Positions 1 through 34,046 of a stretch of 34,046 nt of DNA are shown piece after piece. The stretch spans positions 1-34,046 of the forward strand of contig JAFRKV010000051.1 in NCBI GenBank assembly GCA_017431515.1, in the 5' to 3' direction. Below the pieces are notes generated by a model, which did no database searches, was not told where the DNA came from, and was given only the letters and a program-made list of their open reading frames with translations. A program made the position numbers and the translations under genes. This stretch comes from Lachnospiraceae bacterium (lineage in GTDB: Bacteria; Bacillota; Clostridia; Lachnospirales; Lachnospiraceae). Numbering within the stretch: position 1 is the first letter of the stretch; every line of letters begins with the position of its first letter.

Positions 1-141
1 AACCGGTTGCGTACGATCGAAATAACCTTGCGCAAATGCTTAGAGAAGCCATGCCCCGAAATGAGTGAGCGTCATTTTCATGCAACTTGACATGCCGGAG
101 GACCCCCCGTCGGAGGGGGAATTCGGTTAAACTGCCGTTTA
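1..141. repeat. Terminal inverted repeat, left copy (141 bases, exact)
   Basis: Bases 1-141 are the exact reverse complement of 33906-34046, and the match stops at base 142. The repeat starts with the palindrome AACCGGTT. It holds a G/C hairpin (C-run 103-108, G-run 115-119) and ends at its inner edge in the small palindrome TAAAC-TGCC-GTTTA (128-141). One frame reading inward is open from base 1 to a TGA at 88-90 (29 codons), so the outward sequence could be the 3' end of a gene such as a transposase; this is inference only. The last three bases supply the rsmB stop codon. A length of exactly 141 matches a common maximum k-mer of short-read assemblers, so the contig probably stops at a branching repeat node. 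Confidence 0.97.
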
Positions 142-1443
142 CCTACGCTGTGCGAGCAAATAGTAGAAGGCATCCTGGAGGCCTGCTTCCGGGAAGAGCT
201 GCTGCTCCTTCAGGCGCGTAAACGCCGGGAAGGTCGAGAGCAGCCAGGATGCGTTGTCTTCGTTTTCCTCACGGGTGATGGTGCAGGTGCTGTAAAAAAG
301 CATCCCGCCGGGTTTGACGTAGCGTACCGCGACGGAGAGGATCTCCCGCTGGAGGGCGGCAAGAGCCGTGATGTCCTGCGGGGTGATGCGGTAGCGGATC
401 TCCGGTTTGCGGGAAAGGACGCCGAGACCGGAACAGGGAAGATCTGCAATGACCAGATCTGCGCGAGACTCCCATGCGGGATCAAAGATCCGTGCATCGG
501 AAATTTCGGCGTGCATATTTAGAAGATGACAGCGTTCGACGTTTTCACGGATCATGGAGACCTTGGCGTCGGTAAGGTCGCGGCAGGTGGCGCTGCCCTC
601 GTCGCCGATACGGCCGGCCAGAAACAGTGACTTGCCGCCCGGGGCGCCGCAAAGGTCGAGGACTTGCATGCCGGGCTGTATCGGAATCTCGGATAACGCT
701 TTCATGGAGCTTAGATCCTGTACGAAAAACAGACCGTCACGGAAGGTCTGCATCGCCGGGAGGCGTTCGATACCGGAAAGGAAAAAGGCGTCGCTCAGTG
801 TCTCGACAGGGGTCGCCCGGACACCTTCTGCTTTCCAGGCTGCCACTGCTGCCTCAGCCCGTGATGCCTGTGAAGCCGGGTCATCGGGAAGCTGCTTTGC
901 CAAATGCACGGTCAGGGGCCTGCCGCCGAAAAAGCTTTGCAGGAGTTCCTCAGTCTTTGCTTTCCCGTAAGCCTCCGTCCAACGATCCACGATCCACTCC
1001 GGCATGGAATAACGGATGGACAGGGAATCAGGCAGCTGAACGTTCTCCCGGTTTCTTTCGATGCTGCGGAGCACGCCGTTGACGAATCCCTTGAGATTGC
1101 GGAAGCCTCTGCGTTCCGCCAGCTTCACGGCCTCATTGACGGAGGCATGGGCGGGGATCCCGTCCATATAGAAAATCTCGTAGACCGCCATCCGCAGGAG
1201 ATTGCGGATCACGACCTTTTGCTTTTTCACCGGCACGCTGGAGAATTGCCCGATGATTTCATCCAGCAGCAGCATGTTTTCCAGCACGCCCTCCACCAGG
1301 CGTTTGATCAGCGATCGTTTTCCTTTTTCAAAATAGGCGTACTTGTCCAGAACATCGCGAAGCGCGATATGACTGTAGACTTGTCCGTTGGTCACGGAAA
1401 GGAGAATGTCCAGGGACAGCTCCCGCGCAGTGGGCTCCTTCAT
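139..1443 (-). CDS. rsmB: 16S rRNA (cytosine-967-C5)-methyltransferase RsmB
   Basis: This 434-residue protein has the normal RsmB length and layout. An N-terminal NusB-like helical domain (about 1-130) is followed by a class I SAM methyltransferase domain. The SAM loop VLDLCGAPGGK is at 261-271, the catalytic motif DLPCSG (Cys337) follows, and the second conserved cysteine is in YSTC (Cys387). The enzyme uses SAM to methylate C967 of 16S rRNA. Its ATG overlaps the fmt stop by four bases (ATGA), so it is translationally coupled as the last visible gene of priA-def-fmt-rsmB. The C-terminus looks natural, but its stop codon lies in the terminal repeat (139-141). Related genomes usually continue with rlmN, stp and prkC; here the neighbour is cut off by the repeat. 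Confidence 0.95.
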   Translation of the reverse strand: MKEPTARELSLDILLSVTNGQVYSHIALRDVLDKYAYFEKGKRSLIKRLVEGVLENMLLLDEIIGQFSSVPVKKQKVVIRNLLRMAVYEIFYMDGIPAHASVNEAVKLAERRGFRNLKGFVNGVLRSIERNRENVQLPDSLSIRYSMPEWIVDRWTEAYGKAKTEELLQSFFGGRPLTVHLAKQLPDDPASQASRAEAAVAAWKAEGVRATPVETLSDAFFLSGIERLPAMQTFRDGLFFVQDLSSMKALSEIPIQPGMQVLDLCGAPGGKSLFLAGRIGDEGSATCRDLTDAKVSMIRENVERCHLLNMHAEISDARIFDPAWESRADLVIADLPCSGLGVLSRKPEIRYRITPQDITALAALQREILSVAVRYVKPGGMLFYSTCTITREENEDNASWLLSTFPAFTRLKEQQLFPEAGLQDAFYYLLAQRR

Positions 1444-2372
1444 AGGACCGTTCCCTGCGGCAGCGGATATCCGCGGAGAAAGGCGGCTGCATCCATCCGC
1501 TTTTTGCCTTCCAGCTGCACCTCGGTCAACGCAAGGGCGCCGTCACCGGTCTGTACCACAAGCGCCTCCTTCGTGTCGAGGACGCTGCCCGGGGCAGCTT
1601 TTTGCGCACCCGATGCGTTCTGACAGACGGTCGCTTTCCAGATCTTTAAAGTCTTATTGTTTACCATGGTATAAGCGCCAGGCCAGGGGGAAAGACCGCG
1701 GATCCTGCGTTCCAGCGTTTCTGCCGGTAGCGTCCAGTCCATCTTACCCATGGATTTTTCGATCTTGCCGGTATGGGTGGCCTTTGCATGGTTCTGGGGC
1801 GTATAGACTGCCGCGCCGCTTTCGATCAGCTCTATGGTATCGCAAAGGAGCGATGCCCCCAGTACCGAAAGTTTGTCAAAAAGGCTGCCCGCGGTCTCCT
1901 CCGCATCCAGCGGGATCGCTTTCTGCGCCACGATGTCACCCGTATCCACGCCGGCATCCATCCGCATGATGGTGACGCCGGATTCTTTTTCCCCGTCCAG
2001 CACGGCCCATTGGATGGGCGACGCACCGCGGTATTTCGGCAGGAGGGATGCATGTACATTGATGCAGCCGTAAGGTGCCATGGAAAGGATCTCCTCCGGC
2101 AGGATCTGCCCGAAGGCCGCCACCACGATCATGTCCGGGCGATGCTCCCGCAGCGTGGCGATGTTTTCCGGATCCCGGATCTTTTTCGGCTGAAACACCG
2201 GAATGGAACGCCGCAGCGCCGCCTCCTTTACCGGCGAACAGGAAACCTTGCCGCCTCTGCCCTTGGGCTTGTCCGGCTGGGTCACCGCGAGGACGATCTC
2301 ATGTCCGCGCTCTGCCATTGCTTCCATGATGCCCACGGAAAAATCCGGGGTTCCCATAAAAATAATACGCAT
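1440..2372 (-). CDS. fmt: Methionyl-tRNA formyltransferase
   Basis: This 310-residue enzyme transfers a formyl group from 10-formyl-tetrahydrofolate to Met-tRNA(fMet) to make the initiator tRNA. The start is chosen at MRIIFMGTPDFS, the typical family N-terminus; the frame is open for 61 codons upstream, but that part overlaps def and is not Fmt-like. Visible motifs are TQPDKPKGRG near residue 31 and the formyltransferase site NVHASLLPKYRG with Asn105 and His107, plus Asp143 in GVDTGD. The C-terminal OB-like tRNA-binding domain (about 205-310) is complete. It starts one base after the def stop and overlaps rsmB by four bases. Its folate substrate is made by fhs elsewhere in this window. Confidence 0.96.
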   Translation of the reverse strand: MRIIFMGTPDFSVGIMEAMAERGHEIVLAVTQPDKPKGRGGKVSCSPVKEAALRRSIPVFQPKKIRDPENIATLREHRPDMIVVAAFGQILPEEILSMAPYGCINVHASLLPKYRGASPIQWAVLDGEKESGVTIMRMDAGVDTGDIVAQKAIPLDAEETAGSLFDKLSVLGASLLCDTIELIESGAAVYTPQNHAKATHTGKIEKSMGKMDWTLPAETLERRIRGLSPWPGAYTMVNNKTLKIWKATVCQNASGAQKAAPGSVLDTKEALVVQTGDGALALTEVQLEGKKRMDAAAFLRGYPLPQGTVL

Positions 2373-2373
2373 C

Positions 2374-2886
2374 TTATTCCTCTGCCTCTTCGTCCGACTC
2401 CGCCTCTTCCTCTTCCGGCTCCTGATACTCGATGTCATGGATGGGGCCTTCCGCGATCTCCGTGTACATATGGCCGTCCAGATGGTCGATCTCATGGCAG
2501 AAGGCCCGGGCCAGAAGACCTTCTCCCTCTGCCGTATATTCCTCCAGGTTCTCATCGAAGGCGCGGATCTTCACATGGTTCGGGCGGGTGACCAGCGCCG
2601 CTTTTCCGGGAAGGGAAAGGCAGCCTTCATCTCCGGTCTGCTCGCCGTCGGACTCCAAAATCTCCGGGTTGATCAGCACGTAAGGATGCTCGTCTCCGAT
2701 ATCCACCACGCAGATGCGCTTTAACACCCCGACCTGCGGGCCTGCCAGACCGACGCCATTGGCTTCGTACATGGTCTCAAACATATCGTCAATCAGTTCC
2801 CTGATCCGGGGCGTGATCTCCTTCACCGGTCTGCATTTCTTTTCCAGCACGGGGTCCCCTTGAATCCGAATTTCACGTAATGCCAT
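2374..2886 (-). CDS. def: Peptide deformylase
   Basis: The protein has 170 residues from MALREIRIQGDPVL. It removes the N-formyl group from nascent proteins, the step that complements Fmt. All three deformylase motifs are present: GVGLAGPQVG (44-53), EGCLSLPG with metal ligand Cys89, and HEIDHLDG with ligands His131 and His135 and catalytic Glu132. The start is set by a GAGGA ribosome binding site about 9 bases upstream; an upstream in-frame Met (2940) falls inside priA and is not favoured. The C-terminal tail after residue 152 is very acidic (mostly Glu/Asp), a small lineage-specific extension. It lies 25 bases after priA and 1 base before fmt. Confidence 0.96.
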   Translation of the reverse strand: MALREIRIQGDPVLEKKCRPVKEITPRIRELIDDMFETMYEANGVGLAGPQVGVLKRICVVDIGDEHPYVLINPEILESDGEQTGDEGCLSLPGKAALVTRPNHVKIRAFDENLEEYTAEGEGLLARAFCHEIDHLDGHMYTEIAEGPIHDIEYQEPEEEEAESDEEAEE

Positions 2887-2911
2887 TTTCTTTTTCCTCG
2901 TCTTTCTTTTT

Positions 2912-5149
2912 TCAAAACCCGTCAGCGGGGTCAAAATCAAATCTTACCAGAAGCCTTGAAAAGGCCGGATCCGACAGCGCCGCCTCTTCGATCCTGTCTT
3001 TGACGCGGATCAGGGCTTCATAGTCCTTGTCCTTGCAGTACAGCACCTTTTTGTAGTAATCGTTCACCTTGGCGATGGCCGCATCCGCAGGGCCGACCAT
3101 TCTGATCTCCGGAAACTCCCGGCGGATGATCCCGGCGATCCTTTTTGCCCCATCTGCCGCCGCCTGCTCATCCTTATCCGACACCAGGAGGTTCAGCATA
3201 TGCCACACCGGCGGATACTGCATCATCCGGCGATAAGCGATCTCCTGTTCATAGAAACCATCATAATCCTGCCCGGCCGCGTTGACAATCCCATAATGCC
3301 CCGGATGGTAGGTCTGGATCACGACATTCCCCGGCAGTTCGCCGCGTCCCGCCCGTCCCGCCGCCTGGGTCAGCAGGTCAAAGGTGCGCTCCGCGCCGTG
3401 AAAATCCGGAATGTTCAGCGAAAGATCCGCAGCCAAAATGCCCACCAGCGTCACGTTGGGGAAATCATGGCCCTTGACGATCATCTGGGTCCCGATCAGG
3501 ATATCCGCTTCCCGGTTGGAAAAGGCCGTCAGGATCTTTTCATAGCCGTCCTTCTCCCGGGTGGTATCCAGGTCCATCCGGAGGGTTTTAGCACTCGGGA
3601 ACTGTTTTCTGACCAGTTTCTCCACCTTTTCCGTCCCCGCCTTCATCCCGCCGATATAAGGAGATCCGCAGGAGGGACATTTTTGCGCCGCAGGGATCTG
3701 ATAGCCGCAGTAATGGCATCGCATGGTCCGGTCCCGATGGAGGGACAGCGACACATCACAATGAGGGCATTTGATGGCCTCGCCGCAGGACCGGCAGACC
3801 ACGAAACCGCTCATCCCCCTGCGGTTTAAAAACAGCATGATCTGCTCTTCTTTCGAGAGCTTCTCCTCCATCAGTTCTACGAGCCTCCGGCTGAAGATGG
3901 AGCGGTTCCCCTGCATGAGCTCCGCTCTGAGATCAATGATTTCACACGCCGGCAGCGGCCGTTCCTCTACCCGTTTCGTCAAAGGAAGCAGCACATACGC
4001 CCCTTCTTTCGCGCGGTAAAAGCTTTCCATGGAAGGCGTCGCAGATCCCAGCACCACAGAAGCGCCGGACATCTCAGCCCTTGCGATGGCCGTCTCTCTC
4101 GCATGATACCGCGGAATGGTTTCGCTCTTATAGGAGGTTTCATGCTCCTCGTCGAGAATGATCAGCCCCAGATCCGGAAACGGCGTAAACAGGGCGCTCC
4201 GGGGCCCGATGATGATATCGATCTCCCGCTCCTTTGCCCGGAGATACTGGTCATACCGCTCTCCCGCCGGCATTTTGGAATTCAGGATGGATACCCGGTC
4301 ATGAAACCGTTCATAAAACCGCATCACGGTCTGATAGGTCAGCGCGATCTCCGGGATCAGCATGATGACCTGTTTCCCTGCTGCGACCACTTCCTCGATC
4401 AGCGTCAGATAGACTTCCGTTTTTCCGCTGCCTGTCACGCCGTGCAGCAGGTAGGTGTGTTTCTCTCCCCGGCGGAAATCACCGATCATCCGATCCGCCG
4501 CTGCCCGCTGCTCCGCATTCAAAAGTTTTTTCCCGCCGCCTGCCGTCAGGGCCGTGCCCTTCACAGGATTGCGGTAATCCGGCCGTTCCTTTTCCACGGT
4601 CAGCATCCCGGCTGCCGCAAGAGACCGGATCGTCGGCGCCGCCACATGGAGCTTTCCCGTGACGAATTCCTTCGGGATCCGCTTCTCTTCGATCAGTTCC
4701 TTCAACAGCCGCGCCTTGGCATGAAAATGTTTTTTCTCATATTCCGCAAGGGCGATCTGCGCCTCCTCCGACGCCGCCTTCAGCACCAGAATCTCTTTTT
4801 CCTTCCGCTGCGCCCTTTTATGAACCGGCAGCACGGTTTTCAAAGCCGCGTTCATGGTGCCGCCGTAGCTGCGCTTGATCCATGCCGCCAGTGCGATGAG
4901 CTGCGCTTCTATGGGAACCGCCGTCTCATCAATCCCTGCGATCTCCTTGAGTTTTTCCTCCTCGTAGGACGGACTCTCCGTCACCTCCACGACGACGCCG
5001 GTGCGGAGGTTCCCGCCTTTTCCGAAGGGGATCGTCACCTGCACGCCCGGGCGGACCTGCTCCAGCAATTCCTCCGGGATCCGGTACTGAAAAACCCTAT
5101 CTACTTTTTCGTGGGAGATGTCAATGATGACATCGGCATATTTGGACAT
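2912..5149 (-). CDS. priA: Primosomal protein N', replication restart helicase
   Basis: This 745-residue PriA is full length. It is a 3'-5' DNA helicase that recognises stalled forks and reloads the replisome. An N-terminal DNA-binding domain (about 1-105) precedes the helicase core with Walker A GVTGSGKTE, the DEEH box LDEEHETSYKSE and the later helicase motifs including QAAGRAGRG. Between them lies the zinc-binding insertion, with repeated CxxC pairs (CRSCG, CPHC, CHYCG, CPSCG) giving the eight expected cysteines. The ATG at 5149 follows GGAG with a 9-base spacer. It heads the minus-strand operon priA-def-fmt-rsmB and is divergent from pyrB. Confidence 0.97.
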   Translation of the reverse strand: MSKYADVIIDISHEKVDRVFQYRIPEELLEQVRPGVQVTIPFGKGGNLRTGVVVEVTESPSYEEEKLKEIAGIDETAVPIEAQLIALAAWIKRSYGGTMNAALKTVLPVHKRAQRKEKEILVLKAASEEAQIALAEYEKKHFHAKARLLKELIEEKRIPKEFVTGKLHVAAPTIRSLAAAGMLTVEKERPDYRNPVKGTALTAGGGKKLLNAEQRAAADRMIGDFRRGEKHTYLLHGVTGSGKTEVYLTLIEEVVAAGKQVIMLIPEIALTYQTVMRFYERFHDRVSILNSKMPAGERYDQYLRAKEREIDIIIGPRSALFTPFPDLGLIILDEEHETSYKSETIPRYHARETAIARAEMSGASVVLGSATPSMESFYRAKEGAYVLLPLTKRVEERPLPACEIIDLRAELMQGNRSIFSRRLVELMEEKLSKEEQIMLFLNRRGMSGFVVCRSCGEAIKCPHCDVSLSLHRDRTMRCHYCGYQIPAAQKCPSCGSPYIGGMKAGTEKVEKLVRKQFPSAKTLRMDLDTTREKDGYEKILTAFSNREADILIGTQMIVKGHDFPNVTLVGILAADLSLNIPDFHGAERTFDLLTQAAGRAGRGELPGNVVIQTYHPGHYGIVNAAGQDYDGFYEQEIAYRRMMQYPPVWHMLNLLVSDKDEQAAADGAKRIAGIIRREFPEIRMVGPADAAIAKVNDYYKKVLYCKDKDYEALIRVKDRIEEAALSDPAFSRLLVRFDFDPADGF

Positions 5150-5220
5150 GGTGATTTACTCCGCAGATTATTATAACGTTTTTACATGTCTCTGAATAGT
5201 GTCCGCAACAAAATTTCCTC

Positions 5221-5249
5221 TTGAAGGAATGTCCCGTTTTCGATATGAT
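5221..5249 (+). promoter_or_regulatory. Promoter of pyrB-pyrI
   Basis: TTGAAG (5221-5226) and TATGAT (5244-5249) are separated by 17 bases, a good sigma-A promoter in the priA/pyrB divergent spacer. The predicted start is near 5256, giving a leader of about 47 bases with GGAGGT at 5292-5297. A tiny inverted repeat ACGA-AAA-TCGT lies in the leader, but no attenuator is evident. Confidence 0.75.
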
Positions 5250-5302
5250 AAGGTGGAAAAAACAATGATTTACAGACGAAAATCGTTCTTCGGAGGTATC
5301 CC

Positions 5303-6256
5303 ATGCGACACTTGATGAGTCCGCTGGATCTTTCCGTCGAGGAGCTGCAGGAGTTATTAACCCTTGCGCAGGCCATCGAGAAAGATCCGGAGCGCTATGC
5401 CCACATCTGTGCCGGGAAAAAGCTTGCCACGCTCTTCTACGAGCCCAGCACCCGTACCCGGCTCTCCTTTGAAGCCGCCATGCTCAATCTCGGCGGCAGC
5501 ATCCTCGGCTTTTCCAGTGCTGACAGCAGCTCCGCCGCCAAAGGCGAAAGCGTTTCCGATACCATCCGCGTCATCAGCTGTTACGCTGATATCTGTGCCA
5601 TCCGGCATCCCAAAGAGGGCGCCGCTCTCGTTGCTTCTCAGAAAGCCCGCATCCCGGTCATCAATGCCGGCGACGGCGGACACCAGCATCCCACTCAGAC
5701 CTTAACCGATCTCCTTACGATCTATTCCTTAAAGGGTCGTCTCGGCCATTTAAAGATCGGTCTTTGCGGCGACCTGAAATTCGGGCGCACCGTACACTCC
5801 CTGATCCACGCGTTAATCCGTTACCCCGGCATTTCTTTTGTGATGATCTCACCGGAGGAGTTAAAGATCCCCAGCAACCTGAAGGAAGATGTGTTAAACG
5901 AACGTGCGATTCCCTATGTGGAGACCGACCGGCTGGAGGAAGTCATGCCGGAGCTGGATATTCTCTACATGACCAGAGTACAGAAAGAACGGTTCTTCAA
6001 CGAGGAAGACTATCTGCGGATGAAAGATTTTTACATCCTGGACAAAAAGAAAATGGAACTTGCCCGCAAGGATATGCTGGTCATGCATCCGCTCCCTCGT
6101 GTCAATGAGATTTCCGTGGATCTGGATGATGATCCGAGAGCAGTCTACTTTCAGCAGGCGCAGTACGGCGTCTTTGTCCGGGAGGCTTTGATCCTCACGC
6201 TTCTCGCCGATGCCGGAAAGATCACGCTTCCGGAGAAAGGAGGCGCAGCATGTTAA
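5303..6256 (+). CDS. pyrB: Aspartate carbamoyltransferase, catalytic chain
   Basis: This 317-residue catalytic subunit condenses carbamoyl phosphate with aspartate, the committed step of pyrimidine synthesis. The carbamoyl-phosphate loop FYEPSTRTR (about 46-54), the HPTQTLTDL motif and the HPLPRVNEI motif of the aspartate domain are all intact. The start is fixed by GGAGGT with a 5-base spacer. The gene overlaps pyrI by seven bases, so the two chains are made together from the upstream promoter. Length and motifs are ordinary for the family. Confidence 0.97.
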
Positions 6257-6687
6257 ACATCAGCGGAATTCAGGAAGGGTTTGTACTGGACCACATCAAA
6301 GCCGGCATGAGTCTGGATATCTACCACGACCTGCATTTAGATAAGCTGGACTGTACCGTCGCGATCATCAAGAACGCGCGCAGCCAGAAAATGGGAAAGA
6401 AGGACATCATTAAGGTGGAATGCCCCATCGACGCACTGGATCTGGACATTCTCGGCTTCATCGATCACAACATCACCGTGAACGTCATCAAAAATGACCG
6501 GATCGTGGAGAAGAAAAAACTGGAGCTTCCGAAGACGATCCGCAACGTGATCCGCTGTACAAATCCGCGCTGTATCACCTCCATCGAGCAGGAACTGGAG
6601 CAGGTCTTCGTACTGACAAACCCGGCGAAGGAAATCTACCGGTGCAAGTATTGCGAAACGAAGTATAAGGGGAAGAAGTTTCATTAA
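6250..6687 (+). CDS. pyrI: Aspartate carbamoyltransferase, regulatory chain
   Basis: This 145-residue subunit binds CTP/ATP and gives the PyrB holoenzyme its allosteric control. The N-terminal nucleotide-binding domain is followed by a zinc domain with four cysteines arranged CxxxxC (RCTNPRC) and CxxC (RCKYC) near the C-terminus, which contacts PyrB. The ATG lies inside the last codons of pyrB (seven-base overlap). PyrI implies a dodecameric, feedback-regulated ATCase, as in many Clostridia and enterobacteria but unlike Bacillus. Confidence 0.96.
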
Positions 6688-6707
6688 AATTCCTGCATAT
6701 CATGACA

Positions 6708-6758
6708 TTGAGGTCAGGAGTGCTATGCGATTGAGTCGCTGCGCACTTTTGACCTCAA
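6708..6758. terminator. Long hairpin between convergent genes, possible bidirectional terminator
   Basis: TTGAGGTCA (6708-6716) pairs perfectly with TGACCTCAA (6750-6758). The stem continues through AGTGC/GCACT, and a small inner GCGA/TCGC stem closes the loop. It sits in the 92-base gap between pyrI (plus) and the 1053-residue gene (minus). No clear U-run follows on either strand, so it could be a terminator for both genes or a mobile palindromic unit marking the edge of the accessory block. Confidence 0.6.
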
Positions 6759-6779
6759 CATCTTTGCATGATTTCATGA

Positions 6780-9700
6780 TCATCCTGCCTTCTTGAAAAT
6801 CGCGCTCTGCAGAGGATTTGCAAGAAACGTCTTTCTGGCTTCCTTCCCGTCACCATACTCTTCGTGATGCCATCTCTTATCCTTTCGTTTCTTCACTTCC
6901 TCATTAAAGGCCCGGTCCTCCTCCTCGATCTTTGCAAGCTTCGAAAACTCCTGCTGCCCGAAGAGATAGTTTTCATTGTCGATGGAAAGATACGTGCTGC
7001 CGGGATCCACGGAAAGCTGGGAGAGATCGTTTATCTTGTCGTAGTCCCCATCCTCTGCTTTCAGGAAAAACCTGCCCTGTGGCGTATCCGATTTCCAACC
7101 TGCCAGTCTGAAGAATGCCTCTGCCTTTTCCCTGGCAGTTTCAAGGTGGGACAGGATATCCTGGCAGCGCTTTTTGATCCCTTTCACCTTCGCCTCGGAA
7201 AAATTCAAAAGTTTGAGATCCGCTTCCATCTGCGGGTCATCCCGGGTTGCGATTTCGCGAATCTGCTTATACGCCACATAGTCAAAGTGCAGCATCGATG
7301 GGATCTCCAGATCTCCGTTTTCATTGCTGAGGGTATTCATATCCTTTCTTCGCTGCTCCATCTCTTCTTCCGTATACTCTTTCTCCGTAGATCCTGCTGC
7401 CAGCTCCGCCACGTCCGGATCCTCCCGAAAGAGATTGGCATACGCGTACAGCATATTCTGGATCCAGTAATCCAGGAACCCGGAGTGAGATGCGCACCAC
7501 TGTCTGTCATAGGTATTTTTAGGGGTCAACGTGGAGAAATCATACTTTTCATTCAGTATGTGCAGTCTGTCCAGCAGCCGGAACACTTCCTGCTTCTCCT
7601 CTTTCTTCAGATCCGTCCGGAGACCGTTGGCAATGTTTTCCTTAGCCGTTCCATAACGCTTCGGATCCAGAATTTCTTTGAGTCCCGTAAAGATGGTTCC
7701 TAATTCCTGACTGACCTCTTCATACTCCTTCTCATCCGTTACCTCATTTTTCCCCTCCGGATACTTGGAGTCCTCTTTCATTTGATCCCGCTTGTAAATC
7801 GAACCGTACCAGTTCGCATCGCCCTCACCTTCCTTTGTCACAAAGGAAGTGAAGTCGCTATGCTTAAAGTGCATCAGAACTTGCCCCATGGACTTTTCCG
7901 GCTGCAGATTTTTAAACATTGTACTCGGAGCTTCCTTGATAGATTTATGTCGTCCGTACTCATTACTAAATCCCCTGAGAACCGGTTTGGTTGCCTTCTC
8001 GATCCAGTCCGGACATTTGATCCCGAAATACTTTTTGTTCACATACTTGTATTCCGCGCTCCCTTTTTTCAGGGTTTTATTCAGTCCCGGGAGAAATCCG
8101 TTTTTCTCCCCTGCAACGAGCTTTTCAATACTGCCTTCTCCAAAGGAATTGTCATGATCATAGGACATGATCTTTTTGATCACGATGGTGCCTTTCTCCT
8201 TGTCCTCATCAAATTCGCATTTGAAATTACGCCCATGGCGGTCTGTCTGATTGCATACAACATCAAACGCCTGCAGCCGCATGAGCTGCCGGACGGCATC
8301 CGGCGTGTAGTGAATCTTCATCTGTTCCTTTTCCGCCCGTTTGATGAGGTTTACAAACTCTTCCCCCTTGGCTTCCTTCATGACCGTGCAGAAACGCTCC
8401 ACCATTTGACCGTTTCGATCTTTAAATTTCACCACCCGGGTCTCCGACCCCGTGATGACATCCTCAAAGCCCATTTTCTTCGCAAGCTGATAGGTGGCGG
8501 TATTATTGGCGGCCGCGATCTCCTTGGCTTCGGAACCCTGGCGCTCTCTGATCTGGCCAAACAGCTCCACTTCCTTCCCCAGAGAAACCCGGAACAGTTT
8601 TCCGATGGCGTTCTCCGACTGATCCCGGAACACATTCAGGATATCCCTGTCCCTGTTGGCATCCAGACCCAGTTTTTTCGTGATCCATTCCAGCTCTGTC
8701 ATTTTTTTCAAAGGCTCACCTGCCCCGCCTCCCGCTGCCTCTCCCATATTATTCTTACGGTAGCTGCAGATATAGACTGCCACGCCATTTAATGGATGTT
8801 TCTTGTCCTTGGAAGCGGCTTCCCAATCCACATCAGTGTCATCCACATGATCCGCCGCGTAATTATGGGTTTCCAGTTCACTGAACATCTTGTCAAAATC
8901 ATGCGCCAGCAGGGAGACCACCTTTTCGCTGACAGCAGTACGGTTCGCGTCATCCGCACGGGTGATCCGCGTTTTCAGAGCCCGGATGAAAGACAGTGCC
9001 AGCTGGTAATCCGAAGCTCCCACATGGCCATCTTTCAGACGGCGCTCTTCCACATTCGCCCCGCGATTCTCACTGCTATAGTTCAGCTGTGTTTCTCTTC
9101 GATCCAGAAATCCGGAAATATCCTCACTGATCAGAGGGATATTCTCCTTAATGAAATAATTCTCACCGTTGTTAGTTGCCTTAATCTTATAAACATCCGT
9201 GGAATTTCCTTCATTCTGCCACTCTGTGGATCCTTCCTCTGCCTCTAAGGTCAAATGCTGCTCGGTAAGCTGCTGCAGGGATCGCTCCCTTAATATCTCC
9301 AGATTGTTCTCTTCCAACCCGGCCTTTACGGTAAGGGACTCCAACAGCGCACCAAACTTCAGTTTCTCTTCCATACAGCGTTTCCGCACTTCGTTCACAA
9401 GACCGAGGCGCCGGATTCCGGCAGAGTACTTCCCGCCGCCCTGCTCTCTCTTTTTTTTGAAATAGTTATCGCAGGCTGCCACGCACTCATCCAATGCCGT
9501 ATTCAGCTTTTCGCGAAGCTCCGGCACATCCACAAACTGCGCCCCATTCTCGTCCTCTTTGACATATTCGGAGAGATTTTGGGAGATCAGATTGGTAACC
9601 AGATTCAGGGTCTTCTTCACCCGAACCATTTCCGGTGAATCCTTTCCGGTGAAAAAGAGCCAGTTCCACTTGTCCGTGCTGAGCTTGGCGCTTAAGGCCT

Positions 9701-9941
9701 TAAATGCGCTATTTTCCGCCTGGCGCTTATTTTTATAGGACGTGCCGAAATCCGATTTCAGTGTCCGAAGGCGCTCCTGCGACTCGATATAGTCCTGGTT
9801 GATCTGGTTTTTGTTGGTCTCTCCGTGATACTCAAAAAGAGCAGCATCATAATTTCCCTTCACCTGATATGTTTCATGCTTTGAAAGTCGAATGGTACTG
9901 GTTGCCTTTCGAATCTGCTGTTGCTGTAATTGTTCATCCAT
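6780..9941 (-). CDS. Large protein with HipA/PI3-4-kinase-type catalytic motifs, function unknown
   Basis: The protein has 1053 residues, with no signal peptide and no membrane segments. The first 235 residues are charged and largely helical. A candidate ATP-binding lysine is Lys265 in NYFIKEN, and a possible alpha-C segment is SEAKEIAAANNTATYQLAK (about 470-488). The catalytic loop is NQTDRHGRNF with Asp567 and Asn572, spaced as in HipA and PI3/PI4 kinases (D-x4-N). The metal-binding motif YDHDNSFG has Asp595/Asp597, about 30 residues after the catalytic Asp. The remaining 440 residues are charged, mostly helical and unrecognised. The start follows GGGAGG. It lies 65 bases after a GNAT gene on the same strand. 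Kinase activity is inferred from motifs; the substrate could be a protein, lipid or nucleotide. Confidence 0.75.
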   Translation of the reverse strand: MDEQLQQQQIRKATSTIRLSKHETYQVKGNYDAALFEYHGETNKNQINQDYIESQERLRTLKSDFGTSYKNKRQAENSAFKALSAKLSTDKWNWLFFTGKDSPEMVRVKKTLNLVTNLISQNLSEYVKEDENGAQFVDVPELREKLNTALDECVAACDNYFKKKREQGGGKYSAGIRRLGLVNEVRKRCMEEKLKFGALLESLTVKAGLEENNLEILRERSLQQLTEQHLTLEAEEGSTEWQNEGNSTDVYKIKATNNGENYFIKENIPLISEDISGFLDRRETQLNYSSENRGANVEERRLKDGHVGASDYQLALSFIRALKTRITRADDANRTAVSEKVVSLLAHDFDKMFSELETHNYAADHVDDTDVDWEAASKDKKHPLNGVAVYICSYRKNNMGEAAGGGAGEPLKKMTELEWITKKLGLDANRDRDILNVFRDQSENAIGKLFRVSLGKEVELFGQIRERQGSEAKEIAAANNTATYQLAKKMGFEDVITGSETRVVKFKDRNGQMVERFCTVMKEAKGEEFVNLIKRAEKEQMKIHYTPDAVRQLMRLQAFDVVCNQTDRHGRNFKCEFDEDKEKGTIVIKKIMSYDHDNSFGEGSIEKLVAGEKNGFLPGLNKTLKKGSAEYKYVNKKYFGIKCPDWIEKATKPVLRGFSNEYGRHKSIKEAPSTMFKNLQPEKSMGQVLMHFKHSDFTSFVTKEGEGDANWYGSIYKRDQMKEDSKYPEGKNEVTDEKEYEEVSQELGTIFTGLKEILDPKRYGTAKENIANGLRTDLKKEEKQEVFRLLDRLHILNEKYDFSTLTPKNTYDRQWCASHSGFLDYWIQNMLYAYANLFREDPDVAELAAGSTEKEYTEEEMEQRRKDMNTLSNENGDLEIPSMLHFDYVAYKQIREIATRDDPQMEADLKLLNFSEAKVKGIKKRCQDILSHLETAREKAEAFFRLAGWKSDTPQGRFFLKAEDGDYDKINDLSQLSVDPGSTYLSIDNENYLFGQQEFSKLAKIEEEDRAFNEEVKKRKDKRWHHEEYGDGKEARKTFLANPLQSAIFKKAG

Positions 9942-10006
9942 TGTTTTTTCCTCCCTCTTCTGAGAAAAGACCGATTACTATGCTTCGGCTGTGATACTCT
10001 GACCGC

Positions 10007-10984
10007 CTAGGAATTGAAGTATTCCACGCCGGTTACCCGTAGTCTCTCCGGAATCTCATCCCTGTTCTGGTCCGCCTCCGAGCGGATGCGTTCCTCCTCG
10101 AAAAATCGCTGCGTCATCCTTTCTGCAGCGTCAAAAGAAGCCTCATAAAGTCTCGTGACGATCCGTGTACGGATCTTGAATAATTGCATCATCTCTGAAA
10201 GCGGATCCCCCTCCCGCAAAGTGAGGGAAATCAGTCCGTCACCCTCTGAATCGTTGAACGCTTCCGTAAGCACCGCGGAAAAAAGCGTCTGCCGGATTTC
10301 CTCCGGTATTTCCCGATCTCCATGAAAAAACTCCAATGGATAATAAGTAGATGCCACCTTTCTGACCGGAACTGCGCACCGAAGCTTGCCGTCTTCCAAA
10401 AATACGAGGCTGGTTCTCAGATCCTGCGTGGCTGCCGCCTCCGATCCGAAAATCTTTTCTATCCGCTTCTTTACTTTTTTCAGTACTTCCTCAGGAAGTT
10501 TCGAAAAAGATTTGATCGAAGGATTCAAAACGTCTTTTGCGGCAAGGGTTTTCTTTTTCAATTCGTCAAGGTACAGCAGCACCTCCGCACTTTCCCCGGG
10601 TACAGGCAGAAAGCCCCGATCCGCAAGATAACCATCCAGAGTATATCCCTCCGGTACTTTTGTGTTTTTCGTCTCCTTTATCAAAACCCTGCTCCAAAAA
10701 CGTACTTTTTTCCGATTATCTGCTGCCAGTTTGAACGCGACTCTGAGCAGGCGGTCTCCGTATCCGCATCCCCGATACTCCTCCGCTACAGCAAGCCAAT
10801 ATACGTCAAAGGACTCCGCCTCCTCCCTGAGAATCAATAGTCCCGCCGCCTCAGCACCCTCCGGCGTTTTCTGAAGCAGTCCGAAAGGCGTCAGTTCTTC
10901 TCTGTAAAGAAGCGACTGCAGCTCGGGGGGCAAGAGCTCTTCATAATAAACACGGTTGGCAGGCTCAATTCTTAAAATGTCCAT
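10007..10984 (-). CDS. GNAT-family N-acetyltransferase, probably two tandem domains
   Basis: This 325-residue protein begins with a GNAT fold. Motif A is VYWLAVAEEYRGCGYGDRLL, where RGCGYG matches the acetyl-CoA pyrophosphate loop (R/Q-x-x-G-x-G/A). The following beta strand contains VRFWSR. Residues from about 150 to the end have no clear motif but have alternating strand/helix character and could be a degenerate second GNAT domain. The start follows AAGGAG. It is the first gene of a two-gene unit with the kinase-like gene, so it may acetylate that protein or share its substrate; this is inference. A promoter is visible upstream at 11034-11062. Confidence 0.8.
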   Translation of the reverse strand: MDILRIEPANRVYYEELLPPELQSLLYREELTPFGLLQKTPEGAEAAGLLILREEAESFDVYWLAVAEEYRGCGYGDRLLRVAFKLAADNRKKVRFWSRVLIKETKNTKVPEGYTLDGYLADRGFLPVPGESAEVLLYLDELKKKTLAAKDVLNPSIKSFSKLPEEVLKKVKKRIEKIFGSEAAATQDLRTSLVFLEDGKLRCAVPVRKVASTYYPLEFFHGDREIPEEIRQTLFSAVLTEAFNDSEGDGLISLTLREGDPLSEMMQLFKIRTRIVTRLYEASFDAAERMTQRFFEEERIRSEADQNRDEIPERLRVTGVEYFNS

Positions 10985-11033
10985 AGATTCTCCTTCCTGT
11001 GAAAAACAAGTGCATTTTTCTGCCTCTTATTAC

Positions 11034-11062
11034 TTTGTACGATGATTCTGAACCGGTGGCAA
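11034..11062 (-). promoter_or_regulatory. Candidate promoter of the GNAT/kinase-like unit
   Basis: On the minus strand TTGCCA (11057-11062) and TACAAA (11034-11039) are 17 bases apart, about 50 bases before the GNAT start. The -35 is good and the -10 is weak. Confidence 0.45.
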
Positions 11063-11104
11063 AAAAAACAACACAATCAAAGATCATTTGGGGATTTCTG
11101 TGAG

Positions 11105-11185
11105 AACCGGGGTCCCGAACGGTTCCGGTTTTGGATAAACGGCAGGATTTCAGAAAACACTTTTCGCAGCGCTTCTAAATCCTGC
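11105..11185 (-). terminator. Two inverted repeats after the J-domain gene
   Basis: GCAGGATTT (11142-11150) pairs with AAATCCTGC (11177-11185), a 9-base perfect stem that spans the stop codon of the J-domain gene with a 26-base loop. Further on, AACCGG (11105-11110) pairs with CCGGTT (11125-11130). Neither is followed by a convincing U-run, so a terminator role is tentative. Confidence 0.4.
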
Positions 11186-11609
11186 AGCAGCAATTACAAA
11201 ACAGATTGATCAGCAGCATACTGATACACCAGCTTCCCGTTGAGGAATAGGGTCTCCCATAGCCCTGAGACATGTTCCGGTACCAGTCTTCCTGATTCTG
11301 GTAGCCGCCGCTGCCTCCGTAGCCGAAGGGATTGCCGCCGCTGCCGTCCGCATTGCGGTAGCCGCCGTAAGGGTTGCCGTTTCCCTGGCCGTAATTCTGC
11401 CCGGTAAACCCCTGCTGACGCATCTTCATGATCTGATCATACGCCGCCTGGATCTGCTTGAACCGTTCCTCCGCCTGTTCCTTGTTGGGATTATTGACAT
11501 TGGCATCCGGATGATACTTCCGGCTGAGATTGCGATATGCGCGTTTTACTTCGTCGTCTGTGGCGTTCGACGGGACGCCGAGCACCTGATAAGGGTCAAA
11601 GAATGCCAT
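11175..11609 (-). CDS. J-domain (DnaJ-like) protein with Gly-rich and Cys-rich tail
   Basis: The 144-residue protein begins with a complete J domain (about 3-65) carrying the HPD motif in KYHPDAN, so it should stimulate an Hsp70 (DnaK). After it comes a Gly/Asn/Tyr-rich linker (about 70-115) and a short hydrophobic tail ending in a cysteine cluster (CNCCCRI), which might be a membrane or metal anchor. It lacks the DnaJ zinc fingers and substrate domain, so it is a specialised co-chaperone. It starts 6 bases after the DUF5685 gene. The pairing with DUF5685 recurs in Lachnospiraceae to my recollection, and suggests the two act together. Confidence 0.88.
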
Positions 11610-11615
11610 CTTCTC

Positions 11616-12455
11616 TTACTTCTTTTTCTGTTTCTTTTTCTGCAGGATCTCGTACTTGCTCCACACCCCGGAATACAGGATGTTTCGAATGATCTCCGCA
11701 TGCTGCAGTACCGGAAGCCGTTCAAAGGACCTCGCACATTCGCTAATCTGCGAAGTCATGTAACACTTGCACAGGGTCTCGTATTCCTCCGGACTCTTTT
11801 CTCTGGAAAGCGTCTTAAACGGATTATAGGCATGGGTCTTTCTGTCATGGGGCAGATCCTCATACGCATCCATCAGATAGATGAACTTGCCGAGGTAAAA
11901 GCCAAAGCAATGCAGCTCCTCATGCCACTCATCCTCTCTCCAGGCAAAGATCTCCGCCAGCAGCTCTCCAAAGATGCCGGACACCACATCGGGATCCTCT
12001 GCCTTCTCCTCTTCCGCCTTGGAAAGCGCATCCAAATGGGCTTTGATCGCCGCATTCTGCTTCTGGCGCCGCGCTGCCGCTTTTTCGTAATCCGCTTTCA
12101 AGCGGTCTGCCATCCGTTTCTTAGCCCCGTTCTTTTCATCCTTCCAGTCATCCAGCAGATGATAATACCCCAGAATCAGGTTCATATCTGCCGCGTAGTC
12201 CGTCGCTTCGTTCAAAAAGGCGGTGCGTTTTTTAGCGGGATGCAGCGCGCAGGTGAAGGACTCCTTCTGGCCGGGAAGCTCGTACAGTCCGGACAAAAGC
12301 ACAATCAAAAACGTCATATCATAGGCCAGGAGCATCTGCCCTTTTGTGCCGCAGTTCTCCTTCAGCTTCCTGCAGAGGCCGCAGTAATAAGCCCGATATG
12401 CCTTCTTTCCTTCTTCCGGTAACGTTTCTTCATTGATGTTGATATATCCGAACAT
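11616..12455 (-). CDS. DUF5685 family protein
   Basis: This 279-residue protein opens with MFGYININ and YRAYYCGLCRKLK, the family's typical N-terminus with a CxxC pair. The rest is helical. Two Asp-rich segments, LLDDWKDEKNG (about 105) and DAYEDLPHD (about 200), resemble the paired metal-binding motifs of the trans-prenyltransferase fold. That similarity is suggestive and no activity is claimed. The start is supported by family conservation, although no ribosome binding site precedes it. A strong promoter places the predicted transcription start at the ATG itself, implying leaderless mRNA. It is followed by the J-domain gene, probably in one transcript. Confidence 0.85.
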   Translation of the reverse strand: MFGYININEETLPEEGKKAYRAYYCGLCRKLKENCGTKGQMLLAYDMTFLIVLLSGLYELPGQKESFTCALHPAKKRTAFLNEATDYAADMNLILGYYHLLDDWKDEKNGAKKRMADRLKADYEKAAARRQKQNAAIKAHLDALSKAEEEKAEDPDVVSGIFGELLAEIFAWREDEWHEELHCFGFYLGKFIYLMDAYEDLPHDRKTHAYNPFKTLSREKSPEEYETLCKCYMTSQISECARSFERLPVLQHAEIIRNILYSGVWSKYEILQKKKQKKK

Positions 12456-12461
12456 AAAACC

Positions 12462-12490
12462 ATCGTAAAACTGACCGTCCGGACTGTCAA
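12462..12490 (-). promoter_or_regulatory. Promoter giving an apparently leaderless DUF5685 mRNA
   Basis: On the minus strand TTGACA (12485-12490) and TACGAT (12462-12467) are exactly 17 bases apart. Six bases then separate the -10 from the DUF5685 ATG at 12455, so the expected +1 is the A of the start codon. The promoter sits between the rnpB 3' end and the gene. Confidence 0.75.
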
Positions 12491-12523
12491 CGCATGCACC
12501 GAAGATTTTAGAAAAATTTTAGA

Positions 12524-12884
12524 ATTGAGCAGGACTGTAAGCCGGGTTATGTCGTGTGTGATCATCTATCTAGGACTGCCGTTGCCGACAGCCTCGAGCG
12601 ACCAACCTGAGACTGGCGGGCCGCGTCATCGTCTCGTTTCGGTCTTGCTTCGGATGGGGTTTACAATGCCGTCCCTGTTGCCAGAAACGCGGTAGTCTCT
12701 TACACTGCCCTTTCACCCTTACCCCGTCGGCGCGCACGCTGACGAGGCGGTTTGCTTTCTGTTGCACTTTCCCGGGAGTCACCTCCGCCGGCCGTTAACC
12801 GGCATCCTTGCCCTATGAAGCCCGGACTTTCCTCTCCTGCGGGATTTCTCCACTTGCAGCAGCGATCACACGTCCTGCTCATAT
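12524..12884 (-). ncRNA. rnpB: RNase P RNA, class A
   Basis: The minus strand carries the hallmark RNase P conserved regions. GAGGAAAGTCCGGGC lies near the 5' end, AGGGTGAAAGGGCAGTGTAAG is followed by GAGACTACC in the middle, and AGATAGATGATCAC... with ACATAACCCGGCTTAC is at the 3' end. P1 closes the molecule: GAGCAGGAC (12872-12880) pairs with GTCCTGCTC (12527-12535). Length of about 360 and layout indicate the ancestral A type, not the Bacillus B type. It is the ribozyme that trims the 5' leader of pre-tRNAs, such as the three in this window. AAAATTTTT-rich sequence just after P1 probably terminates it. Exact ends are uncertain by a few bases. Confidence 0.96.
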
Positions 12885-12888
12885 TGAA

Positions 12889-12926
12889 CACTTAATGAGC
12901 GGAACTCCTGTTCCGCGAATTTAGTG
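12889..12926. repeat. Palindromic unit A near rnpB
   Basis: GCGGAAC-TCCT-GTTCCGC forms a perfect 7-base stem, flanked by CACTTAAT on one side and ATTTAGTG on the other, which also pair. It lies between the nucleoside-kinase-like gene and rnpB, so it could end the former or overlap the rnpB promoter. Confidence 0.7.
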
Positions 12927-12942
12927 TGAAAATGCACCCGGA

Positions 12943-12973
12943 CACTTGGCGAGCGCTTGCGCGGGCCTTAGTG
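12943..12973. repeat. Palindromic unit B near rnpB
   Basis: A second short palindrome 17 bases from unit A is again bounded by CACTTGGC and GGCCTTAGTG, around a GAGCGCTTGCGC core. The shared CACTT...TTAGTG borders suggest both belong to one family of extragenic palindromes. It ends 18 bases before the stop of the 553-residue gene. Confidence 0.6.
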
Positions 12974-12990
12974 ACCGTGGTGCTTCCTAT

Positions 12991-14652
12991 TCAGAGTCCG
13001 AAGCACCCTCCCCCGATGAATTCGCGGATCAGGGAGTTGCTGCCGATCTCTTCCGACGGGATCGGAAGACAGTAGTCCAGGAATTTCAGCAGCCGTTTTG
13101 CTTCCTGATATTCCGGGGAGTTCTTCTCCACTGCGAAGAGCAGCGGCTCGGCGTAGGTTTTCATGACGGCCAGTTCGTAGATATGGCCGGAATTGAAAAT
13201 CACGTCCGCCTTCTCCTGGAAGGGGAAGATATAGTTTTCTTCTCCGCGGCGCACGGAGGGCCACATGGCGATCGTATCCCGGGCGGAACTGCCGCGGGTT
13301 CTGGCGTCGCGCACGATCCGGCGCAGGAGTCTGGCGTCTGTCGTCGGCAGATAATTGTGCTCGTCTATGTTCAACACCGCCAGTGCACTGATGTAGACCT
13401 TAAACATATGCTCCGGTGCAATGGAATAGGAAAGCTTGTCGTTTAAGCCGTGGATTCCCTCGATCACAAGTACATCATCTTTTTCCAGCTTCATGCGTTT
13501 GCCGATGGGTTCCCGTTTGCCGGTCTTGAAGTTGAAGATCGGCGTCTCCACTTCCTCTCCCGCAAGAAGCGCTGTAAGGTCCTTGTTCAGCTGCTCGACA
13601 TCCAATGCTTCCAGACATTCAAAGTCGTAGTTTCCATCCGCATCTTTGGGGCAGTTCTCACGGTCCACATAATAGTCATCCAGCGGGAAGGGATGCGGCC
13701 GCAGCCCCTGCGCCCTAAGCTGGATCGACAACCGGTAGGAAAAGGTGGTCTTTCCGGAGGAGGAGGGTCCCGCGATCATGACAAATTTCTTTTCACGGTT
13801 CGCCGCGATCGTCTCCGCCAGAGTGCCGATCTTCTTTTCCATCAGCGCTTCCTGCGTCAGGATAACATCCTGAATCCGGCCTTCCACGATGGCGTCATTC
13901 AGATCACCGATGGTGGTGATGCCGCAGATCTCACCCCAGTTTTCGAATTCGCGCAGCGTTGAAAACAGTTTGTCGCTGGGCACAAAGGACCGCACCTCAT
14001 GCTCCCCTTTCCCGGGGTGCATCAGGACGAATCCGTTGTGGTACGGCTCGATGGCAAAGAGGTCGAGATATCCTGTGGAGGGCACCATATAACCGTAGTA
14101 ATAATCCCGGTAACCGTCCAGATTGTAAACATTGATTCTGGAACTCCGGCGGTAGCGGAACAGCGCTTCCTTATCCTTCATCCCGCATCCCGCGAAATAA
14201 GCCGTCGCCTCTTCCGTATTCCAGCTGTCCTTTGTGATCGGCAGATCCTGCGCCACGAGAGAACGCATCTCCTCTTCCACCGCTTTCACAAATGCTTCCG
14301 TGACAGGATACCCTTCCGTCATCTCGCAATAGTAGCCGTGTCCGATGGAAAAGAGCACCACTGCCGTGCTCTGATAGGAACCGACCACTTTATGCACGGC
14401 CTTTTCCATCAGAAGCGTCAGACTCCTCCGATACGCCTTGCGTCCGGCCGGTTCATCCGTCGTGACGAAATGCAGCTCTCCTTCATCCGTAATGCCCTTG
14501 GAGAGTTCCCGGAGACGATAGTTGATGGAAGCCAGCACGATCTTTTGCGGATACTGCGCCTGATATTCCTCCGCCAATGTTTTTAGAAGCGTTTTTCTCT
14601 TGACCAGCCGCTCTTCGCCCGCGACCATAATGCGCAACATCTCATCCGCCAT
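12991..14652 (-). CDS. Nucleoside kinase-like P-loop protein with ThrRS-like N-terminal domain
   Basis: This 553-residue fusion protein has an N-terminal half resembling the TGS plus editing-type domains of threonyl-tRNA synthetase, including the GHGYYCEM segment near residue 105. The C-terminal half is a uridine kinase/phosphoribulokinase P-loop domain with Walker A GPSSSGKTT (about 296-304), the DDYY motif after PFPLD, and VIEGIHGLN. Such proteins are common in Clostridia and are usually named nucleoside or uridine kinase; the true substrate is not settled to my knowledge. AAGGAG lies 7 bases before the ATG. It overlaps trmK by eleven bases at the end of the dgt-dnaG-rpoD-trmK operon. Confidence 0.85.
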   Translation of the reverse strand: MADEMLRIMVAGEERLVKRKTLLKTLAEEYQAQYPQKIVLASINYRLRELSKGITDEGELHFVTTDEPAGRKAYRRSLTLLMEKAVHKVVGSYQSTAVVLFSIGHGYYCEMTEGYPVTEAFVKAVEEEMRSLVAQDLPITKDSWNTEEATAYFAGCGMKDKEALFRYRRSSRINVYNLDGYRDYYYGYMVPSTGYLDLFAIEPYHNGFVLMHPGKGEHEVRSFVPSDKLFSTLREFENWGEICGITTIGDLNDAIVEGRIQDVILTQEALMEKKIGTLAETIAANREKKFVMIAGPSSSGKTTFSYRLSIQLRAQGLRPHPFPLDDYYVDRENCPKDADGNYDFECLEALDVEQLNKDLTALLAGEEVETPIFNFKTGKREPIGKRMKLEKDDVLVIEGIHGLNDKLSYSIAPEHMFKVYISALAVLNIDEHNYLPTTDARLLRRIVRDARTRGSSARDTIAMWPSVRRGEENYIFPFQEKADVIFNSGHIYELAVMKTYAEPLLFAVEKNSPEYQEAKRLLKFLDYCLPIPSEEIGSNSLIREFIGGGCFGL

Positions 14653-15340
14653 GTTCTATCTCCTTTATGATCCTTATTTCATCACCGATTTCATTCAGCC
14701 GCTCTTTCCCGGCGGCTGAGCCGGACGAGGAGAGCTCCCTCCGGATCTCCTCCAGCACCTGCAGCCTCCACCGCAGAAACCGTTGCAGCGTCGCATCTTT
14801 CCCGGAAAGCAGATTCCTTCCGTACAACAGCTCCGCCTCGCTGTACGGCGGCTCCCCAGCGCCGTCTTTGTCAACGAGCAGAAGAAAATAAAACTTCCCG
14901 TCTTCTTCCACCAGCCGCTCCGTCTCGATCACATAGCCTTTTTGCAGCAAAAACGCCCTGACATGTTTCACCTCGGACTGAGGTCCGAGAAGGAGCGTCC
15001 TGATGCCGAGGGTGCGCGGGTCATTCGCTGTCAGGATCCGCATGATCAAAGCACCGCCCATACCAAGCAGCGAAACCGTATCCGCTTCCCCGGGCTTCAA
15101 CTCCGAAAGTCCGTCAGACCGGCGCACCTCAATCCGCTCCTGCAGTCCCGCTTCCAGAATATGCGCCTTTGCGCGGGAAAGGGGACCCTCTGCCACATCC
15201 ATCGCGAACGCCTTCCGGATCCGTCCCGTTTCGCAAAGGGAAATCGGCAGAAACCCGTGATCCGTTCCGATATCGGCCAGCGCTGCGCCATCAGGCACCA
15301 AAGACGCTGCCGCAAGAAGGCGTTCTGACAGCCGCTGCAT
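14642..15340 (-). CDS. trmK: tRNA (adenine-22-N1)-methyltransferase
   Basis: This 232-residue SAM-dependent enzyme methylates N1 of A22 in tRNA D-arms, mainly in tRNA-Ser and tRNA-Leu. The N-terminal Rossmann domain has the SAM motif ADIGTDHGFLPISL (about 22-35) and the family GMGG motif (SLLGMGG, about 90-96). The C-terminal part is helical, about 165-232. Its ATG shares one base with the rpoD stop (TGATG), a classic coupling, and it follows rpoD as in many Firmicutes. The usual downstream partner nif3 is missing; the nucleoside-kinase-like gene takes its place. Confidence 0.93.
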   Translation of the reverse strand: MQRLSERLLAAASLVPDGAALADIGTDHGFLPISLCETGRIRKAFAMDVAEGPLSRAKAHILEAGLQERIEVRRSDGLSELKPGEADTVSLLGMGGALIMRILTANDPRTLGIRTLLLGPQSEVKHVRAFLLQKGYVIETERLVEEDGKFYFLLLVDKDGAGEPPYSEAELLYGRNLLSGKDATLQRFLRWRLQVLEEIRRELSSSGSAAGKERLNEIGDEIRIIKEIEHGG

Positions 15341-16950
15341 CAGTCCAGATAATCCTTCAGCTTCCGGCTGCGGCTCGGATGCCTCAGCTTCCTGAGCGCC
15401 TTCGCTTCGATCTGGCGGATCCGCTCTCTGGTGACATTGAACTCTCTGCCCACTTCCTCCAGGGTACGGGCCCGTCCGTCCTCCAGGCCGAACCGCAGCG
15501 TCAGCACCTTCTGCTCGCGTTCGGTGAGCGTGCCGAGCACTTCCTCCAGCTGTTCCTTCAGCAGGGTGAAGGTCGCCGCATCCACCGGCACCGGAACATT
15601 GTCATCCTGGATGAAATCGCCGAGATGGGAATCCTCCTCCTCACCGATGGGTGTTTCCAGAGAAACCGGCTCCTGGGAAATTTTCAGGATCTCGCGGACC
15701 CGTTCTTCCGGCATATTCATCTGCACCGCGATCTCCTCCGGGGTGGGTTCGCGCCCCAGCTCCTGCAGCAGCTGTCTGGAGATCCTGATCAGTTTGTTGA
15801 TGGTCTCCACCATATGCACCGGAATCCGGATCGTCCGCGCCTGATCCGCGATGGCGCGGGTAATGGCCTGTCTGATCCACCACGTTGCATAGGTGCTGAA
15901 TTTATAGCCTTTGCTGTAATCAAATTTTTCCACCGCCTTGATGAGGCCGAGGTTGCCCTCCTGGATCAGGTCCAGAAACAGCATGCCGCGCCCCACATAA
16001 CGCTTTGCAATGGAGACCACGAGACGCAGGTTCGCTTCCGCCAGTTTTTTCTTGGCAGCCTCGCCTTCCCGGTTGATGGCGCGCTGTTCTTCCAGTTCCT
16101 TCTCCAGGGTGGCAATCTTGTGTTTCGCTTTTGTATTTTCCAGTTCCTCCCGGATCCCGCGGACTCTTTCCTGTGCTTCCAGTCCGGCCTCCATCTGCTG
16201 CGCCAGCGTGATCTCCTCCTCCGCGGACAGCAGCGGCACCTTCCCGATCTCCTTCAGATACATCCGGACCGGATCCTCGATGGAAACGCCGTCCGGAACC
16301 GAAAGATCGATATTCTCTACTTCGACCTCTTCCTCGTCGTTTAAGAACTGCTCCTCGTCAATCTCCTCCGTCTCCTCCTCGGCGAGGTTCATGACGTCCA
16401 CATCCTTTTCCTCCAGGTAGTTCAAAATGATATCGAACTTCTCGTCATCCAGATCAAACCCTTTGAAAAAGTCGTTGATCTCCTGGTACTCCAGGGTATT
16501 CTTTTTCTTCCGCGCGATGGCTTCCAGTTCCGGCAGCTTCTCCAGAAAATTACCCATGGTGACGGTCGTTTCCTGCCCCTGCTCCTGGTCCGCCTTTTCC
16601 TCTGCGGCCTCTTCCTGCGCTTTCTTCCCGGCGGATTTTGCCGCACGGCTCTTCTTTGCGGGCGCTTCTTCCACCGGTTCCGCCTTCTTTGCGCGGCTCT
16701 TCTTTGCCGGTGCTTCTTCTTCCAGCGGTTCCGCTTTCTTCGCACGGCTCTTCTTTGCTGGTGCTTCTTCCACCGGTTCCGCCTTCTTCGCACGGCTCTT
16801 CTTTGCCGGTGCTTCCTCTTCCACTGCCGCCGCTTTCTTTGCCGTGGTTTTCTTCACAGGCTTTTTGCTTTCCGCAGTTTCCTTCGCCGCCTTCTTAGCG
16901 GCCGGCTTTTTGGTCTCCTTGGTTTCTTCTGCTTTCTTTTTTGCTGCCAT
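15340..16950 (-). CDS. rpoD: Primary RNA polymerase sigma factor (SigA/RpoD) with Lys/Ala-rich repeat extension
   Basis: The protein has 536 residues, much longer than the roughly 370 usual in Firmicutes. The excess is the first 130 or so residues, a Lys/Ala/Pro/Glu-rich low-complexity tail resembling histone H1 tails. The normal sigma-70 body follows: region 1.1 (about 132-200), region 1.2 from [11 protein letters not shown], region 2 with [26 protein letters not shown] and the -10 helix [10 protein letters not shown], region 3, and region 4 ending in the helix-turn-helix [20 protein letters not shown]. It recognises the TTGACA/TATAAT promoters seen across this window. GAGGAG precedes the ATG by 11 bases. 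It sits between dnaG and trmK, the conserved macromolecular-synthesis operon. Confidence 0.97.
16636..16821 (-). repeat. In-frame tandem repeats in the rpoD 5' region
   Basis: Four copies of a 16-18-residue unit of the form [17 protein letters not shown] occupy residues 44-105 of the sigma factor; the last copy drifts to [10 protein letters not shown]. The DNA is repeated too, so copy number could change by slippage without breaking the frame. The region is strongly basic with acidic spacers. Confidence 0.9.
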
Positions 16951-16986
16951 ATTGTGCGCTCTCCTCTTTTCTGAATGAAAACTATT

Positions 16987-18756
16987 TTATATGGAAAACC
17001 GGATGTTTCTAAGTTTCTCCAGATCCTTTTTATCCCGGATCGCCTGCTGCATCGCCTCCAGATCCAGCGGATCCGTCTGCCTGGTCCGGTCGGCGACGGC
17101 GTTCTGCTTCACCTTGATCACCGCGTCCCGCAAGGCTTTTTCCCGTTCCTCCGGGGTGTCTATATGCTCCAGCGTGGCGTGAAACAGCGCTGCCACTTCG
17201 CTCTGCTCCTCTTCGGAAAAAGACATCAGGATCTTTCCCGGCTGGAGGATGCCTTCGTCGTGCTGCGCAAATACCAGCTCTGCCGCCCGCCGGTAGATGT
17301 CGTCCGTAAAATCCGCCGGCGTGAGAAACGGGCTGATCTGACCAAACAGGCTTTCATCCTCTATGAGCCATGTCAGAAGCAGTTTCTCGGCTGTCCTTGT
17401 GCCGTCCTCGGTTTTTTTCTCCTTAACGCCGCTCTTTCTTGCCGGGCGCTGCGCCGCCAGTCCCTCTTCCGTTCCGAGCCGGTGCACCAGCTTCCGCAGG
17501 TTGTCAAACCCGATATGATAAGTCTCCGCCACCGCCTCCATGTAATTGTCACGTTCCACCTCATCCGTGAACTCCAGAAGCATTTTGGCCACCGCCTGAT
17601 GAAAAGCGGTTTTGCCCGTGGGATCCGTCACATCATAGTCGTTCTGAAGGATGCGGACGCGGAACAGAAAGCTGTTTTCCGCGGAAGCGATCCGTTCCTC
17701 AAACGCTTCCACCCCCAGGTTCTTGATAAATTCGTCAGGATCCTTATACGGATCAAGATGTACCACGCGGCTTTGCAGCCCCGCCGCCCGCAAGATCGGA
17801 ATCGCCCGCAGCGCCGCTTTGATCCCGGGGGGATCGCTGTCAAAGGTCAGGTACACTTCCTTTGTATAGCGTTTCAAAAGCCCCGCATGCCCCTGCGTGA
17901 ACGCTGTCCCCAGCGCCGCCACCGCATTGGTAAAGCCTGCCTGGTGCAGTGAGATCACATCCATATAGCCTTCACAGAGCAGCAGATACGGCCGTTTCGT
18001 TGACCGGGCTTTATGCAGGGCGTATACGTTCCGGCTCTTGTCGAATAACAGGGTGTCCTGCGTATTCAGATATTTCGGTTCCCCGTCGCCCATGACTCTG
18101 CCGCCGAACCCGATGACCTTTCCGCGAAGATCCTGGATGGGAAACATGACGCGGTTCCAGAACATGTCATGCCAGCCGTTTTTCTCATCATACTTCGCCA
18201 GGCCAGCTTCCTTGATGAGCAGATCCTCGTACCCGCATTTCTTTAGATGCCGGTACAGATCATCCCGATACTTGTCGGAATAGCCCAGGCCGAACTGCCG
18301 CATGGTTTCGTCGGAGAGTCCGCGGCCTTGAAAGTAGGAAAGCGCCTGCGCCCCGTGGTCGCTCCGAAGCAGCGCATAAAAATATTTCGCCGCTTCTTTG
18401 TTGATCTCCAGGAGCTTCTCCTTTTTCCCGGCCCGCTGCTTTTCCTCCGGCGTCTCTTCCCTCTGGGGAAGCTGCACCCCCGCGCGCTCCGCCAGATACT
18501 GCACCGCCTCCGGAAAAGTCATATTCTCATAATTCTGGACGAAGGTGAATACATTGCCCCCGGCGCCACAGCCGAAGCAGTAATACATCTGCTTGTTGGG
18601 AGAAACGGAAAACGACCCCGTCTTTTCATTATGAAACGGGCAGAGCCCGAAATAGGTGCTCCCCTTTTTTTTCAGTTGCACAGACTGCCCGATGACATCC
18701 ACGATATCATTTCGCGAACGCACCTCTTCGATCAGTTCATCGCTGTAGAAGGGCAC
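16987..18756 (-). CDS. dnaG: DNA primase
   Basis: The 589-residue primase makes RNA primers at the replication fork. The CHC2 zinc finger has Cys39, His42, Cys60 and Cys63 (CPFH...YYCFGC). The core follows, with the TOPRIM glutamate Glu262 in CEGYMD and the metal-binding Asp306/Asp308 in TFDSDPPG, which keeps the DxDxxG pattern with Ser in place of the usual Gly. The C-terminal DnaB-interaction domain runs from about 440. The start codon is GTG at 18756, one base after the dgt stop, so translation is probably coupled. Ordered dgt-dnaG-rpoD. Confidence 0.96.
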   Translation of the reverse strand: MPFYSDELIEEVRSRNDIVDVIGQSVQLKKKGSTYFGLCPFHNEKTGSFSVSPNKQMYYCFGCGAGGNVFTFVQNYENMTFPEAVQYLAERAGVQLPQREETPEEKQRAGKKEKLLEINKEAAKYFYALLRSDHGAQALSYFQGRGLSDETMRQFGLGYSDKYRDDLYRHLKKCGYEDLLIKEAGLAKYDEKNGWHDMFWNRVMFPIQDLRGKVIGFGGRVMGDGEPKYLNTQDTLLFDKSRNVYALHKARSTKRPYLLLCEGYMDVISLHQAGFTNAVAALGTAFTQGHAGLLKRYTKEVYLTFDSDPPGIKAALRAIPILRAAGLQSRVVHLDPYKDPDEFIKNLGVEAFEERIASAENSFLFRVRILQNDYDVTDPTGKTAFHQAVAKMLLEFTDEVERDNYMEAVAETYHIGFDNLRKLVHRLGTEEGLAAQRPARKSGVKEKKTEDGTRTAEKLLLTWLIEDESLFGQISPFLTPADFTDDIYRRAAELVFAQHDEGILQPGKILMSFSEEEQSEVAALFHATLEHIDTPEEREKALRDAVIKVKQNAVADRTRQTDPLDLEAMQQAIRDKKDLEKLRNIRFSI

Positions 18757-18757
18757 C

Positions 18758-19780
18758 TCAATACACCTGCCAATCCTTCGGTATCTGATATTCCTTAAAC
18801 TTCATGATCGCGTACTCATCCGTCATCCCGGACACGTAATCCGCCACGATCCGGTCCTTGCGGCCGTCCTGTTCCAGCATCTTCTGAAACAGCGCAGGCA
18901 TTTCCTCCGGATGATCCATATAGAATTCAAACAGCCACGCCACCAGATCCTTCGCCTTTGTCTCTTCCCCTTTTGCCTCCGGATTCCGGTACACGTTTTC
19001 AAACAGATATGCTCTCAGATCCCAAAGCGCTTTTTCCACGTCTTCCGACATGCAGATATCCGGCTTGTCATAGCTGCTGATCACGATGTCATGCACCAGG
19101 GTATTTAAGCGTTTTCGTCTGGAATTGCCGAGGATCCTTGTGATCTCCTTCGGCAGGTCCTCTTCTTTTAAAATATGCGCGCGGATGGCATCATCGATAT
19201 CCGCATTCACGTAACTGATCTTATCGGAAAGCCGGACGATCCGTCCCTCCAATGTGGACGGTCTCGTATTCATCTCATGGTTTAAGATCCCGTCCCTGAC
19301 CTCCTTCGTCAGGTTCAGGCCGCGACCTTCTTTCTCAATGGTCTCCACCACGCGAACGCTCTGTTCATTATGCCGGAAGCCGCCCAGTTCGCCCTCTAAG
19401 TAACCATTCAGCACCGACTCCCCCGCATGCCCGAAGGGTGTATGTCCCAGGTCATGGCCCAGTGCGATGGCTTCGCAAAGGTCCTCATTCAAACGCAGTG
19501 CCTTCGCGATGGTACGGGCATTCTGGGAAACCTCCAGCGTATGCGAAAGCCTGGTGCGATAATGATCCCCTCTGGGATTCAAAAAGACCTGCGTCTTGTT
19601 TTTCAGACGCCGGAAAGACTTGCAGTGCAGGATCCGGTCACGGTCTCTCTGATACACCGGGCGGATGTCGCACTGTTCCTCCGGGTAATCCCTGCCCTGG
19701 CTTTTTTCACTCAGCGCCGCATAGGGGCTTAACGTATTCCGTTCTATTTCTTCAAGATTTTCACGAATCGTTTTGTCCAT
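18758..19780 (-). CDS. dgt: Deoxyguanosinetriphosphate triphosphohydrolase-like protein
   Basis: This 340-residue HD-domain protein hydrolyses dGTP or other dNTPs to the nucleoside and triphosphate, or acts in their control. The signature YQRDRDRILHCKSFRRL is at about 43-59. HD metal ligands are visible in RLSHTLEV and GHDLGHTPFGH. The start is placed at the ATG of MDKTIREN because homologues begin there; a TTG start 10 codons earlier (19810) has no ribosome binding site. The site before the chosen ATG is also poor: AAAGGA is too close and GAGG is about 12 away. It leads the dgt-dnaG-rpoD-trmK operon. Confidence 0.93.
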   Translation of the reverse strand: MDKTIRENLEEIERNTLSPYAALSEKSQGRDYPEEQCDIRPVYQRDRDRILHCKSFRRLKNKTQVFLNPRGDHYRTRLSHTLEVSQNARTIAKALRLNEDLCEAIALGHDLGHTPFGHAGESVLNGYLEGELGGFRHNEQSVRVVETIEKEGRGLNLTKEVRDGILNHEMNTRPSTLEGRIVRLSDKISYVNADIDDAIRAHILKEEDLPKEITRILGNSRRKRLNTLVHDIVISSYDKPDICMSEDVEKALWDLRAYLFENVYRNPEAKGEETKAKDLVAWLFEFYMDHPEEMPALFQKMLEQDGRKDRIVADYVSGMTDEYAIMKFKEYQIPKDWQVY

Positions 19781-19865
19781 ATCCTTTTGCCGCCTCACTT
19801 TCCCTCTCAAAAGGAATCTCTATTATTAATATTCTGCGCTCATCACGCTTCCCCTTTATTTTTTC

Positions 19866-19901
19866 AAAAAAAATCTTCGCCCGGTTCTTCGGACGAAGAT
19901 T
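19866..19901 (-). terminator. Rho-independent terminator of the L,D-transpeptidase gene
   Basis: On the minus strand AATCTTCG pairs with CGAAGATT (arms 19894-19901 and 19872-19879) with further TCCG/CGGG-type pairing inside. The stem runs straight into a run of eight U residues. It lies 28 bases after the stop. Confidence 0.93.
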
Positions 19902-19928
19902 CTCTGCAATTTCGTTTCGCCTGCTTCC

Positions 19929-20591
19929 TCAGATATGAACCACCACCGGCGTCCCGATGGTCACCATGCTGTAGAGCGCCGCGGCATTCTGGGCCGGCAG
20001 ATTCACACAGCCGTGAGAGCCGTTTGTCTGATAGATCGTGCCGCCAAAGGAGCTTCTCCAGTTTGCGTCATGCAGTCCGATCGCTCCGTCCGTAAAGCGC
20101 ATCCAGTAATTCACCCACACATCCCAGTCGGGTCCTTTCAGACGTTTCCCCGGCACCATGGCCTTGATGGAGAAAAAGCCCGTCGGGGTTCCCCGGCCTT
20201 TATTCGGATTGCCGGTCACGCAGGGGCTGACAAGGACTGCCACGCCGTTCAGATAATAGATCACCGTCTGTGTCGTCAGGTTAATATCCACATAAGTCTC
20301 CGGCATGCCCGCGGGACTCGTCATGATCGCTCCCGTCGCATCCTTCGGCAATGCCGCCTGAGCTGCCGCCTGCTGTGCAAGCAACGCCTGCTGCTCTGCC
20401 GCCGCCTGGACCGCTGCTGCCTGATCCACGCCTGCCGCTGCCGCCATCTGCTGATAATTCAGATAAAGCTGCGTCAGCTCTTCCGGACTGATCGTCGCCG
20501 CCTGGATCCGTTCACCTCCGATCATCCCTGCTGCAACGACAACTGCCGACAACAAGACTGTCAGTAGTTTTTTCCCTTTCCGCATTTTCAT
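19929..20591 (-). CDS. Secreted L,D-transpeptidase (YkuD family)
   Basis: This 220-residue exported enzyme makes or edits 3-3 peptidoglycan cross-links or attaches proteins to the wall. The N-terminus has Lys/Arg-rich residues, then a hydrophobic stretch (LLTVLLSAVVVAAGMI) and a likely cleavage site near IQAA. An Ala/Gln-rich linker (about 48-80) follows. The C-terminal YkuD domain (about 100-220) carries the catalytic motif SHGCVNLP with Cys195 and a GLHDA histidine at 174. The start at MKMRKGKK is chosen for the AGGA site ahead of it; a TTG five codons earlier is less likely. It is monocistronic, with its own promoter and terminator. Confidence 0.94.
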   Translation of the reverse strand: MKMRKGKKLLTVLLSAVVVAAGMIGGERIQAATISPEELTQLYLNYQQMAAAAGVDQAAAVQAAAEQQALLAQQAAAQAALPKDATGAIMTSPAGMPETYVDINLTTQTVIYYLNGVAVLVSPCVTGNPNKGRGTPTGFFSIKAMVPGKRLKGPDWDVWVNYWMRFTDGAIGLHDANWRSSFGGTIYQTNGSHGCVNLPAQNAAALYSMVTIGTPVVVHI

Positions 20592-20649
20592 CACTCTTCC
20601 TCTCAAAACTCCCCGTCAAAGGGTGGTTCAAACGTAAAAAACCTTTCAC

Positions 20650-20677
20650 ATTATAGCACTTTTTGACGAAAAAGCAA
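20650..20677 (-). promoter_or_regulatory. Promoter of the L,D-transpeptidase gene
   Basis: On the minus strand a perfect TATAAT (20650-20655) is preceded at 16 bases by TTGCTT (20672-20677). It lies about 60 bases before the start codon. Confidence 0.7.
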
Positions 20678-20703
20678 GGAAAAGCGCAGTTATTTTCAAT
20701 ACG

Positions 20704-20739
20704 AAAAAAGGCATTCCATGAAACTGCATGAAACGCCTT
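20704..20739 (-). terminator. Terminator of tRNA-Leu(AAG)
   Basis: On the minus strand AAGGC-G-TTTCATG pairs with CATGGAA-T-GCCTT around a 6-base loop and is followed by TTTTTT. It begins about 10 bases after the tRNA 3' end. Confidence 0.88.
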
Positions 20740-20749
20740 GTTTCTAAGT

Positions 20750-20832
20750 GCGGAAGATGGGACTTGAACCCACACGAGATTGCTCTCACAAGATCCTTAG
20801 TCTTGCTCGTCTGCCAATTCCGACACTTCCGC
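20750..20832 (-). tRNA. tRNA-Leu, anticodon AAG
   Basis: An 83-base class II tRNA with acceptor GCGGAAG/CTTCCGC, D-arm with GGAATTGGCAGAC, anticodon stem CAAGA/TCTTG, loop CTAAGGA, long variable arm and T-arm GGGTTCAAGTCCC. The anticodon reads AAG, for Leu CUU (and other CUN codons if A34 becomes inosine). CCA is not encoded. A34 tRNAs other than tRNA-Arg(ACG) are unusual in bacteria. Confidence 0.93.
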
Positions 20833-20853
20833 CCGCTGTTTGACAGCCCACTA

Positions 20854-20882
20854 ATGATAACGCACGATCAAAAAAAAGTCAA
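20854..20882 (-). promoter_or_regulatory. Promoter of tRNA-Leu(AAG)
   Basis: On the minus strand TTGACT (20877-20882) and TATCAT (20854-20859) are 17 bases apart, with the predicted start near 20847. It is divergent from the tRNA-Leu(CAG) promoter 34 bases away. Confidence 0.8.
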
Positions 20883-20915
20883 TGCTTTTTCGAGGCCCTT
20901 TCCGAAAACTTTCCC

Positions 20916-20944
20916 TTGACACCCTATCCGAAAAGCGGTAGTAT
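20916..20944 (+). promoter_or_regulatory. Promoter of tRNA-Leu(CAG)
   Basis: TTGACA (20916-20921), 17 bases, then TAGTAT (20939-20944); an overlapping TATAGT lies three bases on. The start is expected near 20951, giving a 5' leader of about 45 bases for RNase P to remove. Confidence 0.8.
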
Positions 20945-20995
20945 AGTCGTTGCAAGTGTCCCGGAGCGTTATGATTCCGAGCATTGCAAAAATAA

Positions 20996-21078
20996 GCAGA
21001 AGTGGCGGAATTGGCAGACGCGCAGGCTTCAGGTGCCTGTGGTCGCAAGATCGTGTGGGTTCAAGTCCCATCTTCTGC
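20996..21078 (+). tRNA. tRNA-Leu, anticodon CAG
   Basis: An 83-base class II tRNA with acceptor GCAGAAG/CTTCTGC, D-arm GGAATTGGCAGAC, anticodon stem CAGGC/GCCTG, loop TTCAGGT giving CAG (Leu CUG), long variable arm, and T-arm GGGTTCAAGTCCC. CCA is not encoded. It closely resembles the tRNA-Leu(AAG) on the other strand. Confidence 0.96.
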
Positions 21079-21118
21079 ATAAAATACCCCGAGCCGGAAG
21101 GCCCGGGGTATTTTATGC
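21077..21118 (+). terminator. Terminator of tRNA-Leu(CAG), stem reaching into the tRNA
   Basis: A perfect 15-base stem (21077-21091 with 21104-21118) encloses a GCC-GGAA-GGC inner hairpin. The stem can extend five more pairs, because 21119-21123 (AGAAG) is complementary to the tRNA 3' acceptor strand at 21072-21076. The descending arm contains ATTTTAT in place of a pure U-run. Confidence 0.85.
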
Positions 21119-21248
21119 AGAAGGGAACTTGAAGCTCTGACGAGCTCCTCGGTCCGCGCTATACGACCGTCCACCGGACGGTCAGCGCCCCATCTTCTGC
21201 TCTGGTGCTCTCATTCAGAAGGGAACTTGAAGCCCCTCTTCTGCATGG
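21118..21248. repeat. Repeats derived from a tRNA-Leu 3' end
   Basis: CAGAAGGGAACTTGAAGC occurs at 21118-21135 and again at 21216-21233. CCCATCTTCTGC, the tRNA 3' end, recurs at 21189-21200 and in altered form at 21235-21244. On the minus strand the units look like a decayed T-arm plus acceptor (CTTCAAGTTCCC then TTCTGC). No complete second tRNA can be folded. The last unit forms CCCC-(10)-GGGG followed by TGTTTT, a possible second terminator. Confidence 0.65.
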
Positions 21249-21350
21249 GGTGTTTTCATCTTGCAATGTCTCTCCTATTGCTGTAAAGTGAAAGTGCCTG
21301 CAACGCAGGGATGCGTCCCAAGCGTTTCCTTATCGGAAGGAGGATCTGCC

Positions 21351-23261
21351 ATGTCCTGGGCATATGCGTTTCATATCGTGTTCTATGTCTGTGCCCTGCT
21401 GATCTGCGGCACATGCCTTTTCTATACCATTTTTCGCAGGCGGGTCGCCCGGCTGCAAAACAAGCTCTATCTACTCATGCTTTCCATCGTGATTTTGAAT
21501 TCTGTCTGCGACATAATCTCGGTCATCGCCGAACCTTCCTCCATGACCAGCGATCCTGCGTTTCTGGTCATCCAGATCGCGCATTATTTGTATTTTTCCG
21601 TTCATTCCCTGCTGGCGCCGACGCTGTTGTTTTATGTCTGCTGTGTCAACGGCATGTTTCCGCAGCTGTCCCTGAGGCGTCGCATTGTCTATCTGCTCCC
21701 CTGTCTTGTCACGGTTTGTTTGGCGCTTTTGAACCCGCTGAATCACTGGGTCTATGGTTATGATGCAAACCGGCTGTTCCGGCGCAACTGGGCCGAGATG
21801 CTGATCTATGTGGCTGCCGCGGTTTATCTCGTGGGCTCTGTCATCTATCTGCTCTGGTTTTGGAACGCGGTCACGAGAAGAAGCCGCATCGCGCTGACCG
21901 GCGCTTTTGTGATCGTGATCACCGGTGTGCTGGTCCAGTTCTTCTTTATCGACATCAAAAGCGAGCTGCTGGGCGAAGCAATGGGACTGCTGTTCCTCCT
22001 GCTCATCGTGGAGAACGAGGACGACCGGCTGGATGTGGATACCAATACCTATAATCGGAAAGGCTTTCTTCTCGACATCCGGAATTTCATTCTGACCAAA
22101 CGTTCCTTCCATGTATTTATCATCAATGTTGTCAACACCGATATCGTGCGCCGCCTCACCGGTGCTTCCAATATGTCCACGCTGGCAAGGCTTGTCGCTT
22201 CCTATTTCCGGACGCTCGTGCCATCCTACCAGGTTTACCATACCAGCTATTCCACTTTTGCCCTGCTTTATTCCGGCGGCAAAAAGGAAGCCGACGCCAT
22301 CGCGGCAAACCTCGAGCAGCGCTTCCGCGAAAGCTGGGCCTGTCTCGATATCAGCATTATGCTGAACGCAGTTATCCTCTATGCCTCCGTGCCGGAGGAA
22401 CTGAAAACATCAGACGAGATCCTTTTGATGCTGGACAGCCCCTTCCCGAAATCCAGTGCGGGAGAAGTGCTGCACGGCGCGTCTCTGAACTATCTCATCC
22501 GTCGCGCTGACGTGGAAAAAGCGCTCCACACCGGCATTGCGGAGCATCGTTTCGAAGTGTACTACCAGCCGATCTACCGGATGAGCGATCTTTCCCTCCA
22601 CGGTGCGGAAGCATTGCTGCGCTTAAAAGACCCCGAGCTCGGATATATCCCGCCGGATGAATTCATCCCTGTGGCGGAACAGATCGGCATCATTGATGAG
22701 ATCGGGGATTTTGTGCTGCATGAGGTATGTCAATTCCTGCAAAGCGGCATCCCGCAGGAAAAAGGCATGGACTGCATCCATGTCAACCTGTCCGTGATCC
22801 AATGCATACAGGCCGGTTTTACGGAGCATGTCCTCTCTCTTGTTGACAGCTACCATCTTTCCCACAGTCTCATTAATTTCGAGATCACAGAGACGCTTGC
22901 CGCCAGCGATTACCAGACCCTTGCCAACGTGGTATCCGCGCTGCAGTCGCAGGGCTTCCGTTTCTCCATGGATGATTACGGCACGGGCTTTTCCAATATG
23001 CAGTCCATTTTTGAATTGAGTTTTGATGTGATCAAGATCGATAAGAGCATTCTCTGGGGTGCGGAAGCTGGCAGCATCGGAAAAGCGATCCTCGAAAACA
23101 GCGCCCGCATGATTAAGCAGATCGGAAAAGAAATCGTCGTGGAAGGCGTGGAAACCGATGCGCAGATCGAACTGCTGCGCGCCCTCGGCGTGGATTACCT
23201 CCAGGGGTATTATTTCTCCAAGCCGATTCCCCGGGATGCGCTCATCAAATTCCTTTCCTGA
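21351..23261 (+). CDS. Membrane c-di-GMP phosphodiesterase, degenerate GGDEF plus EAL
   Basis: The protein has 636 residues from the ATG that follows AAGGAGG with 7-base spacing; an upstream TTG at 21261 lacks a site. Residues 1-215 hold six or seven membrane helices, a likely sensor. Residues about 226-390 are a GGDEF domain whose signature is lost: the position of GGDEF reads SYSTF in YHTSYSTFALLY, so no cyclase activity is expected. The EAL domain (about 395-636) is intact: EAL at 420-422, Asn479 (HVNLS), Glu511 (FEITE), Asp541-Asp542 (DDYGTGFSN), Lys562 (IKIDKS) and Glu598/Glu601 (VEGVE). It should therefore hydrolyse c-di-GMP. Its 3' end overlaps the convergent YfhO-like gene by 52 bases. 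Confidence 0.93.
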   Translation: MSWAYAFHIVFYVCALLICGTCLFYTIFRRRVARLQNKLYLLMLSIVILNSVCDIISVIAEPSSMTSDPAFLVIQIAHYLYFSVHSLLAPTLLFYVCCVNGMFPQLSLRRRIVYLLPCLVTVCLALLNPLNHWVYGYDANRLFRRNWAEMLIYVAAAVYLVGSVIYLLWFWNAVTRRSRIALTGAFVIVITGVLVQFFFIDIKSELLGEAMGLLFLLLIVENEDDRLDVDTNTYNRKGFLLDIRNFILTKRSFHVFIINVVNTDIVRRLTGASNMSTLARLVASYFRTLVPSYQVYHTSYSTFALLYSGGKKEADAIAANLEQRFRESWACLDISIMLNAVILYASVPEELKTSDEILLMLDSPFPKSSAGEVLHGASLNYLIRRADVEKALHTGIAEHRFEVYYQPIYRMSDLSLHGAEALLRLKDPELGYIPPDEFIPVAEQIGIIDEIGDFVLHEVCQFLQSGIPQEKGMDCIHVNLSVIQCIQAGFTEHVLSLVDSYHLSHSLINFEITETLAASDYQTLANVVSALQSQGFRFSMDDYGTGFSNMQSIFELSFDVIKIDKSILWGAEAGSIGKAILENSARMIKQIGKEIVVEGVETDAQIELLRALGVDYLQGYYFSKPIPRDALIKFLS

Positions 23262-25735
23262 GCGGATCTTCTCCGTTCCGTCCAAAGCAGCAACGTCAAT
23301 AATACCAAACAGATGAGGGAAACCGCTGCCCCCGGAACGATTCCCGGCGTCCGGTACGTGAGCAGGATCTCATGGGATCCCGGTGTCACCGGAATTGTCA
23401 AAAACGCATTCATGAACTTCCCCGTTTCCGCAGCCTCTCCGTCCACCTTTGCGGTCCAACCCGGCTCTGCCGGTATCATCACCACCAGTTCTTTTCCTTC
23501 CGGTGCATCGATCCTTCCGCGGATCATGGTGTCCGAATACGCCGTCATCTCCATCGCATTTTCATTAAGTGCGGCAACCGCACTCTGCACAGCTTCGTCC
23601 GAGATGCGATATACCGTTCCCGCCACCGCCTTGTCATCCGACGCCCGCAGCGTCACCCGCTCTCCTGCCCTCAAATACCCGAGATCCAGAAAATAATTAT
23701 GGGACGTCTTGGAAAACGTGGTCGTTCCCCTCTCCGTCAGGACGTCCACAGACTGGGCGGAAAGGTTGGGATGTTCCGCAAAATAGTATCCGTCCGTCTC
23801 CGGGGTAAAAAAGGCATCCGCATTTTCCGCCTGCAATTCTCCTGCCCGTACCATCAGATCCTCTCCGGCGCCCAGCATCCTCCCCAGATAATTCACGTTC
23901 AATACCCGCTCTTCCTGTCCGCCGTAGGTCCAGTCCTCCGCCAGACCGTCTGGTGCCAAAAATCCCAGGGGCGTCACATACGTATTTTCATAGAGAAAAA
24001 CCCCATCCTTTGTGGCGATGCAGATGCGATAGGGATTGTCCCCGTCGGCATGGTCAAGCAGCATGTATTTCACGGAAAGCATCGAAGACAGCAGCGGCGT
24101 GGCGCCGTTGTAGCAGTAGTAATTACCCAGTCCCTCCATTCCCACAGACCGGTAGGCGTCCGCCACCTTCTCGTTGGTCAGCGAGGAAAACAGCGTGGCC
24201 GCCGGATATCCGGAGAGACAGTTTTCATCCTTCATCAGACGCTCATATTTTTCCGTCCGGTAAAAGGACGGATCTTTTTCGCGCTGTGCGGCAGTCAGGG
24301 CTTGATAGTCATTCAGCTTCTGCAGGTAGGCGCTGCGGACCGTGGTGGAAAAACCCGTCTTCCCGAAGTGGATCGCGCTCTCTGCCACCACCACCACAAG
24401 CGCCGCGGTAAAGAATACCTTACGGAGCTCTTTTGAGCCGGAGACCGCAAGGTAAAAGAACAACGCCTCTGCCACCAGAAAAAGCAGCGTCCCCGCAATA
24501 TAAAGAAGCCGCTCCTCGTCTTTTCCCGCAAGCGCGATCCAGACAAAAAGGGCAAGACACCCGGCTCCGGCGATGAGTGCATCCGTCCTGCGGCTGCCGT
24601 CGCGTTTGAGCAACGCCTCTCCCGCCAGCATCAAGACCAGAAAGATGCACAAAAACGACTGACGCGCCGGAAGCCCTTCCGGAAAGTGCATCCCGTGCCA
24701 CAGGAAATCCAGCGCATTCAGATTAAAACTGATCAGCAGAAAAAGGAGCAGCGCGAACTTTGCAATCCTGATACACGGCCGGATTCTGCGGTTGCAGAGA
24801 TACAGCAGACAAAAGAACAGCGCCGCGGATCCGCAGAAAAGATTCGGCAGTTCCCCTTCGATGGTGGTCACCGGCGAGAGAAACAGAAACTGTCCCGCGC
24901 CGTCCGCGGCAGAAAAATACCACGACAAGCTGTCTGGAAAGGAATCCCCGGAAACCCCGCTCTGCCCCAGAAGGCGTATTTCCGGAATGAGCAGCACGGC
25001 AGAAACGCCGCCGGAGAGCACCGATACCGCCAACACGCGCAGGAAGCTCCTGACCCGTTCTCTCCAGGGAAGCCGCCACTCCGCTGTCACGATAAAAAAC
25101 CAAAGGAACAAAAAGACGCCGATCATGAATGAAATGTAATAATTGGACCAGACGGAAAGCGCAAACGTCACGACGAAAAGCCCGCTCTTTTTCCGTCGGA
25201 TGACCATCTCCATCCCAAGGAGGATCAACGGGAAAAGTGCCACGCAGTCGAGCCACATGACATTCCAATAATAAGCCGCCATGTACCCGCTGAGGGCATA
25301 AAGCACTGCCGGAAACAGAACCGCCGGAGATTTCGTCCCGAGGTGTCCCCGTGCATAAACCGCAGCCGAAAACCCGCAGAATCCTGTTTTGATCAGGATC
25401 AGTGCCGCCATGAATTCCAGCAGATGCGTCCGGGGACAGAAGAACAGAAACAGATTCAACGGACTCGCCAGATAGTAAGCATAGGTCCCGAGAAAATCCG
25501 ACCCGAGCCCTAAATTCCAGGAATACATCAGGCTCCCGCCGTTTTGCAGACGCTGCCGGAATTCCTCAAAAAACGGCGCGTACTGATGGTACATATCGAT
25601 GTGCAGAACGGCCCTGTCCCCGAAGGGGTAGACCCCTTTTACGACATAGATCACCCCAAGCGTCAGCGCCGGCAGTAAAAACGCCGCCATCAAAACCCAT
25701 GCTTTTTCTTCTTTCCATCTTTTTTTGAGGGTCAT
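23210..25735 (-). CDS. YfhO family membrane protein
   Basis: This 841-residue integral membrane protein has a GT-C-like layout. A first helix is followed by an extracytoplasmic loop with GDRAVLHIDMYHQYAPFFEEF (about 37-57, the family's acidic motif), then roughly ten more helices to about residue 450. A large extracytoplasmic region (about 470-800) and a last helix before the Arg-rich C-terminus (LLWTERRR) complete it. YfhO proteins in Firmicutes are linked to glycosylation of teichoic acids or other surface polymers using a lipid-linked sugar; the exact substrate here is not known. The start overlaps the stop of the LtaS-like gene by four bases (ATGA), so the two are coupled. Confidence 0.92.
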   Translation of the reverse strand: MTLKKRWKEEKAWVLMAAFLLPALTLGVIYVVKGVYPFGDRAVLHIDMYHQYAPFFEEFRQRLQNGGSLMYSWNLGLGSDFLGTYAYYLASPLNLFLFFCPRTHLLEFMAALILIKTGFCGFSAAVYARGHLGTKSPAVLFPAVLYALSGYMAAYYWNVMWLDCVALFPLILLGMEMVIRRKKSGLFVVTFALSVWSNYYISFMIGVFLFLWFFIVTAEWRLPWRERVRSFLRVLAVSVLSGGVSAVLLIPEIRLLGQSGVSGDSFPDSLSWYFSAADGAGQFLFLSPVTTIEGELPNLFCGSAALFFCLLYLCNRRIRPCIRIAKFALLLFLLISFNLNALDFLWHGMHFPEGLPARQSFLCIFLVLMLAGEALLKRDGSRRTDALIAGAGCLALFVWIALAGKDEERLLYIAGTLLFLVAEALFFYLAVSGSKELRKVFFTAALVVVVAESAIHFGKTGFSTTVRSAYLQKLNDYQALTAAQREKDPSFYRTEKYERLMKDENCLSGYPAATLFSSLTNEKVADAYRSVGMEGLGNYYCYNGATPLLSSMLSVKYMLLDHADGDNPYRICIATKDGVFLYENTYVTPLGFLAPDGLAEDWTYGGQEERVLNVNYLGRMLGAGEDLMVRAGELQAENADAFFTPETDGYYFAEHPNLSAQSVDVLTERGTTTFSKTSHNYFLDLGYLRAGERVTLRASDDKAVAGTVYRISDEAVQSAVAALNENAMEMTAYSDTMIRGRIDAPEGKELVVMIPAEPGWTAKVDGEAAETGKFMNAFLTIPVTPGSHEILLTYRTPGIVPGAAVSLICLVLLTLLLWTERRRSAQERNLMSASRGIGLEK

Positions 25736-27591
25736 GGCTCTTCTCCCGCCGCGTCAGCGCTGTCGAAGATTTCATAGTACTGCACCGTCCGATAGTCGAG
25801 GGTCTCCCCCTTCTGTTCCTGGGCGCGGGAAACCTCTCCGTTCGCATCGGTCAACTGCCGGCCGGACAGCACCGGGAAACGCGTTTTCTGTTCCAAAAGG
25901 AACTCCTCATAATCGCTGCAGGGGACACCCAGCGCTTCCAGCGTCTCCGCGGCCAGATAGTTTGCCGAAGTGTCGGCGCCGCTCTTTTCTTCGATATCGT
26001 AATTCGCCCAGATCACGTACGGCACCAGATAACGTTTCTGCTCATCCTCTTCGGACAGGGCGTCCGCCTGCTTGCCGTTTGCGGAAAGGATCGGCGCCAC
26101 CACCGCGTCGCTGGGCTGATGGTCTCCGAAAAAGACGATCGCTACAGGCTCCGTCTCGTTTTCAAAATAAGCGACCAGCTTTTCCAGCTCCGCGTCCGTG
26201 ATCCGGACCAGGGAAAGATACCGGTCCAGTGTCGCACTTCCCAGTTCCGGGGCGGTGATCGTTTCCGGGAAGTTCGGATAGGATTCCCCGTACCCGCCGT
26301 GGTTTTGCATCGTCACATTAAACAGAAGCTGCGGTCCATCGCCTTTCTTTGCTTCATACAGCTCGATCAGTTTTTCAAAATCACTTTGATCACTGATGTA
26401 ATCCCGGACCCGCACCGGTGCGAGGAAACTGTCCTCAAACAGCATTTCGTCAAACCCCATCTTCGGATAAGCGCCGGTCCGGTTCCACCCGCCCGCGCGG
26501 TAGGGATGGATCGCAGTCGAAGCATAGCCGTAAACCTTCAGCGCATTCGGCAGTGCATCCGGCATGGGCTTCGTCAGATACTGCTGGTAAGGAATGCTGC
26601 CCTCGGGGAGAAATGCCATGGTGCATCCCGTGAGATATTCAAACTCCGTGTTGGCGGTATTGCCGCCCTTGACGGAAACCGCCAGATTTCCGGTCACTGT
26701 GTTTTCCGCCCCCTGTTGGAGATGATGCACAAAGGGCATGGGATCCTCATTTGTGGTAAACTCCCCCAGCACCGACAAATCGGAAAAGGCTTCATCCATG
26801 ATCACGATGATGGTGGGATACTTCGTGTCCGCTGCGTTCCGTCCCGCTCCTGCGCCTGCCCCACCATTTCCTGCCGCGCCCGCCTCCGCGATGAATGCCT
26901 GGGCCTTTTCGGCAGAGTACCCTTCCGGCTTTTCCACCACAAGATACTGCAGATCCATGAGATAGGTCGCGAAAAAGCCGTTGCGCATCGCCATGATTTC
27001 CGGCGTGAAGAGGAAGGGATACAGATCCCACTGATCCACGCCCCGGTCAGTCTGGATCCACCCCGTGAGTCCGCAAAACACAGCGATCGACGCCAACGCG
27101 CCTGTGATCCGCGTCACGATCTTTTTTCTGGTTCTGCCCCAGAGCCTCCATTGAGCGGGCCATTGCAGCACAAACACCAGTGCAAACAGCAAGAATACAA
27201 TCACCTGGCGTTTCCCGAAGGGCAGCTGGTAATTATCCAGCACGCTCACTCCCGTGCCGATGGAAAACCAGTCCCAGGGCACGATGGGTGTGGAGCGGAA
27301 CTGCAGCACCACATAGTTCATAAAGCCGGCAAAGGCAAAAAACGCTGTCTCCGCTTCCAGCGCGATCGCCAAATTTCCGATGGCAAAGAAAAGCGCCAGC
27401 ATCAGCACTTCAAACAGCAGGATATTCAAAATCTGCGCTTTCCACCGGGTCTCCACAAACGGATTGATGGAGAAGGACTCCATCAGATAATAATCCGCCA
27501 CCGGCCCGAGCAGCATGGGAAGCAGCATCCAGACGCGGAAGTCTTTGCTTCCTTTCCAAAAGGTTTTGAGATTGGTTATCAGTCGTTTCAT
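25732..27591 (-). CDS. LtaS-like sulfatase-family phosphotransferase of the cell envelope
   Basis: This 619-residue protein has about five N-terminal membrane helices (to about 180) and an extracellular alkaline-phosphatase-superfamily domain. Metal and catalytic motifs match lipoteichoic acid synthase: Glu267 in VIMDEAFSD, nucleophile Thr312 in GGNTANTEFEYLTG, HPYRAGGWNR (about 362-371), QNHGGYG (about 429-435), and Asp490-His491 in FFGDHQPS. It probably transfers phosphoglycerol or a similar group onto a surface glycan or lipid. A Gly/Ala-rich linker lies at about 235-252. Its coupling to the YfhO-like gene supports a joint role in making and decorating a surface polymer. The ribosome binding site is weak; it starts 4 bases after the AAA ATPase gene. 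Confidence 0.92.
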   Translation of the reverse strand: MKRLITNLKTFWKGSKDFRVWMLLPMLLGPVADYYLMESFSINPFVETRWKAQILNILLFEVLMLALFFAIGNLAIALEAETAFFAFAGFMNYVVLQFRSTPIVPWDWFSIGTGVSVLDNYQLPFGKRQVIVFLLFALVFVLQWPAQWRLWGRTRKKIVTRITGALASIAVFCGLTGWIQTDRGVDQWDLYPFLFTPEIMAMRNGFFATYLMDLQYLVVEKPEGYSAEKAQAFIAEAGAAGNGGAGAGAGRNAADTKYPTIIVIMDEAFSDLSVLGEFTTNEDPMPFVHHLQQGAENTVTGNLAVSVKGGNTANTEFEYLTGCTMAFLPEGSIPYQQYLTKPMPDALPNALKVYGYASTAIHPYRAGGWNRTGAYPKMGFDEMLFEDSFLAPVRVRDYISDQSDFEKLIELYEAKKGDGPQLLFNVTMQNHGGYGESYPNFPETITAPELGSATLDRYLSLVRITDAELEKLVAYFENETEPVAIVFFGDHQPSDAVVAPILSANGKQADALSEEDEQKRYLVPYVIWANYDIEEKSGADTSANYLAAETLEALGVPCSDYEEFLLEQKTRFPVLSGRQLTDANGEVSRAQEQKGETLDYRTVQYYEIFDSADAAGEEP

Positions 27592-27595
27592 CGTT

Positions 27596-28642
27596 TTATG
27601 CCGTGTATTGCTCCATTCTTAAGATGAATTCTTTGAACCGCGGTAGCGTAAAGGCGATCTTTCCATAAGTGCCTGTACTGATCAGTCCGTTCTCCTTGAG
27701 ATTTTCCCTGTACGGTGAAAACTGATTCGGCTCCATGTTCATTTCCTCCCGTACCTCTTTTACGGCCATTGAGTCACTATGCGCAATCGCACATACAACG
27801 GCTCTTTCCTTTGCCGTCAGTTTGTCCCAGATTGCTTTATACGCACCATCATAGAGCATTGCATCCAACTCTGCGAGCACCTGCTCGTCAATCTCCGTTT
27901 TTTTCATGTCCCATAAAATGAACCCCAACAGCTGAAATGCATAAGGGTATCCCATGACCGTTTTTGAAAACAAAAGGGCAGTCTCCTCCGGAACTGAAAA
28001 AATCTCACCGTATTTTTTTTCCACCAACAGCGCATTCAATCCTTCCAGTTTGATCCGCGGAAGCCGGCGCAAAAATGTTCCGTTCTTGGAATTGGAAAGA
28101 GCGCTGAAGTTTTCAGGCAGCGCGGTCATCAGTAAAAAGACCGGCAACCTCTCTCCGATAAATGCCTGATACGAATGTGAAAAGGTTTTCAGATGCTTGC
28201 TGTTGGATGCTTCATCGATGGCGATCAGCACTCTTTTCTTTTGTTTGTCCGCCTCCTTCAGCATTTTCCGCAAGATGGTCTCACGATCAGAGAGTGAACG
28301 CATCGAGACATCGGCACCGAAACCCGCCACAGATACATCCGCACCGGTGAGCTGCTCTTCCTTCAAATGAATGTGTTCGGATAACTGGCTGATCGCCGAA
28401 GCAAACAGGTCGAGATCCGGATTCAGCCGGATCACCAACCACTCCTTTTTTGTGGAAAAATGATTCTGGATGGACGTCATCAGGACCGTTTTGCCGCATC
28501 CGCGCACGCCAATGATCACATAGGCACACGACACAGGGTGTGCATTCTCAAAATCACTGATCACTCTGTGATATTCTTCTTTTCTCGGGATTTCCGATTG
28601 CGGTTCCATGCCGAAGATGACAGTAAAAGGATTCTCACGCAT
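27596..28642 (-). CDS. AAA-type ATPase with C-terminal winged-helix domain
   Basis: The 348-residue protein has Walker A GVRGCGKTV (Lys51, Thr52), Walker B VLIAIDEAS (Asp143, Glu144) and a sensor-like LLMTALPE segment near 175. The C-terminal 90 residues, from AKERAVVCAIAHSD to the end, read as a winged helix (AVKEVREEMNMEPNQFSPYRENLKENGLI). The layout resembles Orc1/Cdc6-like or STAND-type prokaryotic ATPases. AAGGAG with a 5-base spacer sets the start. Four direct repeats in its promoter suggest that it binds its own control region; this is inference. It lies upstream of the LtaS-like gene and may be cotranscribed, though its codon and GC character look more AT-rich, hinting at acquisition. 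Confidence 0.85.
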   Translation of the reverse strand: MRENPFTVIFGMEPQSEIPRKEEYHRVISDFENAHPVSCAYVIIGVRGCGKTVLMTSIQNHFSTKKEWLVIRLNPDLDLFASAISQLSEHIHLKEEQLTGADVSVAGFGADVSMRSLSDRETILRKMLKEADKQKKRVLIAIDEASNSKHLKTFSHSYQAFIGERLPVFLLMTALPENFSALSNSKNGTFLRRLPRIKLEGLNALLVEKKYGEIFSVPEETALLFSKTVMGYPYAFQLLGFILWDMKKTEIDEQVLAELDAMLYDGAYKAIWDKLTAKERAVVCAIAHSDSMAVKEVREEMNMEPNQFSPYRENLKENGLISTGTYGKIAFTLPRFKEFILRMEQYTA

Positions 28643-28647
28643 AAAAA

Positions 28648-28751
28648 CTCCTTATCCTCTGATAGGTTATTTTCTTATATCTTCTTATAGGTTCGAAAAT
28701 GTCTTATATCTCCTTATAGGTTTGTAAATATCTTATATCTTCTTATAGGTT
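28648..28751 (-). repeat. Iteron-like direct repeats before the AAA ATPase gene
   Basis: Three near-identical 21-base units start at 28673, 28702 and 28731, spaced exactly 29 bases. Units 1 and 3 are identical and the middle one differs by one base. A fourth, decayed unit at 28648-28668 contains the gene's AAGGAG ribosome binding site. On the coding strand each reads AACCTATAAG followed by AAGATATAAGA, itself an imperfect TATAAG repeat. The last unit (28731-28751) fills the space between -35 and -10. Confidence 0.9.
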
Positions 28752-28758
28752 TTGTCAA
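28730..28758 (-). promoter_or_regulatory. Promoter of the AAA ATPase gene, overlapping an iteron
   Basis: On the minus strand TTGACA (28753-28758) and TAAGAT (28730-28735) are 17 bases apart. The spacer is the outermost direct repeat, so a repeat-binding protein would occlude the promoter. The -35 also overlaps the U-tract of the tRNA-Ser terminator. Confidence 0.6.
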
Positions 28759-28794
28759 AAAAACCCGCAATCCCATGTATAGCAAGGATTGCGG
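28757..28794 (-). terminator. Terminator of tRNA-Ser(CGA)
   Basis: On the minus strand CCGCAATCC (28786-28794) pairs with GGATTGCGG (28765-28773) and is followed by G and seven U residues. It begins 15 bases after the tRNA. Confidence 0.92.
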
Positions 28795-28808
28795 ATCATG
28801 AACCACAC

Positions 28809-28895
28809 GCAGAGGGTGGGATTCGAACCCACGCACCGGGAAACCGACCTAAAGCATTTCGAGTGCTCCCTCTTGGACCACTTGAGTACCTCTGC
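28809..28895 (-). tRNA. tRNA-Ser, anticodon CGA
   Basis: An 87-base class II tRNA with acceptor GCAGAGG/CCTCTGC, anticodon stem GAGCA/TGCTT, loop CTCGAAA giving CGA (Ser UCG), long variable arm GTCGGTTTCCCGGTGC region, and T-arm GTGGGTTCGAATCCCAC. CCA is not encoded. A possible promoter is TTGCGG (28953-28958) with TATCAT (28929-28934), 18 bases apart. TrmK and RNase P in this window both act on such tRNAs. Confidence 0.94.
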
Positions 28896-28899
28896 AAGT

Positions 28900-28976
28900 T
28901 GTGCCGGTCAGTTTGACCGACACAATGAATGATACAATACTGTTCAATACAGCCGCAAACAGCAACTGTTTGCGGC
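28900..28976. repeat. Two strong hairpins upstream of tRNA-Ser
   Basis: TGTG-C-CGGTCA pairs with TGACCG-A-CACA (28900-28924), directly in front of the tRNA 5' end and so within its leader. GCCGCAAACAG pairs perfectly with CTGTTTGCGGC around a 3-base loop (28952-28976). Neither has a U-run; their role is unknown. Confidence 0.7.
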
Positions 28977-28981
28977 GTATG

Positions 28982-29066
28982 AAAAAACACCGGTGGTGAC
29001 GCGGGGGACATTGGAATGCCGAAGGCCGTGCCCCGCGCGTATCTGTTCGGAACTTGGTTCTGAACA
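28982..29066 (-). ncRNA. Candidate small structured RNA, no recognised family
   Basis: A strong promoter (29073-29101) starts a minus-strand transcript near 29066. It would fold into a first stem-loop from GTATCTGTTC/GAACAGATAC with an inner GAAC/GTTC (29038-29072, its first bases possibly upstream of +1). A second stem CGCGGGG/CCCCGCG (29000-29006 with 29031-29037) holds a GCC-GAA-GGC mini-hairpin. It would end at a short CACC-ACC-GGTG stem followed by six U residues (28982-28998). There is no open reading frame of note. It could instead be the 3' untranslated region and terminator of fhs. Confidence 0.5.
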
Positions 29067-29072
29067 GATACG

Positions 29073-29101
29073 ATTATACTTCAATCCGATTCAGTATGCA
29101 A
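29073..29101 (-). promoter_or_regulatory. Promoter of the candidate small RNA
   Basis: On the minus strand TTGCAT (29096-29101) and a perfect TATAAT (29073-29078) are 17 bases apart. It starts 5 bases after the fhs stop codon and points toward tRNA-Ser. Confidence 0.65.
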
Positions 29102-29106
29102 CTATA

Positions 29107-30777
29107 TTAGAACAGCCCCGTGATCTTTCCGCTTTCGTCCACATCGATCCGATAGGCCGCCGGCTCTTTCGGGAGGCCCGGCATGGTCATGATGGAGCCT
29201 GTAATGGCAACGACAAAGCCCGCGCCGGCGCTGACATAAACCTCCCGGACATTCAGCGTGAAATCCGTGGGCCGTCCGAGTTTTTTCTCGTCATCGGAAA
29301 GGGAATACTGGGTTTTTGCAATACAGACCGGAAGCTTTCCGAAGCCGAGATCAGTGAGTTTCTTTAATGCATTCTGCGCTGCAGGCGTATAGGAGACGCC
29401 GTCCGCGCCATAGATCTCTTTTGCGACGGTTTCAATCTTTTCCGCCAACGGAAGGTCGTCCGTGTAAATGGAGTGGTAATCGGATTTCTTGTTCTCCAGG
29501 GTTGAAAGCACCTTCTCTGCCAGTGCGATGCCGCCTTCGCCGCCCTTTGCAAACACTTCGGAAAGGGCAAATTCGCATCCTCTCTCCTCGCAGAACTGTC
29601 TGACATAGGAGATCTCCGCCTCGGTATCGGTTGCAAAGGAATTCAATGTCACCACGATCGGCACGCCGTATTTCTGCAGATTTTCAATATGCTTCTCAAG
29701 GTTGACGATGCCGCGTTTTAAGGCGTCCAGATTCTCATTGCCAAGATCCGCTTTTGCCACGCCGCCGTTATACTTCAGCGCCCGCACGGTTGCGACGAGC
29801 ACCGTGCAGTCCGGTTTCAGCCCTGCGATCCGGCATTTGATGTCAAGGAACTTTTCTGCGCCGAGATCCGCGCCGAATCCGGCTTCCGTGACGACGATAT
29901 CTGCAAGTTTCAGCGCTGTCCTTGTGGCGCGGATGCTGTTGCAGCCATGGGCGATGTTGGCAAAGGGTCCGCCGTGCACGATGGCGCCGGTGTGCTCCAG
30001 CGTCTGGATCAGGTTGGGCTTCATGGCATCCTTCAGCAGCGCGGCCATAGCGCCCACCGCCTTCAAATCTCCGGCCGTCACCGGCTCATTGTCCAGGTTA
30101 TATGCGACGATGATGCGGGAAAGACGTTTTTTCAGATCCTCCATATCGTCTGCGAGACAAAGGATCGCCATGATCTCCGTTGCGACCGTGATGGCAAAAT
30201 GATCTTCCCTCACCACGCCGTCCGCCTTCGCGCCGAGTCCCACCACGATATTACGGAGCGCGCGGTCATTCATATCCATGCAGCGTTTCCAGATCACCTG
30301 ACGGGTGTCGATCCGCAGTTCATTCCCCTGCTGGATGTGGTTATCCAGGATCGCCGCGAGAAGATTATTTGCGGAAGTGATCGCATGAAAATCGCCTGTG
30401 AAGTGCAGATTCAGATCTTCCATCGGCACCACCTGCGCATACCCGCCGCCGGCTGCGCCGCCCTTGATGCCAAAGCAGGGTCCGAGGGAAGGCTCGCGGA
30501 GAGCCAGGATTGCTTTCTTGCCCATCTTTCCAAATGCCTGGCCGAGGCCGATGCTGGTGGTGGTCTTTCCTTCCCCCGCCGGCGTCGGATTGATGGCCGT
30601 CACAAGCACCAGCTTTCCGTCCGGGTTCTTTTCGATGCGCGAAAGCAGTTCATCGGAAAGCTTGGCTTTGTATTTCCCGTAAAACTCAAGTTCCTCCTCC
30701 GTGATGTCATACTGCTTTGCAATCTCCCGGATGTGCAGCATCTCTGTTTCCTGTGCGATTTGAATGTCTGATTTCAT
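29107..30777 (-). CDS. fhs: Formate--tetrahydrofolate ligase
   Basis: This 556-residue enzyme makes 10-formyl-THF from formate, THF and ATP, feeding purine synthesis and initiator-tRNA formylation (see fmt). The P-loop-like motif TPAGEGKT is at about 65-72 with TTSIGLGQ after it. Other conserved blocks, such as [21 protein letters not shown] and the FTGDFHAIT region, are intact. The start is the ATG after AAAGGAG; an ATG seven codons upstream (30798) is less well placed. Expression is probably controlled by the ZTP riboswitch immediately upstream. The gene is alone in its transcript. Confidence 0.97.
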
Positions 30778-30820
30778 GGCAGCTCCTTTCCTGTGCATCC
30801 AATGCCACTAACTTCCTGGC

Positions 30821-30935
30821 AAAAAATGAGCACCTTCAAAAGAAGGTGCCCAGACGGTCGGCTCTTATGATGCATAAGCACACTGTGTTTTGGATGACTC
30901 CGCTCACATGATCCGTCAGCACTTATGCACATCCA
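30821..30935 (-). promoter_or_regulatory. ZTP (pfl) riboswitch with intrinsic terminator before fhs
   Basis: Minus strand: P1 TGCATAAG (30922-30929) pairs with CTTATGCA (30871-30878). The conserved CTGACGGA follows the 5' arm of P1, and the 3' signature CCGACCGTCTGGGCACC lies at 30845-30861. That signature overlaps the rising arm of a terminator: GCACCTTC/GAAGGTGC with a TTTT loop (30830-30849), then TCA and six U residues (30821-30826). In the known family, ZTP or ZMP binding stabilises the signature region and prevents termination, so fhs turns on when 10-formyl-THF is short. Identification is from remembered consensus. Confidence 0.88.
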
Positions 30936-30937
30936 TT

Positions 30938-30966
30938 ATGTTAAAAGAAGCAGTTTGTTTTGTCAA
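30938..30966 (-). promoter_or_regulatory. Promoter of the riboswitch-fhs transcript
   Basis: On the minus strand TTGACA (30961-30966) and TAACAT (30938-30943) are 17 bases apart. The start falls just before riboswitch P1. Confidence 0.75.
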
Positions 30967-30977
30967 GTCAATTGGCT

Positions 30978-31027
30978 GCGATTTTTCAGCCGTTTTTTTC
31001 AGTCGTATCTTCAGCTGCGAAAATCGC
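30978..31027 (-). terminator. Inverted repeat after the ECF S-component gene
   Basis: GCGATTTT at the 3' end of the gene pairs with AAAATCGC near 30978-30986, with further GCAGC/GGCTG pairing. It overlaps the stop codon. A U-run is lacking, so it is a weak candidate terminator. Confidence 0.4.
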
Positions 31028-31605
31028 TATGTCTGCAGCCGGTTCACCCTCCTCAGCACAAAGCTGATGGGATGATAGAGCACCAGCATGATCACCACAT
31101 TCCCGATGCAGTGGACAAAATCCCAGGGAATTCCCGCGATCCACCAGGTGACGGCCGTGGTCCAGCCGGAGGCGATGCCCCCGGAACTGAGGCCGATAAA
31201 AAAATAGGGGATCGCGCAGAGCGCCCCAAAGCATAACCCGAAGATCCCGGAAACCACCGCCATCAAGATCGCCGATGCTTTTTTCCGGAGGAGCCATGTG
31301 ATGAGCACCAAAAGCGGCCATGCGTACAAATACATGATCCACCAAAGCTGGATCCCGTAGATGGCCCCCTCCAGCAGGATGAACACCGGCACCACCGCAA
31401 CCACCTGCCACCCGAAATACAGTGTGAACATGATCAGCCAGAAGCTGGTAAGCTCAATATTCGGCAGGCCGCTGAGGGCAAATTTGGAGACCTCGATCAC
31501 CGCAACCATGAGGCCGATCTGGGCGATGGACCGCGCCGACAGTTTTGGTTTTTCTGCCGCGTCGTTATTGTACTGTTTCATATTTCCAGAGGTATTCATC
31601 CCCAT
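31027..31605 (-). CDS. ECF transporter S component (substrate-binding membrane subunit)
   Basis: The protein has up to 192 residues. After about 25 hydrophilic residues come six hydrophobic segments, the normal S-component layout. Family-like stretches include LPNIELTSFWLIMFTLYFGW and the C-terminal IPWDFVHCIGNVVIMLVLY. S components capture vitamins or similar small molecules and work with shared EcfA/A'/T subunits, which are not in this window. The start is uncertain: Met at 31605, 31599 or 31581 all overlap the upstream DUF4430 gene by 17-41 bases and none has a strong site, so translation is probably coupled. The ligand is unknown; the DUF4430 partner hints at cobalamin-like compounds. Confidence 0.85.
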   Translation of the reverse strand: MGMNTSGNMKQYNNDAAEKPKLSARSIAQIGLMVAVIEVSKFALSGLPNIELTSFWLIMFTLYFGWQVVAVVPVFILLEGAIYGIQLWWIMYLYAWPLLVLITWLLRKKASAILMAVVSGIFGLCFGALCAIPYFFIGLSSGGIASGWTTAVTWWIAGIPWDFVHCIGNVVIMLVLYHPISFVLRRVNRLQT

Positions 31606-31984
31606 CCGTCACAGGCTGCGCATCCGCGCCGTACTGACCGTATTCCCCGTTGACGTACAGCGTCCAATACGCGCCGTCCTTCTCATAAACCGTGCTCTCG
31701 CCGTTGACCACTTCCACCATGATGCCATAATCCCCGTCAGAACCCTCATAGGAAAAACCGACATTGCTTGTCTCCAGTTCGTCCATGGCCTGCTTCAAAA
31801 ACTCCGCATCCGTAATCAGTTCATACTCCGACGTATCGCCCGCGCTGCCGGTCACTTCGATCTTGATGTCCTTTTGTCCGGCCTTTGCGGCAGGTTTTTT
31901 CACCACGTAGATGATCGCAAAGACAGCAATGAGGGCTGCCAGAATGCACACCGCGATGAGAATGGTTTTCTTTTGGTTCTTCAT
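31565..31984 (-). CDS. DUF4430 (transcobalamin-like) membrane-anchored protein
   Basis: The 139-residue protein has an N-terminal Lys-rich start and one hydrophobic helix (about 7-27) that anchors it or directs export. A roughly 105-residue extracellular domain follows. Its end, YWTLYVNGEYGQYGADAQPVTDGDEY..., is the DUF4430 pattern, the fold of the C-terminal domain of transcobalamin and intrinsic factor. It overlaps the ECF S-component gene, so the pair probably forms a surface capture plus membrane uptake unit. No cobalamin riboswitch is visible in the 31985-32052 leader, so B12 as ligand is only a guess. No lipobox was seen. Confidence 0.85.
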   Translation of the reverse strand: MKNQKKTILIAVCILAALIAVFAIIYVVKKPAAKAGQKDIKIEVTGSAGDTSEYELITDAEFLKQAMDELETSNVGFSYEGSDGDYGIMVEVVNGESTVYEKDGAYWTLYVNGEYGQYGADAQPVTDGDEYLWKYETVQ

Positions 31985-32052
31985 TATTTTTCTTCCCCCT
32001 TCAATCGATTAGGGGAAATTTATCTGCCCTACTCGCCGCGCGGGGCGCATAT

Positions 32053-32086
32053 AAAAGACCCACCCGCAACTCCGGGTGAGTCTTTG
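32053..32086 (-). terminator. Rho-independent terminator of the DUF4406-like gene
   Basis: On the minus strand AAAGACTCACCCG pairs with CGGGTGGGTCTTT (arms 32073-32085 and 32054-32066, one G-U pair), followed by TATAT. The remaining gap to the DUF4430 gene (31985-32052) shows no convincing promoter. Confidence 0.85.
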
Positions 32087-32133
32087 GATACAACGCCGGC
32101 ACCGTTTACCGTCCATATGAAATCATTTGCCGG

Positions 32134-32535
32134 TCAGTGATTGAACACCCCTGCCAGATTCCAGCAGGCCGCTTTGATCGTGGAGTTGAAGGTATGCAGT
32201 TCCATCTCCAAAAACGGGATGTCATACATCTCGCAAAGCATGCGCTGTACCACGCAGCCCTTGGCATCCGCTGCGTCATGCGCGAAGATCACCAGATCCG
32301 CCGTACTGAGCAGCTGGATCGAGTGGCCAAGATACCAGAGTCTCTCATGGGTATGCTCCACAGCCTCCGGTGGCGGCGCATCCTGGGAATAGTAGTCGAT
32401 GTATTCAATCTCCTTTTCCCCTTCAAAGCCCTTCGGCGGATGCTCCTTCAGATAATCGGTGCAGATCTTGCGGTTTTTCATGATCTCCTTTTCCGAAAGA
32501 CCCGTCATCTTCTGTGCGATAAAAATACGTTTCAT
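32134..32535 (-). CDS. DUF4406-like protein, nucleoside 2-deoxyribosyltransferase fold
   Basis: This 133-residue protein starts at MKRIFIAQKMTGLSE, a typical opening of the DUF4406/nucleoside 2-deoxyribosyltransferase-like group. A short Rossmann-like core follows, with LWYLGHSIQLLSTADLVIFAHD and CVVQRMLCEMYDIPFLEME. Relatives occur both in phages and as stand-alone chromosomal genes; the substrate is unknown. GGGGG lies about 6 bases before the chosen ATG. Six codons upstream another ATG (32553) lies 11 bases after a perfect AGGAGG, so the start is not certain. The gene has its own promoter and terminator. Confidence 0.78.
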   Translation of the reverse strand: MKRIFIAQKMTGLSEKEIMKNRKICTDYLKEHPPKGFEGEKEIEYIDYYSQDAPPPEAVEHTHERLWYLGHSIQLLSTADLVIFAHDAADAKGCVVQRMLCEMYDIPFLEMELHTFNSTIKAACWNLAGVFNH

Positions 32536-32588
32536 GTCTTTCCCCCTTCCCATATATCATTGATCCTCCTATGTTAATCTCTATTTCT

Positions 32589-32617
32589 ACTATACTTCCA
32601 GCCGCCTGCAAACGCAA
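32589..32617 (-). promoter_or_regulatory. Promoter of the DUF4406-like gene
   Basis: On the minus strand TTGCGT (32612-32617) and TATAGT (32589-32594) are 17 bases apart. AGGAGG lies about 20 bases downstream, before an out-of-frame ATG at 32560. Confidence 0.65.
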
Positions 32618-32622
32618 GTCGT

Positions 32623-33884
32623 TTATTCATAATACACACACCGGTAGGTGAAATCTTGTGGATTATCAAGCGTCACATTCAGCAGCGTATCGCCTGTTGA
32701 AAAATCCACCACAGACATGCAGTCTGCGTCTTTCGCCGCACAGCCCCAGCCAATCACAAACAACTCGTCTTTCACACGCTGTGCGGATCCACAGGCCATA
32801 GAGAACTTATTGCCCACAGCATAGCCGCGAAACGCCTTCAGTTTCTTTGCATCCGTGTCCACATAATAGCAAACGACACGTGAGGCTTGATTACTGTTGT
32901 GGTTGTCAAAGGTCATAATGTAATTGCCGTCCCAAGTCACATAATGTTGGCAGTTGGTCTTTTCGACTTCGCACAGCCCGAACTGGTCATTGCCTCCGGA
33001 AAGAAACCATTTGATCTGATCAGTCTTTTTCGTTCTGTCCAAGCAAAGGATGCTGCTGAGATGCCGATAGGAAACGATGAGGTCACCGTCTTCGGTCAAA
33101 CGCATTGCGTTGAAATGCACATAGTCCGGGACATCCGTCGTCACATTTCCGAAATCGTTCGCATCTTTTTTTCCGTCCGTCACTGTCAGCTGATACAGTT
33201 CCGGATAATCAACGGTTTTAAAGTCCCACACCACTTTGCCATCCTGGACCTCCTGCAGATAGGAGTACACGACACTGGATCCGTCCGGGTAATCCGGTAT
33301 GTTATAGACGGTATCCTTAATGTAGCCCGACAAAAAGTAATGATCCAGATCCACCATCAGAAAATCATGTCCGTCCAGCGGATGTCCTTTTTCCACGGTA
33401 TCGGATGCTTCAAATGTAATCCGTTTTACTTCATTGAAATTTTCATCCAGAATCACGCGCTCGCCCGCGCAAAGCCTTCCATCCCCCAGTTGTCATAAGC
33501 GCCTGTCTGGTCATGATAGCTGTAGTAGGTCTTCCCGTCTATCACATGTTTCTTAAAATCCCAGAACCCGGTCTGAACACCGTCTGCAACCGGCTCTTCA
33601 TGTTTCGACCAGATCAGGTTTCCTTTGCCGTCCAGCATGATCAGATTCCTGCTGTACACAAAAGAAAGGTAAAAAGCGCCCGGCAGATCTGTCTCTCCCG
33701 TCACATGATACCCGCAAAGACCCGGCGCAGGTTCTGCTGCAGTTGTTGCAGCTGCCGCGTCCTTTGCCACAGCGCCCGTTGCCACGGGATTCTGCACCTG
33801 AGGAGTCTCTGCCCCGCAGGCTGTCAATCCTCCGGCAAGCGCCATCGCCAGTAACCACCCAATCACCTTTTTTCCTACGCCCAT
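32623..33884 (-). pseudogene. Arylsulfotransferase (ASST) family lipoprotein, split by a frameshift
   Basis: Two overlapping frames make one gene. The first (33884-33453) has AAGGAGG, a signal peptide with lipobox LTAC, an Ala/Pro linker and the domain start, then runs off into ARASA-stop. The second (to 32623) continues the domain from GERVILDEN. One extra G in the GGG run at 33464-33466 would join them as GMEGFARGERVILDEN. The body has the ASST signature DYVHFNAMRL, SYRHLSSILCLDR and a QHYVTW histidine. ASSTs transfer sulfate between phenols without PAPS. The whole product would be about 420 residues, lipid-anchored outside the cell. The break may be a real mutation, phase variation or an assembly error. 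The start lies only 22 bases from the terminal repeat. Confidence 0.85.
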
Positions 33885-33905
33885 GTTTCCCTCCTTCTAT
33901 CTGTA

Positions 33906-34046
33906 TAAACGGCAGTTTAACCGAATTCCCCCTCCGACGGGGGGTCCTCCGGCATGTCAAGTTGCATGAAAATGACGCTCACTCATTTCGGGGCATGGCT
34001 TCTCTAAGCATTTGCGCAAGGTTATTTCGATCGTACGCAACCGGTT
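33906..34046. repeat. Terminal inverted repeat, right copy (141 bases, exact)
   Basis: This is the exact reverse complement of 1-141. Its inner edge, the TAAAC-GGCA-GTTTA palindrome (33906-33919), lies 22 bases before the ASST-like lipoprotein start, so any native promoter of that gene has been displaced and transcription would have to come from the repeat. The mirrored 29-codon open frame would end at 33957. Confidence 0.97.

Follow-up and report, generated by a model that had tools for sequence, protein, structure and literature searches.

A kinase-like giant protein and its GNAT partner as a possible dispersed cargo module of a contractile injection system in Lachnospiraceae

Results

We analyzed a 34,046-bp stretch of Lachnospiraceae DNA (the window) and found that the smaller member of a gene pair in it belongs to a large family of GNAT proteins that co-occurs with one class of contractile injection system (CIS) and is clustered around the CIS locus, an association that is well supported. 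We give about an even chance to the reading that the CIS has the pair as one of its dispersed cargo modules, with the kinase-like giant protein as the cargo and the GNAT as its adaptor; here we infer the cargo status and kinase activity of the giant protein, its loading route, the role of the GNAT and the target.

Both open reading frames proposed in the earlier note were borne out. On the minus strand, positions 6780-9941 encode a 1053-aa protein with an atypical kinase core, recognized by profile match, and positions 10007-10984 encode an apparently two-lobed GNAT protein of 325 aa, recognized by Pfam; 65 bp separate the two. The pair was, as had been claimed, more AT-rich than its neighbors (GC content of 49-50% vs 54% in the rest of the window), and a simple hydropathy scan detected no transmembrane segment in either protein. 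The "long palindrome" described beside the pair lies at 6708-6758, in the gap that separates pyrI from the stop codon of the kinase, but it is a single, imperfect inverted repeat of only 23 nt that is 78% complementary and lacks a T-run. This repeat falls just within the left edge of a segment (6683-11580, the right edge being approximate) that was ~99.6% identical to the DNA of a congener, whereas the flanks were only ~80-90% identical. The segment holds the kinase, the GNAT and most of the gene for a J-domain protein (11175-11609, minus strand), with one dip near position 11350. When the genome contigs were searched for related loci, the congener alone was found. The high identity indicates that the segment was recently exchanged between the two species, which agrees with the accessory character suggested for the pair.

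The 1053-aa protein has a Q/N-rich start (MDEQLQQQQ) and a helical domain at residues ~104-268. Pfam placed a HipA_C match at residues 477-573 with an E-value of 1.7e-4, which was sub-threshold since it did not reach the curated cut-off (21.8 vs 30.5 bits). By sequence profile, the closest solved structures were FAM20C and PI4K type II; the E-values against PDB were 1.6e-6 for FAM20C and 0.37 for CtkA. The profile match covered residues 449-695 and had D567, N572, D595 and D597 in its core. By sequence, then, the proposed atypical kinase of the HipA/PI4K/FAM20 kind was upheld, and the protein is a member of a kinase family that is divergent and belongs to Lachnospiraceae. FAM20C, FAM20A, FAM20B and PI4K type II, and more distantly HipA and CtkA, carry a D-R-H-x2-N catalytic loop and a D-x-D/N metal motif, which occur in the same order here. 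Unlike those kinases, the proteins analyzed here are large, lack an export signal and contain long helical stretches; their N-lobe lysine varies, and the sequence match is confined to the C-lobe.

Counted over all 47 kinase domains, D567 and N572 were each conserved in 44, D595 in 42 and D597 in 39, the exceptions being degenerate; the D567, N572 and D597 residues singled out earlier are thus kept in the homologues. In the family alignment of the C-lobe core (7857-8597, minus strand in the window), from which six degenerate rows were left out, D567 and N572 were invariant across the 41 rows. Lys265, on the other hand, was not supported as a defining residue. A loose pattern, applied to an N-lobe alignment that is not confident, gave K/R at this position in 17 of 25 kinases from genomes bearing a CIS tube gene and F-T in 20 of 25 kinases from other genomes. 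We regard Lys265 as a candidate N-lobe lysine that appears not to be a family-wide feature.

The 325-aa partner matched Acetyltransf_1 above threshold (23.5 bits, cut-off 20.7), and its first lobe carries the acetyl-CoA loop R-G-C-G-Y-G. A profile of residues ~150-325 had an N-acetyltransferase as its best PDB match (E of 0.013, a weak match), weakly supporting a resemblance of this half to a degenerate second GNAT lobe. Single-sequence AlphaFold models of kinase residues 225-699 (mean pLDDT 38) and of the GNAT (pLDDT 36) were too low in confidence for use. The GNAT ends in the tail P-x-R-x-R-V-x3-E-Y, which among the ORFs fetched was shared only by the congener's copy and the GNAT adjoining the closest kinase relative.

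A conserved CIS locus encodes a sheath, a tube, two CIS_tube proteins, gp25, an AAA+ ATPase and a protein with a weak J-like baseplate match. The sheath, tube, baseplate gp25 and AAA+ ATPase were annotated in one genome (G041), and homologous genes were present in a second (G000). The best PDB match of the sheath was 9ezm (2e-109), followed by 8bky (9e-96) and 8bl4 (4e-93). Homologues of the ATPase of the CIS locus adjoined kinases or GNATs at loci L024, L050, L052 (two) and L078. A class A tube was found in 6 of 8 GNAT genomes vs 5 of 192 others (p = 1.5e-7), with the match threshold and the tube classes fixed after the tables had been seen; the two GNAT genomes lacking this tube were 60% and 68% complete. 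Within two genera, tube and GNAT were present or absent jointly: one genome (G614) had both while four near-complete congeners had neither, and another (G351) had both while G034 (88% complete) had neither. Four genomes had a class A tube and no two-lobed GNAT, and a fifth (G174) had only a weak match in a short ORF.

The GNAT genes were also linked to the tube gene. In six genomes, 29 of 66 GNAT matches lay within 65 kb of it, where 3.2 would be expected if they were evenly spread. This count took tandem copies singly, used matches with E <= ~1e-12 over ~100 or more model positions, and covered six of the nine GNAT-rich genomes (the fragmented G351 and G331 as well as G080 were left out). The other 37 matches, that of the window pair included, were either more distant from the tube gene or on a different contig.

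At kinase loci, a GNAT neighbor was found in 10 of 16 cases in genomes with a CIS tube gene vs 0 of 22 in genomes without one, confirming the GNAT as a recurrent partner in the former. These counts come from reading gene maps, with a few kinases at contig ends, and exclude the pseudokinase locus L023, locus L059 of G342 (weak tube match) and the congener's counterpart of the window pair (L036). The kinase domain was rejected as the sole mark of CIS cargo because the family is also found, as strong matches, in 11 genomes with no tube match. On the kinase tree, the kinases of tube-bearing genomes separated from those of tube-less genomes: 2 changes were needed, compared with a mean of 17.0 after shuffling, and 0 of 500 shuffles gave so low a number. 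Of the 25 tube rows, 4 were placed with the tube-less side, by weakly supported branches. The tree contained 50 rows after domains shorter than 190 residues or weaker than 1e-15 had been dropped and the L038 copies of L037 genes, one excepted, had been skipped.

An adjoining same-strand ORF of at least 550 aa was present for 41 of 62 GNATs vs 35 of 119 and 18 of 63 in two sets of controls. The figure was 21 of 36 at loci fetched for the GNAT alone, and 4 of 9 control ORFs in the window also had a long same-strand neighbor. The long neighbors are many and unrelated, and some are plainly no effectors (DNA polymerase III, an SbcC-like protein and SpoIIE). The giant proteins proved modular: they share N-terminal parts but differ in their catalytic domain, which may be a FAM20-like kinase, an ABC1/APH-like kinase or a calpain. 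Their N-terminal Q/N fraction, a motif picked by eye once the data had been seen, was 0.150 in 37 giants vs 0.081 in 62 controls (p = 4e-8); ten long GNAT neighbors judged to be housekeeping or signalling proteins, some of them unannotated, were left out of the 37, and when they were restored the fraction was 0.136 (p = 1.8e-6). TM-like segments occurred in 2 of the 37 giants, and DUF4157 was absent from all proteins scanned with Pfam.

Discussion

We suggest that the kinase is CIS cargo because such pairs share genomes, and often a DNA stretch, with the CIS. The giant protein, with its atypical kinase domain (FAM20/PI4K/HipA-like), would be a cytoplasmic effector. It would be made in the producer cell and held there by its cognate two-lobed GNAT, which would act as an effector-specific adaptor or chaperone. 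Loading into the phage-tail-like tube would proceed via the N-terminal region of the giant protein, with the probable help of a Pvc15-type AAA+ ATPase, and once delivered to a target cell the effector would phosphorylate a protein or a small molecule. On a wider view, to which we give slightly less than an even chance, the CIS of some Lachnospiraceae would draw on a large arsenal of giant effectors that are dispersed and interchangeable, each recognized by its own two-lobed GNAT (pseudo- or active), making a new GNAT-derived class of cargo adaptors. Such an arsenal would include kinases, calpain-like proteases and others.

The main rival to this explanation, which we consider unlikely, is a cytoplasmic signalling network without cargo, in which the kinase, the GNAT and their neighbors regulate CIS assembly or firing or some other process through phosphorylation, acetylation, SpoIIE phosphatases, RsbW-like ATPases and membrane sensors. 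Consistent with such a network, a SpoIIE-containing neighbor cluster occurred in 10 of 41 loci compared, a HATPase that we take to be RsbW-like lies near the own-genome paralogue, membrane proteins beside pseudo-GNATs resemble degenerate GGDEF sensors when their sequences are inspected by eye, and a relative of the kinase at L023 is a pseudokinase. However, several features are a better fit to cargo: the GNAT is present in many copies (4 to 19 in a genome when counted more strictly), the giants are large and modular and include protease and unrelated kinase domains, divergence is rapid, and exchange crosses species. In addition, neither a SpoIIE phosphatase nor an RsbW-like ATPase was found when genes surrounding the window pair were scanned.

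Less likely still, the GNAT would be an enzyme that acetylates the neighboring kinase, by whichever route that kinase is delivered; acetylation would either activate the kinase or, as a form of immunity by modification, silence it in the producer cell. A GNAT adjoins each kinase in many loci, and 43 of 62 GNATs, that of the window included, fit a loosely defined acetyl-CoA-loop pattern, with a few apparently spurious cases. Against this, the loop is missing in 19 of 62 GNATs, including 12 of 13 in one clade (SH-aLRT 100). If the GNAT is an adaptor, its acetyltransferase activity may have been kept to modify the effector or, as the missing loop suggests, lost. A stand-alone toxin-antitoxin or anti-phage defense unit, among the roles that the earlier note suggested, is very improbable: HipA is a toxin kinase, GNAT toxins exist and the pair is accessory and exchanged between species, but PADLOC gave no match for the kinase or the GNAT, and the GNAT family follows the CIS in its occurrence and adjoins giants of many unrelated kinds.

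If the pair is CIS cargo, two known systems offer comparison. The sheaths 8bky and 8bl4, which after 9ezm are among the closest in PDB, are presumably from Streptomyces, a member of another phylum, and to our knowledge no effector modules of the kinase-GNAT kind have been described for the Streptomyces CIS. According to the available part of PMC11495950, the Photorhabdus virulence cassette (PVC) likewise has contractile particle genes and an AAA+ ATPase in its locus, its payloads are loaded by the AAA ATPase Pvc15, and distinctive N-termini are found in both systems, with ATPase homologues beside some of the kinases here. No GNAT partner is described in that part, and here the modules are dispersed around the genome, the particle is predicted from its genes and DUF4157, often linked to eCIS toxins (PMC8213781, as far as available), is lacking from the proteins scanned. 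The available main text of PMC8213781 does not contain the words "Lachnospiraceae", "Clostridia", "acetyltransferase" or "calpain", and the available part of PMC10266427 names a CIS in a reference only. A full-text literature search on CIS/eCIS, FAM20- and HipA-like kinases, GNATs and Lachnospiraceae/Clostridia/Firmicutes returned no such system among the matches listed; most subscription papers and all preprints lay outside its scope.

If this explanation is true, anaerobic gut and rumen Firmicutes would possess an injection machine with many large effectors. The GNAT adaptor family would be new, being without description in the literature searched, and its genes would provide a handle for finding effectors. 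The kinases, as enzymes of a FAM20/PI4K-like type, would then work in trans on cells other than the producer, which may be protists of the rumen or competing bacteria.

Recent exchange of the kinase-GNAT pair

The kinase gene (6780..9941) and the GNAT gene (10007..10984) both lie on the minus strand, the GNAT first, with a spacing of 65 bp. The 34-kb contig around them carries chiefly housekeeping functions, among them pyrBI, dnaG, trmK and a sigma-70 factor gene. The window is the entire contig C2 of a 2.35-Mb source genome that is 81.8% complete. A Lachnospiraceae MAG, RUG12461 (RUG being a label for rumen genomes), has a contig, CACZBF010000030.1, that matches it at 99%. When we compared the window with a congener, pyrB and pyrI differed at 97 of 954 and 67 of 438 bases, whereas the kinase differed at 13 of 3162 and the GNAT at 5 of 978. 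Base-level comparison placed the near-identical segment at 6,683 to about 11,580. Since the pair is near-identical and its flanks have diverged, the two genes and most of the J-domain gene were thus recently exchanged as one unit. The reservation here is that a MAG might be chimeric, though both contigs continue through into the diverged flanks. The injection-system and other module loci (a giant protein gene plus GNAT genes) of the same two genomes were 64-93% identical in the aligned pieces listed. The J-domain gene (11175-11609) lies mostly within the exchanged segment and so may travel with the module.

Distribution and motifs of the kinase

Relatives of the window kinase were matched in 10 of 200 family genomes by protein search. 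A profile from 17 kinase cores matched 91 of 397 genomes at E up to 1e-3, 20 of them, on our count, more strongly than 1e-15, and many weak matches fell in shorter ORFs. Class-wide, 4 of 391 genomes had a match at 1e-12, three of them from the same family (Lachnospiraceae). Of the kinases found in other genera, the nearest was at locus L022 in genome G180 (36% over residues 63-660). Conservation over 47 kinase domains was 46 for D560 and R568, 44 for D567, N572 and G526, 42 for D595 and 39 for D597; for the most part, a departing domain was either the second one in a double-kinase protein or a divergent copy from L040 or L052. D560, D567, R568 and N572 did not vary in the 41-row C-lobe alignment, the profile of which matched FAM20C (1.6e-6), PI4K2-alpha (6.8e-6) and also FAM20A in the PDB, with CtkA at just 0.37. 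The kinase is likely to be catalytically active. A 928-aa relative (L023:5770-8556) lacked the catalytic-loop and metal motifs and is a pseudokinase; it shares a gene cluster with four GNATs from the window GNAT's family.

Association with a contractile injection system

All 9 GNAT-rich genomes that we chose carried the tube gene (PF06841) of a contractile injection system (CIS), as against 1 of 14 others. Twenty of 200 genomes carried it, divided on our own reading into class A (single-hit, 11) and class B (double-hit, 9). When a GNAT genome was taken as one whose match spans 200 positions or more with an E-value of 1e-17 or below, class A tubes occurred in 6 of 8 GNAT genomes and in 5 of 192 others (p 1.5e-7). 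Within genus g208, G614 had the tube and GNATs whereas G207, G573, G735 and G769 had neither, and these four gave no kinase match at 1e-12; within g35, G351 had both and G034 neither. G085, G104, G149 and G176 carried a class A tube and no two-lobed GNAT at 1e-12, which counts against a strict rule. Other Lachnospiraceae (G016, G022, G054, G056, G076, G086, G106, G188 and G196) had the second class of CIS, marked by a pair of tube genes, and these nine genomes gave no near-full-length two-lobed GNAT matches.

The CIS locus of G041 encoded a sheath, a tube, gp25 and two CIS_tube proteins. One further product weakly matched a J-like baseplate protein (2.3e-4), and another was an AAA+ ATPase with a winged-helix match under the Pfam cut-off. 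Homologous tube surroundings were found in G000, G307, G180, G614, G129 and G080. Conserved proteins of the 5' part (L094:16420-18852; L095:1035-5893) had predicted TM or signal-like segments, so a membrane anchor of the CIS is possible. In six genomes 29 of 66 GNAT matches lay within 65 kb of a tube, and CIS ATPase homologues adjoined kinases or GNATs at four loci.

The kinase tree separated tube-bearing from tube-less genomes with 2 changes of label (shuffled mean, 17.0). Of the 25 rows from tube-less genomes (L028-L035 without L031, L041-L049, L053-L056 and L058), 24 were united in one clade starred on the tree; the remaining row, L035, fell among the tube rows, and 4 of the 25 tube rows lay across a weak root split from the others. 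Kinases of tube-less genomes often had F-T at the place of the N-lobe lysine, and some had double kinase domains. On the gene maps, a GNAT gene neighbored the kinase at 10 of 16 loci from tube-bearing genomes versus 0 of 22 from tube-less ones (p 1.7e-5).

GNAT partners and giant proteins

A kinase paralogue on contig C15 of the window's own genome was followed by two GNATs, in reversed gene order relative to the window pair. At L027 there were three kinase-GNAT pairs, and a single further ORF lay among them. The GNATs were strongly divergent (11-20% identity to the window GNAT). A loose acetyl-CoA-loop pattern matched 43 of 62, a few matches looking spurious, and in a quick tree one 13-member clade (SH-aLRT 100) had 12 members without the loop. 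Loop-less GNATs at L064, L065, L073, L079, L081, L082 and L094 lay beside or near ~350-aa membrane proteins that by eye resembled degenerate GGDEF sensors; the window EAL protein (21261-23261) has a stretch in common with these. Kinase-adjacent GNATs were dispersed across the tree and clustered mildly: 11 changes were needed, against a mean of 15.4-15.6 after shuffling, and 2 to 5 of 500 shuffles needed as few. This pattern suggests that kinases and GNATs swapped partners. Among the fetched ORFs, a C-terminal tail motif was confined to the window GNAT, the congener's copy and the short GNAT of L022, partners of the two closest kinases, making the tail a candidate kinase contact.

At E up to 1e-6 the GNAT profile gave 26 matches in the same-genus genome G307 and 12 in the window's own genome, ordinary GNATs included; tightening the limits to E up to about 1e-12 and roughly 100 positions or more gave 19 and 12. 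Many family GNATs adjoined ORFs of 700-2500 aa. A same-strand adjacent ORF of at least 550 aa was found for 41 of 62 GNATs over all fetched loci and for 21 of 36 at loci fetched for GNATs alone, against 35/119 and 18/63 in controls and 4/9 within the window; these long neighbors include DNA polymerase III (L064), an SbcC-like protein (L067) and some SpoIIE proteins (L069, L071). The giants combined common N-terminal parts variously with FAM20-like kinase, ABC1/APH-like kinase (L062, L057) or calpain (L039, L060, L071) domains, and one L040 protein had both kinase and calpain homology. The helical domain preceding the kinase, with limits set by hand, recurred in an ABC1-type giant (L075, 3.5e-9). 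Pfam at 1e-3 gave no match in 10 of 13 long ORFs scanned, and TM-like segments occurred in 2 of 37 giants. SpoIIE-type phosphatases or homologues, some with Cache sensor domains, were seen near modules at L021, L024, L028, L037, L039, L045, L057, L063, L069, L071 and L072.

The Q+N fraction of the first 80 residues was 0.150 in 37 GNAT-adjacent giants (0.136, p 1.8e-6, with ten excluded neighbors restored), versus 0.081 in 62 controls and 0.107 in 34 long ORFs from tube-less loci. MD-x1-2-[LIV], a motif picked post hoc from the data and scored from predicted start codons, stood near the start of 12 of 37 giants versus 6 of 159 other long ORFs. Five of these six themselves resemble giants, one of them overlapping with and duplicating a gene already counted.

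We conclude that the GNAT/giant family is very probably associated with the CIS. That the kinase is a cargo of this system is a reading we favor slightly, and a role of the GNAT as its adaptor is proposed tentatively, at a little under even chances. The target cells may be rumen protists or bacteria, which is a guess.
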